DNA from: Methanoculleus formosensis
GTDB lineage: Archaea; Halobacteriota; Methanomicrobia; Methanomicrobiales; Methanoculleaceae
Length of the DNA stretch: 64,000 nt
Reading direction: 5' to 3'
Assembly (NCBI RefSeq): GCF_025384765.1
Contig: NZ_VHLL01000008.1
Coordinates: 1 to 64,000 of the forward strand
The notes under the pieces were generated by a model that made no database searches, had not been told where the DNA came from, and saw only the letters and a program-made list of their open reading frames with translations. The position numbers and the translations under genes were made by a program. Below, one piece after another: positions 1 through 64,000 of the stretch. The stretch's first letter is position 1; each line of letters opens with the position of its first letter.

Positions 1-396
1 GGAAGCGATCCGGGCATCGATGGGGATGGTGAAAGGAATTACGGTGTTACGGCAACGGGTTTAGAGAAAGGATGGTAGAACAAGGTCAAACAGAAGGAGA
101 GGTGAGGGAGATTTAGCGAAGTACTGATCCCGGAGAGCGAGGTCTCGATCACCTGCTGTAATATCGCAGAGGTGACGTCGGGCGTCGTGTGGTGGGTCTC
201 GCCTGCCTTCGGGCGACCCTTCATACTCGAATCCATACAAAGACCATCCCGGGCGACCGATCGAGTCGCCCCCGGCCGTTCCGGGGAGCGGCGGTATTCA
301 GTCTCCCGTGATGTAGCCAGGATGATTAATCCCCGGGCCAGGTATTATAACCTTTCGTTCGCGCCATCCCGGCTCTCGCCCCACAAACCACCGGGG
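1..396. other. left-edge intergenic region, no supported gene
   Basis: I see no convincing gene here. A 65-codon minus-strand reading frame (39-236) has no clear ribosome-binding site and no family I recognise. A near-symmetric TATA-like element (ggtattataacc, 341-352) lies just beyond the 3' end of the neighbouring minus-strand gene and could drive a leftward transcript out of the window. The stretch could hold a small gene or an untranslated region belonging to sequence left of the window. Confidence 0.35.
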
Positions 397-1071
397 TCAG
401 GCACCGGCATCGGGCCTTCTTGAATAACTCCGGTAGGTCACGAGAAGGGCGGCGCCGATCAGGAAGAGGACGGCAAGCGAGACCCAGAGCCCGGCCCCGG
501 GCGGGATGAGGTTCACGACGTAGTCGATCCCGAGAGCGATGGCGAAACTGCCGATGATGCCGCCGATGGTGATGCAGGCGAGGACCTCCGTCTTCGCCAT
601 CCCGAGCATTCTTCCGACGACGGAGGCGACGATGCTCCCCGACCCGTCGAAGGGGAGAGCCACGAAGGCGATGAGGCCGACGAAGTAGAGCCGCTCGAGC
701 CATGGCCGCCGGTCGAGGAACGTCCTGCCCGCCTCCATAAAGCGGCTGATCCAGGGGCCGGCGTAGGGGATGCGGATGACCAGCGGGAAGTTCCAGGCCA
801 TGAAGAGCCCGCCGACGAAGTCCAGGAACGCCAGAGTGAACGCGGCCAGCCACCACGGGATCCCCAGGAGGATGCAGACCGGGATGATCGTCTCCCGGCC
901 AAGCGGCGGGACGATGTAGGCGACCATCATCCCGAAGAGCAGGAGCCATTGCTCCGCCGGGAGGAAGAGCCATACGAAGGCGAGAAAGAGCCCGCAGAGC
1001 AGGAACGGAACCGAGACCTTCAGCCAGCTCGTCGTATCGTCGTCATCATCCCGGATATCGATCTGCCGCAT
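397..1071 (-). CDS. small multidrug-export family membrane protein
   Basis: This is a 224-residue polytopic membrane protein with about six hydrophobic segments. The first spans roughly residues 17-37 and the last roughly 195-215. Between them are short polar loops and the motif PPLGRETIIP, followed by a conserved LPFDGSGS segment near residue 140. This layout fits the Sm_multidrug_ex (COG2426) family, which is named as a putative small multidrug exporter but whose substrate is poorly established. It is the last gene of a leftward run after the JAMM protease and RibL genes, 43 bp downstream of ribL, so it is probably in the same transcript. A GGTGA element precedes the ATG. Family assignment is moderately firm. 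Transport function is inference. Confidence 0.7.
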   Translation of the reverse strand: MRQIDIRDDDDDTTSWLKVSVPFLLCGLFLAFVWLFLPAEQWLLLFGMMVAYIVPPLGRETIIPVCILLGIPWWLAAFTLAFLDFVGGLFMAWNFPLVIRIPYAGPWISRFMEAGRTFLDRRPWLERLYFVGLIAFVALPFDGSGSIVASVVGRMLGMAKTEVLACITIGGIIGSFAIALGIDYVVNLIPPGAGLWVSLAVLFLIGAALLVTYRSYSRRPDAGA

Positions 1072-1114
1072 AAATTGCCGTCACCTGCGGGCGGTTCCCG
1101 CGCGTTGGCCGGAG

Positions 1115-1555
1115 TCACTCCTCGCCGGGGGGACCCGGCGGAGCCCGGGTATTCAGGATGCGCTCGATGATCTTCGACGAACTGGCGAGCGACCCGGGAT
1201 ACCCCGGTATCCTGACGACGTCCGCGTCGAGGCCGCGTTCCCGGAGCCTCTGCCGGAGATGCTCCTCGTCGAAGTGCTGGTTGAACCCGAGCGTGATGAT
1301 ATCGGGCCGGAGGTCCTCGATCGGCCGGAACATATCGTGAAGGTCGCCGAGGAGCGCCTGATCGACCGGCCTTAACGCCCGGACCACCCGGAGCCGCTGG
1401 TCTTCGGGGAGGATCGGTCTCGGCTTATGCTTCACGTTCGTGTCCCGCGCCACTATCACGACGAGTTCGTCGCCGAGGTTCCGCGACTCCTCAAGGTAGT
1501 AGAGGTGGCCGGGGTGGAGGATATCGAACGTCCCCGTTGCGACCACGCGGATCAC
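1115..1555 (-). CDS. ribL: FAD synthetase RibL (archaeal nucleotidyltransferase)
   Basis: A 146-residue cytidylyltransferase-fold protein. It opens with VVATGTFDILHPGHLYYL, which carries the HxGH nucleotide-binding motif, and it ends with SSSKIIERI, the counterpart of the ISSTxI motif. Size and motifs match archaeal RibL, which adenylylates FMN to FAD. Other cytidylyltransferase-like enzymes share the fold, so FAD synthesis is assigned by closest resemblance. I chose the GTG at 1555 because it overlaps the stop of the upstream JAMM gene (GTGA) and puts the motif at the N-terminus. A longer reading frame exists but would add a non-conserved Arg-rich leader. RibK and RibB are encoded together at 61.4-62.7 kb. 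Confidence 0.85.
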   Translation of the reverse strand: MIRVVATGTFDILHPGHLYYLEESRNLGDELVVIVARDTNVKHKPRPILPEDQRLRVVRALRPVDQALLGDLHDMFRPIEDLRPDIITLGFNQHFDEEHLRQRLRERGLDADVVRIPGYPGSLASSSKIIERILNTRAPPGPPGEE

Positions 1556-1953
1556 TCGATCACCTCGAGGTCTGCCGCGCTGCCGTCCGCCCGGTAGCAC
1601 CGCCAGTCACGCTTCCCGTAGGGGTAGCCGACGATGATGTGGTAGCGCCCCACCGAGGGGAAGAACCGGAGATCCGCCGTCGACGGGGAGAGGACGCCAT
1701 TCGGGTGGCTGTGGGCGCTGCCGGCCTGGTGGATGTCCAGCGGGAGCATATGGATGAAGAACGAGGCGCTCTCTTCCCCGACGATGGTGCCGGGAACCAG
1801 GTCGAGGTCCTGGATGACGCCGTCACGTTCCCGCAGCACGGCAACGAATTCGTTCGGGTGGTGCTCCCGCCCGAGTTCAAAGAGCATCGAAAGCAGATCC
1901 CTGCTGATCCCGCGTATGGCCATTCTTCTGAATGGTAGGAGAGGAGGGGACAT
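1552..1953 (-). CDS. JAMM/MPN+ domain metalloprotease
   Basis: A 133-residue single-domain protein with a complete JAMM zinc motif: an upstream Glu (HPNEF region, near residue 34) and HSHPNGVLSPSTAD near residues 81-94. JAMM proteins are zinc isopeptidases. In archaea some remove ubiquitin-like SAMP proteins from targets, and others release sulfur carriers. The gene leads a leftward run with ribL, overlapping it by 4 bp. The start at 1953 has a GAGG element 4 nt upstream. An internal ATG at 1923 is an alternative that would give a more typical N-terminus. Protease activity follows from the intact motif. The substrate is unknown. Confidence 0.8.
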   Translation of the reverse strand: MSPPLLPFRRMAIRGISRDLLSMLFELGREHHPNEFVAVLRERDGVIQDLDLVPGTIVGEESASFFIHMLPLDIHQAGSAHSHPNGVLSPSTADLRFFPSVGRYHIIVGYPYGKRDWRCYRADGSAADLEVIE

Positions 1954-2013
1954 AAGTCCTCGCGTTGGAGATAGAGGTCCGGGCCGCGGGGGTCTTCGCG
2001 GAAAAAGGATCGG

Positions 2014-3333
2014 TTAAGGGATAACCCGTTGTTCTTCTGCCGGGGCCTCCGGGGTTATGTTCCCGGTCACATTCTCAACCGGGGTTACGTTCTCCACCGG
2101 GGTTATGTTCCCCTCAACGGTGACGTTCACCGTCTCGAAGACGAGCGGGATGAGCGGGGTGTGGTCGTTGTTGACCGCCTGTACCGAGAAGTTGTGCGCC
2201 CCCGACGTCACGTTCTCCCAGGTGTGGGTGAGGTTCGTGGAGATGACGTAGCCGCCGGTCTTGGGGATAGCAGGCGCGCTTGCGTTCGTCGGCACCACGG
2301 CATCCAGGTAGTAGTGCAGGTGGCCCTCACCCGGCGCGTTCGGCTGCCCGGTCGGATCCACCAGCGTGAAGTTCGTGACGTTCACGCTCACCGTGACGTT
2401 CCCGGCAGCGGCGCTGGCGCCCTCCATGGGTTCGACGATGGTGATGTTCGCTTCAGTGGTCGGCGTCACGTTCTCTGCCGGGATGAGATCCTCTGGAACG
2501 AGGACCATATCGATGACGTGGACGATACCGTTCTCGGCGGCAACGTCAGCAGTGACGATTGTGGCGTTCTCTACGGTGAGGTTGCCGTCGACCGCAGTGA
2601 CGTTGATCGTGTTCCCGGCAAGCGTATCAAGAGTCGTCATGTTCCCGGTGGTGTTTGCTGCCGCCATCAGGTCTTCTACGGTATAGTTCCCTTCCACTAC
2701 ATGATGCATCAGCAGGGCATCAAGCATCTCCGTATCGTTGAAGATTGCCGTAAGAGTCTCGTTGCCGAGAGCCTCAAATGCGGCGTCGTCCGGGGCAAAG
2801 ACCGTGTACGGGCCGCCGCTGGTGAGCACCGTCTTCGCGACGCTTGCTCTATTCAGAGCATCCGCAAAGGCGGTCAGGTTCGCCTCGCCGGCGATCAGGT
2901 CGACCAGCGTCATGTTCAACGGCTCCTCGCCCGGGGTCAGGTTCCCGGTCGGCGTCGGGGTTACGTTCTCACCCGGCTCGACCATCATCCCCTCCGGGAC
3001 GACGATGACGACCCCCTGCATGGGTGTCCGCCGCGTCGAGGCGTTGAGCGTACAGCCGTACGGATAGGTTCCCGTATCGGCAAACGTGTAGTTAAACGTC
3101 TGGTTCTGCTCTATCCGCCCGGAGTCGAAGAGCCCGCCCGTGCCGGTGACGGTATGGGCCACCTCGTCGTAATTCGTCCAGGTCACCGTCGTATTCTCCT
3201 CGACCGTGAGCGAGGCGGGGATGTACTCCCCGCCGCGGATATCGACATCGGCGGTCGCCGCGAGAACCGGCAGGGCAAGGAGCCCGACGGCCAGGACGGC
3301 TGCGATCCCGAGGATGGTTGAAGTCATTCTCAT
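2014..3333 (-). CDS. secreted cupredoxin-fasciclin (FAS1) surface protein
   Basis: A 439-residue exported protein with a signal peptide (residues 1-25, cut near VLAA). A plastocyanin-like domain follows (about 26-112: AHTVTGTGG and GTYPYGCTLN). Next come a fasciclin/FAS1 domain (about 138-282, with YTVFAPDDAAFEAL) and a C-terminal beta domain with GEGHLHYYLD. The tail repeats ENVTP-type units. The cupredoxin keeps one His and the Cys, but where relatives usually have a second His just after the Cys, this protein has Asn (CTLN). Copper binding is therefore doubtful. The chain is packed with N-x-S/T sequons, as expected of an N-glycosylated envelope protein. A GGTGAG element precedes the ATG. 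The function is probably adhesive or structural. Confidence 0.85.
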   Translation of the reverse strand: MRMTSTILGIAAVLAVGLLALPVLAATADVDIRGGEYIPASLTVEENTTVTWTNYDEVAHTVTGTGGLFDSGRIEQNQTFNYTFADTGTYPYGCTLNASTRRTPMQGVVIVVPEGMMVEPGENVTPTPTGNLTPGEEPLNMTLVDLIAGEANLTAFADALNRASVAKTVLTSGGPYTVFAPDDAAFEALGNETLTAIFNDTEMLDALLMHHVVEGNYTVEDLMAAANTTGNMTTLDTLAGNTINVTAVDGNLTVENATIVTADVAAENGIVHVIDMVLVPEDLIPAENVTPTTEANITIVEPMEGASAAAGNVTVSVNVTNFTLVDPTGQPNAPGEGHLHYYLDAVVPTNASAPAIPKTGGYVISTNLTHTWENVTSGAHNFSVQAVNNDHTPLIPLVFETVNVTVEGNITPVENVTPVENVTGNITPEAPAEEQRVIP

Positions 3334-3447
3334 GCAGTCTCACCACATTTACGTGTCCAGGCAGGGAGAACAGTCGGGAACATACCGGAAGAGAACCGGG
3401 ACGGTCCGGCACCGCCCACCACTGCCACGGGCGGGAAAATAAGCACG

Positions 3448-3460
3448 CAATTATATAAAC
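3448..3460 (-). promoter_or_regulatory. TATA box of the cupredoxin-FAS1 gene
   Basis: Read leftward, GTTTATATAATTG is a strong archaeal TATA element in a locally AT-rich stretch. Transcription would start near 3425-3430. That gives a leader of about 95 nt before the ATG at 3333. Confidence 0.6.
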
Positions 3461-3537
3461 ATTCTCATAAATTTTGGCGAACGGCATCGCCCGCCGCCCC
3501 TGCCCCCGGGGTACGGCGATCTCCAGGAACAGGCCGC

Positions 3538-4971
3538 TCAGAACGGCCCGTCCTGTTCGAAGCTCCTCCCGTACCGGATGGCGAGTTCCGCCTTGAAGAG
3601 TTCTTTCCCGAGATAGGCGGCGTGGTCGAGCCGGGAGAGGCTTTCGTTTGCAAGGAGCGCGGAGAAGACGTCTTCCCACCGCTTCCCCCGCACGGCATGG
3701 CCGTTGTGGACGGCGACGATAGAATCGCCCTCGATACCGATGCGGATGCATCCCAGGGGATCGTAGACAATCTTGTCCGGCACGGGAGGCGCATCCTCGA
3801 CGCTCTCGTACTCCAGCGGCGGTTCGCGCCGCCGCCGCTTCTCCTTCAGGATCAGCAGGTCGAGCCCCAGGTCTTTGGGGTAGGGGCGGCCGGCCGCGAG
3901 GGCCATCATCTCGCACGCCCGCCGCATCTCCGCGACCGACCCCCGGGTCTTGTCGCTGTGTTCGCTCGTAAAGACGACGGCGGCCCCGACCTCGTGCGCC
4001 ACCGCAGCAAGCAGGGCGTTCGCCCCGGGAGAGTCGGCGTCCAGCAGTTCCACGACGTTCCCTGCCCCGAAGAAGAGCGGGCGGGAGGCGCCGGTAAACC
4101 CGGCGAGCGAGTCGGTGAACCCGGAACCCGCCGGCTGGAGGAGGGGATCGGCGATCAGGCAGCGGATCCCGGCCTCTCTTGCTGCGACAAGGTTCTCTTC
4201 AAGCGTCTGCTCACGCGGCACCACGACCGCCGCCGCCCCGGCATCCGCGACCGCACGCCCGACGGCGGGGATGTTGCCCTCGTGCAGGGAGAGCACCAGG
4301 TCGGCACGGAAGAGGGCCGCCGCGATGAGAGCGGGGTCCTGCGTATCGACGGCGAGAGGCCCTTTTACTCTCGCAAGGGAGGAGAAGCACCGTTCCACGT
4401 CAGCGGGGGTCGCGTCGAACCCGAACCCGAGATCGACGATATCCGCCCCGTCGGCGAAGAACCGCCGGACGTCGGCGAGGAGATCGTCGCGCTTATGCGC
4501 ATCCATGATCTCCGCGAGGACCTTCATCCGCGAACCCCCGCCGACTTTTACGCCGCGGACGACGAACTCCGCTTCCGCTTCCGCTTCCCGGAGCGCCACC
4601 TGCCGGCCGGCCTCCTCGCGGCGGGTCTCTGCGAGGAACTCGTCGGCGGGGACGCTCTTTGAGAGGGGAGCGGTCTCCAGCACCGAGAGGACCGGCACGA
4701 GGTCGGCCGCATGCCGCGGGCCCCGGTAGACCGGGACGCCGGTCTCGCGCTCGACGCCGGCAAACGACGCGGTGCACATCCCGGAGACGATCGCCATGTC
4801 GTAGTCGCCGCCGGCAAGCAGCCTCTTGAGCTCGCCGGGGGCAAGAAACGACGCAATTTCGCCGGTGACCACCACATCGATATCATAGCGGTCGCAGAAG
4901 CGCCGGGCCGCCGACTTCACGATCTCGGCCGTTGCCGATCCGGTCGGGAGGAGGATGTGCATACACTTCAC
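3538..4971 (-). CDS. dihydropteroate synthase-like protein
   Basis: A 477-residue protein of the archaeal DHPS-related family. The N-terminal third has a nucleotide-binding-like start (HILLPTGSATAEIVKSAA) and GDYDMAIVSGM. The central part is a DHPS-like TIM barrel with IVDLGFGFDATP and AVDTQDP near residues 180-215. The last part contains a DPLGCIRIGIEGDSI segment. In methanogens this family is associated with pterin (tetrahydromethanopterin) metabolism, but the reaction is not settled, so I give no gene symbol. It is transcribed divergently from the PHP gene across a 33-bp AT-rich gap. Confidence 0.8.
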   Translation of the reverse strand: MKCMHILLPTGSATAEIVKSAARRFCDRYDIDVVVTGEIASFLAPGELKRLLAGGDYDMAIVSGMCTASFAGVERETGVPVYRGPRHAADLVPVLSVLETAPLSKSVPADEFLAETRREEAGRQVALREAEAEAEFVVRGVKVGGGSRMKVLAEIMDAHKRDDLLADVRRFFADGADIVDLGFGFDATPADVERCFSSLARVKGPLAVDTQDPALIAAALFRADLVLSLHEGNIPAVGRAVADAGAAAVVVPREQTLEENLVAAREAGIRCLIADPLLQPAGSGFTDSLAGFTGASRPLFFGAGNVVELLDADSPGANALLAAVAHEVGAAVVFTSEHSDKTRGSVAEMRRACEMMALAAGRPYPKDLGLDLLILKEKRRRREPPLEYESVEDAPPVPDKIVYDPLGCIRIGIEGDSIVAVHNGHAVRGKRWEDVFSALLANESLSRLDHAAYLGKELFKAELAIRYGRSFEQDGPF

Positions 4972-5004
4972 TTATTATTCAGGGGATGCAAATAATCTAA
5001 TCTC

Positions 5005-5670
5005 ATGCTGCGGTGCGATCTGCATGTCCACACCAGGTACTCCAAAGACGGGGAGAGCAGTGTGGAGGATATTCTCCGGCGTGCGGAGGCGGTCGGCCTC
5101 GATGCCGTCGCGATCACCGATCACGATACGGTGGAGGGGGCTCTCTACGCCCTCGACTGCGACACCCCCCTGACCGTGATCCCGGGCACCGAGGTCTCGA
5201 CGAGGCAGGGCCATCTCCTCGCGCTCGGCGTCACGGAAACCCTCCCGGCAGACCTCGACTTCTTCGAGACCGTCGCCATCGCCCGTGCCCGGGGCGCCCT
5301 CCTGATCCTCCCACACCCCTACCACCGCTGGCGCCACGGCGTCGGGAGGCGGCTCGCGGCCGGTATCGGCGCGGTGGACGCGGTGGAGGTCTTCAACAGC
5401 CGCTACATCACCGGGTCGGCGAACCGGAAAGCCGCAGTCATAGCAAAGAGGTTCGGGAAACCCGGCGTCGCCGGAAGCGACGCCCACAACGCCCGTTACG
5501 TCGGGTTCGGGGTCACCTACGTCACGGCCGAGCCCGATGCGGCCTCCATCCTCTCCGCGATCCGGGAAGGCCGGACGATGCCGGCCGGAAGGATGACCCC
5601 GCTCCACACCTACACCCGCCAGTCCCTCAAGGGCGCTCTCCGCAGGATCCGGCGGACGGTATACCGATGA
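5005..5670 (+). CDS. PHP-domain phosphoesterase
   Basis: A 221-residue PHP-family protein with the expected metal-binding motifs: DLHVHTRYS (5-13), ITDHD (37-41), a central HPYHRW and GSDAHN near residues 157-162. PHP proteins of this size are metal-dependent phosphoesterases acting on nucleotides or small phosphates. The substrate here is not evident. The stop codon overlaps the truA start (ATGA), so the two are translationally coupled. The protein is complete and shows no sign of decay. Confidence 0.85.
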
Positions 5671-6479
5671 ACCTGGCGCTCCGTTTCTCGTACCTCGGCG
5701 ACCGGTTCTTCGGCTCGCAGATGCAGCCCGACCTCCGCACCGTGGAGAGCGAGTTCATCGCGGCGGCGAGGCATCTACGGCTCTTCGACGACTGGCGGGA
5801 GGCGGGCTTCGCCACCGCCGGCCGCACCGACCGCGGGGTGCACGCCCGGTGCCAGGTCTGTTCATTCCGGACGGATAAGCCGGAGTTGGCTATCGAAGCG
5901 CTGAACCCGGTCCTCCCCCCAGACATCTGGTGTACGGGGTGGGCCGGGGTCCCCGACGACTTCCACCCCCGGTACAGCGCCGTATCGAGGACATATCGCT
6001 ACTACTTCTCAGCCCCCGGCGACGTTGCCGCCATGCACGAAGCGGCAGAGGCGTTTCTCGGGCGGCACGACTTCTCGGCGTTCGCCCGCGTCGGCGACAG
6101 GAACCCCGAGCGGAGGATCTTTGCATCACGGGTCTTTGCAGACGGGCAGTTCGCCGTATTCGAGGTGACGGGCGAGAGTTTCATCTGGAACATGGTCCGG
6201 TGCATGGCAACGATGCTCGGACGGGTGGGAAGAGGCGAGGCCGAAGCCGCCGAGATCACACGGCTCCTTGTCGGGCCGGTGGATAGGAGAGTCGCCGCGG
6301 CGCCCCCCGAGGGGCTGATCCTCTGGGATATCGAGTGTGGGATCCCTTTCGCGCCGCTTCCGATCGACGCTAAAAGCAGCCGTCATCTTGCCAACCGCCA
6401 TCGTTACCACGTCCTCATGGCAGAGATCTCTGCCGACCTCGCACCGGATCCCCGGCAGCCCGAAACACCCGGGATATAA
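5667..6479 (+). CDS. truA: tRNA pseudouridine synthase A
   Basis: A 270-residue TruA, which converts uridines in the anticodon stem-loop (positions 38-40) to pseudouridine. The catalytic motif GRTDRGVHA lies at residues 52-60 with Asp55. The second conserved part, [20 protein letters not shown], lies around residues 172-191. The ATG at 5667 overlaps the TGA of the PHP gene by 4 bp. A longer frame upstream in the same register is just read-through across the PHP gene in a second frame. No later gene is coupled to it. Confidence 0.93.
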
Positions 6480-6847
6480 AACTTCCCAAAGGAGCACCAT
6501 GCTCCAGAGGGGATCGCGAAACCGACCCACCGTATTACCGCTGCTTTGAAACGATCAGGCCACAGGCGATGGATCTTCCGGAAGTGGTGCGGCAGGGGAA
6601 ATGAGCCTTTCCGGCCATCATCATGAACTGCTCCACTTAATCCTTCCGAAACACGACGTCCGATATGGCAGGAGATCGTCGGAATCGTGCCGTGGAGGCC
6701 TTCTGCCCGCTCCCGGCAGAAGGGAGCGGCCATTCTCGCCAGGACCGAAATGTTTAACTAGTTCAGGCACGAGTTAGGGACACATCAGTAAATAAAATTA
6801 CATTTATTTTAGAGTAAAGTTTAGTATTTTTAGTTAATAATAACCTA
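6480..6847. other. intergenic region, AT-rich at its right end
   Basis: I find no gene in this stretch after truA. Base composition falls sharply from about 6770 onward, where a run of A/T includes TAAATAAAAT followed closely by ATTTATTTTA, an imperfect inverted repeat. The AT-rich part leads into the TATA box at 6848 and probably forms the upstream control region of the polysaccharide cluster. Confidence 0.5.
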
Positions 6848-6857
6848 TTAATATATG
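6848..6857 (+). promoter_or_regulatory. TATA box upstream of the surface-glycan cluster
   Basis: The sequence attaatatat ends a 70-bp AT-rich segment. A transcript would start near 6875-6880. That is about 20 nt before the small gene at 6899 and about 310 nt before the GT2 start at 7192, so either the small gene is first in the transcript or the GT2 has a long leader. Confidence 0.5.
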
Positions 6858-6898
6858 CCGACACAGTCCCGCTTCAGTACGTCAAGAGGGGAAAGTGG

Positions 6899-7057
6899 AT
6901 GTACGACAAGGATCCGGTTCGGACGAGGCCACCCGCTCACCACGAGGGGTGGTTCGTCGAAGAAACAACTGTGCCGTTGCCGCACTACCTGGAGGCAGAG
7001 AGAGAGAGAGATGGATCGACCGACATATTCCCCGGAGCGTCGGGCAGGCGGACGTAA
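6899..7057 (+). CDS. small hypothetical protein, 52 residues
   Basis: A 52-codon reading frame beginning MYDKDPVRTR and ending GASGRRT. It has a good ribosome-binding site (AGAGGGG, about 7 nt before the ATG) and sits 20-odd nt below the likely transcription start of the TATA box at 6848. Third codon positions are mostly G or C, as in neighbouring genes. It contains an (AG)n tract at about 6996-7010 that encodes part of an EAERERDG segment. I recognise no family and see no signal peptide or membrane segment. It could also be a leader ORF for the GT2 gene or the remnant of a larger protein. Confidence 0.45.
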   Translation: MYDKDPVRTRPPAHHEGWFVEETTVPLPHYLEAERERDGSTDIFPGASGRRT

Positions 7058-7191
7058 CAGGCGTCCCGGCCCTCCGCTGTGAGGTTCAGGAGCAGGTCAA
7101 CCCCCTGAGGACGCCCGCGGCTCCGGGGAACCGGCGAGTGGTGAGCGAGGCCACCGAAGGTTCCGCCGTTGTGTCCCGGCGGGCGAGCAGG

Positions 7192-8055
7192 ATGCGGACG
7201 CTTGCGGCGGTCCCCTGCCTCGACGAAGAGGTTGCGATCGGCTCCGTCGTCCTGCGGGCCCGGCAGCACGTCGACGAAGTCCTGGTGATAGACGACGGCT
7301 GTACGGACGACACCGCGAAGGTCGCCCGGGACGCGGGGGCGACCGTCATCTCGCACGGGACCCAGAAGGGGAAAGGACAGGGGATCAAGAGCGCTCTACG
7401 GTATGCGGTCGATCACGACTACGACTGCCTGGTCTTCATGGACGGCGACGGCCAGCACGACCCCGGGGAGATACCTCTCCTGGTCGAGCAGATCCGCGCC
7501 GATGCCGCCGATCTCGTCATCGGATTTCGAACCTTCGACCAGATGCCGCTTTACCGGCGGTTCGGCCGGGCGGTGCTTGATGTCGTCTCCAGCAACGGGA
7601 GTGCGATAACCGACTCGCAGTGCGGCTTTCGGGCGCTGAACAGAAAGACCATGGAATCGATGATCGGAACGCTCCGGATGGATGATTTCTCGACTGAATC
7701 GGAGATGCTCCAGATCGCCCAGGAGCGACACCTGCGTATCGGGGAGACGCCGATAAACTGCAAGTACGGGGACTTCGACACATCCACAAAGAACCCCCTA
7801 TCTCATGGAATGGAGGTGCTCGGATCGATATTCTGGCTTGCCGTGGAGAGAAAGCCGCTTCTCCACATCGGCCTGCCCGGGCTTGCCGCGATGCTTGTCG
7901 GGATCTTCTTCTTCCTCCAGTTTCTGCGGGGGTTCAGCGAGACCGGGGTCGTCCCGATCGAACAGGGCATGCTTGCATCGCTCCTCCTGATCCCCGGGGC
8001 GGTCGCACTGATGCTGGGCCTGGCGCTTGCCCTCGTTTTACGGGTGCGGAAGTGA
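7192..8055 (+). CDS. GT2 family glycosyltransferase (dolichol-phosphate sugar synthase-like)
   Basis: A GT-A fold enzyme of about 287 residues. It starts with AAVPCLDEE and has VIDDGCTDDT (residues 33-41). The metal-binding MDGDGQHD lies near residue 83 and QCGFRALN near residue 145. Two hydrophobic segments at the C-terminus suggest membrane anchoring. This matches polyprenyl/dolichyl-phosphate glycosyltransferases that charge a lipid carrier for surface-glycan assembly. The ATG at 7192 places the first motif at the N-terminus. GTG codons at 7141 and 7171 are possible alternatives. The next genes, wecB and wecC, make a UDP-sugar, so a role in N-glycan or polysaccharide synthesis is likely. 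Confidence 0.85.
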   Translation: MRTLAAVPCLDEEVAIGSVVLRARQHVDEVLVIDDGCTDDTAKVARDAGATVISHGTQKGKGQGIKSALRYAVDHDYDCLVFMDGDGQHDPGEIPLLVEQIRADAADLVIGFRTFDQMPLYRRFGRAVLDVVSSNGSAITDSQCGFRALNRKTMESMIGTLRMDDFSTESEMLQIAQERHLRIGETPINCKYGDFDTSTKNPLSHGMEVLGSIFWLAVERKPLLHIGLPGLAAMLVGIFFFLQFLRGFSETGVVPIEQGMLASLLLIPGAVALMLGLALALVLRVRK

Positions 8056-8092
8056 GCAGGGTGAACGTTACGATGCAGAGGAGATGTGAAGA

Positions 8093-9172
8093 ATGATTGG
8101 AGTGATACTCGGCACGCGGCCGGAGATCATCAAGATGTCCCCCGTCATCAGGGAGTGCGAACGCAGAGGTATTGACTACTTCATCCTTCATACCGGGCAG
8201 CACTACTCCTACGAGATGGACCGGCTCTTCTTCGAGCAGCTCGAACTCCCCGAACCGGACTACAGCCTCGATGTGGGCTCCGGCACCCATGCCGGCCAGA
8301 CGGCGAAGATCATGACCGGCGTCGAGGACGTCCTCGTAAAGGAGTCGCCCGACGTCGTCCTGGTGCAGGGAGATACAAACACCGTCATGGCCGGGGCTCT
8401 CGCGGCATCAAAGCTCCACATGAAGGTGGGGCATGTCGAGGCGGGGCTCCGGAGTTTCAACCGCTGGATGCCCGAAGAGATCAACCGGGTGCTCACCGAC
8501 CACATCTCGGATTACCTCTTCGCCCCGACGGAGAGCGCGAGAGCGAACCTCCTCCATGAGGGGGTCGCCGAGCAGAAGATCTGCGTGACCGGCAACACTG
8601 TCGTCGATGCGGTATACCAGAACCTCGGCATAGCGCAGAAGAAGAGCAACGTCTTGAAAGAACTCGATCTCGAACCCCAGGCATACTTCCTCGTCACCGC
8701 TCACCGGCAGGAGAACGTGGACAACCGTACACGGCTCAAAGAGATCTTAAAAGGGCTTGAGGGAGTGCAGAGGGAGTTCTCCCTCCCGGTCGTCTTCCCC
8801 GTCCACCCGCGGACTGAGAAACGGATCAAGGAACTCGGCATCGGCGTCGACGGGCTGAACCTCACCAAACCCTTAGGGTTCCTGGAGTTCCTGCACTTGG
8901 AGTCGCAGGCAAAACTCGTACTGACCGATTCCGGCGGCGTCCAGGAAGAAACCTGCGTTCTCGGCGTCCCCTGCGCCACGATGCGTTACGACACGGAACG
9001 GCCCGAGACGCTGGATGTCGGATCGAACGTCCTGGTCGGTGCCGACTCAAGAAAGATACTCGAAGCGGTTCGTTCGATAGAAACCTGGAAATCCGGGTGG
9101 AAGAACCCCTACGGCGATGGAATCGCTGGAAAAATGATTGTTATGGTATGTGCCGCCGCGAGGCCGCAATGA
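8093..9172 (+). CDS. wecB: UDP-N-acetylglucosamine 2-epimerase (non-hydrolysing)
   Basis: A 359-residue GT-B fold epimerase converting UDP-GlcNAc to UDP-ManNAc in the cytoplasm. Diagnostic motifs are GTRPEIIKMSPV (residues 5-16), HTGQHYS, VQGDTNT near residue 90, VEAGLRS with PEEINR, TAHRQENV near 202 and DSGGVQEE near 282. A strong Shine-Dalgarno sequence (gaggagatg) precedes the ATG. The wecC start follows 19 bp after the stop, so the two enzymes make UDP-ManNAc and then UDP-ManNAcA. Confidence 0.93.
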   Translation: MIGVILGTRPEIIKMSPVIRECERRGIDYFILHTGQHYSYEMDRLFFEQLELPEPDYSLDVGSGTHAGQTAKIMTGVEDVLVKESPDVVLVQGDTNTVMAGALAASKLHMKVGHVEAGLRSFNRWMPEEINRVLTDHISDYLFAPTESARANLLHEGVAEQKICVTGNTVVDAVYQNLGIAQKKSNVLKELDLEPQAYFLVTAHRQENVDNRTRLKEILKGLEGVQREFSLPVVFPVHPRTEKRIKELGIGVDGLNLTKPLGFLEFLHLESQAKLVLTDSGGVQEETCVLGVPCATMRYDTERPETLDVGSNVLVGADSRKILEAVRSIETWKSGWKNPYGDGIAGKMIVMVCAAARPQ

Positions 9173-9191
9173 CTGTCCGAGGAGAATACGC

Positions 9192-10565
9192 ATGAAGATC
9201 TGTGTACTGGGATTAGGATACATAGGATTACCGACTGCACTGTTGTTTGCGGCCCACGGAGCGGATGTCGTAGGCGTCGATGTGAACCAGAGCGTGGTGG
9301 ATTGCCTGAACCGTGGGAGCCTGCCGTTTGAGGAGCCGGGGCTCGGCGACCTCTACAGCGAGGCCAAAAGCCGATTCTCTGTCAGCACCGAACCTGAGGC
9401 CGCGGACGCCTTCCTGATTGCCGTGCCGACACCCCTCGACCCGGCAACGAAAGTCTCCAACCTCACCTATGTCAAGAGCGCCGCCGGCATGATCGCCCCC
9501 CACCTCCACAGGGGGAACCTGGTCATCCTCGAATCGACCGTTCCTCCCGGGACCAGCGAACGGGTCGTCATCCCGAGGCTCGAGAAGAGCGGCGTTGCCG
9601 TGGGAGACTTCCTCTACGCCCACTGCCCCGAGCGGGCGATACCGGGGCGGACCCTCTCCGAGATGACGGGCAACAGCCGCATCATCGGCGGCTACGATCG
9701 GGAATCCACCGATCAGGCGACCGCGATCTACCAAACCTTCGTCCGCGGGCAGATCTACCGGACCGACACGAAGACTGCGGAGTTCGTTAAACTGATGGAG
9801 AACACCTGCCGCGACGTGAATATCGCGCTCGCAAACGAGTTCGCTCAGCTCGCGGAGGAGTGCGAGGTCAACGTCTGGGAGGCGATCACCCTCGCAAACA
9901 AGCATCCCCGGGTCACCGTCCTCAACCCTGGCCCGGGCGTCGGAGGGCACTGCATCGCCATCGATCCCTGGTTCCTGACCGAGAACTCGACACGGTGCAG
10001 GATGGTCTCCACCGCACGGGAGATCAACGACTCCATGCCGAACTACGTGCTGCGTATCGCACGCGGCCTGCTCGCCGGCATCAGAGACCCGACGATCAGC
10101 ATCCTCGGCGTCGCCTACAAGGGCAACGTCGCCGACACACGGGAGAGCCCGGCGTTCAAGTTCATCCAGCTCGCCGAGAACGAGGGGTATGCCGTCCGGT
10201 GCCACGACCCGTATGCGACGAAGTTCACGCACCCTCTCATGGACCTCCCGGAAGCGACCGCAGGGAGCGACTGTGTCGTCGTCCTCACCGATCACGACTG
10301 CTTCCGCAGACTCGACCCGGCAACGCTCCAGGTGAGGACGAAGTTCGTCATAGATGCCCGCAACATCCTCGACCACGGGAAGTGGGCCGACCAGGGTTTC
10401 GGTGTCCGTGTGCTGGGCGACGGAACACCTGTGCAGCAGACGGTTCCGGGAGAGATCGCTGCCTCGGCGAGGCTGTACCCGGCAGACGCCGCGCGGCCGA
10501 TCGCATCCCCACCCCCGTCGTCGATATCCTTGCTCTCGCCAAACGGGCGGGAGGGCTTCCTTTAG
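9192..10565 (+). CDS. wecC: UDP-N-acetyl-D-mannosamine dehydrogenase
   Basis: A 457-residue UDP-sugar dehydrogenase. The N-terminus has a Rossmann NAD-binding motif (LGLGYIGLPTA). The catalytic Cys254 sits in GVGGHCIAIDPWF, and a third domain carries GVAYKGNVADTRESPA. It oxidises the product of the preceding wecB to UDP-ManNAcA. Relatives acting on other UDP-sugars cannot be excluded by eye, but the wecB neighbour supports this choice. The ATG at 9192 follows a GAGGAG-type ribosome-binding site. An upstream in-frame ATG at 9138 overlaps wecB and is less likely. The C-terminal 30 or so residues are Ser/Pro-rich and variable. Confidence 0.9.
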   Translation: MKICVLGLGYIGLPTALLFAAHGADVVGVDVNQSVVDCLNRGSLPFEEPGLGDLYSEAKSRFSVSTEPEAADAFLIAVPTPLDPATKVSNLTYVKSAAGMIAPHLHRGNLVILESTVPPGTSERVVIPRLEKSGVAVGDFLYAHCPERAIPGRTLSEMTGNSRIIGGYDRESTDQATAIYQTFVRGQIYRTDTKTAEFVKLMENTCRDVNIALANEFAQLAEECEVNVWEAITLANKHPRVTVLNPGPGVGGHCIAIDPWFLTENSTRCRMVSTAREINDSMPNYVLRIARGLLAGIRDPTISILGVAYKGNVADTRESPAFKFIQLAENEGYAVRCHDPYATKFTHPLMDLPEATAGSDCVVVLTDHDCFRRLDPATLQVRTKFVIDARNILDHGKWADQGFGVRVLGDGTPVQQTVPGEIAASARLYPADAARPIASPPPSSISLLSPNGREGFL

Positions 10566-10637
10566 CCCTCCCGTGCATGGTTTCAGAGGCCGGGGATCGC
10601 CCGGGAGCGCTCCCATTCAGATACCACGAGGAACTGC

Positions 10638-11846
10638 ATGAAACAGGTATGCATCGTATCACAGCATTTTCCGCCGGAGAGATCGGGAAACGCGTCACGC
10701 ATCTACGACACCGCCGCGCACCTTGCTAAACTGGGTATCGGCGTGACCGTGCTTGCACCGCACCCCACGTTCCCCACCGGTTCGTTCCCCCGCACCTGGA
10801 AGCGTTCGGACGTGCAGGAGGTCGACGGAATCCGGGTTGTCCGCCTCTGGACATGGCAGCCGGGCTCCGGTGATCCGGGATTTTCAAGTCGGATGGCCTA
10901 CTACCTCTCCTTCCCCATCCACGCCGCGCTCTGGCTCCTCTTCACCCGGAGCCGGTTCGACGCGATCATGACATCGGCACCGCCGCTCTTCACCGGGATC
11001 CCGGGATACGTCCTGAAGCGGACGTCACGGGTGAAGTGGATCCTCGACATCCGCGATCTCTGGATCGATGCGTCGATAGGCCTCGGTTTCCTCAGGGAAG
11101 GGAGCCTCTACGAGAAGCTGAGCCGGAGGTTCGAGCAGGCGTGCCTCTCCCGGGCGGACCTCGTCGGGGTCACGACAGAAGAACTCGGGCGGAGGATCTC
11201 GTCGCGTTACCGGGTTACGGCCCCCATGGAACTGATGCCGAACGGCGTCAACACCGACTTCTTCTACCCTGCGAGCGACGGGAAGAAGCGGCAGATCATT
11301 TACGCCGGCAACGTCGGGCACGCCCAGGATCTCGACAAGGTGGCTCTTGCCGTCAAGTCGATGAACGGCACCTACAACCTGAAGTTCGTCATCGTCGGCG
11401 ACGGCGACACACGGGAGAGCCTTGAGGGGTTGGTGAAGGCGGAGAGCCTGACCGACTCCATCATCTTCACGGGCACCCTCCCGCGCGAGGAGATCCCGCG
11501 GCTCCTCTCCGAATCGCTCCTTGGGGTGGCGCCCTTGAAGAGGCTCGCGAACCTCGAGTACGCCGCCCCCACCAAGGCCTACGAGTACATGGCCTGCGGG
11601 ATACCCTTCGTCGGTTGCGGAAACGGTGAGATCGCCCATCTCGCGAAGGAATCGGGCGCGGGGGTGATCGCTGAGAACACGCCGGAGGCGATCGCCGCGA
11701 CGATCTCGACGCTCCTCGACGACCCGGAGAAGATGGAGGAGATGGGCCGCCGGGGGCGGGAGTACGTCGCAAAGCACTACGACCGGCGATCGGTCGCCCT
11801 GAAACTGAAGCACTACATCGAGAGGATGGTATGGACGGGTGTGTGA
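10638..11846 (+). CDS. GT4 family glycosyltransferase (WbuB-like)
   Basis: A 402-residue GT-B fold glycosyltransferase. The N-terminal half starts with CIVSQHFPPERSGNASR, typical of the WbuB-like GT4 group. The C-terminal half has the nucleotide-sugar binding features IIYAGNVGHAQDL and EYMACGIPFVGCG near residue 317. It probably transfers a sugar, perhaps ManNAcA or another UDP-activated residue, to a lipid-linked glycan on the cytoplasmic face. The gene has a GAGGAA ribosome-binding site and overlaps the next gene by 16 bp, showing tight coupling. Confidence 0.88.
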   Translation: MKQVCIVSQHFPPERSGNASRIYDTAAHLAKLGIGVTVLAPHPTFPTGSFPRTWKRSDVQEVDGIRVVRLWTWQPGSGDPGFSSRMAYYLSFPIHAALWLLFTRSRFDAIMTSAPPLFTGIPGYVLKRTSRVKWILDIRDLWIDASIGLGFLREGSLYEKLSRRFEQACLSRADLVGVTTEELGRRISSRYRVTAPMELMPNGVNTDFFYPASDGKKRQIIYAGNVGHAQDLDKVALAVKSMNGTYNLKFVIVGDGDTRESLEGLVKAESLTDSIIFTGTLPREEIPRLLSESLLGVAPLKRLANLEYAAPTKAYEYMACGIPFVGCGNGEIAHLAKESGAGVIAENTPEAIAATISTLLDDPEKMEEMGRRGREYVAKHYDRRSVALKLKHYIERMVWTGV

Positions 11847-13021
11847 GAGCGCTCCTCTCCCGGGTTACCGGGGAGGTCCGGGACCTCGCCGTCGTCGACG
11901 GCGAGACTGCGTACATCCGCGACCCGGTCTTTGGGATCATCCGGAACCGCGTTCATGCCGAGGTCACAAAAGCGATGCTCCGCCAGGGAGGCGACCCGCT
12001 CGTGGGCCCGCTCCTCGACTATGCAATAGGGTGCCAGAACCCGGACGGGTCCTGGAACGAGGTTCACGTCAACTACAACGAGCCTTCGGCTCTGAGCACC
12101 GCTTTTGTCGGCGACGCGCTCCTGGAGGCGGCGGAGCGGCATCCACACGAAGAGGCGCTCCAAAAGGCCCGGGACTACGTCCTCGCCGCCGAGAGGAGCC
12201 ACGGGTGCTTCCTGAAGTCCCGGGGGTACACCGCCGACCACCTGAACGTCGACGCCTCCTGCGGGGCGTTCCTCGCCCGGTACGCGGAACGCTACGGCGA
12301 CGAGATTGCCCGTTCGGCCGCGCTCCGGGCGGCAGAGAACGTCGTTCGCCACCAGCGCCCCGACGGCGTCTACCCTTACGCGGTCGATAAAGGGTCCTAC
12401 CCGTATCTCTTCGACCTCCCCTGCGTCCACTACCAGGGGGTGACGATCTACTACCTCGCAAAGGCAAACGACGTCCTGTGCAACGACCGGATCGGTGAGA
12501 GCATCGCGAAGGGCGTGCAGTGGCTCGCGGCCGCCCAGCGCCCCGACGGGCGGTTCGACTGGTCGAAGAGCGGCCTCTCCTTCGCCTACTACCTCTCGGG
12601 GGCGTACGCGTTTGCCCTGGCCTCGTTCGTCTACGCCGCACGGACTGACGGGCGATACCGGGAGAACGCCGACCTCTGCCTCGCACGGCTCGAAGGATAC
12701 GTGCAGGGGCTCGCCCCCCGGTGGGAGCCCGCCCCCTGGATCGGTCTCGCCCCGTCCGTCGCCACGGCGGCGAAGGTGGCGTCGCTCGGGGACTACCCCC
12801 TGCGGCACCGGACGTTCCGGTTCGGCTACGGCGTCTACCGCGAGATCGCCCGCCGGCGGTACGGCACGACCGCAGAGACGCGGTCGTTTCAGGTGCTCTG
12901 CCGCCTGCTCGGGATTCGGACGTCGACCGTGGAGCCGTCGAACAACTTCCCCGATCTCTTCATGACCTCAGAGGTGCTCGACTGTCTCAGCCAGTCGGGA
13001 GTATGGGAGAATCACGCATGA
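11831..13021 (+). CDS. alpha/alpha-toroid (prenyltransferase/squalene cyclase-like) protein
   Basis: A 396-residue soluble protein with repeated helical units. It carries QW-like repeats such as CQNPDGSW (near residue 58), HQRPDGVYPY (near 174) and AQRPDGRFDW (near 237), which are hallmarks of alpha/alpha toroids of the terpenoid-cyclase superfamily. I cannot identify a catalytic DxDD or similar motif, so the enzymatic role is open. A polysaccharide lyase or hydrolase-like role, or a structural role, are possibilities. It overlaps the GT4 gene by 16 bp and the next oxidoreductase by 4 bp (ATGA), so it works in the glycan pathway by context. Confidence 0.7.
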   Translation: MDGCVRALLSRVTGEVRDLAVVDGETAYIRDPVFGIIRNRVHAEVTKAMLRQGGDPLVGPLLDYAIGCQNPDGSWNEVHVNYNEPSALSTAFVGDALLEAAERHPHEEALQKARDYVLAAERSHGCFLKSRGYTADHLNVDASCGAFLARYAERYGDEIARSAALRAAENVVRHQRPDGVYPYAVDKGSYPYLFDLPCVHYQGVTIYYLAKANDVLCNDRIGESIAKGVQWLAAAQRPDGRFDWSKSGLSFAYYLSGAYAFALASFVYAARTDGRYRENADLCLARLEGYVQGLAPRWEPAPWIGLAPSVATAAKVASLGDYPLRHRTFRFGYGVYREIARRRYGTTAETRSFQVLCRLLGIRTSTVEPSNNFPDLFMTSEVLDCLSQSGVWENHA

Positions 13022-15165
13022 AACAGGTATTGCTCGATCTACAGTCAGGGTCCATTCAGGTGGAGAACGTCCCCGTTCCCGCCGTAACGAGGGGGGTCGT
13101 CGTCGAGAACGCCTACTCCCTCATCAGCGCCGGCACCGAGTCGTCGCTGATCAACCTCGCAGGGCAGTCGCTCGTCGGCAAGGCAAAGGCACGCCCCGAC
13201 GACGTGAGGAAAGTCATCCAGAAGGTCGGGACGGACGGCCTCCTCCCGGCCTACCAACAGGCGATGAGCCGCCTCGAAAGACCCGAGCCGCTCGGCTACA
13301 GCTCCGCAGGGACGGTGGTGACGACCGGTTCCGACGAGTTTGAGGTCGGCGACCGCGTCGCCTGCGCCGGAGCCGGGTATGCGGTGCATGCCGAGTACGT
13401 CGCGGTCCCGAAGAACCTCTGCGTCAGGATCCCCGACGGTGTCGGCTTTAAGGAGGCGGCGTTCACGACTGTCGGAGCGATCGCGATGCACGGGGTCAGG
13501 AACGCGAACGTCACGGTGGGCGAGAACGTTGCGGTGATCGGGCTCGGGCTGATCGGGCTTCTCACCGTCCAGATCCTCAAAGCCGCGGGGTGCCGGGTGA
13601 TCGGGATCGATATCGATCCCGAGAAGCTCGCGCTCGCCAGGGACCTCGGCGCTGACGTCGCCTCGAACTACGATGGCCTCTTCGAGAGGGTGCGGGCGTT
13701 ATCGCCGTTCGGTGCTGACGCGGTCGTCATCACCGCGGCCACCCGGTCGAGCGCACCCATCGAGGCCGCCGGCCGCCTGGTCCGGAGCCAGGGCAGGGTC
13801 GTGGTCGTCGGGAATGTCGGCATGGATGTGCCCCGTGACGTCTTCTACGAGAAAGAGGCGGAGGTCGTCGTCTCCCGCTCCTACGGCCCCGGCCGCTACG
13901 ACCGAAACTACGAGGAGCGGGGGATCGACTACCCGATCTATGTCCGGTGGACGGAGAAGAGGAACATGGAGGCGTTCCTCGAACTGGTGCGCCAGAAGAA
14001 GATCGATCTCGACCGCCTGATCACCCACACGTTCCCGCTCGACGAGGCGCCGGGGGCCTACGACCTCATCAACACCGGAAAGGAACGGTTCATCGGGGTT
14101 CTCCTGCAGTATAGCCCGAACGGTTCGGGCGCATCCGGCACCGTCGTCCGTCTCAAAGAGCCGGGCGCACAGGCCCGGAGGGTTCCGGCCCCGGCGAGGA
14201 CGCTCGGGTGCATCGGCGCCGGGGTCCACGCCCAGAGCGCCCTCTACCCGCACCTCGCCGGCCTCCCGGTGAACCTCGGGGGGCTTGCGACCGCTACGGG
14301 ACTCTCGGCGCAGACGGTCGCGAAGAAGTACGGCTTTTCCTACTGCACCACCGACTACAAGAGGATCCTCGACGACCCCGATATCGACGCGGTGATGATC
14401 GCGACGAGGAACGATCTCCACGCACCGATGGCGATCGAGGCGCTGCGTGCCGGAAAAGATGTCTTCGTGGAAAAGCCGCTTGCGACCGATATCGACAGCC
14501 TTCGCCGGATCGTCGAGGCGAGAGACGAGTCCGGGCGACGGGTGATGGTCGGGTTCAACCGCCGCCACTCCCCGCTCGCCGTGAAGATGAAGGGGTTCTT
14601 CGCAAACCGGGCGACCCCCGCCGTCCTGCACTACCGGGTCAACGCCGGGCAGATCCCGCCCGAACACTGGGTGCACGACGACGAGCAGGGCGGCGGGATG
14701 CTGATATCGGAGTGCTGCCACTTCATCGACTTCATGCAGTACATCACCGGGGCACGGCCGGTCCAGGTGGTCGCCCGGGCGATCGAGCCGACCGGGACGC
14801 TCCAGAAGTACGACAACTTCCAGGCGACCCTGACGTTCGATGACGGGTCGCTCGGCACCGTCACCTACACGACACTCGGCGACCGCTCGTATCCCAAAGA
14901 GACGGTCGAGGTCTTCGCCGGCAACGCGGTCGGGAGGATCACCGACTTCCGTGACCTCGAACTCCGGCGGGACGGGAAGGCTTCAAGGGAGAGGCGGTGG
15001 CTCACCCAGGAGAAGGGGTTTGCCGAGGAACTCCTGGCGTTCGTGAAGGGCGAGGAGCCGGACTTTGTTGCAAGCGTCGCGACGACCATCGCAACGTTTG
15101 CGGCATGGGAGTCGATCGATACCGGGGCGGCGCAGGAGATCGATATCGGGCGGGTCGGGTTGTGA
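13018..15165 (+). CDS. bi-domain oxidoreductase (zinc-type ADH + Gfo/Idh/MocA)
   Basis: A 715-residue fusion. Residues about 1-365 are a medium-chain dehydrogenase with GYSSAGTVV, VGDRVACAGAGYAVHAEY and the NAD-binding AVIGLGLIGLLTVQ. Residues about 395-715 are a Gfo/Idh/MocA oxidoreductase with GCIGAGVHAQSALYP and EKPLATD. Such fusions are common in bacterial and archaeal polysaccharide clusters and probably act on nucleotide-linked or glycosyl sugars. The start at 13018 overlaps the toroid stop (ATGA). A longer in-frame extension upstream is read-through of the toroid gene. The exact substrate is unknown. It is the last gene before the repeat array. Confidence 0.87.
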   Translation: MKQVLLDLQSGSIQVENVPVPAVTRGVVVENAYSLISAGTESSLINLAGQSLVGKAKARPDDVRKVIQKVGTDGLLPAYQQAMSRLERPEPLGYSSAGTVVTTGSDEFEVGDRVACAGAGYAVHAEYVAVPKNLCVRIPDGVGFKEAAFTTVGAIAMHGVRNANVTVGENVAVIGLGLIGLLTVQILKAAGCRVIGIDIDPEKLALARDLGADVASNYDGLFERVRALSPFGADAVVITAATRSSAPIEAAGRLVRSQGRVVVVGNVGMDVPRDVFYEKEAEVVVSRSYGPGRYDRNYEERGIDYPIYVRWTEKRNMEAFLELVRQKKIDLDRLITHTFPLDEAPGAYDLINTGKERFIGVLLQYSPNGSGASGTVVRLKEPGAQARRVPAPARTLGCIGAGVHAQSALYPHLAGLPVNLGGLATATGLSAQTVAKKYGFSYCTTDYKRILDDPDIDAVMIATRNDLHAPMAIEALRAGKDVFVEKPLATDIDSLRRIVEARDESGRRVMVGFNRRHSPLAVKMKGFFANRATPAVLHYRVNAGQIPPEHWVHDDEQGGGMLISECCHFIDFMQYITGARPVQVVARAIEPTGTLQKYDNFQATLTFDDGSLGTVTYTTLGDRSYPKETVEVFAGNAVGRITDFRDLELRRDGKASRERRWLTQEKGFAEELLAFVKGEEPDFVASVATTIATFAAWESIDTGAAQEIDIGRVGL

Positions 15166-15212
15166 TGCGATTTTAGTGGCGAGAGCGGGTTTTTGCACCC
15201 GCCACAGCGAGA

Positions 15213-15787
15213 GCAGTGCGTGGTGATATCGTCATCGCGGGGCGGGGGAAGTATCCGCCCTCCCCTGTCTCTACCGTGTAAGACTTTCCTGTAGCCCCCA
15301 CCCCGCCCGGCTCGCGGCGCTCCTCCCCCGCCCGTGGGGGGCGGGGGCAGTGCCCGGGCGTTGCCGGGGGAAAGCCGTGCCCCGGAAGCGAGCCGAAAAC
15401 CCGTTCTTCTCCAGAGCCTCCCCATGCAGTGGACCGTGGGGGTGTCGCCACGGGGGAGGGCGCCTCTACCCTGTACCCGAACATCTGTAACCCCCACCCC
15501 GCCCGGCCTTCGGCCTCCTCCCCCGCCCACGAGGGGCGGGGGCAGTCATGGCGATAGCCGGTGGAAAACCGTGCAATGTTTTTTCCAGAGTCTCCCCGTG
15601 CAGTGGACCGTGGAGATATCGCCATGGGGGGTGGGGCCGACGGGGAGGGGGCGTGCTCCCTCCCCTGTCTCTACCCTGTACGTGACCATCTGTAGCACAC
15701 CCGAGGGGGCGGAGGCAATGTTACAGCCACCGGAAAGCCGTATCCCCGGGAGCGAGCCGGGACGCCGTTCATCTCCAGAGTCTCCCC
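15213..15787. repeat. three degenerate ~175-210 bp GC-rich tandem repeat units
   Basis: Three units lie head to tail at about 15213-15423, 15424-15597 and 15598-15787. Each starts near gcagtggaccgtgg or a variant, carries ctctaccctgta and acatctgta type segments in the middle, and ends with ccagagtctcccc. Units one and two contain the same perfect 9-bp inverted repeat, CCCCCGCCC/GGGCGGGGG (15325-15347 and 15520-15542). No reading frame is conserved between units. The array fills the gap between the oxidoreductase and the convergent radical SAM gene. Confidence 0.75.
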
Positions 15788-15919
15788 ACACCCGCAGGTG
15801 GTGAAATCCCGGCACAACGCTCCACGAACGGTTTCTCATGCTCCGCTCCTTCAAAACATCGCACCCACAAAAAAACGCCCGGGAGACCCAGGCACTGGAC
15901 GAAGGACCCGCAATCGATT

Positions 15920-15926
15920 AAAAAAA
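15920..15926 (-). terminator. oligo-T terminator of the radical SAM gene
   Basis: Read leftward, seven T residues follow 4 nt after the radical SAM stop codon. A second T run lies near 15868-15876. Archaeal transcription often ends at such oligo-T tracts. Confidence 0.5.
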
Positions 15927-15930
15927 GCGT

Positions 15931-17142
15931 TTACGGGGACGAGAGCCGGGAGTTCCGGGCATACGCCAGCTGCTCGCGGATCCGCTCCGGGATCGTGCGG
16001 GTCTCCTGCGCCATGACGGCCTCATGCCACTCCTCCCGGCACGAGCAGTCCAGGCCCTCGAACTCCGCCGTATCGAAGTGGGAGTTGTAGCGCTGGATGG
16101 CTTCGGTGATCCCGGCATCGCACTTCCCGCAGTTCCGGGCCCAGTCGAGCGACTCGACCGAGTAGTTCCAGGGGCTGACGTAGACGTGAGCGCGGTCCCC
16201 GAACCGCTCCCGGCACTGCTGCAGGAGTTCGACGATCGTCCAGAGCCACGGCGGTCGGTAGAGGCCGTTCTTCCAGAGTTCGTGCACGACGGTGTTCTTC
16301 TCGACCGTCGTCACCTCGAGGTCGACGTAGTCGATCCCGCGGGAGACGCAGTAAGAGATGGTCTGCAGGATATCCTCTATCGCTTCTCCCTCGGCGAGGA
16401 ACGGCGGTTTGACCAGGAGGAGCGGCTTCGTCAGCACGCCCATTCCCCGCATCCTCGAATGGAAGACGTCGAAGTTGTTCGCCGAGAACCCCTTGTTGAT
16501 GCAGAGGTTCATCACCTGGGTGTTTGCCGACTCGAACCCGAACGCCACCTCGAGCTGCCGCCCGTTCAGGGCTTTCTTCATCTTTGCCACGTGCTCGTCG
16601 GGCGAGTAATCGATCCTCGACTCAACGACCACCTTCCTGATGTTTTTGTAGCCATCGATGTATGAGCAGATCTTCTCGATGGCGGCGACCGGCATCTCCC
16701 GTTCGTTGAAGATGTTGCCGTCGTTGTATATCGAGACGATCGGGTAATCCCCGAGATCGACGGCGTCCATCACGTGCTCGAACTGCGCGATGTACTCGTC
16801 CGCCGAGACCTCCCTGCCCCGGGAGGTTGCGCAGTAGAACCCGCACATGGTGCACCCTCCCGTCTTCTCGACCCACTCGCACCCCGTGGAGCGGAGAAAG
16901 ATGATCAGCCGTCTGATGGGCTGATCGTCGAGATGCCCGATCCGCTCCTCCCACCCGATGGGAACCGTGAAATCAAGGTTTTCCGGGGCGCTTCCATTCC
17001 GTTTGCGCAGCCCGCCGGCCAGTGTCCGGATCTCGTTTAAGATATCGCTCTCCGATGAGTGACCTATGAAGGTCTCTGCGCTGCTACTGCTATCAGGTAC
17101 GGCCCTGTCTAGAATTATAATCCCCCCCTTCCGGGAATGCAT
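15931..17142 (-). CDS. radical SAM protein, RaSEA/Elp3-like
   Basis: About 403 residues. The cluster-binding segment reads STGCEWVEKTGGCTMCGFY (C-x8-C-x2-C), which resembles the archaeosine-synthesis radical SAM family (RaSEA, Elp3-like). Other landmarks are VSIYNDGNIFNE, VVVESRIDY and EVAFGFESANTQ, typical of Elp3-like folds. RaSEA works with ArcS to form archaeosine at position 15 of tRNA. No ArcS is nearby, and the gene sits in a glycan region, so a paralogous role is possible. The ATG at 17142 is the only ATG before the cluster motif. A GTG lies 9 bp upstream. A TATA box is visible at 17214-17225. Confidence 0.7.
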   Translation of the reverse strand: MHSRKGGIIILDRAVPDSSSSAETFIGHSSESDILNEIRTLAGGLRKRNGSAPENLDFTVPIGWEERIGHLDDQPIRRLIIFLRSTGCEWVEKTGGCTMCGFYCATSRGREVSADEYIAQFEHVMDAVDLGDYPIVSIYNDGNIFNEREMPVAAIEKICSYIDGYKNIRKVVVESRIDYSPDEHVAKMKKALNGRQLEVAFGFESANTQVMNLCINKGFSANNFDVFHSRMRGMGVLTKPLLLVKPPFLAEGEAIEDILQTISYCVSRGIDYVDLEVTTVEKNTVVHELWKNGLYRPPWLWTIVELLQQCRERFGDRAHVYVSPWNYSVESLDWARNCGKCDAGITEAIQRYNSHFDTAEFEGLDCSCREEWHEAVMAQETRTIPERIREQLAYARNSRLSSP

Positions 17143-17213
17143 CCTCGGCACGAGGATACACGTCCCGGCGACTGTCGCCTTATCTTACCAAGACATACCC
17201 CTCATAGGGCTTC

Positions 17214-17225
17214 GCATATTTATAG
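17214..17225 (-). promoter_or_regulatory. TATA box of the radical SAM gene
   Basis: Read leftward, CTATAAATATGC is a good TATA element. Transcription would start near 17190, giving a leader of about 50 nt. A hairpin-capable inverted repeat (ATTCCCTG/CAGGGAAT, 17270-17295) lies upstream, between the two divergent genes. Confidence 0.55.
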
Positions 17226-17410
17226 TTTGTTCAATGCGGGAGATTAGCGGGTCATGTTTCCCAAAAGATATTCCCTGACAGGAAATCCAGGGAATCGGGC
17301 AGCCTGTAGAGAAGAGCCGGATCCCGATGACCGCCGCCTGCCCCCCGGAGGCCGATCCGTCTGCCCACAAAACCCTGATGCCCAATGGGAGAGATGACAG
17401 GATGCCAATT

Positions 17411-17420
17411 CTTATATACG
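17411..17420 (+). promoter_or_regulatory. TATA box of the first CapK-like gene
   Basis: The sequence cttatatacg fits an archaeal TATA box. Transcription would start near 17440, about 70 nt before the GTG start at 17511. Confidence 0.5.
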
Positions 17421-17510
17421 TTGTTTGAGGGTATACTCTCCCGATGCACCGGCGGACAGCCACCCGGGTGGACCCCCGGAGAGCAGCCGGCGAGATCCCG
17501 GTGAAGGCCG

Positions 17511-19010
17511 GTGAAAAATGAGGCGGTACAATCGTCTTTGGCAGATATGACAGAAGAACAGATGAGAAGGAGAACGGCAGGCATGATTCGTCTGGGAGAG
17601 AGGATCTGCGGCAGGGAATCGTTCACTACAAAAGCTCTCGGGCTTCTCCCGGCCTATAACGTCTATCGAAAGACCTACGCCCTCCTCCGGGAGTCGCAGA
17701 GGTGGAGCCGGGAAGCCCTCGCGGCCTACCAGGCGGAGGCACTCTCGCGCCTGCTCGACCATGCCTACGAGAACGTCCCCTACTACCGCCGGATCTTTCA
17801 GGAGCGCGGCCTCGTCCCGGAAGATATCCGGAGTCCGGCGGACCTCGAACTCCTCCCGATCCTGACGCGGGAAGACCTCCAGGCCAACCTCCCGGACCTG
17901 AAAGCCCGAAACTACCCCGAGTCCGCGTTTGAGTACGTCACCACCGGCGGCTCCACCGGGATCCCGGTCGGGTTCTATTACGAGAAAGGGGTCTCTCGCG
18001 CCCGGGAGTGGGCGTTCATGAAGACCCAGTGGGACCGCGTCGGTTACCAGTTCACCGACCGCTGCGTCGTCCTCCGGGGCTACATCGTCGGGTCGGCGAA
18101 GGACGGCGTCTTCTGGAAGAAGACCCTCGGCGGTCGGTGGCTGCTGATGTCCTCCCACCACATGACCGAGGAGGCATTGCCCGCCTACATCAGCGAGATC
18201 CGGCGGTTCAAACCCCGCTTCATCCAGGGATACCCATCCACGGTCGCGATACTCGCCCGGTACATGCGGGAACACGAGATCGAGCCGTTCCCGACCGTCA
18301 GGGCCATCCTCTGCGGGTCGGAGAACCTCTATCCCTGGCAGCGTGACCTCCTCACCGAGGCCTTCGGGTGCCGGGTCTTCTCCTGGTACGGCAACTCCGA
18401 GCAGACGGTCCTTGCCGGGGAGTGCGAGGAGAGCACCCGCTACCACATCTTCCCCGAATATGGGATCGTCGAACTGATCGGAAGGGACGGGCGACCGGTC
18501 CGGGGCCCGGGGGCGATGGGTGAGGTGATCGCGACCAACCTCACCAACTACGTCTGCCCCCTCATCCGCTACCGCACCATGGATCTTGCCACGGCAGGCG
18601 GGGAGGGCTGTTCCTGCGGCCGTGCCTACCCGATACTCGAGCGCGTGGAAGGAAGGGTTCAGGATTTCATCGTGACGGGCAAAGGCGAACTCCTCTCCGG
18701 GATCGCCATGAACATCGATACCGATGCGTTCGATAACGTTAAACAATTTCAGTTCTACCAGGAGAAGGTCGGGGAGGTCATCCTGAACATCGTGAGAAAA
18801 CCGACGTTCAGCAAGCAGGACGCGGAGTACCTCTACCGGGAGGTGAGCAGGAGCTGCGGCGACGACGTCCTTATCACCATCAGGTACGTCGACAACATAC
18901 CGCTCACCGCCCGCGGCAAGCACCGTTACTTCGTTCAGGGCCTGCCGATACACTTCAGCGACCGCGAAGGGGGGATCGTCGAACATGTCTCTCCCGACCT
19001 GCTCGCCTGA
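17511..19010 (+). CDS. CapK/PaaK-type adenylate-forming enzyme, copy 1
   Basis: A 499-residue member of the phenylacetate-CoA ligase-like (CapK) branch of AMP-forming enzymes. It has the nucleotide-loop motif TGGSTGIP (about 144-151), YGNSEQT (about 293-299), RYRTMD and a CSCGRAYP motif typical of PaaK-like proteins. These enzymes activate a carboxylic acid as acyl-AMP. CapK members occur in polysaccharide clusters where the acid is unknown. The GTG at 17511 is preceded by GGTGAAGG. An ATG at 17547 is an alternative. Two paralogues follow at 18985 and 21894, and a large middle block is nearly identical in all three. Confidence 0.85.
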   Translation: MKNEAVQSSLADMTEEQMRRRTAGMIRLGERICGRESFTTKALGLLPAYNVYRKTYALLRESQRWSREALAAYQAEALSRLLDHAYENVPYYRRIFQERGLVPEDIRSPADLELLPILTREDLQANLPDLKARNYPESAFEYVTTGGSTGIPVGFYYEKGVSRAREWAFMKTQWDRVGYQFTDRCVVLRGYIVGSAKDGVFWKKTLGGRWLLMSSHHMTEEALPAYISEIRRFKPRFIQGYPSTVAILARYMREHEIEPFPTVRAILCGSENLYPWQRDLLTEAFGCRVFSWYGNSEQTVLAGECEESTRYHIFPEYGIVELIGRDGRPVRGPGAMGEVIATNLTNYVCPLIRYRTMDLATAGGEGCSCGRAYPILERVEGRVQDFIVTGKGELLSGIAMNIDTDAFDNVKQFQFYQEKVGEVILNIVRKPTFSKQDAEYLYREVSRSCGDDVLITIRYVDNIPLTARGKHRYFVQGLPIHFSDREGGIVEHVSPDLLA

Positions 19011-20415
19011 CCAGGGAGGTATGGGTACGAAAGCCGGTCTAGCACGATGGGTGTCGCGTGCAAACCCGCTCACCGTCAAAGCACTCAGCCTGGTGCCGTC
19101 TTATCGCACCTACCGGCAGATGTATGCGCTTCTCCAGGAGTCGCAGTGGTGGAGCCAGAAAGACCTCGCGGTTTACCAGGCAGAGGCGCTCTCGCGCCTG
19201 CTCGACCACGCCTACGAAAACGTTCCCTACTACCGAAGGGTTTTTTTAGAGCGAAACCTCGTCCCCGAGGACATCCAGGGCCCGGCGGACCTTGAACTCC
19301 TCCCGTTCCTGACCAAGGAGATTGTCCAGGCGAACCTCCCGGACCTGAAAGCCCGAAACTACCCGGAGTCCGCCTTCGAGTACGTGCGCACATCCGGCTC
19401 CACCGGCACACCCATGGGATTTTACTACGAGAAAGGGGTCTCCCGCGCCCGGGAATGGGCGTTCATGAAGACCCAGTGGGACCGCGTCGGCTACCGGTTC
19501 ACCGACCGTTGCGTCGTCCTCCGGGGGCACGTCGTGGATGCGGCAACGAGCGGCACCTACTGGAGGCGTGCGCTCTTCGGCCGGTGGTTGATCATGTCCT
19601 CCCACCAGATGACCGAGGAGACCCTCCCGGACTACGTCGACCGGATCCGGCGGTTCAAGCCCCGGTTCATCCACGCCTACCCCTCCACGGCCGTGATCCT
19701 GGCGCGGTATATGCGGGAGCACGAGATCGAGCCGTTTCCGACCGTCAGGACCATCCTCTGCGGGTCGGAGAACCTCTACCCCTGGCAGCGCGACCTCCTC
19801 ACCGAGGTCTTCGGGTGCCGGGTATTCTCCTGGTACGGCAACTCCGAGCAGACGGTGCTTGCCGGGGAGTGCGAGGAGAGCACCCGTTACCACATCTTCC
19901 CCGAATACGGGATCGTCGAACTGATCGGAAGGGACGGACGACCCGTCCGGGCCCCGGGAGGAATGGGCGAGGTGGTCGCGACCAACCTCACCAACTACGC
20001 CTGCCCTCTCATCCGCTACCGCACCATGGACGTCGCGGTGCTCGGGACAGACGCCTGCTCCTGCGGGAGAGCGTATCCGCTGCTCGAGAAGGTGGAGGGG
20101 AGGCTCCAGGAGTTCATCGTAACCCGGAGCGGGCACCTGATCTCCGTCACCCCCATCAACTACGAGTCCGAAGCGTTCGAGAACATAAAGCAGTTCCAGA
20201 TGTACCAGGAGGAAGTGGGCGAGCTCATCATGAAGATCGTCAGAAAAACCGCTTACACCGAGAAGGACACCCGGCAGCTGACAGACGAACTCCGGTGCCA
20301 GCTCGGTGACGGGGTGAACGTCCACGTCCGTTTCGTCGATGAGATCCCCCGCACCGGGGGCGGGAAGTTCCGCTACCTCATCCAGAAACTGCCCATCTCG
20401 ATCGGCGACCTCTGA
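18985..20415 (+). CDS. CapK/PaaK-type adenylate-forming enzyme, copy 2
   Basis: A 476-residue paralogue of the preceding gene. It has the loop motif TSGSTGTP, YGNSEQT and CSCGRAYP. The start overlaps the end of copy 1 by 26 bp and has a purine-rich AAGGGGGG about 9 nt upstream, so the two are coupled. An ATG at 19021 gives a protein 12 residues shorter. The N-terminal 40 residues and the C-terminal domain (after about residue 385) differ clearly from copy 1, while the centre is nearly identical. This suggests different acceptors or acids, with recent gene conversion of the core. Confidence 0.85.
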   Translation: MSLPTCSPDQGGMGTKAGLARWVSRANPLTVKALSLVPSYRTYRQMYALLQESQWWSQKDLAVYQAEALSRLLDHAYENVPYYRRVFLERNLVPEDIQGPADLELLPFLTKEIVQANLPDLKARNYPESAFEYVRTSGSTGTPMGFYYEKGVSRAREWAFMKTQWDRVGYRFTDRCVVLRGHVVDAATSGTYWRRALFGRWLIMSSHQMTEETLPDYVDRIRRFKPRFIHAYPSTAVILARYMREHEIEPFPTVRTILCGSENLYPWQRDLLTEVFGCRVFSWYGNSEQTVLAGECEESTRYHIFPEYGIVELIGRDGRPVRAPGGMGEVVATNLTNYACPLIRYRTMDVAVLGTDACSCGRAYPLLEKVEGRLQEFIVTRSGHLISVTPINYESEAFENIKQFQMYQEEVGELIMKIVRKTAYTEKDTRQLTDELRCQLGDGVNVHVRFVDEIPRTGGGKFRYLIQKLPISIGDL

Positions 20416-20467
20416 CCGTTTGGTCGATGGCAGGAGGCGGCCCGGCGCATCAACGCTCCCCGTCGCC

Positions 20468-21493
20468 CTAAACCCTGCCGGTCGCCATCATCAACCGTTT
20501 CACGAAGGAGCGGTATGCCCACTCGGAGAACGCGCCGAGGCCGTCTTTCTTCTCAATCTCAAAGTACATCGTGAGATCGGGGTTGAACTTTGACTTGAAG
20601 AAGGCCAGATCGGGGTTGTTCGCACCCATATTCTCGAACGTCCGGTAGCCTTCGGCACGTGCACGCTCGATCAGGAGCCACTGGAGATACTCGTTTCCCG
20701 CGTGAGCGTTCTCGATCCTCGGCGTTCCTATCCAGAGCAGGAACCGGCGGTACTCCTGGGCGGCCACCACGGCCACGACCTCGTCCTCTGCATCGTAGAG
20801 GGTATAGATCCCGATCTCTGGGTAGGCATGCACGAGATCCTCAAGGTAGTCGCGCTTGATCGGCGGGATATCGAGCGACGGGTCGCGGTAGCGATCGGCG
20901 ATGAGCGCATGGAGCGTGGAGACATCCCGGGATCTCTCCAGCCGAAGGCCCGCTTTCGCCTCCTTCTTCAGTTTGTTGCGGAGTTTGTAGTGGAGATCGT
21001 TCCAGATCTCCTCGATCGGCCGTGTAAGATCGATGGTGTAGGTGTAGCGGACCCGGGCGTCGCATTGATCCCAGAGGTAGTGGCGTATGTCGTCGAATCC
21101 CGGAACAAAGGAGACCGAGAGGTAGTTCGGCGAGATCTCGTCGAGCTCCCGGCGGATATCCCCTGCGATCAGGGCGAGGAGCGACTCTTTCTTGCTCCGC
21201 TTGAGCGAGTCGAACTTCCCGCTCATCACGCACCCAAGGTGGGGGATCACCGTGAGGGGCGGGGGTGAGAAGACCGTGCTGATGCCATGCATCCGCTTCC
21301 AGAAGAGCGGGAAGAGACAGAGCGGTTCGTCGCCGTTATAGATCGCGTAGGGAAGAAGCGTGCTCTTCGTATGGTTTGCCGTCAGGTGCAGGTAGTCCCA
21401 CCTGTGAAAGAGGAGGCCCGAAGGGCTCTCGTCGATGAAGGTATCCCAGGTATCTCTCTCCTCGACTCTGATCGCAGTCATTCCTTTCGTCAC
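20468..21493 (-). CDS. FemAB/GNAT-type acyltransferase
   Basis: A 341-residue protein of the FemAB-like double-GNAT superfamily (BioF2-like acetyltransferase domain). Landmarks are SGLLFHRWDYL near residue 25, the basic segment KLRNKLKKEAKAGL near residue 170 and FKSKFNPDLTMYFE near residue 307. Relatives transfer amino acids or acyl groups onto cell-envelope precursors or exopolysaccharides. It lies between copies 2 and 3 of the CapK genes but on the opposite strand, with its own TATA element near 21544-21556. It may use an activated acid made by a CapK enzyme. This is inferred from context only. Confidence 0.8.
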   Translation of the reverse strand: MTKGMTAIRVEERDTWDTFIDESPSGLLFHRWDYLHLTANHTKSTLLPYAIYNGDEPLCLFPLFWKRMHGISTVFSPPPLTVIPHLGCVMSGKFDSLKRSKKESLLALIAGDIRRELDEISPNYLSVSFVPGFDDIRHYLWDQCDARVRYTYTIDLTRPIEEIWNDLHYKLRNKLKKEAKAGLRLERSRDVSTLHALIADRYRDPSLDIPPIKRDYLEDLVHAYPEIGIYTLYDAEDEVVAVVAAQEYRRFLLWIGTPRIENAHAGNEYLQWLLIERARAEGYRTFENMGANNPDLAFFKSKFNPDLTMYFEIEKKDGLGAFSEWAYRSFVKRLMMATGRV

Positions 21494-21649
21494 TCCGGTG
21501 CTTTCATGCAGTCTGCGGCTCGGCGACCTCTAATCATCTCCCCGATTCATATATACCTATCCCCGGTTCCCCCTTACCGAACAGCCGGCCGCCTCGGGGC
21601 CGGGCTCACCGTCCGGGCGGGGGGGCCGTGCCCGGTTCCGCTGACAAAC

Positions 21650-21660
21650 CTATATATATA
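21650..21660 (+). promoter_or_regulatory. TATA box of a small gene
   Basis: A run ctatatatata centred near 21655 is a very strong TATA-like element. Its spacing to the ATG at 21681 predicts a nearly leaderless transcript. Confidence 0.55.
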
Positions 21661-21680
21661 GGAACACGTGAGGTAGGGGC

Positions 21681-21872
21681 ATGGTTGCACTCCGCCTCCT
21701 CGCCGTGGACGACGTTTCGTTCCGAACGTGGGAAGGCAACGGTTCCGATGCATACGGCGACGTCTGGGTGCTTATCCCGGAGAACAGCCTCTTTCCTGAG
21801 TTCCTGAAACATTTTTCTCGTGCCTCCGGCCGGGACCTGATCGCGATACCCTACTCCGAGAACTTCTTCTGA
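21681..21872 (+). CDS. small hypothetical protein, 63 residues
   Basis: A 63-residue reading frame (MVALRLLAVDDV... ending YSENFF) preceded by a GAGGT-type ribosome-binding site and a strong TATA box 20-30 bp upstream. It is acidic and has no signal peptide or membrane segment. I recognise no family. It stands just upstream of CapK copy 3 and could be its small partner or an independent gene. The regulatory signals make it more likely real than a chance frame. Confidence 0.5.
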   Translation: MVALRLLAVDDVSFRTWEGNGSDAYGDVWVLIPENSLFPEFLKHFSRASGRDLIAIPYSENFF

Positions 21873-21914
21873 ACGCACCCAACCACGCCGGCCGTGTCGG
21901 GAGCAAAACGCTTA

Positions 21915-23348
21915 ATGCCGAGTATGGGCATGAGCACCCCGATGGGTGTGCGGATGAATCGTCGGGGATTGAGGGCGTTCCGGCTCGAAAACTCTGTAAC
22001 GGCGAGGGCGCTCCGCATCCTTCCCGCATACTCTGCGTTCAGAAAGACCTATGCCCTCCTCCGGGAGTCCCGGGGGTGGAACCAGGAAGATCTCGCGGCC
22101 TACCAGGCAGAGGCGCTCTCGCGCCTGCTCGACCATGCCTACGAAAACGTCCCCTACTACCACCGGATATTCCACGAGCGCGGCCTCGTCCCGGAAGATA
22201 TCCGGAGCCCGGCGGACCTCGACCTCCTCCCGATCCTGACGCGGGAAGACCTCCAGGCCAACCTCCCGGATTTGAAGGCCAGAAACTACCCCGAGTCCGC
22301 CTTCGAGTACGTCACCACCGGCGGGTCCACCGGGATCCCGGTCGGGTTCTACTACGAGAAAGGGGTCTCCCGCGCCCGGGAATGGGCGTTCATGAAGACC
22401 CAGTGGGACCGCGTCGGCTACCGGTTCACCGACCGCTGCGTCGTCCTCCGGGGCTACACCGTCGGGTCGGCGAAGGACGGCGTCTTCTGGAGGAAAGCCC
22501 TCTTCGGCCGGTGGCTGCTGATGTCCTCCCACCACATGACCGAGGAGGCATTGCCCGCCTACATCAGCGAGATCCGGCGGTTCAAACCCCGCTTCATCCA
22601 GGCGTATCCTTCGGTGGCGGCGATACTCGCCCGGTACATGCGGGAGCACGAGATCGAGCCGTTCCCGACCGTCAGGGCCATCCTCTGCGGGTCGGAGAAC
22701 CTCTACCCCTGGCAGCGCGACCTCCTCACCGAGGTCTTCGGGTGCCGGGTCTTCTCCTGGTACGGCAACTCCGAGCAGACGGTCCTTGCCGGGGAGTGCG
22801 AGGAGAGCACCCGCTACCACATCTTCCCCGAATACGGGATCGTCGAACTGATCGGACGGGACGGACGGCCCGTCCGGGCCCCGGGAGGAATGGGGGAGGT
22901 GGTCACGACGGGCCTCATAAACCCCATCTGCCCCCTCATCCGCTACCGCACCATGGACGTCGCGGTGCTCGGGGCAGATGCCTGCTCCTGCGGGAGAGCG
23001 TATCCCCTGCTCGAGAAGGTGGAGGGGAGACTCCAGGAGTTCATCGTGACGAAGAACCGCCGGCTCGTATCGATGACCGCGGTGAACATGCACTCCGACA
23101 TCTTCGACAACGTTGCACAGTTCCAGTTTCACCAGGAGAGAGAGGGAGAGGCTCTGCTGCGGATCGTGAAGAAGACCGGGTACGGCGACCGTGACACGGA
23201 CCGTATACTCCGGGAACTCGAGAGAAAATTCGAAGGCGACGTGGATGTTACCATCCGCTTCGTCGATGAGATCCCCCGCACCCGGCGCGGCAAATACCAG
23301 TTCCTGATACAGGAACTCCCACTGGACCAGTGGCGCATTTCGGTGTGA
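21915..23348 (+). CDS. CapK/PaaK-type adenylate-forming enzyme, copy 3
   Basis: About 477 residues, third paralogue of the set. It carries TGGSTGIP, YGNSEQT and CSCGRAYP. Its N-terminal half resembles copy 1 more closely (both have SAKDGVFW and HHMTEEALPAYI), whereas its linker after the AMP-binding core matches copy 2 (DVAVLGADACSCGR). That is a mosaic pattern pointing to recombination between copies. The start is uncertain. A GTG at 21894 and ATGs at 21915, 21924, 21930, 21942 and 21954 are all in frame. The CapA-like gene follows 5 bp after the stop, so the two are co-transcribed. Confidence 0.85.
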   Translation: MPSMGMSTPMGVRMNRRGLRAFRLENSVTARALRILPAYSAFRKTYALLRESRGWNQEDLAAYQAEALSRLLDHAYENVPYYHRIFHERGLVPEDIRSPADLDLLPILTREDLQANLPDLKARNYPESAFEYVTTGGSTGIPVGFYYEKGVSRAREWAFMKTQWDRVGYRFTDRCVVLRGYTVGSAKDGVFWRKALFGRWLLMSSHHMTEEALPAYISEIRRFKPRFIQAYPSVAAILARYMREHEIEPFPTVRAILCGSENLYPWQRDLLTEVFGCRVFSWYGNSEQTVLAGECEESTRYHIFPEYGIVELIGRDGRPVRAPGGMGEVVTTGLINPICPLIRYRTMDVAVLGADACSCGRAYPLLEKVEGRLQEFIVTKNRRLVSMTAVNMHSDIFDNVAQFQFHQEREGEALLRIVKKTGYGDRDTDRILRELERKFEGDVDVTIRFVDEIPRTRRGKYQFLIQELPLDQWRISV

Positions 23349-23353
23349 GAACC

Positions 23354-24463
23354 ATGCAAAAACTCAGGCTAACGGCAACAGGAGACATATGGGTTCGGAC
23401 GGCGAACCATCAATACCCGTTCGGGAAGGTCGGCCATCTTCTTGAGGACAAAGACGTCCTCTTCGGGAACCTGGAGACCACCCTCTCGGATACGGGCGAA
23501 CCGGTAGAGAAGCACCACGTGATCTTCACCTGCCCGGATGCGGCCCGGTACCTGAAGGAGGCCGGGTTCGACGTCATGAGCGTTGCAAACAACCACTCCG
23601 GCGACCTCGGGGCGGAGGGGTTCAAGAACACCCTGGACGCGCTTGAACGGCGGGAGATCCTCGCCATCGGCGGATCGGCGACCGAAGACCGGCAGGAGCC
23701 GGTCATCCTCGAGAGGAACGGCGTCTCGATCGGGTTTGCGGGATACACGATCGGCAAACTCGCCATATCGCGCGAGGTCTCGGTCAACCGGCTGGTCGAG
23801 GAGGAGGTCTTCAGGGATATCGCCTCCCTCAAAGGGAGGTGCGACCATATCGCCATCTCGCTGCACTGGGGAACGGAGATGGCCTACTACCCGTCCCCCG
23901 AGCAGATCGCCCTCGCCCACCAGTTCATCGATGCAGGGGCCACAGTGATCCTCGGGCACCACCCGCATACCATGCAGGCGATCGAACGCTACCATGGAGG
24001 GCTCATCGCCTACTCGCTCGGCATGTTCCAGTTCGAGCCGCGCTGGCCCCACAACATCTCGCGGGAGGCGGTCCTGCTCTCGGTCGACCTGCAGAAGAAC
24101 GGCGTCGTCGGGGCGCATGAGGTGGTGCCGCTCATCATCGACGACGATTTCATACCCCATCCGGCAGAGGGGGCGATGGCAGAGGAGATCCTGAACTTTC
24201 TCTCCGAGATATCGCGGCCGGTCGCCGAAGGGAGGCTCACCCGGTCCCGGTGGTTCGAGGAGATCGCGCCGGTCTACATGAAGATGAACCTCGAGAGTTA
24301 CCGTTACCGGATACGCCGCAAGGGTCTCTTCCCGCTTCTGGAGATGGGAGCCTGGTTCTTCACGCCGTTCTGCCTGAAATGCTGCGCCGGCCTCATCCGC
24401 CGGATGCTTCGCCCGGAACCGACGCGCCGGAGGCGTGCCCCGGGACAGAACGCCGGGAACTGA
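23354..24463 (+). CDS. CapA-family protein (PgsA/CapA metallophosphoesterase fold)
   Basis: A 369-residue protein of the CapA family, which is linked to capsule or poly-gamma-glutamate synthesis. Motifs are TATGDIWV at the N-terminus, FGNLETTLS near residue 38, SVANNHSGD near 81, ISLHWGTEM near 175 and GHHPHTMQ near 206. It adopts a calcineurin-like metal-dependent fold, but its chemistry is not established. A hydrophobic stretch near residues 325-345 (MGAWFFTPFCLKCCAG) may be a membrane anchor. The ATG at 23354 starts just after CapK copy 3. It may act at the membrane in finishing or exporting the polymer. Confidence 0.83.
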   Translation: MQKLRLTATGDIWVRTANHQYPFGKVGHLLEDKDVLFGNLETTLSDTGEPVEKHHVIFTCPDAARYLKEAGFDVMSVANNHSGDLGAEGFKNTLDALERREILAIGGSATEDRQEPVILERNGVSIGFAGYTIGKLAISREVSVNRLVEEEVFRDIASLKGRCDHIAISLHWGTEMAYYPSPEQIALAHQFIDAGATVILGHHPHTMQAIERYHGGLIAYSLGMFQFEPRWPHNISREAVLLSVDLQKNGVVGAHEVVPLIIDDDFIPHPAEGAMAEEILNFLSEISRPVAEGRLTRSRWFEEIAPVYMKMNLESYRYRIRRKGLFPLLEMGAWFFTPFCLKCCAGLIRRMLRPEPTRRRRAPGQNAGN

Positions 24464-24633
24464 TCCGGGCACGCGAACGTCCGGTTTGGCCGGAGACCAC
24501 CCCCGGCCTCTTCTTCAGCGCATCCTTCACCCCGACCGGCACTTCCCGGGAAGACGGCCGGTGACCCGGGGGCCGGATCGCAAAACCCTCATTACAATTG
24601 ATGACAAATATAACCGTGAGGAGTGTAACCAAT

Positions 24634-25515
24634 TTGTCAGCGATTCCAAAGGAAGAGTACCTCTACAAGTGCACGTCCGCCTGTGCGGGGTGCAGCTCTT
24701 CCCTATGTCTGCGTTACGTGCTCAAAGCCGCCGGGCCCGACTCCGTTCTGGTCATACCCGCCTGCTGCACCAGCGTCATCCAGGGGACCTACCCCGGCAC
24801 GGCGATGAGCGTGCCCGTCTACAATGTGGCGTTCGCCGCATCCGCGGCCTGCGCTTCCGGCATGAGCGAGGCGTTCGCGGCGATGGGAAGAGAGACCAAC
24901 GTCATCGTCTACGCGGGCGACGGCGGAACGGTCGATATCGGCATCCAGGCGCTCTCCGGCGCCTTCGAGCGCGGCACCAATTTCCTTTACATCTGCTACG
25001 ACAACGAGGCGTACGGCAACACCGGCATGCAGCGGTCGGGCGCAACACCGCTCGGGGCGCGTACCACCACGACCCCCGGCGGCAAGCCCACGACCAAGAA
25101 AGACCTCGACCGGATCGTCGAGGCGCATAACCCTCCCTACATGGCGACCGCCTGCAGCGCCTACCCCCTCGACCTCTACAAGAAGGTGAAGAAGGCGCTC
25201 TCGATCGAAGGCCCCAAGTTCATTCATGTCCTCGCACCCTGTCCGCCCGGGTGGCGCTACCCGACGGAGAAGACGGTCGAGATGGGGAAACTCGCGGTGA
25301 AGACGGGGACATGGATCCTCTACGAGCGCGAGTACGGGAAACTCACGATCAACGGCCCGTCGAAGGCGGCGATGAGGAAACCCGCGCCTCTTGAGGATTA
25401 CATCCGGGGCCAGGGCCGGTTCAAGAACGTGAGCCCCGAGATCCTTAATCTGATGCGCCAGCAGGTGCAGCAGAACATCGAACGCCTCTCCCGCGAGGAG
25501 GCAGGCGTATGCTGA
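24634..25515 (+). CDS. porB: pyruvate:ferredoxin oxidoreductase, beta subunit
   Basis: About 293 residues. The N-terminus SAIPKEEYLYKCTSACAGC holds Cys residues for a 4Fe-4S cluster. The thiamine-diphosphate motif is YAGDGGTVDIG with the later YDNEAYGNTG. The enzyme makes or splits pyruvate with CoA and ferredoxin, which is central to carbon assimilation in methanogens. I chose the TTG at 24634 because a GAGGAG element lies 10 nt upstream and the family normally begins a few residues before this motif. An ATG at 24601 lacks a ribosome-binding site. A 2-oxoisovalerate or other 2-oxoacid enzyme is the main alternative. Confidence 0.85.
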   Translation: MSAIPKEEYLYKCTSACAGCSSSLCLRYVLKAAGPDSVLVIPACCTSVIQGTYPGTAMSVPVYNVAFAASAACASGMSEAFAAMGRETNVIVYAGDGGTVDIGIQALSGAFERGTNFLYICYDNEAYGNTGMQRSGATPLGARTTTTPGGKPTTKKDLDRIVEAHNPPYMATACSAYPLDLYKKVKKALSIEGPKFIHVLAPCPPGWRYPTEKTVEMGKLAVKTGTWILYEREYGKLTINGPSKAAMRKPAPLEDYIRGQGRFKNVSPEILNLMRQQVQQNIERLSREEAGVC

Positions 25516-26621
25516 CGATCGCGACCGGCAACAAGGCGGTGGCGGCCGCGGTGAAGGCCGCAAAACCGGGGGTCATCGCCGCATACCCGATCACCCCCCA
25601 GACCGAGATCGTCGAGCAGATCGCCGATTACGTCGCCGGCGGCGACCTTGAGAGCCGCTACATCCCGGTGGAGAGCGAGCACTCGGCGATGGCGGCCTGC
25701 ATCGGGGCGAGCGTCGGCGGGGTGCGGACGTTCACGGCGACGAGTTCCCACGGCCTCCTCTACATGCACGAGATGGTCCACTGGGCGGCGGGCGCACGTC
25801 TCCCGATCGTGATGGCGAACGTCAACCGCGCCCTCGGGCCCGGGTGGAATATCTGGGCGGAGCATACCGACGCCTTCTCCCAGCGCGACACGGGCTGGCT
25901 GCAGGTCTTCGTGGGCACCGTCCAGGAGGCCTACGACGCCACGTTGATGGCGTTCAAGGTCGCCGAGGACGAGCGGGTCCTCCTCCCGCTGATGGTCAAC
26001 CTGGACGGGTTCGCGCTGAGCCACATCACGCAGTCGCTTGAGACGGTGGATATCGGCGACTTCCTGCCGCCCTACCACCTCCCGCATGCCATCGATACAG
26101 AGAACCCGCTCGGCTACGGCCCCGTGACCGGGCCGGCCGACTACGTCCGGTTCCGGTGGGATATCGAGCGGTCGATGCGCGACGCCCGGGGCGTGATTGC
26201 GGAGGTCGAGCGCGAGTTTGCCGAGCGGTTCGGCCGTTCCTACGGCCCCACGGAGGATTACCGGTGCGAGGACGCCGACGTCATCGTCGTCGCAATGGGA
26301 ACCCTCGGGAAAGAGGCCGAGGTGGCGATCGACCGCCTCCGCGACGCTGGGATTAAGGCCGGCTCCATGCGCCTGCGCTGGTTCCGCCCCTTCCCGGACC
26401 TCGACCTCGCCGGAAGGGAGGTCGTCGTCATCGACCGCGACTACTCCTTCGGATTTGGCGGCGTGGTGGCGCACGCGATCCGGTCAAAGACCGGCATCGA
26501 GCCTTACAGCGTCATCGCCGGCCTCGGCGGCCAGGAGGTCACCTACAACGACATCGCGGACTTTGTCCGGAACCGTCGTCCCGGCACCGAGACCTGGTTC
26601 GGGGTGAGCGACCATGTATGA
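25509..26621 (+). CDS. porA: pyruvate:ferredoxin oxidoreductase, alpha subunit
   Basis: A 370-residue alpha subunit that starts with ATGNKAVAAAVKAAKP and has AAYPITPQTEIVE (residues 24-36), ATSSHGLLYMHE and PIVMANVNRALGPGWNIW. These match the pyrimidine-binding half of the thiamine-diphosphate enzyme. The C-terminus carries YSFGFGGVVAHAIR. It overlaps porB by 7 bp and porC by 8 bp. The gene order beta, alpha, gamma, delta differs from the gamma-delta-alpha-beta order common in other methanogens. Confidence 0.88.
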   Translation: MLTIATGNKAVAAAVKAAKPGVIAAYPITPQTEIVEQIADYVAGGDLESRYIPVESEHSAMAACIGASVGGVRTFTATSSHGLLYMHEMVHWAAGARLPIVMANVNRALGPGWNIWAEHTDAFSQRDTGWLQVFVGTVQEAYDATLMAFKVAEDERVLLPLMVNLDGFALSHITQSLETVDIGDFLPPYHLPHAIDTENPLGYGPVTGPADYVRFRWDIERSMRDARGVIAEVEREFAERFGRSYGPTEDYRCEDADVIVVAMGTLGKEAEVAIDRLRDAGIKAGSMRLRWFRPFPDLDLAGREVVVIDRDYSFGFGGVVAHAIRSKTGIEPYSVIAGLGGQEVTYNDIADFVRNRRPGTETWFGVSDHV

Positions 26622-27141
26622 GATCAGGATCCATTCCCGGGGCGGGCAGGGCGGCGTCACCGCCGCGAAACTCCTCGCCCTCGCGGCATTCAGGGACGGA
26701 AAGCACGCGACCGCCTTCCCGTTCTACGGGACGGAACGGCGCGGGGCGCCGGTCGTCTCGTTCGTCCGGATCGACGATGAGCCGATCAAGGTTTATAGCC
26801 AGATCCACGAGCCGGATCTCGTGATCGTGCTTGACACGAGTATCATGGACGTGGTGGATGTCCTGGACGGTCTCAAGACCGACGGCACGGTGCTCTTAAA
26901 CAGCGCCCACCCGATAACCGGGTGCAACGGGGCATGCCGTTACGTCGACCTGACCGGGATCGCGCTCGCAGAGAACCTGGTGGTCGCGGGGAGCCCGATC
27001 CTGAACACCCCGGTCATCGGGGCGCTCGCGAAGATGGGGATCGTCACCCTCCCGTCGGCGGAGAAGGCGATCCGTGAGATGTTCTCCGACGAACGGAACG
27101 TGAAGGCTGCCAGGGCGGCATACGAGGAGCTGAAGATATGA
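26614..27141 (+). CDS. porC: pyruvate:ferredoxin oxidoreductase, gamma subunit
   Basis: A 175-residue gamma subunit with the opening IHSRGGQGGVTAAKLLALAA and PFYGTERRGAPVVSFVRI, both typical of the family. It completes the catalytic core with the alpha and beta subunits. It overlaps porA by 8 bp and the ferredoxin-like delta gene by 4 bp, so all four subunits are made from one message. Confidence 0.88.
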   Translation: MYEIRIHSRGGQGGVTAAKLLALAAFRDGKHATAFPFYGTERRGAPVVSFVRIDDEPIKVYSQIHEPDLVIVLDTSIMDVVDVLDGLKTDGTVLLNSAHPITGCNGACRYVDLTGIALAENLVVAGSPILNTPVIGALAKMGIVTLPSAEKAIREMFSDERNVKAARAAYEELKI

Positions 27142-27383
27142 GAGAGAGACTTGCGCTCAGCAGGCCGAAGGATGGTGCGTCCGGGAAAACCGGGACGTGG
27201 CGGACGTTCCGGCCCGTCGTGGATAAGGAGACGTGCAACGCCTGCGGGCTCTGCGCCCAGTACTGCCCGGACGCGGTCATTGACGAAGAACTCAACATCG
27301 ACCTCGACTACTGCAAGGGGTGCGGCATCTGCGCGAACGAGTGCCCGAAAGAGGCGATCGCTATGGTGCGGGAGGAGCGCTGA
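27138..27383 (+). CDS. porD: pyruvate:ferredoxin oxidoreductase, delta subunit (2x4Fe-4S)
   Basis: An 81-residue ferredoxin-type subunit. It has two cluster motifs, CNACGLCAQYCP (residues about 34-45) and CKGCGICANECP (about 60-71). It carries electrons from the catalytic core to free ferredoxin. The gene overlaps porC by 4 bp. Its last 23 bp overlap the 3' end of the convergent zinc-ribbon gene. Confidence 0.9.
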   Translation: MRERLALSRPKDGASGKTGTWRTFRPVVDKETCNACGLCAQYCPDAVIDEELNIDLDYCKGCGICANECPKEAIAMVREER

Positions 27384-27753
27384 CCTCGTCGGCTCCGCCG
27401 ACAGAGCGCTTTCCCATGTACTCCAGGTTGAATCGGTAGAAGTGCGTATAGCCGCAGTTGCGGCACCGGGTCGTGAGATGGCCGCACCCGACCGCGAGGC
27501 CGTGCGGGCCCGTGACCCCACAATTTTTACATCGCCCGTCGGCCTCGAGCGTCCAGAGCTCGTAGCACCCTATCGCCGTGCAGGTCCCGCCCATCCCGGC
27601 ACTCTCAAACCGCGGGATGAATATCCGGGTCGCCCCGCAGGCAGAGCAGATCACCTGCGCCTGCGCAGAGACCGCTTTTATGATCTGGTCGGCATCCTCG
27701 CCGCAGTGGTAGCAGCGAGTGCGGTGCCGGGTGAAGATAAACCGCTCGCTCAT
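27361..27753 (-). CDS. multi-zinc-ribbon protein of unknown function
   Basis: A 130-residue protein with several Cys pairs: CYHCGE near residue 14, CSACGA near 35, CKNCGV near 73 and CRNCGY near 93, plus a GMGGTCTAIGC segment. The pairs would hold two zinc ribbons. The start MSERFIFTR at 27753 is the sensible start, as the longer frame upstream is low in conserved sequence. The 3' end overlaps porD by 23 bp on the opposite strand. Possible roles are nucleic-acid binding or protein-protein contact. I recognise no named family. Confidence 0.65.
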   Translation of the reverse strand: MSERFIFTRHRTRCYHCGEDADQIIKAVSAQAQVICSACGATRIFIPRFESAGMGGTCTAIGCYELWTLEADGRCKNCGVTGPHGLAVGCGHLTTRCRNCGYTHFYRFNLEYMGKRSVGGADEVSAPPAP

Positions 27754-27897
27754 GCACGATACTTGAGGATGAGACGATAAACCCTCCGCCTCCGTGGGTA
27801 CGGCCGCCCGCACCCCGGGACGGCGGGTTGGTGCCGCGCGGGAGGCAATCATTAAATAGCACTCCCGCACCTCTGTTGCCGAATAGGAGGTTATGAG

Positions 27898-28200
27898 ATG
27901 GCAGCGTTGAGAGTTGCACCCTATGTCTGCGCGTACTCGGACGAGAACGAAGAGAACCTGCATATCGAGATCGAACTGCCCGGGGTCGATAAGAAGGAGA
28001 TCACATTCAAGATGCAGGAGACCAGCTTCTCCATCGATGCAGCCCGCGGCGACGTCCGTTACGTCGGCACCTACGCGATAGGCTGCCCGGTCGACACCAA
28101 CAGGGCAAAGGCGACGTTCCGTAACGGCCTCCTGGCCGTGGATGTCCCCTACATACAGCCGACCGCGGAGGAGACGAAGGAGATCCCCATCGCGGAGTGA
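27898..28200 (+). CDS. Hsp20/alpha-crystallin family small heat-shock protein
   Basis: A 100-residue protein containing a compact alpha-crystallin domain: HIEIELPGVDKKEITFKM near residue 22 and KATFRNGLLAVDVPY near 76. It lacks long N- and C-terminal extensions and the I-x-I tail is weak (EIPIAE). A good ribosome-binding site (AGGAGGT) and a TATA element (attaaatagc, 27852-27861) precede it. It would act as an ATP-independent holdase. It is short for the family, so oligomer formation may be limited. Confidence 0.8.
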   Translation: MAALRVAPYVCAYSDENEENLHIEIELPGVDKKEITFKMQETSFSIDAARGDVRYVGTYAIGCPVDTNRAKATFRNGLLAVDVPYIQPTAEETKEIPIAE

Positions 28201-28202
28201 GC

Positions 28203-28231
28203 GGGCGCCCGGCCGGGGCACATCCTTTTTT
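28203..28231 (+). terminator. terminator after the Hsp20 gene
   Basis: A palindromic GGGCGCCC (28203-28210) is followed by a GC-rich stretch and six T residues (28226-28231) just after the stop codon at 28200. It is a plausible hairpin plus oligo-T end. Confidence 0.4.
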
Positions 28232-28314
28232 CACCGCGAGGCGTCTGCATCCCGCGGCCCGCCCCGTCCCCGGGAAGAGTCACCTTTATTAGTCTGCATC
28301 CGCACGTCAGAGAT

Positions 28315-30480
<2,166 letters not shown>

Positions 30481-30493
30481 CGGGAGAGGGACC

Positions 30494-31033
30494 ATGATCA
30501 GAAACGGGGTCGATATGGAGCGGGTGAACGCCCTCAAGGAGGCGATGCGGGGGGAGTCGGCGGCGGGCAGGAGGACGCTCTCCGCCATCACGAGCTGGAA
30601 CGGAGGCGCCCACTCCACCACGATCGTCAGGAACTTCGCCATCCCGGCCGACGAACCGGCCGCCCTCGGCGGAACCGACCGGGGGGCAAGCCCGACGGAA
30701 CTGATGCTCACGGCCCTCTCCGCCTGCATCGCGATCGGCATCGCCTACAGTGCGGCGGAAGGAGGAATCGAGGTCGATTCCATCGAGATCGACATCGAGG
30801 GCGACCTCAATCTCGGCGGGTTCTTCGAGGTCGGAGGTGCCCGGCCGGGCCCCGAAGAAGTTCGCCTGACCGTCCGGGTGGATGCCGATGCGCCGCAGGA
30901 GTTGATCGAAGAACTCGTGGACCGCGGCTACCGCCGCTCGCCGGTCGCAGCCGCGCTTGAGGGCAGGGTGCCGGTCAGGGTCTGTATCGGGCGGGAGGAG
31001 GCGCCACTCCCCGAACCCCGGTCCGGGGCCTGA
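30494..31033 (+). CDS. OsmC-like protein lacking the second catalytic Cys
   Basis: A 179-residue OsmC/Ohr-fold protein. The first conserved Cys lies in LTALSACIAIGIAYSA near residue 82. Where hydroperoxide reductases of the family carry CPV, this protein has RRSPVAAALEG (near 155), so the second catalytic Cys is Ser. Peroxidase activity by the usual Cys-pair mechanism is therefore doubtful. It could be a sulfur-transfer or regulatory homologue. A GGAGAGG element sits upstream. It follows the DUF255 gene closely. Confidence 0.78.
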   Translation: MIRNGVDMERVNALKEAMRGESAAGRRTLSAITSWNGGAHSTTIVRNFAIPADEPAALGGTDRGASPTELMLTALSACIAIGIAYSAAEGGIEVDSIEIDIEGDLNLGGFFEVGGARPGPEEVRLTVRVDADAPQELIEELVDRGYRRSPVAAALEGRVPVRVCIGREEAPLPEPRSGA

Positions 31034-31054
31034 TCACCTCCCGTCATCCCGCTC

Positions 31055-32464
31055 CTACATTGGCGAAGGGGCAGAGAGAGCCCTCTTCTCTTCCTCCTCC
31101 TTGACCAGCGGATAGTTCGCCGCCTTCCACCCGGTCGTGCCGCCGAGGAGGTTCGTGACGTTTCCAAATCCGTGTTTCCGAAGGATGCTCGCCGCGATGC
31201 TCCCCTTATACCCGACGTCGCAGTGGACGACGATCCGCTTATCCTCCGGGATCTCATCGAGGTGATCCTCGAGGTGCCCGACGTAGATGTGATGGGAGCC
31301 CGCGATGTGGCCTTCCTCCTCCCGGTGGTCGATCTTGCGGACATCGAGGATGTAGATCGACGGGTCGTCCAGGTTCTCGGCGAGGTCGGGAGGAGACCAG
31401 ATGCCGGAACGCTCGACGGTCTCGCCCTGCTTGAACCAGGCTGCAAACCCGCCCGCGAGGTATCCTGCGATGTTGTCGTAGCCGAGCCGGACAAAGTGGC
31501 GCACCACGTGGTCCAGGTCAAGGTTGAAGTCGTCCACGAGTACGATCGGGTCCTCGTAGTTTACAAAGTAGCCCAGGTAAAGGGGAAGACCCTCCCGCCA
31601 GATGTTGAGCGTCCGGGGGATATGCCCGCCGGCGAAACCCGTTGGGGACCGGATATCGACGATCTGCGCACCCCGATCCGTGAGCGAACGGATATCCCGG
31701 GCCGAATACGGCCGCAGGTGCGGCAGGTTCTGGATCAGGGGCGGCCCCTCCTTGTTGAGCCTTCGCATCACCGTGAAGTACGGCGGCTCGTAGAGCCGTT
31801 CGTTCACCTTGCGCTCGACAAACTCCTTCTTCGAGAGGGCAAGGAGTTCGTTCGTCGTTTTCTCATACCCGATCGTCGTGTACTCCCGGTCGCTGATCTT
31901 CCCCCCGCAGACCGACCCCGCGCCGTGGGCGGGGCAGACGATCGTGCCGTCCGGGAGCGGGAGGATCTTCTGGTGCAGGCTCGCATGCAGCATCTCTGAG
32001 GCCTCCCGCCGCCGGTTCTCGCCGGCGAGATCGGTTCTCCCCACATCCCCGGCGAAGAGCGCGTCGCCGGAAAAGACCATCAGGGGATCGTCGGAGACCG
32101 ATCGATCGCGGAGCAGGAGCGATATGCTTTCTACGGTATGGCCGGGCGTCTCCAGGACCTCGATCTCGAGCGAACCGATCGAGAACGTCTCCCCTTCCCG
32201 GACACCGGTGCCGAACCCGAACTCCTCCCGGGCGCCGTGCAGGATCTCCGCCCCGGTCGGGCGGGCGAGCTCCCGGGAACCGATGACGTAATCCTCGTTC
32301 TTATGCGTCTCGAAGATCTGCGTTATCTTCATGCCCTCGCGCCGGGCGACGGCCGCGTAGACCAGGCAGTCGCGCCTTGGATCGATGACCGCCGCCTCAG
32401 CGCCCGCTCCGACGATGTATGAGTTGTGAGCAAGGATATCGGACTTAATCTTCTCGAACAACAT
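31055..32464 (-). CDS. MBL-fold protein fused to two rhodanese domains
   Basis: A 469-residue fusion. Residues about 1-250 are a metallo-beta-lactamase fold. Its first metal motif reads THKNEDYVIG rather than HxHxDH, though the later TPGHTVES and FSGDALFAGDVGRTD motifs are intact. Residues about 255-350 are a rhodanese domain that lacks the catalytic Cys (IVLVDDFN). Residues about 360-460 are a second rhodanese domain with the catalytic Cys (VVHCDVGYKGS). The architecture resembles YrkH-type persulfide dioxygenase-like proteins, probably handling sulfane sulfur. The altered metal site leaves oxygenase activity unproven. Confidence 0.8.
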   Translation of the reverse strand: MLFEKIKSDILAHNSYIVGAGAEAAVIDPRRDCLVYAAVARREGMKITQIFETHKNEDYVIGSRELARPTGAEILHGAREEFGFGTGVREGETFSIGSLEIEVLETPGHTVESISLLLRDRSVSDDPLMVFSGDALFAGDVGRTDLAGENRRREASEMLHASLHQKILPLPDGTIVCPAHGAGSVCGGKISDREYTTIGYEKTTNELLALSKKEFVERKVNERLYEPPYFTVMRRLNKEGPPLIQNLPHLRPYSARDIRSLTDRGAQIVDIRSPTGFAGGHIPRTLNIWREGLPLYLGYFVNYEDPIVLVDDFNLDLDHVVRHFVRLGYDNIAGYLAGGFAAWFKQGETVERSGIWSPPDLAENLDDPSIYILDVRKIDHREEEGHIAGSHHIYVGHLEDHLDEIPEDKRIVVHCDVGYKGSIAASILRKHGFGNVTNLLGGTTGWKAANYPLVKEEEEKRALSAPSPM

Positions 32465-32593
32465 TCGTATTCATCTCCCGGGTGGTGGAACCCGTTCCGA
32501 TGGGCCGGGATATGGGGCGGTCGTATAAAAAGGTTACCGGGAGAGCCAGAGAGAACGGGCGTCTCCTGCCGACGTCCGGGGAGCAGAGCCCCT

Positions 32594-34642
32594 TCAATCC
32601 TCCCGGGCGGCCCTGACGCTGAGGATGTTTCCCACCGCCTTGAACGCATCCTCGAGCTCCTCGAAGTTCGGGATCCGGGAACTCCGCAGGATGCGTTGCC
32701 CGCTCCGGATGCTGTCGCCGCCGAGCATGCAGCCCACCACCACCTTCTCCGTGTTCCGGGAGAACCGGACGATCTCGTTCGCGACGTGTGCGGGATCGAC
32801 GAGCGTGGTCGGCACGGCGATCACGAAGGCGATGTCCCAGAACTCCTGGTGGCGTATCAGCACGTCGAAGAGGGCGGCGAACCGGGTGGCGTCGGCGTCC
32901 CCGAGGATGTCCATGGGGTTTGCGTGGTTCCAGAACGGCGGGAGGAACGCATCGAGCTCGCGGAGCACATCGTCGGGGAGGTCGACCATATCGACCCCGT
33001 AGGCCTCGGCGTAGTCGGAGGCGAGGACGGCAAACCCTCCCGCACTGGTGACGGCGATCGCCCGTCTCCCCTTCGGGTAGCCCTCCGAGGCCAGGAGTTC
33101 CGCGAGGTTGAAGGCGTCCCGCAGGCTCCGGGCCACTACCACGCCTGCCTGCTGAAACGCTGCGACATAGACCTCGTAACTCCCTGCAAGCGACCCGGTG
33201 TGGGACGACGCCGCGGCTCTGCCCTTCCTGGATGAACCGGACTTCACCACCACAACCGGCTTATGCTTTGTGACCTCGCCGACGATCTGCATGAACCTGC
33301 GCCCGTCCTGGATCTCCTCGATGTAGAGGGTAACCGACCGGGTCTTCTCGTCCTGCTCGGCGAACCGGAGGAAGTGCTCGAACCCGAGATCCGCCTGGTT
33401 GCCGACGCTGATGACGGTCGAAAACCCGAACTCTTCGGGGAGGCTCCAGTCGACGACGGTGGTGATGATCGCGCCGCTCTGGGAGATGAAGGCGACGTCT
33501 CCCGCTCTCGGCGAGACAGGGTCGAACGTGGCGTTGATCCCCATATAGGGCATCATGATCCCGAGACAGTTCGGGCCGACGACCCGGACGGAGTGCCGGC
33601 GGGCGATTGCGACGACCTCCTCTTCGAGAGCCGCGCCTTTTGCTCCGGTCTCGCGGAAGGCGGCGGTGACGATGATCGCGAGCCGGACGCCTTTTCTCCC
33701 GCACTCCTCGATCACCCCCGGGACGAGGCGGGCGGGGACGGCGACGACCGCCCAGTCGACCGGGCCGGGGATATCCAGGACGGAGGGGTAGGCTGTTCTC
33801 CCGAAGAGTTCGCTGTGCGAGGGGTTGACCGGATAGAGGCTGCCGGAGAACGAGAGCAGGTTCCGGAGAACCGAGTAGCCCACCTTCTTCGGGTTTATCG
33901 AGGCGCCGATGACCGCAATGGACTCCGGGTAGAAGATATCCTGGGGAACCCGGACGCTGAGCCGGGCAACCGTGCCCCCGGGGGTGTCCCCGACGATGAT
34001 CCTCGCATCGACGACGCTCGCTCCCTGCTCGTAGAGGATGACCGGATTCAGGTCGAACTCGTGGATATGGGGGTTTTCGACGAAGATACGCGCCATCTTT
34101 GCTATGATCCGGACGAGCGCTTCCTCGTCCTTCGGGGGCTCTCCCCGGTATCCACGGATGAGCCGGGAGCCCTCGACCTCACGGATCATGGTGCGGATCT
34201 CATCCTCGGTCACGGGCAGAACCCGGATAGAGACGTCCTGGAGGAGCTCAACCAGTTTCCCGCCAAGACCGAACGTGATCACCTTCCCGAACGACGGATC
34301 GGTCTTTCCGCCGATCAGAACCTCGAGCCCCGCGGGCATCTGCTTCTCGACGACGATCCCGGCGATCATTGCCCCGGGGGCACGGGCGGCGGCGTCTCTC
34401 AGGATCGTGTGGTAGGCATCTTCGGCCTCTTCAGGACTCTCAATCCCGGTGACAACCCCGCCGACGTCGCTCTTATGGATAATATCCGGGGAGATGACCT
34501 TCATGACGACCGGGTAGCCTATCCCGTCGGCGGCCGCCCATGCATCGGAGGCGCTGGTGGCGAGGTGATGGGGCGGCACCGGTATCCCGCACGCCTTCAG
34601 CAGGCGGTATCCCTCAGATTCGGTTAACATCCTCTCCGGCAT
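32594..34642 (-). CDS. ADP-forming acyl/acetyl-CoA synthetase, ATP-grasp domain first
   Basis: A 682-residue fusion related to acetate-CoA ligase (ADP-forming). Residues about 1-225 are the ATP-grasp (beta-like) part with YPVVMKVISPDIIHKSD. Residues about 230 onward are the CoA-binding and ligase part with SIAVIGASINPKKVG, and the phosphorylated His is in ASSHTGSLAG (about residue 480). It couples acyl-CoA cleavage to ATP formation, or the reverse. In the usual fused form the CoA-binding (alpha) part comes first. Here the order is beta then alpha. The substrate (acetate, aryl or branched-chain acid) cannot be read from sequence. Confidence 0.85.
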   Translation of the reverse strand: MPERMLTESEGYRLLKACGIPVPPHHLATSASDAWAAADGIGYPVVMKVISPDIIHKSDVGGVVTGIESPEEAEDAYHTILRDAAARAPGAMIAGIVVEKQMPAGLEVLIGGKTDPSFGKVITFGLGGKLVELLQDVSIRVLPVTEDEIRTMIREVEGSRLIRGYRGEPPKDEEALVRIIAKMARIFVENPHIHEFDLNPVILYEQGASVVDARIIVGDTPGGTVARLSVRVPQDIFYPESIAVIGASINPKKVGYSVLRNLLSFSGSLYPVNPSHSELFGRTAYPSVLDIPGPVDWAVVAVPARLVPGVIEECGRKGVRLAIIVTAAFRETGAKGAALEEEVVAIARRHSVRVVGPNCLGIMMPYMGINATFDPVSPRAGDVAFISQSGAIITTVVDWSLPEEFGFSTVISVGNQADLGFEHFLRFAEQDEKTRSVTLYIEEIQDGRRFMQIVGEVTKHKPVVVVKSGSSRKGRAAASSHTGSLAGSYEVYVAAFQQAGVVVARSLRDAFNLAELLASEGYPKGRRAIAVTSAGGFAVLASDYAEAYGVDMVDLPDDVLRELDAFLPPFWNHANPMDILGDADATRFAALFDVLIRHQEFWDIAFVIAVPTTLVDPAHVANEIVRFSRNTEKVVVGCMLGGDSIRSGQRILRSSRIPNFEELEDAFKAVGNILSVRAARED

Positions 34643-34798
34643 CTAGCATACCTCATGATAGGCCGGTCGTGTATGACCCGGCCTCCTGGTGCAGGGGTTG
34701 GTCGAACCACCCATAATAGTTATCCGTACCGGACCGGCGACCGGCCACAGTGAACAAATCCCATAATATTCACATCTATGGTGCGCTAATTAGAAAAA

Positions 34799-34816
34799 TA
34801 TAATAATAAGTGTTAC
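34799..34816 (+). promoter_or_regulatory. promoter and possible operator of binding-protein gene 1
   Basis: The 18-bp TATAATAATAAGTGTTAC ends 16 nt before the ATG at 34833. It matches 16 of 18 positions with the element in front of the second binding-protein gene, where the spacing to the ATG is identical. The TATA part predicts a leaderless or very short leader, and AGTGTTAC would sit between TATA box and start. Confidence 0.6.
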
Positions 34817-34832
34817 GATCAACATTATTTGT

Positions 34833-35984
34833 ATGTATTTCACAAGATGCACCGGATTGTTCACGGCCGTGGTTCTTGCGGCCCTCGTTCTGTTCACGCT
34901 CGCCGCCGGGTGTACCGGCACCGAGACCAACCCGACTGCCGGCGAGACTGTCACGATCACCGACGGGTTCGGCCGGGCGGTCGCCGTCCCGTCGTCGCCG
35001 GAGAGCGTCGTCTGCTCGGGCTCGGGGTGCCTGCGCTACCTCGTCTACCTCCAGGGCCAGGACCTGGTCATCGGCGTCGACGACATCGAGAAGAGGGAAC
35101 AGGCAATAGAGGGGCGCCCCTACGCCCTTGCCCACGGGTCGCAGTTCAAGGACCTCCCCCTGATCGGTGAGTTCCGGGGCAAGGACGACCCCGAGAAGAT
35201 CATCGGTATAGGTCCCGATATCATCTTCAAGACCGGGTCCACCGGAACAGCCTACGGCACCAGCGCCGCCGAGGCCGACAAACTCCAGGGGAGAACCGGC
35301 ATCCCGGTCGTGGCGTTCGCATACGGCTCGCCCAGGAACGATGCCGAGAAAGCCGAGATGTATACCGGGCTCCGGGTGATGGGCGAGACCCTCGGGAAGG
35401 AAGACCGCGCCGAAGAGGTGATCGCCTACATCGAGGCGACGGTAGCCGACCTCGAAGCCCGGACCGCCGATATCCCCGAGGCGGAGCAAAAGGAGGCCTA
35501 CGTCGGCGGGGTCTCCTCGGCAGGCGCCCACGGGATCATATCTACCGAACCGGCCTATCCGCCGTTCCTCTGGGTGAATGCACGGAACGCCGCGGCCGGT
35601 CTCGGCACCGCCCATGCCGATGTCGCGAAGGAGGCCCTCGTCGACTGGGACCCCGAATATCTCTTCATCGATGTCGGCACGATCCAGACAGAGAGTGACG
35701 GGGCGATCGGGGAGTTGAAGAACGATCCCGCGCTCCAGGGTCTCTCAGCCGCGAAGGAAGGCCGGGTCTACGGCGTCCTCCCGTACAACTTCTACAGCGC
35801 AAACTACGAGACCACCCTAGCCGACGCCTACTTCATCGGGAAGACCCTGTATCCAGACCGGTTCGCCGATATCGACCCCGAAGAGAAGGCAGATGAAATC
35901 TACACCTTCTTCCTCGGAAAGCCGGTTTTCGCCGACCTGAACAGTCAGTACAGAGACCTCGGGTTCGCAAAGATCCCGCTGTAG
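34833..35984 (+). CDS. ABC transporter substrate-binding lipoprotein (FecB/BtuF-like), copy 1
   Basis: A 383-residue lipoprotein with signal peptide and lipobox LAAGC (Cys near residue 27), followed by VTITDGFGRAVAVPSSPESV, the usual opening of periplasmic-type siderophore/cobalamin binding proteins. A CSGSGC pair follows. Landmarks further on are LIGEFRGKDDPEKI and GRVYGVLPYNFYSAN. It would capture an iron chelate, corrinoid or other metal complex outside the membrane and deliver it to the permease encoded at 37358. The next gene is a near-identical paralogue, suggesting two ligands or gene dosage. Confidence 0.9.
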   Translation: MYFTRCTGLFTAVVLAALVLFTLAAGCTGTETNPTAGETVTITDGFGRAVAVPSSPESVVCSGSGCLRYLVYLQGQDLVIGVDDIEKREQAIEGRPYALAHGSQFKDLPLIGEFRGKDDPEKIIGIGPDIIFKTGSTGTAYGTSAAEADKLQGRTGIPVVAFAYGSPRNDAEKAEMYTGLRVMGETLGKEDRAEEVIAYIEATVADLEARTADIPEAEQKEAYVGGVSSAGAHGIISTEPAYPPFLWVNARNAAAGLGTAHADVAKEALVDWDPEYLFIDVGTIQTESDGAIGELKNDPALQGLSAAKEGRVYGVLPYNFYSANYETTLADAYFIGKTLYPDRFADIDPEEKADEIYTFFLGKPVFADLNSQYRDLGFAKIPL

Positions 35985-36104
35985 CCGGGAAGAAGGGGGG
36001 AGTGGAAAAGAGCCGTGCGCCATAGCGGGCGGGAACCTACTTCCCCCCTCCCGGTCGGCACCGCACCGATCCGACCGATCGTCGCCATAGTATTACGAAT
36101 CAGG

Positions 36105-36121
36105 ATTGAGTCACACTCAAT
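36105..36121. promoter_or_regulatory. perfect palindrome ATTGAGTcacACTCAAT
   Basis: ATTGAGTCACACTCAAT is a perfect 7-bp inverted repeat with a 3-bp centre. It lies 19 bp upstream of the TATA box of binding-protein gene 2. No similar palindrome precedes copy 1. It could be an operator for a metal-responsive regulator. Confidence 0.45.
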
Positions 36122-36139
36122 AGAGGACAATCCGATAAC

Positions 36140-36157
36140 TATAATAAACAGTGTTAC
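36140..36157 (+). promoter_or_regulatory. promoter and possible operator of binding-protein gene 2
   Basis: TATAATAAACAGTGTTAC matches the element before copy 1 at 16 of 18 positions and has the same 16-nt gap to the ATG at 36174. The AGTGTTAC half lies downstream of the TATA, a position where a repressor would block transcription initiation. Confidence 0.6.
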
Positions 36158-36173
36158 ACCTTTAGATATTAGT

Positions 36174-37328
36174 ATGTCGTCGTTCCGATGTAGGGGATCC
36201 CTCGTGGTCGTGGTTCTTGCGGCCCTTGTTCTGCTCACGCTCGCCGCTGGATGCACCGGCACCGAGGCTGGCCCGGGCGGCGCCGGTGAGACCGTCACGA
36301 TCACCGACGCAGTCGGCCGGTCGGTCGCCGTCCCGTCGTCGCCGGAGAGCGTCGTCTGCTCGGGCTCGGGGTGCCTGCGCTACCTCGTCTACCTCCAGGG
36401 CCAGGACCTCGTCGTCGGTGTCGATGACCAGGAGAAGAAAAACCAGGTGAGAGAGGGGCGCCCCTACGCCCTTGCCCACGGGTCGCAGTTCAAGAGCCTC
36501 CCCCTGATCGGCGAGTTCCGGGGCAAGGACGACCCGGAGAAGATCATCGCGATCAGCCCGCAGGTCATCTTCAGGGCCAGCGTTCCCGGAACGGCATACG
36601 CCACCAGTGTCGCCGAGGCCGACAAACTCCAGGGGAGAACCGGCATCCCGGTCGTGGCGTTCGCATACGGCTCGCTCAGGAACGATGCCGAGAAAGCCGA
36701 GATGTATACCGGGCTCCGGGTGATGGGCGAGACCCTCGGGAAGGAAGACCGCGCCGAAGAGGTGATCGCCTACATCGAGGCGACGGTAGCCGACCTTGAA
36801 GCCCGGACGGGCGATATCCCTGAGGCGGAGCAAAAGGAGGTCTACGTCGGCGGGGTCTCCTCGGCAGGCGCCCACGGGATCATCTCCACCGAACCCGCCT
36901 ATCCGCCGTTCCTCTGGGTGAACGCAAAGAACGTCGCGGCCGGCCTCGGCACGGACCACGCCGATGTCGCGAAGGAGGCCCTCGTCGACTGGGATCCCGA
37001 ATATATCTTCATCGACGCCGGGACGACCCAGATGGAGAGCGGTGGAGCGATCGGTGAACTGAAGAACGATCCCGCGCTCCAGGGCCTCTCCGCCGCGAAG
37101 GAAGGCCGGGTCTACGGCGTCCTCCCGTACAACTTCTACAGCGCAAATTACGAGACCGTGCTCGCCAACGCCTACTTCGTCGGGAAGACCCTCTACCCCG
37201 ACCGGTTCGCCGATATCGACCCCGAAGAGAAGGCGGATGAGATCTACACGTTCTTCGTCGGAAAGCCGGTCTTTGCCGACCTGAACAGCCAGTATGAGAA
37301 TCTCGGATTCGCGAAGATCCCGCTGTAA
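36174..37328 (+). CDS. ABC transporter substrate-binding lipoprotein (FecB/BtuF-like), copy 2
   Basis: A 384-residue paralogue of the preceding gene, with the same signal peptide, lipobox LAAGC and CSGSGC pair. Most of the mature protein is identical or conservatively changed. Differences cluster in segments around residues 78-110 and 132-150 and may affect ligand choice. I chose the ATG at 36174 because it gives a standard lipoprotein signal and sits at the expected distance from its own promoter. An in-frame ATG-like start further upstream would bury the signal peptide. It precedes the permease gene by 29 bp. Confidence 0.9.
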   Translation: MSSFRCRGSLVVVVLAALVLLTLAAGCTGTEAGPGGAGETVTITDAVGRSVAVPSSPESVVCSGSGCLRYLVYLQGQDLVVGVDDQEKKNQVREGRPYALAHGSQFKSLPLIGEFRGKDDPEKIIAISPQVIFRASVPGTAYATSVAEADKLQGRTGIPVVAFAYGSLRNDAEKAEMYTGLRVMGETLGKEDRAEEVIAYIEATVADLEARTGDIPEAEQKEVYVGGVSSAGAHGIISTEPAYPPFLWVNAKNVAAGLGTDHADVAKEALVDWDPEYIFIDAGTTQMESGGAIGELKNDPALQGLSAAKEGRVYGVLPYNFYSANYETVLANAYFVGKTLYPDRFADIDPEEKADEIYTFFVGKPVFADLNSQYENLGFAKIPL

Positions 37329-37357
37329 CACAGGGTTTGAACAGGGGGTATGAAGAG

Positions 37358-38470
37358 ATGCACTTTGCAGATGGGGTCGTCCCGGGGGATTACCTCGGGT
37401 ACGTGCGGAAGAAGTCGCTCTGGATACTCGGGGGAACCGTCCTCCTCTTCCTCCTCCTGATCGTATCCATATCGGTCGGGGCGGTGAACATCCCCCCGCA
37501 CGAGGTCTTCCTCTCCCTCGCAAACGGCGTCGTCGACCGGATCAGCCTGCTTCTCAACCCCGGCACCACCATCGATATCACCAGCACCGACCGGATCATC
37601 TGGAACATCCGGCTCCCGCAGGCGCTTGCCGCGATCGTCGCCGGAGTCGGGCTCTCGGTGGCCGGGGTCGCCATGCAGTCGATCCTCCGAAACCCGCTCG
37701 GGTCGCCGTTCACGCTCGGCATATCGAACGCCGGGGCATTCGGGGCGGCCGTCTCGGTCATCCTCCTCGGCGCCGGCACGATGCAGTCGTCGGTCGCCGA
37801 CGCCGTCACCATCAACAACCCCTACCTGACGACGATGGTGGCGTTCTTCTTCTGTCTCCTTGCAACCGCGGTGATCCTCCTCATCTCCCGGATACGCGGG
37901 ACGTCTCCTGAGGTGATGGTGCTTGCCGGCGTCGCCCTCTCCTCCCTCTTCACGGCGGGAACGATGTTTCTGCAGTACTTCGCGAGCGATACCCAGCTCG
38001 CTGCGGTCGTCTTCTGGACGTTCGGCGATGTCGGGAGGGCGAACTGGCAGGAACTCGGGATCATGGCCCTCGTCACCGGTGCGGCGACCCTTTACTTCAT
38101 CGCGAACCGCTGGAACTACAACGCCATCGACGCCGGCGACGAGACGGCAAAGGGGCTCGGGGTCAGCGTCGAACGGGTCCGGGACGTCGGAATGGTCGTT
38201 GCGGCGCTCGTCTCGGCCGTGATCGTCTCGTTCCTCGGGGTGATCGGGTTCGTGGGGCTCGTCTGCCCGCACATGGTCAGGAGGCTCATCGGTGACGACC
38301 AGCGCTACCTCATCCCCGGCTCCTGCGTGGCGGGGGGGATCCTCCTCCTCGCCTCGGATACCGTCGCCCGGATCATCGTGGCGCCATACGTCCTCCCGGT
38401 TGCCGTGCTGACGGCGTTTCTCGGTGCACCGACCTTCATCTACCTGCTGCTACGGGGGTACCGGCGATGA
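37358..38470 (+). CDS. ABC transporter permease (FecCD/BtuC-like)
   Basis: A 370-residue membrane protein with about ten hydrophobic segments and the FecCD landmarks RLPQALAAIVAGVGLSVAG, NPLGSPFTLGISNAGAFGA and VSFLGVIGFVGLVCPHMVR. It forms the channel for iron-siderophore, cobalamin or a similar metal chelate. The ATG at 37358 is preceded by a purine-rich GGGGGT and GAAGAG. A TTG 21 bp upstream is a weaker option. It overlaps the ATPase gene by 4 bp (ATGA). Confidence 0.92.
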   Translation: MHFADGVVPGDYLGYVRKKSLWILGGTVLLFLLLIVSISVGAVNIPPHEVFLSLANGVVDRISLLLNPGTTIDITSTDRIIWNIRLPQALAAIVAGVGLSVAGVAMQSILRNPLGSPFTLGISNAGAFGAAVSVILLGAGTMQSSVADAVTINNPYLTTMVAFFFCLLATAVILLISRIRGTSPEVMVLAGVALSSLFTAGTMFLQYFASDTQLAAVVFWTFGDVGRANWQELGIMALVTGAATLYFIANRWNYNAIDAGDETAKGLGVSVERVRDVGMVVAALVSAVIVSFLGVIGFVGLVCPHMVRRLIGDDQRYLIPGSCVAGGILLLASDTVARIIVAPYVLPVAVLTAFLGAPTFIYLLLRGYRR

Positions 38471-39234
38471 TCCTCGACGTCGACGGCGTGGCGTTCACCT
38501 ACCGGAGCAGCCCGGTCATCCAGGATATCACGTTCGATCTCCGCCCGCACCAGATCCTCACGATCCTGGGCCCAAACGGCGTCGGGAAGACGACGCTCTT
38601 GAAGTGCATGAACGCAATCCTGCGGCCGAAGGCCGGGTCGGTCCTCATCGAGGGGGTCGACCTCCTCACCGCAGACCGGATGGAGATCGCCCGGAAGGTC
38701 GGCTACGTCCCGCAGCGGTGCGAGGCCGGCCGGATGACCGTCTTCGACGCCGTCCTCCTCGGCCGCCGGCCGCATATCGGGTGGGACGTCTCGGAAAAAG
38801 ACATCCGGATCGTCGAGGCGGCGGTCAGGATGCTCAACCTCGAAGATCTGGCGCTCCGGTACATCGACGAACTCTCCGGCGGTGAACTCCAGAAGGTGAG
38901 CATCGCGCGAGCGCTCGTCCAGGAGCCCCGGGTGCTCCTCCTCGACGAACCGACGAGCAGCCTCGACCTCAAGAACCAGCTCGATATCCTCGGGATCGTC
39001 CGGAACGTGACGACGGAGCACGACGTCGCCGCGGTGATGACGATGCACGACCTGAACATGGCCCTCCGCTACGCCGACCGGTTCATCCTCTTAAAAGACG
39101 GCGTCATCCACGCCGCAGGGGGTCCCGGCGTGGTGACGGCAGAGGTCATCGAGGCGGTCTACGGCGTCCCGGTGACCGTCGAACGCTACAACGGGTTTCG
39201 CGTCGTCGTGCCCCTGGAGTCCGGGAGCGCCTGA
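38467..39234 (+). CDS. ABC transporter ATPase (FecE/BtuD-like)
   Basis: A 255-residue nucleotide-binding subunit. The Walker A is LGPNGVGKTTLLKC (near residue 36), the signature is ELSGGELQKVSIARAL (near 136), and the Walker B is VLLLDEPTSSLDL (near 157). It powers uptake with the two binding proteins and the permease upstream. It overlaps the permease by 4 bp. Confidence 0.93.
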   Translation: MILDVDGVAFTYRSSPVIQDITFDLRPHQILTILGPNGVGKTTLLKCMNAILRPKAGSVLIEGVDLLTADRMEIARKVGYVPQRCEAGRMTVFDAVLLGRRPHIGWDVSEKDIRIVEAAVRMLNLEDLALRYIDELSGGELQKVSIARALVQEPRVLLLDEPTSSLDLKNQLDILGIVRNVTTEHDVAAVMTMHDLNMALRYADRFILLKDGVIHAAGGPGVVTAEVIEAVYGVPVTVERYNGFRVVVPLESGSA

Positions 39235-39288
39235 GAACCCGCAGCAACGTATAAGCCCCCCGTCGCCGATACGCCCGGCCGGGGGTAT

Positions 39289-39621
39289 ATGGTGCTCGAG
39301 GCGTTCTTCGAGATCGCCGGGACGGCCCTTGGGACATTCGGGGCGCTCTTCATCGTTTACGGAGCAGCGATCGCGATCGTCGAACTCCTGGCGCGGGAGA
39401 CCCGCATCAGGGCGATCAGTTACCGCGACATCCGCTGGAAGTTCACGACGCGTATCCTGATCGCCCTTGAGTTTTTCGTTGCCGCCGACGTCATCAGGAC
39501 GATCCTCGAACCGACGCTCCAGGACCTGGTCATCCTCGGGTCGCTCGTCACGATCAGGACGGTCGTGAGTTACTTCCTCGGGAAGGAGGTGAGCGAACTC
39601 CCGGAGGACCGAAAGATGTAG
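39289..39621 (+). CDS. DUF1622-family membrane protein
   Basis: A 110-residue protein with two to three hydrophobic segments (about residues 8-35, 55-75 and 82-98). Charged stretches RAISYRDIRWKF and SYFLGKEVSELPED match the DUF1622 family. The function is unknown. It starts 54 bp after the ABC ATPase stop and might be read from the same transcript, though it has no obvious role in uptake. Confidence 0.75.
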   Translation: MVLEAFFEIAGTALGTFGALFIVYGAAIAIVELLARETRIRAISYRDIRWKFTTRILIALEFFVAADVIRTILEPTLQDLVILGSLVTIRTVVSYFLGKEVSELPEDRKM

Positions 39622-39628
39622 AAGAGAT

Positions 39629-40060
39629 TCACGCGCTCTTCGATCTCCGGAGTGTCCTCAGGTGCTCGTGCGCCCCCGCGACGACCCTCCTTGAGTTCGC
39701 GAAGGTGATCGTCTGCAACGCTTCGCCGAAGGGGAGCCACTGGTAGCCGACATGCTCGTTCGAGAGCGTCACCTCCTCCTCCGGCGTCTCGATCAGGTAG
39801 TAGACGACCTCCTTGTAGACGGTATGTGCCCGGCGCTGGAAGAAGTAGTGAACCTCCTCGCGGAACCCGGGGACGAACTCCGCGCGGGTGATCCCGGTCT
39901 CCTCCTCAAGTTCGCGAAGAACCGTCTCTTCCTCGCTCTCGCCGCGCTCACCGTGCCCCTTCACGAGATCCCAGTGCCCGGCCCCGTATTGCAGGATGAG
40001 ATACTGGAGATCCGTATCCCGCCGGACGACGACCGCTCCGCATGATCGCTCTTTTGCCAT
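39629..40060 (-). CDS. Nudix hydrolase
   Basis: A 143-residue Nudix protein with the box GHGERGESEEETVLRELEEE near residues 41-60. The opening KERSCGAVVVRRDT and a late YQWLPFGEALQ resemble diadenosine-tetraphosphate hydrolases (asymmetrical type), which hydrolyse signalling or capped nucleotides. The ATG at 40060 is preferred to a TTG at 40069 that overlaps the upstream UDG stop. The closeness to the UDG gene suggests one transcript for nucleotide and DNA clean-up. Confidence 0.85.
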   Translation of the reverse strand: MAKERSCGAVVVRRDTDLQYLILQYGAGHWDLVKGHGERGESEEETVLRELEEETGITRAEFVPGFREEVHYFFQRRAHTVYKEVVYYLIETPEEEVTLSNEHVGYQWLPFGEALQTITFANSRRVVAGAHEHLRTLRRSKSA

Positions 40061-40065
40061 TGTTC

Positions 40066-40683
40066 TCAATCCTGTATCGTGGAGCCTCCTGCTCCCGCGA
40101 GTTCGCGCCCGATGATCCGGAAGTCCTCTTCCAGGGCCTCCCGGTATGCCGGGTTGTAGAGCGCCGCCGCCGGGTGGAGGGTGGGGATGAGGCGAACCGG
40201 GTGGCCGAAGAGGGTACCGGGGTAGACCGTACCCCGGATCTCCGTGATCCGGTCGAACTCGACGGGGAGGAAGGAGAGGATGTACCTGCTCGAGTGCCGG
40301 CCGAGCATCACGATCACCTTCGGCCCGACAATCCGGATCTGCTCCTCGAGGTACGGGGTGCAGGCCCGGATCTCCTCCTCGCCGGGGTCGCGGTTCCCGG
40401 GCGGCCGGTGCTTGACGATGTTCGCGATGAAGACGTCGTCACGGGTTAGACCGATCCCCGCAAGGAGGCCTTCGAGGAGTCTCCCCGCCCTGCCGACGAA
40501 CGGCCTTCCCGTGAGGTCTTCCTGCTTTCCCGGCGCTTCGCCGATGAGCATGAGGTCGGCCCGGGGGTTCCCATCCCCGGGGACAGCATGGTGGGTGCCC
40601 TCCCAGAGGGGGCATTTCCGGCATTCGCCGATGACGGCCGCAAGCCGTTCAATCGCTACGTCGCTCTCCGTCTCCTCTGCCAT
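40066..40683 (-). CDS. family 4-type uracil-DNA glycosylase
   Basis: A 205-residue thermostable-type (family 4) uracil-DNA glycosylase. Landmarks are CRKCPLW near residue 21, GEAPGKQEDLTGRPFVG near 49, RPPGNRDP near 97 and a C-terminal TLHPAA. Family 4 enzymes hold a 4Fe-4S cluster with four Cys. Here the third ligand position, normally KCRPP, reads KHRPP, so it is His. The other Cys are present. The enzyme removes uracil from DNA in base excision repair. The start at 40683 lies just below an AT-rich promoter stretch. A longer frame from 40725 would read through that promoter. Confidence 0.82.
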   Translation of the reverse strand: MAEETESDVAIERLAAVIGECRKCPLWEGTHHAVPGDGNPRADLMLIGEAPGKQEDLTGRPFVGRAGRLLEGLLAGIGLTRDDVFIANIVKHRPPGNRDPGEEEIRACTPYLEEQIRIVGPKVIVMLGRHSSRYILSFLPVEFDRITEIRGTVYPGTLFGHPVRLIPTLHPAAALYNPAYREALEEDFRIIGRELAGAGGSTIQD

Positions 40684-41001
40684 GCCCACACTATTGAAAA
40701 TAACTCGTATAACCTTCTTATGCATTGTGTTTTGGCGCCGGGCCTTATCCTGCCCACGACAGAACGGCCTACGAGGAGGCAGGAGGGGGCGGCGGCAGGG
40801 ATGTGATCGAGCACGGCACCACTAAGCCGGAGGGCCGTCATACAGGCCTGGGACGATCCGGAACTGTGAAACACTACCATGCCGCGCGGCCCCGACTAGC
40901 AGCCCGTTACGGTAGATTTCAGGTAAGGATTCTACCCGGCAGTCTCAACGTGTAGACGCGTGAGACAGAAATCGTTTATAGAGGGATGCCGAGTCTCAAT
41001 C

Positions 41002-41115
41002 ATGACGTATAGCCTCCGGCAGCCGTCCCCGCCCGGATCGGGTACCACCGGCAGGCGGAGACCGGCCAGAACCCCTCACGGGCACGACTCCATACCTGCG
41101 GTGAGAGCCGGATGA
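41002..41115 (+). CDS. possible 37-residue leader ORF coupled to lipoprotein 1
   Basis: A 37-codon frame (MTYSLRQPSP...VRAG) ends by overlapping the lipoprotein ATG (ATGA). A TATA-like gtttataga near 40975-40982 predicts a start at about 41003, so this frame would be leaderless. The product is rich in Arg and Pro and resembles no family. It may be an untranslated leader or a coupling ORF. There is no direct evidence of translation. Confidence 0.3.
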   Translation: MTYSLRQPSPPGSGTTGRRRPARTPHGHDSIPAVRAG

Positions 41116-41699
41116 GACAGAACCCCGTTCTCCTTGTTGCACTGCTGCTCCTGGCGTTCGGGGCCGGGTGTATCGACTTCCCGGAGATGAACGCCACGTC
41201 GACCCCGATCCTCCACTACGAGCAGGGAAACACCTCGATCCCGATCAACGTCTCCGAGATCCCGGTGAGGGGTTTCGACGCCAACGCAACAGAGGTGATC
41301 GAGATCCTCCTTGCCGACCAGCGGGCCGGGGCCCTGCTTGAGGGCGGGTGGAAGATAGCCTCGGTCCAGACAAGTTATGATTACGACTTGAGGACGCATG
41401 TCGACGTAGAGTTCCGGAGCGATGAACCGTCACCGTCGTTCTTCATCGAAGTGGACGAACAGAAGGGGCACACCGGCTGGGGGCGCTGCAACGTCCCGCG
41501 CTGGCTTGGAGGACCGTTTGCAGGCCCCTACCCTGAGGACTATCACCAGAACTGGACGAACAGAAGGGGCGTTGACTGGATATATGTCTTCGATCACCAC
41601 AACGATCGGGTAGTGATGGTCTACAACGAAACGACGATCTTCTACCTCTACCCCTCGTACGGGAGAGAGTGGTATGAAAGCGTGGAGGCGTCAGGATGA
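41112..41699 (+). CDS. predicted surface lipoprotein, copy 1
   Basis: A 195-residue protein with a signal peptide and a lipobox-like LAFGAGC (Cys near residue 20). The mature part has several N-x-S/T sites (for example NATST and NVSEIP) and the segments NATEVIEILLADQRAG and TTIFYLYPSYG. Its neighbour is a paralogue, and the genes overlap by 4 bp. A decayed third copy lies further downstream. I recognise no catalytic motif, and the function is unknown. It is probably anchored on the outer face of the membrane. Confidence 0.75.
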   Translation: MRQNPVLLVALLLLAFGAGCIDFPEMNATSTPILHYEQGNTSIPINVSEIPVRGFDANATEVIEILLADQRAGALLEGGWKIASVQTSYDYDLRTHVDVEFRSDEPSPSFFIEVDEQKGHTGWGRCNVPRWLGGPFAGPYPEDYHQNWTNRRGVDWIYVFDHHNDRVVMVYNETTIFYLYPSYGREWYESVEASG

Positions 41700-42289
41700 A
41701 GCGGATCTTCATTCTCTCCCTTACGCTGCTGCTCCTGGCGCTCGGGGCCGGGTGCATCGACTTCCCGGGGGCGAACGCCACGGAAACCGTCACACCCGCC
41801 CCGGTCCTCCACTACGAGCGAGGGGATGTCTCGATCCCCATCAACGTCTCCGAGATCCCGGTGAGAACGTTCGATGTCAACGCAACAGAGGTGATCGAGA
41901 TCGTCCTCGCCGACCAGCGGGCCGGGATTCTGCTTGAGGGCGGATGGCAGATCACCTCGATCCGGACGGGCTTTGAGGGTGAGGACCCGAACCGGGAGCA
42001 CATCGACGTGGAGTTCAGGAACGATGAACTGTCGCTGTCGTTCTTCATCGAAGTGGACGAATGGGAGAGGCAGACCGGCAGAGGACGTTGCAGCGCCACG
42101 ATCTGGAGGGGGCACCCGTGGACGTCAGAACCCTTCCCCGAGGAGGAAGACTATCACCAGGCGGTAAACCCGTATATGGGCCTGTTTGTGGTCGTCGATC
42201 ATCACAACGAGAGGGTGATTATGGCCTATGACGATACGACGATCTTCTACCTCTACCCCTCATATGGGGAAGTGACTGAATGGGAATGA
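41696..42289 (+). CDS. predicted surface lipoprotein, copy 2
   Basis: A 197-residue paralogue of the preceding gene, with the same lipobox (LALGAGC), conserved NATEVIEIVLADQRAGILLE core and DDTTIFYLYPSYG end. It overlaps copy 1 by 4 bp (ATGA), so both are expressed together. Differences lie in the linker after the lipobox and in the 120-160 region. The function is unknown. Confidence 0.75.
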   Translation: MKRIFILSLTLLLLALGAGCIDFPGANATETVTPAPVLHYERGDVSIPINVSEIPVRTFDVNATEVIEIVLADQRAGILLEGGWQITSIRTGFEGEDPNREHIDVEFRNDELSLSFFIEVDEWERQTGRGRCSATIWRGHPWTSEPFPEEEDYHQAVNPYMGLFVVVDHHNERVIMAYDDTTIFYLYPSYGEVTEWE

Positions 42290-42309
42290 CCGAAGCGGAA
42301 CCGACGCCC

Positions 42310-42357
42310 CTCTCCCCTCTCTCATGGAACAGGGTGATGTGATAGCGTAGGGGAGAG
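42310..42357 (+). terminator. inverted repeat after the lipoprotein pair
   Basis: CTCTCCCC (42310-42317) and GGGGAGAG (42350-42357) form a perfect 8-bp inverted repeat 20 bp after the stop of copy 2. No long T run follows, so this may be an RNA hairpin for 3' stability and not a classical terminator. Confidence 0.35.
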
Positions 42358-42477
42358 CGAACCGGGAAGATACAGGTTGCCGGAACGAGCATGGAACCAC
42401 CATAGAAGGGAAACAAAATGAGCAGAAAAGCGGGAATGCGGGCGCAAATCGTACCTGCAACCGGCGAGAGCAATTAC

Positions 42478-42675
42478 GTGAAGCAGATCTTCATTCTCTC
42501 CTTTGCACTGTTGCTCCGGGGCGCGCTGTCTCTCCTGCACGGATCTGGCCCTGCGGCCGGTCGCACTACGCTCCCGCCCGTCGCCACTCGAAGACCTTCG
42601 GTCTTCTCCAACTCCTGCCCTACGGACAGTCGTTCCTCACGGAGTGTCGCCAATTTAATACCCCCAGAGATGAAC
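42478..42675 (+). pseudogene. decayed third lipoprotein copy with insertion
   Basis: The segment gtgaagcagatcttcattc matches the first codons of lipoprotein copy 2 (atgaagcggatcttcattc), and the reading goes on to ALLLRG. Then about 120 bp of unrelated sequence interrupt it, including the inverted repeat GAAGACCttcGGTCTTC near 42592-42608. After that, ccagagatgaac resembles the segment following the lipobox in copy 1. Only the ends of the signal-peptide region remain. It looks like a dead paralogue carrying a small insertion. Confidence 0.45.
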
Positions 42676-42676
42676 A

Positions 42677-42684
42677 CTATATAG
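42677..42684 (+). promoter_or_regulatory. TATA box of lysS
   Basis: The element ctatatag lies about 100 bp upstream of the lysS ATG at 42782. Transcription would start near 42705. Confidence 0.45.
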
Positions 42685-42781
42685 AATTTCCCGGCGCGCG
42701 TCCCGGTCCCGCCGGAGCGGCGCCGACCCCGGATCTCCGGCCTGGGTTTGGGGCTGCAGGATGAATGGAGCGATTTACACA

Positions 42782-44308
42782 ATGAGCGATATAGATCATA
42801 CCTGTTTTGACACAGCAAAGATCGACAAGATACAGGAACTGCGCGAACGCGACGTGACGGTCTATCCCTACACCTTCGACCGCAGGGATACCGTCGAGGA
42901 GATCAAGGAGCGGTTCTCCGCGATCGAGCACGAGAAGAGCGAGGAGGAGGTCAGCACCGCCGGCCGTGTCTACGTCGTCCGCCAGCACGGCAAGACGATC
43001 TTCGCCGATATCGGGGACGCGACCGGCAGGCTGCAGGTCTACATCCGCAAAAACGACCTGGGCGAGGAGCAGTTCGACCTTTTCCGCCAGTACGTCGACG
43101 CCGGGGACATCGTCGGCGTCGTCGGTCACGTCTTCCGGACGAAGATGGGCGAGATCACCATCTGGGTCGATCGGTTCGAGCTCCTCACAAAGTCGGTCTG
43201 CCCGCTCCCGGAGAAGTTCCACGGCCTCAAGAACGTCGAGACCCGCTACCGGCAGCGCTACCTCGACCTGATCATGAACGAGGAGAGCCGCGAGACCTTC
43301 CGGAAGCGGAGCAGACTCATCGCGCTCCTGCGCCAGTTCCTCTTCGACCGGGAGTACCTGGAGTTCGAGACCCCGACCCTGCAGCCGGTCTACGGCGGCG
43401 CGAACGCCCGACCGTTCACCACCCACCACAACGCTCTCGACCAGAAACTCTACCTCCGGATCGCGCCGGAACTCTACCTCAAGCGCCTCGTCGTCGGCGG
43501 GTTCGAGAAGGTCTTCGAGCTCGCAAAGAACTTCAGGAACGAAGACATCGACACCAACCACAACCCGGAGTTCTCGATGGTGGAGATCTACGAGGCCTAC
43601 CGGGACTACAACGACATGATGGACCTCACCGAGGAGATCTTCGCGTTCCTCGCAGAGAAGGTGTGCGGGAACACGATCGTCCCGTTTGCCGGGCACGACC
43701 TGGACTTCTCCCGCCCCTGGCGCCGCCTCACGATGGAGGAGGCGGTGCGGGAGTACGCCGGGATCGATATCGGGGCGATGAGCCTCGAAGAACTCCGCGC
43801 ATTCGGCCTTGAGCACTGTGTAGAGGGCTGCGAGAGCGCGGCGACCCGGGGCGAGTACCTGGTCCTCTTCTTCGAGCACTTCGGCGAGAAGCACCTCATC
43901 CAGCCGACGTTCATCTACGATTTCCCGATCGAGAACTCGCCGCTCGCAAAGAAGCACCGCTCAAAGGAAGGGCTGACGGAGCGGTTCGAACTCTTCATCG
44001 CCGGGATGGAGATGGCAAACGGGTTCTCGGAGTTAAACGATCCCCTCGACCAGAAGGCGCGGCTCGAGCTGCAGGACGCGAAGCGCCGGAAGGGCGACCT
44101 TGAGGCGCAGATGATCGACTACGACTTCATCAACGCACTCGGTTACGGGATGCCCCCGACCGGCGGCGTCGGGATCGGGATCGACCGGCTGGTGATGCTC
44201 CTCACCGGGAAGGACTCGATCAAGGAGGTGCTCCTCTTCCCGCAGATGAAGACCCTCGTCAAGGGGCCGGACGGGGAAGAACCAGAGCAGGACGGCGGCG
44301 AGGAGTAA
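42782..44308 (+). CDS. lysS: lysyl-tRNA synthetase, class II
   Basis: A 508-residue class II enzyme. The N-terminal OB-fold anticodon-binding domain has GRVYVVRQHGKTIFADIGD. Motif 1 is in REYLEFETPTLQP, motif 2 in FRNEDIDTNHNPEFSMVE, and motif 3 in GGVGIGIDRLVMLL. It charges tRNA-Lys. Many methanogens use a class I LysRS, so a class II form here is notable and may have come from bacteria. The start at 42782 gives the usual N-terminus. The small YwbE-like gene follows 19 bp later. Confidence 0.93.
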   Translation: MSDIDHTCFDTAKIDKIQELRERDVTVYPYTFDRRDTVEEIKERFSAIEHEKSEEEVSTAGRVYVVRQHGKTIFADIGDATGRLQVYIRKNDLGEEQFDLFRQYVDAGDIVGVVGHVFRTKMGEITIWVDRFELLTKSVCPLPEKFHGLKNVETRYRQRYLDLIMNEESRETFRKRSRLIALLRQFLFDREYLEFETPTLQPVYGGANARPFTTHHNALDQKLYLRIAPELYLKRLVVGGFEKVFELAKNFRNEDIDTNHNPEFSMVEIYEAYRDYNDMMDLTEEIFAFLAEKVCGNTIVPFAGHDLDFSRPWRRLTMEEAVREYAGIDIGAMSLEELRAFGLEHCVEGCESAATRGEYLVLFFEHFGEKHLIQPTFIYDFPIENSPLAKKHRSKEGLTERFELFIAGMEMANGFSELNDPLDQKARLELQDAKRRKGDLEAQMIDYDFINALGYGMPPTGGVGIGIDRLVMLLTGKDSIKEVLLFPQMKTLVKGPDGEEPEQDGGEE

Positions 44309-44327
44309 TCCGCCGCTCTATTTTGCC

Positions 44328-44522
44328 ATGAACGGACAGAACCGCGCCGCCATCCGCCCCGGGATGACGGTCGATATCGTCCTCAAGCGCGACCAGAAGA
44401 CCGGGAAGCGCACCCGGGGCGTCGTCGCCGAGATCCTGACGAACTCGTCCTTTCATCCCCACGGAATCAAGGTCCGGCTCCGGGACGGCCAGGTCGGCCG
44501 GGTCCAGGAGATCGTCGGGTAA
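44328..44522 (+). CDS. YwbE-family (DUF2196) protein
   Basis: A 64-residue protein with IRPGMTVDIVLKRDQKTGKR at the N-terminus and FHPHGIKVRLRDGQVGRVQ near the C-terminus. This matches the YwbE/DUF2196 family, a small beta-rich fold of unknown function, possibly nucleic-acid binding. It follows lysS by 19 bp. Its stop is 2 bp from the convergent histidine-kinase stop. Confidence 0.85.
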   Translation: MNGQNRAAIRPGMTVDIVLKRDQKTGKRTRGVVAEILTNSSFHPHGIKVRLRDGQVGRVQEIVG

Positions 44523-44524
44523 GG

Positions 44525-46402
44525 TCAGGTAGCTTTTTTGAGGGTGAACCGGATGGCCGCACCCTCCTCCGGCCGGCCCGCGACCCGGTCGTCTGCCCGG
44601 ATCCGTCCGCCGTATCTCTCCACCAGCATCCGGCAGATGTAGAGGCCAAGGCCCCGACCGCTCTTTTCGCCGTCTCCACCGCTGAAACGGGCAAAGAGGT
44701 ATGACTTCTTCTCATCGGGGATCCCCGTGCCGTCGTCCTCGACCGAGACCTCGATCTCCTCCCCACGGTCTTCGACCCGGACGGCGATCTGTCCACCCGG
44801 GCCTGCAAACTTCTCCGCGTTGCCGATGAGATTTGTAAAAACCTCCGGCAGGAGGTCGTCGGCGAGGACGGTGGCCGTGGTGCCGGCATAGGTGATCGAG
44901 ACATCCGGGTAGTGCTCGATCTCCGCCCGGACGACGGGGTCGAGAGCAACCGGCCGGAGGGCGACGGCCTCCTCCTGGATCTGGCGGATGGTCTCGACGT
45001 TTCGTATGATCTCGACGTTCTTTCTGAGGCTCTTCTGCACCTTCTCGGTGTAACTTCGTGGCGCTCCCTCAAGTCCCTCGACGAGAAGCTCCGCATACAG
45101 GCTTGCGGTGTTCGTGGCGTTCCGGATGTCGTGGGTGAGGATATCCAGGTAGAGGTTCGCCTTCTCCGTCGACCTCTGCAACTCCGCCGTGCGCGCCTCG
45201 ACCTGCCCCTCCAGGTGCTCGCTGTACCCCCGGATCGTCTCCTCCGACTTTTTGAGATTCTGTATGGCGGCTTTGAGGCTCGCGACCATCATGTTGATGC
45301 TCCGTTCGAGCCGCGAGACCTCACGGGTCGCCGAGACACGGACGGTGTGGTCGAGATCTCCTTGCGCGATGATATCGATGTCATCGATGATCTCCTCTAT
45401 CGGGCGCATGAGGCGGCGGGCCACGAGGAAGATGATCCCGCCGGAAAGGACGATCGCAAGGAGGGCAACGGCAACACGGGAGTAGAGCACCTGATCGAGT
45501 TGGCTCCGGATGAGCGCCGTGTCATACGTCAACTCGACGACGACGCTCGGGTCCGACGGGTAGTCAGGATCTTTTAAGTCGACGAAGAGGTAGCGGACCT
45601 GCCTCCCGTGCTCGTCCCGCACCTCGTGGTCTCTCCTCGCCGGGACGATCGTCCCGGTGACGAGTTCCCGGGTCGTGGGATCGACGGGCCCGTCGACCTC
45701 CCCGACGGGGTTCCCGAAGACGTCGAAGATGCGGATCGAGTCGAGATACGGGTTTAACGTGACGAATTCTTGCGTGCTTTCCAGCGAGCGCACCCGCTCC
45801 CGCTCCTCGGCGGAGGCACCCGGCACGAGCCCGATCTCGAGCAGGTAGCGGTGATCCGGGGTGGGCATATAGGCGAACTTCCGGACTTCCCCGGTTGAGT
45901 GCTCGTAGACCACGCGGTCGGGGAAGAACCCTTCCCCGAGGCGCATCCGGGTGATCTCTTCATAGAAGTCCGGGAACCTTCTGAAGTCAACGCCCCGGTC
46001 GGGAGGATAGGTGGTGTACTCGATGACGCCACTTCTGTTGATGACGTAAAGGTCCATGTCCCCGCCGAGTTCTGCTTTGAGCCCGGCGAGATCCATCTTC
46101 GACGGATCGCGTCCGGCCCGCTCGTACTCGCCGAGGAAGAGTGAGAACCCTCTCTGCAACCGCAGGTTGAGCGAGTCGTCGAAGAATTTGAGCCCGGTGT
46201 CCACATCCGTGATCGAGTCAAGGATGCTCTTCTCGGTGACACTCTGGAGGGTGGCGAGGTCCGAGGTCATCCTCTCCTCGGCCTGCAGGTAGCCGTAGAC
46301 GGTTAAAAGACTGATGCCGGGGATGACGATGAGGAGGATGGCTATGATAAGGAGAGACGCAAACGTCCAGCCTTCCGGGACGGGGCTCCGGTCACTCACC
46401 AT
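44525..46402 (-). CDS. membrane histidine kinase, paralogue 1
   Basis: A 625-residue sensor kinase. Two membrane segments (about residues 14-40 and 318-340) flank an extracellular Cache-like sensor of about 275 residues. A HAMP domain follows with RRLMRPIEEIIDDI. The phosphoacceptor box is LYLDILTHDIRN, with the His near residue 425. The ATPase part has an N box FTNLIGNAEKF, a G1 box DDGTGIP and a G2 box GRGLGLYICR. It should phosphorylate a response regulator, but none is encoded nearby. It is separated by 213 bp from paralogue 2, so it may have its own promoter. Confidence 0.88.
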   Translation of the reverse strand: MVSDRSPVPEGWTFASLLIIAILLIVIPGISLLTVYGYLQAEERMTSDLATLQSVTEKSILDSITDVDTGLKFFDDSLNLRLQRGFSLFLGEYERAGRDPSKMDLAGLKAELGGDMDLYVINRSGVIEYTTYPPDRGVDFRRFPDFYEEITRMRLGEGFFPDRVVYEHSTGEVRKFAYMPTPDHRYLLEIGLVPGASAEERERVRSLESTQEFVTLNPYLDSIRIFDVFGNPVGEVDGPVDPTTRELVTGTIVPARRDHEVRDEHGRQVRYLFVDLKDPDYPSDPSVVVELTYDTALIRSQLDQVLYSRVAVALLAIVLSGGIIFLVARRLMRPIEEIIDDIDIIAQGDLDHTVRVSATREVSRLERSINMMVASLKAAIQNLKKSEETIRGYSEHLEGQVEARTAELQRSTEKANLYLDILTHDIRNATNTASLYAELLVEGLEGAPRSYTEKVQKSLRKNVEIIRNVETIRQIQEEAVALRPVALDPVVRAEIEHYPDVSITYAGTTATVLADDLLPEVFTNLIGNAEKFAGPGGQIAVRVEDRGEEIEVSVEDDGTGIPDEKKSYLFARFSGGDGEKSGRGLGLYICRMLVERYGGRIRADDRVAGRPEEGAAIRFTLKKAT

Positions 46403-46615
46403 CGGTTGCGGCGGCGCGGAGGGCGGGGCGCACGGTCGACTGAGTAGCGCAGATCAACCGGCTGAACCATCTGCACCGGATCGTCTTCACCTCCGAAAGC
46501 GGGATCCTCATAGTGCTGTTGTACCAGTGAGCGCTCCTCCACCTAAACTTTCGCAGGCGTGATTGCCGCGGGATGGAGGGAGGACGTCACAGGGGTGAGA
46601 AGGTTCGGCCGGCTG

Positions 46616-48502
46616 CTACTCCTTCGGTGCCTTCCTGAGCGAAAACCGGATGGCTGTGCCGGAGCCGGGATGCCCCGGCACCCGGTCCTCGGCCCGGATC
46701 TCTCCGCCGTACCGCTCGATGAGCGTCCGGCAGATGTAGAGGCCGAGCCCCGTTCCGGCAAACGATTCGCTCCCCTTCCGGAACCGACGGAAGGGTTCGC
46801 CCTTCACCGCATCCGGGATCCCTGGCCCGTCATCCTCGACCGAGACGAGGAGATCCTCCCCGCGATCCTCGACCTGGATCGCGATCTCGACGTCCGGTCC
46901 GCCGAACTTCTCGACGTTGCCGATCAGGTTCGAGAAGACCTCGGGGAGGAGGTCGTCGGCAAGCACGTCAACCGGGCGGCCCTCGTACCGGACCGCGGGG
47001 TGGCCTGCCGCCTGTTCCCGTATCGCCCGGTCGAGATCCACGGGTCTGAGCGCCGCACCGCTCGCCCGGGCCATCCGGAGAGTGGCGACGCGCCCGATGA
47101 TCGCCGAACTCTGCTCGAGCTGGCCGAGCATCTTCCCGGCCGTCTCCCTCCGCTCGCCCTCGAGCGCGTCGACCAGAAACTGTGTATACCCGATGGCGAC
47201 GGTGTTAGCGTTGTTGATATCATGGACCATGATATCCAGGAAGAGGTTTGCCGCACGGTTGGACTCCTCGAGATCGGCCGTTCGCTCTTGCACCTGCTCT
47301 TCGAGCCGGGCGCTGTACTGCCGTAAAGCCTCCTCCGACTCACGGAGGCGCTGGATGTTCCCCTTGAGGGAGTCGACCGTGATACCGATGCTCTCCGAGA
47401 GGCGGGCGAACTCGGTCCCCGCGGATACCCGGACCCGGTGGTCGAGATCTCCGCTGGCAATCCGGTCGACGTCGTCGACGAGCTCCCGCACCGGCCGGGT
47501 GATCCGCCGCGAGGCCGGGATCGCGATGCAGCAGGCAGCGAGGCCCAAAACGAGAACTATGGCGGCATGAATGCGCCACACCTCCATGATCCGGGCTTCG
47601 AGAGGGGCGGTGGTATACGTCAACTCGGCAACCCGGCTCGTGTCTGAGGGGCTGCCGGGATCGGAGAGGTCGACGAGGAGATACCGGGTGATGGTCCCGG
47701 CCGTCCCGTCCACGAACGTCCTGCTCTCTCCCTCTTCGATGACCGCGACGGCGACGGGGTCGACGGTCGCGGGCACGACGGGGCTGTCCGCCTCTGTCAC
47801 GTTGATGGGCCGCCCGTAGCGGTCGAAGAACCGGATCTCTGTGAGCGCGGGGTTCAGCCGCATCAGGTCCTCCTTCAGGGTCTGGTAGTCCGGAGCATAA
47901 CGGTCGGCCTCGGTCGCGTTGCAGACGAGTCCGAGCTCGAAGACGTAGCGGTGGTCGGGAGAAGGCAGGTAGGCGTACTTCCGGAGCATGCCCCCCGCCG
48001 GTTCCGTCACGACGCGATCCGCCACGAACGCATCACCAAGCCGGATCTCCGTTACCCGGTCGAAGAAGTAGGGGATCTCCCGGAAATCAAGGCCAAGGTC
48101 AGGAGGGTAGGTGGTATACTCGACGATGCCGGACTCGTTGATGACATAGATGTCCACCTCCCCTCCAAGTTCTTCCTGGACCCGGGAGAGATCCATTGCG
48201 CCCGCATCCCTCCCGGCGCGCTCGTACTCGGCCGTGACCGGGCCGAACCCTTCCTCCATCCGGGAATCCAGTGTACCGTCGAAGAGTTTCAGCCCCGCGT
48301 CTACGAGACGCACCGACTGGACGACGCTCTTCTCCGTCTGTTCCCGGAGCAGCTCGTCCCCGGCGGTCAGGGCCTCCTCGGCCTGCTGGCAGTCCACAGC
48401 CAGGATCAACCCGACCAGGGGGAGCGTGATCAGGATCATGATGAGCAGCAGGTGTGTGCCGAACCGGCGATACCATCTGCCACCGTCGTTCTTCGTCGTC
48501 AT
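46616..48502 (-). CDS. membrane histidine kinase, paralogue 2
   Basis: A 628-residue paralogue of the neighbouring kinases. It has the same layout: N-terminal membrane segment, Cache-like sensor with DIYVINESGIVEYTTYPPDL, second membrane segment near residue 315, HAMP, His box LFLDIMVHDINNAN and a HATPase domain with DDGPGIPD and GTGLGLYICR. The ATG overlaps the stop of paralogue 3 (TGA), so they are translationally coupled. Sensor sequences diverge more than the kinase parts, suggesting distinct ligands. Confidence 0.88.
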   Translation of the reverse strand: MTTKNDGGRWYRRFGTHLLLIMILITLPLVGLILAVDCQQAEEALTAGDELLREQTEKSVVQSVRLVDAGLKLFDGTLDSRMEEGFGPVTAEYERAGRDAGAMDLSRVQEELGGEVDIYVINESGIVEYTTYPPDLGLDFREIPYFFDRVTEIRLGDAFVADRVVTEPAGGMLRKYAYLPSPDHRYVFELGLVCNATEADRYAPDYQTLKEDLMRLNPALTEIRFFDRYGRPINVTEADSPVVPATVDPVAVAVIEEGESRTFVDGTAGTITRYLLVDLSDPGSPSDTSRVAELTYTTAPLEARIMEVWRIHAAIVLVLGLAACCIAIPASRRITRPVRELVDDVDRIASGDLDHRVRVSAGTEFARLSESIGITVDSLKGNIQRLRESEEALRQYSARLEEQVQERTADLEESNRAANLFLDIMVHDINNANTVAIGYTQFLVDALEGERRETAGKMLGQLEQSSAIIGRVATLRMARASGAALRPVDLDRAIREQAAGHPAVRYEGRPVDVLADDLLPEVFSNLIGNVEKFGGPDVEIAIQVEDRGEDLLVSVEDDGPGIPDAVKGEPFRRFRKGSESFAGTGLGLYICRTLIERYGGEIRAEDRVPGHPGSGTAIRFSLRKAPKE

Positions 48503-50403
48503 GGACTCCCCTCTCCCCCGGCCTTTTTAAGCGAGAAACGGATGGCCGTACCGGATCCGGGGTGCCCCGGCACCCGGTCATCGATCCGGATCTTTCCCCC
48601 ATACCGCTCGATGAGCGTCCGGCAGATGTAGAGCCCGAGCCCCGTCCCGGCAACCCCGCTGTTCCCCCGGCTCAACCGGTTGAAGAGCCGGGGTTTTACG
48701 GCGTCCGGGACGCCCGGCCCCGTATCCTCGACCGAAACGGTGACTTCATCGCCGTGGTCCTCGACCTGGATCGCGATCTCAGCGTCCTGCCCGCCGAATT
48801 TTACAGCGTTCCCGAGCAGGTTCGAGAAGACTTCAGCGAGGAGATCGTCGGCGAGGACAAAGACCGTGGTGCCGGTGTAGGATATCCTGGAGCCCGGGAG
48901 AGACTCGATCTCACTCCTGATGATCCGATCAAGGTCGATTGCCCTGACGGCCCCGGGCCGCCCCTGGATATGCTGGATGGTGTTGACGCTCTTGACGATA
49001 TCGATGCTCTTCGTAAGTCCGGCCTTCGCCTTCCAGAGGAGTTCCGCCTCGGGCTCTCCCTCGAGGTCCTCAAGGAGGAGCTCCGAGTAGAGGTTTGCGA
49101 CGTTGTTTGCGTTGTTGATGTCATGCCCCATGATGTCGAGCAGGAGCGAGGCCGTCCGGTTGGACTCTTCGAGGGCGATCGTCCGTGCCCGGACCTCGTC
49201 CTCGAGGATACGGCTGTGCCGGGCGACCTCCACCTCCGACTCCCGGAGCCTTTGCAGGGTCTCTTTTAAGGAGGCGACCATGGCCGACACGCTCCGTTCC
49301 AGGTGCACGAACTCCTCGGCCCCGCTCACCCGTATGGGGCGGTCCAGGTCGCCGCGGGCGACGGCATCGACGTCCTCAACGAGGGTGCGCACCGGCCGCG
49401 TCAGGGAGTGTATGGCGACGGCAAAGGCGCAGGCGATGAGCGTGAGCCCGATAAGCAGAACCCCCGCATGCCGGGCAAAGATACCTGCGGCCATCTCCTC
49501 CGCGACGTTCGTGGTGTAGGTCAGTTCGACGACCATGCTCACGTCCGACGCGTAATCGCTATTCGCCCGGTCGATGAAGAGGTACCGGATCAGCCCGCCT
49601 GTTTCGACGTCCTCCGCTTCAAGTATGGCCCTTTCCCGGTACGCCTGCAGGGCCATGGCCATCCTGCGGTCATCGTCGGGATGTGCCGCGCCCACGATCC
49701 GTTCCCCCAGGCAGTCGAAGATCCGGACCTCGCTGACGTATGGATTCTCGTTCGCCACATCCCGGATTGCGTCCACGTAACTCAACGCCGTGCGTTGCTC
49801 CTCGAATTCCGGCTCCGCGAGACCGAGCTCGAAGAGGTAGCGGCGGTCGGAAGAAGGCTGGTAAGCGTACTTCCGGAGCATCCCGGTGGCGATCTCGGGG
49901 ACGATCCTGTCGGCAGAAAAGGCGTTATTAAGCCGGATATCCGTGATATAGTCGTAAAATTCGGGAATGTCCTTAAAGTCATATCCAAGCTCGGGCGGGT
50001 AGGTAGTGTACTCGATGATGCCTGATTCGTTGATGATGTAGAGGTCCATCCGACCTTCGAGCTGCTCTTTGACCCCGGAGAGATCCATCGCACCCGGGTC
50101 TCTTCCCGCTCGTTCATACTCAGCGATGAACGGACCGAACCCCTCCTCCATCTCACGGTCAAGGCTGGCATCGAAGAGTTCCAGCCCGGTATCAACCAGA
50201 TTCACCGCGAGGATGATCCCGTACTCGGTCTGGCCCTGGAGTTCCTCGATATCATCTTCTAACTCCTGCTGGGCGGCGGTGTATCCAGAATATGATGCCA
50301 GGTAGATGACAGGGGCGACGACGAGCAGGACAACGAGCAGAAGATAGATCATGAGCGGGAGCGACGACCGGATGAAACTCTTTGCTGCCATGTACGTAGA
50401 CAC
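48499..50403 (-). CDS. membrane histidine kinase, paralogue 3
   Basis: A 634-residue kinase, first in the leftward series. It has membrane segments near residues 14-38 and 312-335, a Cache-like sensor with DLYIINESGIIEYTTYPPEL, HAMP, the His box LLLDIMGHDINNAN and a HATPase domain with EDTGPGVPD and GTGLGLYICR. A clear TATA box within nested palindromes (50436-50475) and a GGAGCGGAG ribosome-binding site precede it. No response regulator is adjacent, so output may be through a distant regulator or shared among the three. Confidence 0.88.
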   Translation of the reverse strand: MSTYMAAKSFIRSSLPLMIYLLLVVLLVVAPVIYLASYSGYTAAQQELEDDIEELQGQTEYGIILAVNLVDTGLELFDASLDREMEEGFGPFIAEYERAGRDPGAMDLSGVKEQLEGRMDLYIINESGIIEYTTYPPELGYDFKDIPEFYDYITDIRLNNAFSADRIVPEIATGMLRKYAYQPSSDRRYLFELGLAEPEFEEQRTALSYVDAIRDVANENPYVSEVRIFDCLGERIVGAAHPDDDRRMAMALQAYRERAILEAEDVETGGLIRYLFIDRANSDYASDVSMVVELTYTTNVAEEMAAGIFARHAGVLLIGLTLIACAFAVAIHSLTRPVRTLVEDVDAVARGDLDRPIRVSGAEEFVHLERSVSAMVASLKETLQRLRESEVEVARHSRILEDEVRARTIALEESNRTASLLLDIMGHDINNANNVANLYSELLLEDLEGEPEAELLWKAKAGLTKSIDIVKSVNTIQHIQGRPGAVRAIDLDRIIRSEIESLPGSRISYTGTTVFVLADDLLAEVFSNLLGNAVKFGGQDAEIAIQVEDHGDEVTVSVEDTGPGVPDAVKPRLFNRLSRGNSGVAGTGLGLYICRTLIERYGGKIRIDDRVPGHPGSGTAIRFSLKKAGGEGSP

Positions 50404-50435
50404 TCCGCTCCTCTCGTGATATCCCCGGAAATAGG

Positions 50436-50475
50436 ATTATTTCTTCGAGGGCAGATATATATCTACCGAAATAAT
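50436..50475 (-). promoter_or_regulatory. promoter with nested palindromes of the kinase operon
   Basis: A perfect 12-bp palindrome AGATATATATCT (50453-50464) serves as the TATA box. It is flanked by an 8-bp inverted repeat ATTATTTC/GAAATAAT (50436-50443 and 50468-50475). Such symmetry suggests a dimeric regulator bound around the TATA box, controlling the kinase genes from 50403 leftward. Confidence 0.55.
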
Positions 50476-50727
50476 GGGAATGATTTTCATATATCATGAA
50501 CGATTTTGATACCATTAAAGGCTTTTAGAAATAATTTCGCCATGCAGCACCACTACTCCGCCAGCACAGCATCTAGCATCGAGCACCACATCTACGCAGG
50601 GGAGAGCAGGGGCGGCGGCCGGGTCTCCTTGAGGTATGTCCCGGATGTGTTAACGAAGCCTTGAAGACGCTTTCCGGCGGCCTGCCGAAAAGTGCTCACG
50701 CACAATGATACATGAAGAGTATCTATG
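50476..50727. other. intergenic region with one weak small ORF
   Basis: Between the kinase promoter and the thermosome terminator I see no firm gene. A 40-codon plus-strand frame at 50542-50664 (MQHHYSASTA...VLTKP) follows an AT-rich stretch with TATA-like elements, but it lacks a ribosome-binding site and known relatives. An upstream element catatatcat lies near 50488-50497. Confidence 0.3.
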
Positions 50728-50760
50728 AAAAAAGAGGTTGCAGAGCCGGATTCACGGCTC
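50728..50760 (-). terminator. hairpin/oligo-T terminator of the thermosome gene
   Basis: Read leftward, an inverted repeat GAGCC/GGCTC (50743-50747 and 50756-50760) is followed after 9 nt by six T residues (50728-50733). It lies just after the thermosome stop at 50790. Confidence 0.5.
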
Positions 50761-50789
50761 CAAACGTATCGTTGGACGGTACGGTGATC

Positions 50790-52454
50790 TTACATCGGGG
50801 GCATGCCCATGCCGCCCATGCCACCCATGCCGCCGCCACCCATGGCCGCCATCTCTTCAGGAGAGGGGCCGGCAGACTTGGACGAGGCGATGACGTCGTC
50901 GATCCGGAGGATCATGACAGCGGCTTCGGCGGCGCTGGAGACTGCCTGGGTCTTCACCCGGAGAGGCTCGACGACGCCGGCCTCGAGCATGTCGCCGGAG
51001 ACGGCGTTGAAGACATCAAGACCCATGTACTTCCCGTTCTTGCCGCCCTTCTCGTGGGAGGCACGGAGCGCAACGAGCATGTCGATCGGGTCGAGACCCG
51101 CGTTCTCGGCAAGCGTCCTCGGGATGATCTCAAGAGCGGTTGCGAACGCCTCGATGGCGAGCTGGGCGCGGCCGCCGACGGTCGCGGCGTACTCGCGGAG
51201 CCTGAGCGAGAGCTCGATCTCGGGCGCACCGCCGCCAGCGACGAACTTCCTGTCCTCGACGGCAACGCTGACGACCCGGAGTGCGTCCTCGATGGCGCGA
51301 TCGAGTTCGGCAACGACGTGCTCGGTGCCGCCGCGGATGATGATCGAGACCGCCTTCGGGTTCTCGCATTCGGTGACGAAGATCATCTCTTCGCCGGAGA
51401 CCTTCTTCTCCTCGACGCTGCCGGCTTTCCCGAGTTCCTCGGGGGCGATGGCGTCGATGGAGCTGACGACTGCCGCACCGGTGGCACGGGCGAGTTTCTC
51501 CATGTCGCTCTTCTTGACACGGCGGACGGCAAAGACGCCGGCCTTCGCGAGGTAGTGCTGCGCGATGTCGTCGATGCCCTTCTGGCAGAAAACGACGTTT
51601 GCCTTGCTCGCAACGACCTTCTCGACGATGCCCTTGATCATCCGCTCCTCTTCATCGAGGAACATCTGGAGCTGGTCGGGGCTCGTGATGCTGATCTCGG
51701 CGTCGACCTCGGTCTTCTTGAACTCGATAGCAGCGTTCAGGAGCAGGATCTTCGCGTCCTTGACGACACGGGGCATCGCAGGGTGGACACGCTCCTTGTC
51801 GATGATCATGCCCTCGACGATCTCGGACTCCTCGATGGACCCGCCGACCTTCTTCTCGACCTTCACGAACTCGGTGTCGACGGTTCCGTCGGCGTCGGCG
51901 ACCATCGTGATTGCCCTGACGACGAGTTCGGTGAGTTTCTCCTTTGCGGCCTCGGCGCCCTTCCCGGTCATGGCGGTGTCGGCAAGCTTGCGGAGCACTA
52001 CCATGTCGTCGGGCCTGACCTCGACGGCGATGTCGGCGAGGATGGTCTGCGCCCTGTCGGCGGCCATCCGGTAGCCGTGAGCGATGACGGTCGGGTGCAC
52101 GTCCTGGTCGAGGAGGTCCTCGGCGCGCTTCAGGAGCTCGCCTGCGATCACCACGGCGGTCGTGGTTCCGTCGCCGACCTCGTCGTCCTGGGTCTTGGCG
52201 ATCTCGACCATCATCTTCGCGGCGGGGTGCTCGATGTCCATCTCTTTCAAGATGGTCACACCGTCGTTCGTGATGACGACGTCACCGATGGTGTCGACGA
52301 GCATCTTGTCCATGCCTTTGGGTCCGAGCGTTGTCCGTACAGCACTTGCCACGGCCTTTGCGGCTGCGATGTTGCCCGACTGTGCGTCACGACCACGGGT
52401 ACGCTGGCTACCCTCTTTCAGAATAAGAATTGGTTGTCCTCCAAGACTTGACAT
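50790..52454 (-). CDS. thermosome subunit (group II chaperonin)
   Basis: A 554-residue chaperonin subunit. It has [13 protein letters not shown] near residue 44, the ATP-binding [16 protein letters not shown] near 90 and the C-terminal [15 protein letters not shown] tail typical of thermosomes. It folds proteins in an ATP-driven double ring. The start MSSLGG at 52454 is favoured over an ATG 9 bp upstream. A TATA box CTTTATATAG lies upstream at 52498-52507. The next gene upstream, an HTH regulator, ends 58 bp away on the same strand. Codon use is strongly biased, as expected of an abundant protein. Confidence 0.95.
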
Positions 52455-52497
52455 AGGTATCACCGTTGTTAAGCGATAGAAAGGTAGGTTTGTAGTT

Positions 52498-52507
52498 CTA
52501 TATAAAG
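52498..52507 (-). promoter_or_regulatory. TATA box of the thermosome gene
   Basis: Read leftward, CTTTATATAG is a strong TATA element. It gives a predicted start near 52475 and a leader of about 20 nt. It lies in the gap after the HTH gene, so the chaperonin can be transcribed independently. Confidence 0.65.
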
Positions 52508-52511
52508 ATAT

Positions 52512-53426
52512 TCACTCATTAATCATATCTATGAGTTCTGAGCCATCTTCAAGGGAGTGGAGATGTTCTTCTCCGATAAGAAGCGTTTTGCCGATCTTTT
52601 TCTGCTTTTTGTAATCCGTGACGATGCACATCGCAAACGTCTTCGTGATCTGTGATATGTTGCCGATCAGGGAAGCGCGCTTCACGACCTTCTGAGACGT
52701 GCCGTATGCCGTCAGGATCGTGTGCCTATCAAAGAGCGCCAGCGCCTGGAACGGTGCCTGCCGCATCGCGTGGATCTCCATCCCCATACGTTCGAGATCG
52801 ATCAGAACATCGCCGGACGCGGATTCGGCGGGTTTCTCGGGCTCGGGAGTGCGGTAGCCGAGGAGTTCGATCGTCTCGACGAGCGGGGCGTTGAAGAGCT
52901 CTTCGAGTCTGATGGCGACATCGAGCGTGGTGCCCATCCCACTCTCGTACTTGCTGATCGTCCGGCGGGAAACACCGAGTTGCGACGCAAGGTCTCCAAG
53001 CGACATCCGGGAGCGTTCCCGCACCTCACGGAGGAGGTCGCCCTTGATCTTCACGTAGAGGCCGCCGGGGGAGGCGTAGACCATCGGCGAGAGGCCTTCC
53101 ACGAAGTAGTCGTAGAGCGTCTCGGGGCTGAGGGCGAAGAGCCCGTAACGGATGTAGACGACGCCGCGCTCGAGATCGGTATCGCGTGCCCGCTCCCCGA
53201 CGATGAGGGGGGTGGCCTCCAGGTGCCGGGCGATCAGGTTGAGGTCCCAGGCGATGTCGGCGCTCACGCTGTCGATGTGAGAGGCGATCTTGATGATGAC
53301 GAGGTTGTCGCCCTTCTTCACGATCAGGTCGAAACTCCGTGGACGGATGTTGCATCGCTCCGAGACGTCGAAGTCTGCAAGGAGCATGATGCTGATGACC
53401 ATCTGAGGGAGGCGATCCTGCGACAT
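52512..53426 (-). CDS. archaeal HTH-type transcriptional regulator (XRE-like)
   Basis: A 304-residue protein. Residues about 25-115 form a nuclease-like region (FDLIVKKGDNLVIIKIASHI). A Cro/C1-type helix-turn-helix follows near 135-175 (LGDLASQLGVSRRTISKYESG). The C-terminal half has IHAMRQAPFQALA and a long ligand or dimer part ending LLIGEEHLHSLED. It belongs to the family of putative HTH-type regulators conserved in methanogens and other euryarchaea. Its position just upstream of the thermosome makes a stress-related target plausible but unproven. Confidence 0.85.
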   Translation of the reverse strand: MSQDRLPQMVISIMLLADFDVSERCNIRPRSFDLIVKKGDNLVIIKIASHIDSVSADIAWDLNLIARHLEATPLIVGERARDTDLERGVVYIRYGLFALSPETLYDYFVEGLSPMVYASPGGLYVKIKGDLLREVRERSRMSLGDLASQLGVSRRTISKYESGMGTTLDVAIRLEELFNAPLVETIELLGYRTPEPEKPAESASGDVLIDLERMGMEIHAMRQAPFQALALFDRHTILTAYGTSQKVVKRASLIGNISQITKTFAMCIVTDYKKQKKIGKTLLIGEEHLHSLEDGSELIDMINE

Positions 53427-53437
53427 AATCCGTAAGA

Positions 53438-53463
53438 ATCGATATAGTCGGAGACGATATAAA
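53438..53463. promoter_or_regulatory. divergent promoters of the HTH regulator and tiaS
   Basis: In the 47-bp gap, gtttatatcg read leftward (53454-53463) fits a TATA box for the regulator, with a start near 53433. Read rightward, aatcgatatag (53437-53447) fits tiaS, with a start near 53468. Both messages would be almost leaderless. Confidence 0.5.
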
Positions 53464-53473
53464 CTAGAGGGTC

Positions 53474-54742
53474 ATGTGGATCGGGATCGACGATACGGAC
53501 TCGCCTGCCGGGATGTGCACCACCTACCTCGGCGCGGTGCTGGTGCAGCGGCTCGCGCGGGCGGGACTCCCCGTCGTCGGCGCCCGCCTGGTCAGGCTGA
53601 ACCCGAACGTCATCCACAAGACCCGGGGGAACGCGGCGATCGCCATCGAGGCGGTCGGCGATTCGGAGACGGGCTTCGCGCTCGCCACCGCCTGCGTCGA
53701 AGAACTCGCGGAGTTCGACGACGAAAAGACCAACCCCGGCGTGGTGGTCTCAAGCGTCCGCCCGCCGCCGGACTTCTATTACGCGGCGCTCCGGGACTAC
53801 TGCACCGTGGACGAGGCCGTTCTAGTGCTCGAAGCCGCAGGGGCGCTCTACCGGGGTTACAAGAACCGGCGCGGGCTCATCGGCGCAACGGCGGCGATAG
53901 CGAGCGATTTTTGTGACCGGACCTACGAGCTCCTCGCCTACCGGAAGCGCCCGGCGTGGGGCACCCCACGGCAGGTGGATGCGGCGAGCCTCTTTCACGC
54001 CGAGGAGGAGACCTACCCTCATACCTGGGACACGGTCGACCGGGAGAACGGCGTGGTGGTCGGGGTGCCCCATACCCCCGACCCCGTCCTCTTCGGCATC
54101 CGGGGGGAGAGCCCCGCATGGGTGAAGGAGGCACGCTCTTTTGTCCGCTCCGAAGAGCCCGCCTGCGAGCAGGTCTACGCCACCAACCAGGGAACCGACG
54201 CTCACCTGATACCGGGAGCGGCCGGAACCCTCCTGGAGGGGCGGTCGTACCTCGTGCGCGGCACGGTCGCGACGGCCGCGGCCACCGGGCCCGGCGGCCA
54301 CGTCTCGTTTCTTCTCGCTGACTGCGGCGCCGAACTGCGCTGTATGGCCTACGAACCGACCAAGGGGTTCAGGAGCGTCGTGCGGGCGCTCGTCCCGGGG
54401 GACGTGGTGGCCGCGGCCGGGAGTTACAAAGGCGGGAGCCTCAACCTCGAGAGGCTCGGGGTCGCCCGCCTCGCCGACGCGGTCCGGGTTCGCCCGCCGG
54501 TCTGCCCGGCCTGCAAAAAGCGGATGACGAGCGCCGGAACCGGCAAAGGCTACAAGTGCAGGATCTGTGGCGAGCGCAGCCGCGAGCCCGAGACCGAGCG
54601 AATCGAGCGGCTGCTCCGGCCCGGGTGGTATGAGGTCCCCCCCACCGCCCGCCGGCACCTCGCGCGGCCGCTGGTGCGCGGTGTTCCTGCATGGGAAGAG
54701 GCCATGCTCCGGCCGGACCGGGGATGCACAGGGAATATATAG
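53474..54742 (+). CDS. tiaS: tRNA(Ile2) 2-agmatinylcytidine synthetase TiaS
   Basis: A 422-residue TiaS, which attaches agmatine to C34 of tRNA-Ile2 so that it reads AUA. The opening MWIGIDDTDSPAGMCTTY carries the kinase-like motif of the family. The middle has NPNVIHKTRGNAAIAIE and YKNRRGLIGATAAIAS, then an OB-fold and a zinc ribbon CPACKKR...CRICGERS near residues 342-366. This enzyme is specific to archaea. Confidence 0.94.
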   Translation: MWIGIDDTDSPAGMCTTYLGAVLVQRLARAGLPVVGARLVRLNPNVIHKTRGNAAIAIEAVGDSETGFALATACVEELAEFDDEKTNPGVVVSSVRPPPDFYYAALRDYCTVDEAVLVLEAAGALYRGYKNRRGLIGATAAIASDFCDRTYELLAYRKRPAWGTPRQVDAASLFHAEEETYPHTWDTVDRENGVVVGVPHTPDPVLFGIRGESPAWVKEARSFVRSEEPACEQVYATNQGTDAHLIPGAAGTLLEGRSYLVRGTVATAAATGPGGHVSFLLADCGAELRCMAYEPTKGFRSVVRALVPGDVVAAAGSYKGGSLNLERLGVARLADAVRVRPPVCPACKKRMTSAGTGKGYKCRICGERSREPETERIERLLRPGWYEVPPTARRHLARPLVRGVPAWEEAMLRPDRGCTGNI

Positions 54743-54795
54743 CGGCAGCGAAGTCGGGGGGATGGCCCGTCAATGAAATGAACTTTACAAAAAAA

Positions 54796-54803
54796 GATAT
54801 ATA
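54796..54803 (+). promoter_or_regulatory. TATA box of the candidate ncRNA
   Basis: The element gatatata follows an A-rich run (caaaaaaa, from 54788) that could serve as a BRE-like upstream box. Transcription would start near 54824-54828. The region before it is the 3' end of tiaS. Confidence 0.6.
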
Positions 54804-54824
54804 ACATAGTAGAGTTAACTTCTT

Positions 54825-55135
54825 TCTGGTGATCCCGTGCCGACTATCGGCCGCGAATATGTGCGGGCCCGGGACTCGATCCGCCCGCATCGGTGCCACC
54901 CCTGACGGGCGGTCTCCTGTGGCAGACCGTAGATGTTCGCGGTCGAGTATGCACGGAACGAAGGTAACCCTCTGGAAACCTCTCCGTTTCCGGCCCGAAA
55001 GTCCGCTCTATCGAGAGTTGGTCCGGACATACCGGACCCCGACACGGTGGGACGAGCGGGATCATCCCGTGTCGAATAACAACCAGTCATCCCCTGTCTG
55101 GCAGCGGGACCCGGTTACCGGGCCCGCATTTTTTT
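54825..55135 (+). ncRNA. candidate structured non-coding RNA, about 310 nt, family unknown
   Basis: The region has its own TATA box and ends in a hairpin plus seven T residues. It has several perfect stems. GGTCCGG/CCGGACC (55020-55026 with 55032-55038, loop ACATA). CGACACGG/CCGTGTCG (55040-55047 with 55067-55074). A GGAAAC/GTTTCC stem extended by two pairs (54972-54979 with 54986-54993). GGTCT/AGACC (54911-54915 with 54924-54928). A long-range TGCGGGCCCGG/CCGGGCCCGCA (54862-54872 with 55118-55128) could close the whole molecule. A 102-codon frame runs through it, but its stop lies beyond the T run. I could not find SRP RNA or RNase P RNA signatures. Confidence 0.6.
55104..55135 (+). terminator. 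hairpin and T7 terminator of the ncRNA
   Basis: GCGGG-A-CCCGG (55104-55114) pairs with CCGGGCCCGC (55118-55127), with one bulged A and a 3-nt loop. Seven T residues follow at 55129-55135. The right arm can also pair with the 5' end of the RNA, so the two structures compete. Confidence 0.65.
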
Positions 55136-55228
55136 AGAAGATCCTCTTCATCCGGCGGCCCCCGGAAGAGACGATCCATTATTCTGGATGAATGCCAATA
55201 TCTCGTACAGAATTGGTGTAACAGTATC

Positions 55229-56164
55229 ATGACCTTCAAATACGGGGAAGCGGTTCAGCAGGCGCAGGTTCGCCCCGGGATGACGGTCGGCGAACTCGTC
55301 GACGAACTCGGGAAAGCCGGCGCCTACAACGGGGGGTCGCTCTGGCAGGCGGTCAACATCTACGAGCGGATGCTGCGCGACGACGAAGCACTGAAGTTCT
55401 TCGGCCTCTCGGGCGCGATGGTCCCCGGCGGCATGGGAGGCATCGTCGCCGACCTCATAGGGCGGGGACATATCGATGTGCTCGTCTCGACGGGGGCGAA
55501 CCTCACCCACGACGTCATCGAGGCGATCGGGTGCCACCACTACCACGGGACCGCCCAGGTCTCCGATGCCGAACTCTGCGAGGAGGGAGTCAACCGGATC
55601 TACGACATCTTCCTCCCGAACGAGGCGTTCATCCGGTTCGAGGAGTTCCTGCAGGACGTCTACTCGTCCCTCCCGGAGGGCTCGACGGTCTCGATATCCG
55701 AGCTCCTCGGCCGGCTCGGGGAGAGGCTCGATACCGGGATCCTTGCCGCGGCGGCAAAGGCCGGGGTGCCGATCTACTGCCCGGCCATCCAGGACTCGAT
55801 GATCGGGCTGCAGTACTGGCTCTTTTCGCAGACACACAAGGTCACGGTCAGCGCGTTTGCCGATATGCCCGGGCTGCTCGACCGGTGCTTCGAGGCCGAA
55901 CGGGCCGGAGCGATCCTGGTCGGCGGGGGCGTCCCGAAGAACTACATCCTGCAGAGCAAGCTTATGACCGAGAGCGGGTTCGACTACGCGGTGCAGCTCA
56001 CCGGCGACCGGCCGGACCTCGGCGGCCTCTCGGGGGCGACGCTCGAAGAGGCCCGGTCGTGGGGCAAACTCACCGGGGAGGCCACCGCTGCGACGGTCTA
56101 CGGCGACGCGACGATCAACCTGCCGCTCCTCGTTGCGGCAACCCTCGAGAGGCTGGAACGATGA
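55229..56164 (+). CDS. dys: deoxyhypusine synthase
   Basis: A 311-residue enzyme that transfers a butylamine group from spermidine to a lysine of aIF5A. It carries VPGGMGGIVADLIGRGHID and TGANLTHDVIEAIGCHHY near residue 90, both typical of the family, and the C-terminal EARSWGKLTGEATAATVYGD, where Lys280 is the probable catalytic residue. It overlaps pyrF by 4 bp (ATGA), so they are co-translated. The candidate ncRNA lies just upstream. Confidence 0.93.
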   Translation: MTFKYGEAVQQAQVRPGMTVGELVDELGKAGAYNGGSLWQAVNIYERMLRDDEALKFFGLSGAMVPGGMGGIVADLIGRGHIDVLVSTGANLTHDVIEAIGCHHYHGTAQVSDAELCEEGVNRIYDIFLPNEAFIRFEEFLQDVYSSLPEGSTVSISELLGRLGERLDTGILAAAAKAGVPIYCPAIQDSMIGLQYWLFSQTHKVTVSAFADMPGLLDRCFEAERAGAILVGGGVPKNYILQSKLMTESGFDYAVQLTGDRPDLGGLSGATLEEARSWGKLTGEATAATVYGDATINLPLLVAATLERLER

Positions 56165-56796
56165 CCGAACTCATCCTCTCCCTCGACGTCCTCGACCGGA
56201 AAGAGGCGGTGAAGGTTGCGGAGTCCTGTGCGCCCTTCATCGACGCGATCAAGATCGGCTACCCCCTCGTCCTCTCGTCCGGCCTCTCGATCGTCGAAGA
56301 TCTCGCCGATCTCGCTCTTCCCCTCATCGCCGACTTCAAGGTCGCGGACATCCCGAACACCAACCGCCTCATCTGCGAAGCGGTCTTTTCGGCCGGCTTT
56401 GACGCCGTGATCGCGCACGGGTTCGTGGGAGCCGATGCCGCGAGAACCTGCGTCGAGGTGGCGCACCGGCACAGCGGGGCGGCCTACATCGTCGCCGAGA
56501 TGAGCCATCCCGGGGCGACCGAGTTCTTCCACGGCGGCGTGGCCGAGAACCTCGCGGAGCTCGCCGTCTCCTGCCGGGCCGACGGCATCATCGCTCCGGC
56601 CACCCGCCCGGACCGGATATCCCGGCTCCGGGAGATCGTCGGCAGCAAGGCGATCTACTCCCCGGGCGTGGGGGCGCAGGGCGGCGACCTCGATACGGTG
56701 GCCCGGCTGGTCGACGGGGTCATCGTGGGAAGGAGCATCTACGAGGCGGAAAACCCCGGCGCCGAGGCCGAACGCTTCTCCCGCATCCGCCGGTGA
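56161..56796 (+). CDS. pyrF: orotidine 5'-phosphate decarboxylase
   Basis: A 211-residue TIM-barrel enzyme making UMP from OMP. The catalytic segment IADFKVADIPNTN lies near residues 57-69. SPGVGAQGGDL near residue 165 and VIVGRSIYEA near 182 bind phosphate. The ATG at 56161 overlaps the deoxyhypusine synthase stop. A longer frame upstream in the same register is read-through. The pairing with dys is compact but has no evident metabolic link. Confidence 0.93.
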   Translation: MTELILSLDVLDRKEAVKVAESCAPFIDAIKIGYPLVLSSGLSIVEDLADLALPLIADFKVADIPNTNRLICEAVFSAGFDAVIAHGFVGADAARTCVEVAHRHSGAAYIVAEMSHPGATEFFHGGVAENLAELAVSCRADGIIAPATRPDRISRLREIVGSKAIYSPGVGAQGGDLDTVARLVDGVIVGRSIYEAENPGAEAERFSRIRR

Positions 56797-56912
56797 TGAG
56801 TTCTCCGTTCCGATCCCCGTCAGGGGAGATGACGAACCCTATGAGTGATCTGAGGCGGATGCGGCGTATCCCGTATCTAAAGGGATATATATCCTCCCGC
56901 AGATACTGTATC

Positions 56913-57275
56913 ATGAACTGGAGCCCCGAACAACGTAAACTGGCGGAGAAGTACCAGAGTCTCGATGAAATCCCCGCTGGAGAGCGGCGGTACAAGTGCC
57001 ACACCTGCCACTTCGTCGTGGACGAGAACCCCTGTCCCCACTGTGGCGAGACGTCGCTCGAGATCATGTGCCCGCTCGACCACTGCGACTGCCACCACTC
57101 CATCGTCGAGACGATCGAGTACTGCCCGCTCTGCGGCAAGGCCGTCTGCCCGGAGTGCGGGAGCCACGATGTCGTCCAGATCAGCAGGGTCACCGGTTAC
57201 CTCCAGGACGTTGCGGGCTGGAACGCAGGCAAACAGCAGGAACTGAAAGACCGAGTCCATTACTCCGTCGTATGA
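56913..57275 (+). CDS. stand-alone NrdD-type glycyl-radical and zinc domain protein
   Basis: A 120-residue protein whose last 50 residues look like the C-terminus of anaerobic ribonucleotide reductase (NrdD). They contain CPLCGKAVCPECGSHD (four Cys, residues 71-82), then SRVTGYLQDV with the glycyl-radical Gly95, then WNAGKQQELKDRV. The N-terminal part has another Cys set (C29, C32, C41, C44, C53, C58, C60). It lacks the catalytic barrel. It may be a split NrdD subunit or a spare part repairing a damaged NrdD. The TATA-like gatatatat lies 25-30 bp upstream. It overlaps cbiZ by 4 bp. Confidence 0.78.
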   Translation: MNWSPEQRKLAEKYQSLDEIPAGERRYKCHTCHFVVDENPCPHCGETSLEIMCPLDHCDCHHSIVETIEYCPLCGKAVCPECGSHDVVQISRVTGYLQDVAGWNAGKQQELKDRVHYSVV

Positions 57276-58150
57276 GACATTTCGTCAGGGACGATACTCT
57301 TTTTCTTCGCGGCCGGTTCAGGGCGGCGAGCACCGGGGTTCACGGCGGTCTTGCGGACGTCACGACGATCCTGAACCATACGGTGCCACACAACTTCGAG
57401 GACGAGCCGGCCCGCCACCTCGACCTCCTCGTCGCCCGGCACGGCATCTTCCAGGACTACTTCGGGCTCCTGACCGCCGTAGAGATGCACCACCTCTGCG
57501 TGCTCCAGTACGACTTCGTCACGGTCTTCATCACCGCCGGGGTGACGAACCCGACACCGCATGCACCCGGGACCATCAACATCATCGTCTACAGCCGGGA
57601 GGGAATGGTTGATTCGGCGCTCCTGGAGGCGATCGTCACTGCAACAGGGGCGAAAGCCCAGGCGCTCCACGACCTCGGCTACGACTTCCCCGGAACCACG
57701 ACAGACGCAGTCGTCGTCGCCTGCGACCGCGACGGCCCCCGGGCACATACCTACGCCGGAACCCTGACCGAACTCGGCAGCAGGGTTCACGCGGCGATCC
57801 TCTATGGTCTTCCCGAGGCTCTTGCGCGGCAGCAGGAGAGGGTCCGGCGGAGCGAGCCGTCGTTCTTCATCTACAGCCGTTACGGCGGGGATCACTGGGT
57901 GGAGTGGCAGAAGGAGGGCTGCGCCTACTACCCCTGCCACTTCCCGGGGCAGCGGTGCGACTACTGCTACTGCCCCTGCTACCCCTGTGCGGACGAGGAA
58001 CTCGGCGAATGGGTCGATAGTTCGAACGGCGGCAGGATATGGGGGTGCGCCGGCTGTACGCTCCTGCACGTCCCGGAGATTGCGGATTACATGAAAAGAA
58101 ACCCGGAGGCCACTCTCGCCGAACTCAAGCGGCTCCGGGAGAAATTATAG
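57272..58150 (+). CDS. cbiZ: adenosylcobinamide amidohydrolase CbiZ with Cys-rich tail
   Basis: A 292-residue fusion. Residues about 1-200 resemble CbiZ, which removes the aminopropanol arm from adenosylcobinamide so that corrinoids can be salvaged, with landmarks GVHGGLADVTTILNHTVPH and TAGVTNPTPHAPGTINII. Residues about 208-270 are a Cys-rich domain with KEGCAYYPCHFPGQRCDYC and CPCYPCADEE, which may bind metal. The ATG at 57272 overlaps the glycyl-radical gene stop. The uptake system at 34.8-39.2 kb could supply its substrate. Confidence 0.85.
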   Translation: MRHFVRDDTLFLRGRFRAASTGVHGGLADVTTILNHTVPHNFEDEPARHLDLLVARHGIFQDYFGLLTAVEMHHLCVLQYDFVTVFITAGVTNPTPHAPGTINIIVYSREGMVDSALLEAIVTATGAKAQALHDLGYDFPGTTTDAVVVACDRDGPRAHTYAGTLTELGSRVHAAILYGLPEALARQQERVRRSEPSFFIYSRYGGDHWVEWQKEGCAYYPCHFPGQRCDYCYCPCYPCADEELGEWVDSSNGGRIWGCAGCTLLHVPEIADYMKRNPEATLAELKRLREKL

Positions 58151-58152
58151 GT

Positions 58153-58347
58153 TTACGCCTCGGCGACGCCGAGAGCGGAGAGCATCTCTTCGAGGGGGAC
58201 GCCGTGCGCCTGGGCGGCTTCCCGGATCGTCTCGCTGTTTGCGATTGCGCAGCCAAGGCAACCCATGCCGAACCGGAAGAGAACCTGTGCTGATTCGGGC
58301 TTCTCCCGAAGGAGGTCCGCGATTGTACTGTCCGCAGTCAATGCCAT
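58153..58347 (-). CDS. DUF1858 redox-disulfide domain protein
   Basis: A 64-residue protein with TADSTIADLLREKPESAQVL and a CxxC (C30, C33: GCLGC). This is the DUF1858 family of small redox-disulfide proteins often found beside hybrid-cluster proteins. The stop is 2 bp from the convergent cbiZ stop. A TATA box ATTATAAATAG (58370-58380) predicts a start right at the ATG, so the message is leaderless. Confidence 0.85.
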   Translation of the reverse strand: MALTADSTIADLLREKPESAQVLFRFGMGCLGCAIANSETIREAAQAHGVPLEEMLSALGVAEA

Positions 58348-58586
58348 ACAGCTGATGTTGTCCCTGCCCCTATTTATAATTCAACTGTCCGGCCTGGCCT
58401 CCTGCGGCCCGCCCACAGGTGCACGAAACGCCCCCGCGCCCCGAGATCGCGTCCTTTCGAGCTGCACAGGTGCATACCGGAAAGGCCGCACCCCGAGGTG
58501 CCCGGCCCGGGTTTCCCGCTCACTTTCACACCGCACGCCAGAGGTTAATACCCTCGTGAGGTGAAGTACAGACTGGAGATGTAAGT

Positions 58587-59822
58587 ATGACCCTATCAGA
58601 GGTAACAGAGAGAATCTCCCGGAAACTTGAAGCAAAAGGTGCACAGCCCGATCGGCAGAAGATCGAATCACGCCTCCGCCGTCTCGTCGAGGAGTTCGGC
58701 GTCAACGTCGACGAGGCCGAACGAACGGTGACGGGCGATCTCGCCCGCGAGTACAACGTCACCGGCGTCGGCACCGGTGGAAGTTCCTCGACAGAACTCC
58801 GGCAGATCCGTGATCTCGCCCCGAATGACTGGGTCACGATCGAGGGGAAGATCGTTGCCCTGACCCCGCCCGTCTCACCCTCGATCGCACAGACCGGGAT
58901 CATCGCCGACTCGAGCGGCGCCATCCGTTTTGTCGCCTGGGCCCGGGGAAACCCTCCTGCGATGGAGTACGGTCACTGGTACCGGCTCGAGTCCGCGGTC
59001 GTCGACGAGTATAAGGGTGCGCCGAACCTGAAGATCCACTCGGGCACCACGATCGCCCGGGCGGAGGAAGACGCTCCTCTTCTCCCCTCGATCACGCCGA
59101 TCGCCGAGCTGAAACCCGGTGTCGGGAGCGTGCGGGCCAAGGTCATCCAGGACTGGGAAGTCTCCCACGACCGGATGCTCCAGACGGGGCTCCTCGGCGA
59201 TGAGACCGGCACCATCAAGTTCGTCATCTGGAAAGAAGAGGGTAAAGACAGACTGGAACTCGATGCCGTCTACAACGTCTACTACGCCACCGTCGACGAG
59301 TACAACGGCAGGCTCTCCCTCGCCCTGAACACCGCGATGTACATCCCTGACGAGGGCGATATCGAGGTCGGGCGAAACGAGAGCGAGACCCGGGGGGCTC
59401 TCGTCCACATCGGCCCCGGCTCGGGCCTGATCAAGCGCTGTCCCGTCGAGGGCTGCAACCGGACGCTCTCCCGGCAGAACTACTGCCCGGTGCACGAGAT
59501 CCAGCCCGAGTTCCGCTACGACCTCCGCCTGAAGGGGGTTCTGGACGACGGTGTACACGCGAAGAACGTCCTGATGCAGCGCGAGGTCGTCGAGAGACTC
59601 GCGGGGATCACCCTGGAAGAGGCCGTCGGGATCGCCGAGACGAACCCGCTCGGCATGGACGAGATCTTCTACCGCATCAGGAACACAGTGCTCGGGCGCT
59701 ACTACACCTGCAGCGGGAGCGAGTTCGACGGCAGGCTGCTCGTCAACTCCTGCACCCCGATCGTCTTCGAGCCCGCGGAACTGGCTGCACTCCTGAACCG
59801 CGCCGGGGGTGAGCCGGCATGA
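58587..59822 (+). CDS. replication protein A (single-stranded DNA binding, RPA-like)
   Basis: A 411-residue archaeal RPA with two clear OB-folds (about residues 75-165 and 178-265: VTIEGKIVALTPP and GSVRAKVIQDWEV) and a zinc finger CPVEGC...YCPVHE near residues 287-304. It protects single-stranded DNA during replication and repair. The ATG is preceded by GGAGATG. It overlaps the partner gene by 4 bp. Two identical 10-bp repeats (CACAGGTGCA) lie upstream at 58415 and 58465, 50 bp apart. Confidence 0.9.
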   Translation: MTLSEVTERISRKLEAKGAQPDRQKIESRLRRLVEEFGVNVDEAERTVTGDLAREYNVTGVGTGGSSSTELRQIRDLAPNDWVTIEGKIVALTPPVSPSIAQTGIIADSSGAIRFVAWARGNPPAMEYGHWYRLESAVVDEYKGAPNLKIHSGTTIARAEEDAPLLPSITPIAELKPGVGSVRAKVIQDWEVSHDRMLQTGLLGDETGTIKFVIWKEEGKDRLELDAVYNVYYATVDEYNGRLSLALNTAMYIPDEGDIEVGRNESETRGALVHIGPGSGLIKRCPVEGCNRTLSRQNYCPVHEIQPEFRYDLRLKGVLDDGVHAKNVLMQREVVERLAGITLEEAVGIAETNPLGMDEIFYRIRNTVLGRYYTCSGSEFDGRLLVNSCTPIVFEPAELAALLNRAGGEPA

Positions 59823-60385
59823 AGCCCCAGAGCACGTTCGAGCGCGAACCGGCACGGAGGGTCTTTGCCTCCGAGCTCCGCGAGACCCGCTACCAGTTCA
59901 AGGACGGCGAGGACGAGAAGAGCCCGACCTACGTCATCCTCCCGACCGGGATCCGGAGCAACCGGATCTTTGTCGTCGGGACGCTCACGGAGAAGCAGCG
60001 GCAGGGCGACCAGAACATCTTCTACCGCGGGAGGGTGGTCGACCCGACAGGCACCTTCTTCATCATGGCCGGCTCCTACCAGCCCGAGGCGATGCAGCAA
60101 CTCGCCCGGATCGAGCCGCCGGCCTTCGTCGCCGTCGTCGGGAAACCGAACCTCTACACGACCCCGGAAGGGAACTGTCTCGTCTCGGTTCGCGTGGAGT
60201 CGATCGCGGTTGTGGACCGCGAGACCCGCGACCTCTGGGTGCTCGACACCGCCCGCGAGACCCTTGACCGGCTCGACGCCTTCGGCACCACCGACGACTC
60301 GAGGAAGGCCCAGGAGGAGTACGGGACACAGCCCGACCTCTACCGGAAGATCGTCTACGACGCTCTCTCCCAGGTGCAGTTGTAG
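59819..60385 (+). CDS. RPA-associated protein (RPAP/COG3390-like)
   Basis: A 188-residue OB-fold protein. Landmarks are REPARRVFASELRETRY, a SNRIFVVGTLTEKQRQ segment near residue 45 and GRVVDPTGTFFIMAGSY near 72. It matches the archaeal RPA-associated proteins that are encoded next to RPA and bind it. The gene overlaps RPA by 4 bp, so the two are made together. Eight T residues follow at 60406-60413. Confidence 0.87.
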   Translation: MKPQSTFEREPARRVFASELRETRYQFKDGEDEKSPTYVILPTGIRSNRIFVVGTLTEKQRQGDQNIFYRGRVVDPTGTFFIMAGSYQPEAMQQLARIEPPAFVAVVGKPNLYTTPEGNCLVSVRVESIAVVDRETRDLWVLDTARETLDRLDAFGTTDDSRKAQEEYGTQPDLYRKIVYDALSQVQL

Positions 60386-60405
60386 AACTCTACCTCCGAA
60401 AACTC

Positions 60406-60413
60406 TTTTTTTT
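60406..60413 (+). terminator. oligo-T terminator after the RPA operon
   Basis: Eight T residues lie 21 bp after the stop of the RPA-associated gene, matching the oligo-T signal used by archaeal RNA polymerase. Confidence 0.55.
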
Positions 60414-60578
60414 GCGGACACGGTCCCGGCAATGTGACGCTTCGCTCGATAAGGGCAGATACTCCCAAACCGGCCTGATGTAAAGAGACGTGACAGGGCA
60501 GATAGGCTCACGGAGAGAGACTGAAGAGAGACGAACATTTGGAAAGGCGAAGAGGGAATGTGAACAGACGGTGCCGCG

Positions 60579-61217
60579 TCACTCCTCAGGCTCCTGCCGG
60601 GCGCCCTTCCACTCCCCCTTCAGTTCCGGGTAGTCCGCGAGGATCTTGCTGACCGTGCTCCTGCTGACGTCGAACATCCGACAGATCTGGCTGATGCTCG
60701 TCCCCGCCTGCCGTACCGTGAGGAGCGCCTCGACCTGGCCCTCGTTGAGCGCCCTCGGCCTCCCGATCGAGCGCCCGTCATCTTTCTTCGTCTTCTTCGA
60801 GACGGTGAGGGGAGTTTTTCGGGTACTCTCGCGGTACTGCTCCATGTACTCGAGGAAGTTGCCGATCGCCGCTCTCCTCTGCTCCGGCTCGTCCCGGTAC
60901 CCGAAAAAATCGTTGTTCACGCAGTAGACGGTGTAGTCCTCGTTCAGGGTCTTGAGTGCGGCAAGCCCGACGTCCGGATCCCTCGCGAGGCCCGCAAGGT
61001 CGTAGATGATGATATCGGGAGAGTTGTTGCTGCTGCAATATTCCATCATCGCCGCAAAATCCTTCCGCTTCTCCGGGGGCGTTGCGTTTGCCCGGTGGTC
61101 GTGGAAGATTTCAACAATCTGAAACCGATACTTGCAAAAGTCCTCGACTTCCCCTTTTTGTGCTGCGAAATCCCCCTTCTTTCTTGTATTCAAATATGCC
61201 ACGGCGTCTCGTTTCAT
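60579..61217 (-). CDS. recombinase-fold HTH protein with altered catalytic residues
   Basis: A 212-residue protein. Residues about 1-120 resemble the serine-recombinase resolvase domain, but where YARVST is expected it reads YLNTRK, and where LDRLGR is expected it reads LAGLARD. The catalytic Ser and the Asp-Arg pair appear lost. Residues about 150-195 are a Hin-type HTH (GRPRALNEGQVEALL...ISQICRMFDVSRSTVSKIL). It is more likely a DNA-binding regulator than an active recombinase. The start MKRDAV at 61217 is favoured because a TATA-like aatatatac lies 25-30 bp upstream. Confidence 0.75.
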   Translation of the reverse strand: MKRDAVAYLNTRKKGDFAAQKGEVEDFCKYRFQIVEIFHDHRANATPPEKRKDFAAMMEYCSSNNSPDIIIYDLAGLARDPDVGLAALKTLNEDYTVYCVNNDFFGYRDEPEQRRAAIGNFLEYMEQYRESTRKTPLTVSKKTKKDDGRSIGRPRALNEGQVEALLTVRQAGTSISQICRMFDVSRSTVSKILADYPELKGEWKGARQEPEE

Positions 61218-61239
61218 CCGATTATGGTGTCGTATAATC

Positions 61240-61248
61240 GTATATATT
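61240..61248 (-). promoter_or_regulatory. TATA box of the recombinase-fold gene
   Basis: Read leftward, aatatatac places the start near 61220, so the ATG at 61217 would be almost leaderless. The surrounding 30 bp are strongly AT-rich. Confidence 0.5.
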
Positions 61249-61398
61249 ATTTTTGAAAACGCATGCGTCATGTTGTTTTGCGGCGCAGCCAGAGAACCCG
61301 GGCACGTTACGGGCAATGTGCTAAAATGTCTCCGGGATCACTTTTCAGGATCGCGGGGTCGGGGGTGCGTAGCGCAACAGGAGAAGAAAAGGTGGGTA

Positions 61399-62073
61399 TT
61401 ATTGCGATTTCTGGGATTCCCACCGGTCGAGAACGTCTTTTCCCTCGATGAAGACGAGCCCGTGCTGCCTCGCATACTCCATCGCGCCCTCCTTAGAGAG
61501 GGCAAATCCCGTCTCATCGTCCAGCATCTCACAGATCGTGACCGCCGGGGTGACATCGGCCATTGCGGCGAGCGCGATCGAGAGCTCGGTCTGCCCCCGC
61601 CGCTCGTCGAGGAGCCGATCGGCGGCCCGGAGAAGCGCCATATGGCCGGGTGTCCGGAAATGCGCGGCAAAGTCGTGCCCGCCGCCGTTGAGCGACTTCT
61701 TCACCTCGTCCGCGATGGCGGTGACCGTCAGCGCCCGGTCACGGTCCGTGACCCCGGTATAGGTCTCGCGGTGGTTCACCCAGAGTGAGAACGAGGAGTG
61801 GTTCTTCGGGTCGTACGGGACCTCTCCGTCCCGCTCGACGAGGCTGCAGGCCCGCAGGACTTCGTGCGCAAACGGCAGACCGAGCCTCTTTGCAGCCTCG
61901 GGGTGGACCGCCGTGCAGATCAGCCCGCCGCCGTCCTTGCGCATCTGGCGGATGTGGGCGGGCGTGACGGCGTCAGAGCGGATCGCGAAGTCCGTCTCGC
62001 GCTCGCGGTTGTCAAAGTCATATAACAGGACGAATTCGCCCCTCGCGAGGGCCTGTATGGCTGCATCAATCAT
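61399..62073 (-). CDS. ribB: 3,4-dihydroxy-2-butanone 4-phosphate synthase
   Basis: A 224-residue RibB that makes the four-carbon unit of riboflavin from ribulose 5-phosphate. Landmarks are YDFDNRERETDFAIRSD near residue 18 (metal and substrate binding) and SLWVNHRETYTGVTDRDRA near 96. GGGHDFAAHFRTPGHMALL follows near 127, with the HxxPGH-like end. It overlaps ribK by 8 bp and lies downstream of it, so both are expressed together. RibL for FAD synthesis is at 1.1-1.6 kb. Confidence 0.92.
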   Translation of the reverse strand: MIDAAIQALARGEFVLLYDFDNRERETDFAIRSDAVTPAHIRQMRKDGGGLICTAVHPEAAKRLGLPFAHEVLRACSLVERDGEVPYDPKNHSSFSLWVNHRETYTGVTDRDRALTVTAIADEVKKSLNGGGHDFAAHFRTPGHMALLRAADRLLDERRGQTELSIALAAMADVTPAVTICEMLDDETGFALSKEGAMEYARQHGLVFIEGKDVLDRWESQKSQ

Positions 62074-62734
62074 GGGTTATCTCCACCTCGATCGTATCGT
62101 TATCGTTCAGGTTCAGGGTTTTGCGGAGTTCGCACCCGGCGATCACCTCGATGATGTCCTCCGGGTAGTGGCTGCGGGACGGCTCGACTATCGCGCATTT
62201 CCGACCGGCGATGCGGCAGGGAAGCACCCTGGCGCCGCCGAACGTCCGCTCATCGGCGGTGAATCCGGGAACGTCGATCCATCCGGCGTGATCGAGCTGC
62301 TTTCTGACCGCGATACTCGCCGCATCGAGCCGGATGTTCAGGGTGCCGGGGAAGGGCTCAAAGCCGAGAGAACTGCCGAACTGCTCCTTGTAATGCGGGA
62401 TGCTCATGTAGTAGCGCCCTTCACCGAGCCCGCTGATCACGATCCCGGTCAGGGTGTACCGCCTCTTCTCCGGGTTGAAGATCCGGACGTAATCCGCGTA
62501 CTCGCGCTTCAGCGCCTGCTCGCCCTCGCGGGTGACGGCGACGTACTGGCCGTCGGGCTTCATCGATCGGGTGACGAACTGCTGCCGCTCAAGCGCGATC
62601 AGTCTCCTTGAGGCGGTCTGGGGGCTGATGCCCAGAACGTTTCCGAGCGACTGCGACGAGAGCCAGATCGGCCCCCGGCACCCGCCGAGCAGGGCAACCG
62701 TCTTCAAGGATTGCAGGTCTTCCGCTTCAACCAT
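62066..62734 (-). CDS. ribK: CTP-dependent riboflavin kinase with N-terminal HTH
   Basis: A 222-residue RibK, which makes FMN using CTP. The first 90 residues are a winged-helix domain (GNVLGISPQTASRRLIALERQ), often an autoregulatory DNA-binding part. The kinase core carries GEGRYYMSIPHYKEQFG and GFEPFPGTLNIRL near residue 120, and HYPEDIIEVIAGCELR near 190. The start at 62734 is chosen because the TATA box GTATATAG (62757-62764) predicts transcription at that ATG. An ATG at 62755 lies inside the promoter. Confidence 0.92.
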   Translation of the reverse strand: MVEAEDLQSLKTVALLGGCRGPIWLSSQSLGNVLGISPQTASRRLIALERQQFVTRSMKPDGQYVAVTREGEQALKREYADYVRIFNPEKRRYTLTGIVISGLGEGRYYMSIPHYKEQFGSSLGFEPFPGTLNIRLDAASIAVRKQLDHAGWIDVPGFTADERTFGGARVLPCRIAGRKCAIVEPSRSHYPEDIIEVIAGCELRKTLNLNDNDTIEVEITHD

Positions 62735-62756
62735 TGTATCAGAATTGAGATGCATA

Positions 62757-62764
62757 CTATATAC
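62757..62764 (-). promoter_or_regulatory. TATA box of ribK-ribB
   Basis: Read leftward, GTATATAG lies 25 bp above the ATG at 62734, so the ribKB message is leaderless. An HTH-containing RibK could bind here to control its own operon, but no operator is obvious. Confidence 0.55.
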
Positions 62765-62823
62765 GGGTTGTGCTACGGCCCGTCTCTCCGAGGACTTCGT
62801 TAAATGTCGAAGGACTATACGCT

Positions 62824-62834
62824 AACTATTTAAG
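62824..62834 (+). promoter_or_regulatory. TATA box of the HTH-HMG-CoA synthase operon
   Basis: The sequence aactatttaag lies 24 bp upstream of the ATG at 62858 and predicts a leaderless message. Confidence 0.5.
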
Positions 62835-62857
62835 TCGAGGATGCCGACATTACCTGC

Positions 62858-63568
62858 ATGAAATCCGGGGTGCGGCATCAACTCGCCGAGAAGATGGCAG
62901 GGGAGATCACGCTCTCGGACTCACCGGGTCAGGCCCTCAAGAAATGGCGGCAGAGTTTCAACATTCCTCCGGGAGTGCTCGCCGAACACCTTGAGGTCTC
63001 ACCCTCAGTTATCAGTGACTACGAAAGCGGACGGCGGAAGAGTCCGGGAACCGCCATCGTCGGCAAGATAGTCGACACGATCCTCTCTATCGACGAGGAC
63101 AACGGCGGTCGTTTCATCAACAAATTTGCAAAAATCCTGTACAGTGAGTTCGACGAAGACGTCATCTACGACATCCACGAGTACGCGTCTCCCGTGGCCC
63201 TCTCTGACTTCGCCGAAGTCATCGGCGCCACGAAACTCTGCGGTTCGATGGACCAGACAGTCTACGGCTACACGGTGGTGAACAGCCTCAATGCGATCCT
63301 TCAGCTCTCTTCGAGCGAGTTCAACCGCATCTACGGCTGGAGCACGGAGCGTGCCCTCATCTTCACCGAGGTCTCGACCGGGAAGTCCCCCATGGTGGCG
63401 ATCCGGGTCACGCCCTTCAAGCCCCGTTGCGTGGTGCTGCAGGGGATCGGCCCGGACGAGGTCCACCCGCTGATCCCGGGCCTCGCGGAGCGTGACCGGA
63501 TCACCGTACTCTGCACCGAGATGGACGTCGAGACGATCATCAGTTCACTACGAGGAAAACTATGGTAG
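62858..63568 (+). CDS. HTH regulator (XRE-like) upstream of HMG-CoA synthase
   Basis: A 236-residue protein. Residues about 24-64 are a Cro/C1-type helix-turn-helix ([20 protein letters not shown] and [14 protein letters not shown]). The C-terminal part has [19 protein letters not shown] and VEVSTG-like segments, and may sense a ligand. Similar regulators stand next to HMG-CoA synthase genes in other euryarchaea. It overlaps the synthase by 7 bp, which suggests control of isoprenoid synthesis. The target is not proven. Confidence 0.85.
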
Positions 63569-64000
63569 GCATCTACTCATACGGCGTCTACATCCCGCGA
63601 TACCGGATAAAAGTCCCGGAGATCGCACGGGTATGGGGCGGCAATGCAAACGACGTCATGAGAGGTCTCGGGGTCTTTGAGAAATCCGTCCCCGATCTCG
63701 ATGAAGACACAGCAACGATCGCCGTTGAGGCGGCACGCGCCGCTCTCCGGCGAAGAACCGTCGACACCGAAGCCATCGGCGCCATCTATGTGGGGAGCGA
63801 GTCGCATCCCTACGCGGTCAAGCCCACGGCCTGCACGGTCGGCGAGGCGATCGGGGCGACCCCGAACATGACCGCCGCCGACTACGAGTTCGCGTGCAAG
63901 GCGGGGACGGCAGGCATCCAGACCTGCATGGGCATGGTCAAGAGCGGGATGATCCCGTTCGGGATCGCCATCGGTGCGGACGTGGCGCAGGGTGCTCCCG
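63562..64000 (+). CDS. hydroxymethylglutaryl-CoA synthase (partial, cut by window edge)
   Basis: The first 146 codons of an archaeal HMG-CoA synthase, running off the right edge. The opening [16 protein letters not shown] is typical. Glu80 is in [11 protein letters not shown] and the catalytic Cys112 is in [10 protein letters not shown]. It joins acetyl-CoA and acetoacetyl-CoA in the mevalonate pathway to isoprenoid lipids. It overlaps the regulator gene by 7 bp, so the two are coupled. Confidence 0.92.

Follow-up and report, generated by a model that had tools for sequence, protein, structure and literature searches.

In Methanosarcina mazei, the small RNA sRNA41 is reported to repress translation inside a polycistronic mRNA, and sRNA154, which is conserved at the level of the genus, consists of stable stem-loops and carries one loop directed against ribosome-binding sites, is reported to stabilise some targets and block others (PMC5867862). 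In bacteria, trans-acting sRNAs with C-rich apical loops seed on G-rich Shine-Dalgarno sequences. That an archaeal sRNA can mask a ribosome-binding site is already known; the RNA family, the pseudoknotted body and the target described below appear new.

The Methanoculleus RNA resembles sRNA154 in its genus-level conservation, its stable stem-loops and its single anti-ribosome-binding-site loop, and differs from it in that sRNA154 acts on nitrogen-fixation targets, is described as having two stem-loops, and can stabilise as well as block. sRNA41 belongs to a different order and acts on a different operon; unlike sRNA41, the Methanoculleus RNA has no Rfam match, is about 308 nt long and is predicted to form a pseudoknot, although we made no sequence comparison between the two. 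The bacterial RNAs with C-rich loops are usually much shorter, and we claim no homology to them. Our RNA shares with sRNA41 and sRNA154 the criteria of a transcription unit, here predicted from sequence, and a conserved, predicted accessible loop complementary to a distant ribosome-binding site; its effect on translation is inferred.

A conserved non-coding RNA gene between tiaS and dys

The RNA gene (54828..55135; all features of the window, the whole 64,000-nucleotide stretch that was analysed, are on the forward strand) lies in the gap between tiaS (53474-54742) and the deoxyhypusine synthase gene dys (55229-56164), both identities being confirmed with family models. The original prediction had placed an undescribed RNA here without giving it a function, and this reading is supported by the absence of an Rfam match and by a conserved, syntenic and non-coding locus. 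Rfam covariance models (4227 families, Rfam 15) gave no match at the gathering threshold in the whole window, and the sole match at E <= 10 between 54500 and 55500 was an irrelevant one inside dys. The claim that the RNA is neither RNase P RNA (RF00373) nor archaeal SRP RNA (RF01857), which are likewise structured archaeal RNAs of about 300 nt, also held: neither model matches the locus, and the genuine genes are separate in this genome, each on another contig (204 and 174 bits, respectively).

We also rejected a protein-coding gene. The tiaS-dys gap of relatives, which the original prediction had proposed to align, shows that its 102-codon frame is not conserved, since nearly all of the 32 homologues interrupt or shift it, while the stems P7 and P8 described below are maintained with double changes in a sister genus. 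No frame in the six-frame check was open in more than 5 of the 32 homologues, and there was no Pfam match. The open-access literature that we searched contained no description of a non-coding RNA, sRNA or RNA motif from Methanoculleus, and no small RNA for formylmethanofuran dehydrogenase. We conclude that the locus holds an undescribed structured non-coding RNA, which is shown here as a conserved gene and whose transcription is inferred.

The gene is single-copy and occurs in 34 of the 35 Methanoculleus genomes; wherever its neighbours were checked, they were tiaS and dys. One of these copies, in genome G016, is truncated by a contig end; in G012, the one genome without the RNA, tiaS and dys are separated by only a short gap. 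The sister genus (g14; genomes G097 and G129) carries a homologue between the same two genes that is shorter, at about 265 nt, and the record Methanoculleus sp. FWC-SCC1 (L178), which groups with g14, has a shorter homologue too. Covariance models found no convincing homologue elsewhere in the family (40 genomes), nor did models R1 and R2 in the rest of the order (232 genomes); weak order-level matches (E 0.02-1) were taken as chance, since they fell outside the tiaS-dys gap where checked.

The RNA has its own promoter and terminator signals. The promoter AACTTTACAAAAAAAGATATATAA (54781..54804) consists of a BRE-like A-rich stretch, with the conserved A-rich element TTTACAAAAAAAGA just 5' of the TATA box, and of the TATA box itself, TATATAA at 54798-54804, which bears out the box originally called at 54796-54803. 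Upstream regions were read for 31 homologues, and in these the promoter is near-identical and its spacing to the RNA start almost constant. The TATA box is about 27 nt 5' of a conserved GG at 54828, and from this spacing we infer the predicted 5' end. Between the two lies a GTTAAC palindrome (54814-54819) that is conserved throughout the genus and might be a promoter-proximal element. At the other end, the terminator (55104..55135) is a hairpin, GCGGGACCCGG-UUA-CCGGGCCCGC at 55104-55127, then a T7 run at 55129-55135 within which the RNA is predicted to end. A simple terminator scan did not flag this hairpin and T run (55104-55135). The hairpin is nonetheless as originally described, and it is retained in the genus despite varied sequence, several double changes included. 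Based on these sequence signals only, we consider the RNA an independent transcription unit; transcription itself is inferred.

Structure of the RNA

The predicted minimum free energy of the RNA is -148.2 kcal/mol (z = -5.3), and none of 100 shuffled sequences folded as well. The conserved order is promoter, 5' GGUGAUCCCGUGCCGACUAU, a variable 5' domain, a central hairpin, P7, P8 and terminator. The central hairpin segment GCCCUCYGGAWGCUC is common to Methanoculleus and the sister genus, and outside the P8 loop the Methanoculleus homologues vary by up to about 27 %.

The 5' end GGUGAUCCCG (54828..54837) pairs with CGGGAUCAUC (55057..55066) to form P1. The long-range pairing between the two ends, originally given as 11 bp, thus holds; the window copy has 10 bp. 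The nine pairs at the core of P1 (54828-54836 with 55058-55066) are formed in 34 of 34 homologues, compared with 43-56 % for slid controls. Pair-keeping changes on one side occur at two positions (G.U to A-U, G.U to G-C and U-A to U.G); no pair of P1 has changed on both sides among the 34 homologues. What the original prediction missed is that the 3' partner sits in the loop of a perfectly kept hairpin, P7, formed by CGACACGG (55040..55047) and CCGUGUCG (55067..55074). P1 is therefore part of a pseudoknot or one of a pair of alternatives, and not a simple closing stem. P7 is maintained in the sister genus through A-U to G-C, C-G to U-G and A-U to G-U changes.

The other short-range stems held in part: P7, P8 and the terminator are kept, and those of the first half are not all conserved. 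P2, for instance, pairs CCGUGC (54835..54840), which overlaps the last bases of P1, with a GCACGG downstream in the 5' domain. It is paired in 31 of 31 Methanoculleus sequences (alifold) with one-sided G-C/G-U changes, yet the 5' domain, P2 included, is rearranged in the sister genus.

Counts restricted to the helices gave seven pairs with double changes, a number reached in 2 of 500 shuffles. An all-pairs covariation test against a tree-based null, run on the Methanoculleus sequences only, found no significant pair; covariation by itself is thus no proof of the structure. The structural claim rests instead on the changes in the sister genus, the helix-restricted counts and the fold energy. 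For the sister genus we relied on a model-based alignment (A4), as the MAFFT alignment (A2) misplaced the gap in the P7 loop.

Complementarity between the P8 loop and the fwdD start

P8, CCAGUC[AUCCCCU]GUCUGG with the loop in brackets (55083..55101), is the most conserved hairpin of the RNA and the proposed target-binding element. The loop AUCCCCU is invariant in Methanoculleus, its inner bases are predicted to be unpaired (mean probability 0.82-0.90), and the stem survives double changes in the sister genus. There, a T run directly follows P8 on the 3' side, suggesting that P8 probably doubles as the terminator.

The segment UCAUCCCCUGUCU (55087..55099) is complementary to the ribosome-binding site of a distant gene. 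We searched 11 genomes for one pattern only, the P8 complement ACAGGGGATGA, and did not rank targets genome-wide. Of the 27 matches, 10 were the RNA gene itself. Of the remaining 17, six were in sense orientation at a single orthologous position, immediately before the ATG of a gene whose translation reads MAIRVNLITGRTIQQG..., and 11 showed no homology to each other. We attribute to chance a further match to the target core within the window (7376-7385), which is located in a coding gene. The shared gene is fwdD, encoding subunit D of the tungsten formylmethanofuran dehydrogenase (best model NF042908, below its strict cut-off), preceded by an hdrA-type gene and mvhD and followed by fwdB and fwdA, as identified by NCBIfam and Pfam. 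The site AGACAGGGGAUGA occupies the short A/T-rich stretch between mvhD and fwdD in this cluster of one orientation; in the window's own genome (G000) it is on the minus strand of contig C1 at about 592002-591993. At the fwdD start of that genome (L267 3986-4006), an in-frame upstream ATG reads through the site (MDRGYIT-MAIRV), a frame in which most relatives have a TGA stop.

We examined the start regions of all orthologues that could be placed. In Methanoculleus, 30 of the 31 have the core ACAGGGGAU ahead of fwdD; its position was measured in 28, and in each it is -17 or -16 relative to the start codon. Perfect complementarity to the RNA of the same genome extends over 10-15 nt (13-15 nt in many genomes), and the predicted contact spans -17 to about -5, over the Shine-Dalgarno sequence. 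The latter is weak and degenerate in Methanoculleus (GGGGAUGA), whereas several other families have GGAGGUGA-like sites. The fwdD orthologues in other families have ordinary ribosome-binding sites without a match to ACAGGGGAU, and the site is absent from fwdD paralogues with a readable start region.

Duplexes between each RNA and its own site average -26.8 kcal/mol, compared with -15.3 +/- 3.6 for background windows. When the RNA was scanned in 16-nt windows, the strongest pairing with the fwdD start came from P8, and the observed mean was not reached in any of 300 shuffles. The window's own genome has a weaker duplex, with 10 Watson-Crick pairs and one G.U at -22.8 kcal/mol, and 2.4 % of background windows equal it. 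The second-best pairing with the fwdD site comes from the P7 copy of a near-repeat shared by the 3' half of P7 (UCAUCCCGUGUC, 55062-55073) and P8 (UCAUCCCCUGUC, 55087-55098), suggesting that the RNA may carry two target-binding modules.

RNA and site have changed together. Relative to Methanoculleus (RNA CAUCCCCUGUCU, site AGACAGGGGAUG), the P8 loop and the fwdD site of the sister genus are altered jointly at two positions: G129 has the RNA CAUCCCCUGUU with the site AACAGGGGAUG, and G097 the RNA CAUCUCCUGUU with the site AACAGGAGAUG. When partners were exchanged, the G129 RNA paired better with its own site than with that of G097 (-21.1 versus -14.2), and the G097 RNA showed a slight preference for its own (-19.0 versus -18.1). 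Sites of the same type nevertheless occur without the RNA, namely AGACAGGGGAU in G012 (L230) and AACAGGAGAUG in G119 (L240), a member of a related genus. Such a site can thus exist where the RNA does not, and a chance match may account for one of the two joint changes; G012 and G119 may have lost the RNA recently, or something else may read their site. Conversely, G024 has an intact RNA and no fwdD orthologue that we could find, which could reflect an assembly gap or hint at further targets.

In G016, an assembly gap of the size of P7/P8 splits the RNA copy (L019, G016:C17 end; L091, G016:C41 start). Its 5' part carries the unusual changes GGTGATCTCG, and its fwdD site AGACAGAGGCTG (L222) is the only degenerate one in the genus. 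RNA and site may be decaying jointly in this genome, or it may be a further compensatory case; a P8 reading CAGCCUCUGUCU would make it the third.

Proposed function and alternative explanations

The sequences show a non-coding gene that is conserved together with its potential to pair, a complementary site that is likewise conserved, and changes in the RNA that are matched by changes in the target. The complementarity of the P8 loop to the fwdD ribosome-binding site suggests that the RNA is probably regulatory in the pathway from CO2 to methane. We consider that it likely acts in trans as an sRNA, binding the ribosome-binding site of fwdD and probably repressing translation; transcription, binding and repression are all inferred, in the absence of expression or binding data. 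The P8 loop would seed on AGGGGAU and then extend into GUCU while P8 opens, such that the loop and the adjoining 3' strand of its stem would pair with the site. The duplex would mask the weak Shine-Dalgarno sequence, most likely lowering translation of fwdD and of the genes behind it. We infer that hdrA, mvhD, fwdD, fwdB and fwdA share a single polycistronic mRNA. Lowered translation of fwdDBA would, we propose, make formylmethanofuran dehydrogenase tunable apart from the upstream hydrogenase and heterodisulfide-reductase subunits.

A contact of 10-15 nt alone leaves the body of about 300 nt unexplained. The pseudoknotted P1/P7 body may serve as a scaffold. The P7 loop contains GGGAU, which could pair with AUCCC of the P8 loop or with the 5' end of the RNA, and P1 may prevent the former pairing. 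A switch between forms, raised by the original prediction and here inferred to be mediated by P1, is accordingly possible and not shown. A bolder reading, which we regard as unlikely, is that of a trans-acting, riboswitch-like sensor whose P1-P7 body, responsive to a ligand or protein, sets the P8 loop either sequestered by the P7 GGGAU or free to silence fwdD; if true, the CO2-fixing step of methanogenesis would be directly coupled to a cellular signal.

The main alternative to repression, which we hold to be considerably less likely, keeps the same RNA and site. Pairing may stabilise or process the mRNA between mvhD and fwdD, thereby raising or uncoupling fwd expression. The position of the site in an A/T-rich intergenic stretch of a one-orientation cluster favours this possibility, as does the reported ability of M. 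mazei sRNA154 to stabilise some of its targets (PMC5867862). However, the predicted contact covers the Shine-Dalgarno sequence, and a block of initiation is the simplest effect.

It is doubtful that the RNA is a structural, catalytic or RNP-scaffold RNA unrelated to fwdD whose C-rich loop matches a G-rich site by coincidence. Its size, strong fold and conserved parts unrelated to the target (P1/P7 and the central hairpin segment) would fit such a role. Against it, the match exceeds the Shine-Dalgarno core in many genomes and is found at a single orthologous site only, and the sister genus shows joint changes of loop and site.

The position of the RNA upstream of dys, in the same orientation and ending in a terminator, suggested a cis-acting leader or riboswitch-like attenuator of that gene. 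We rejected this explanation as very improbable: a GNAT acetyltransferase gene on the opposite strand separates the RNA from dys in the sister genus (G129), and G012 keeps the conserved segment adjoining dys although the RNA is gone. A ribosome decoy or anti-Shine-Dalgarno mimic, in which the 5' end GGUGAUCC would pair with the 16S rRNA 3' end CTGGATCACCTCCT (8 nt, exact complement), is all but ruled out: P1 takes up this whole 5' stretch in every homologue, and in G020 and G017 the variant GAUGAUCC pairs less well with 16S rRNA while replacing a G.U of P1 by A-U.

Few archaeal sRNAs have a known target. The RNA and target named here, and the exact pairing proposed between them, can be tested by compensatory mutation, and G012, without the RNA gene, and G016, with a degenerate site and a copy cut by an assembly gap, offer natural variants. 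Formylmethanofuran dehydrogenase catalyses the first step of hydrogenotrophic methanogenesis from CO2, and it is this step that the RNA would regulate in Methanoculleus, a genus common in biogas reactors and sediments.
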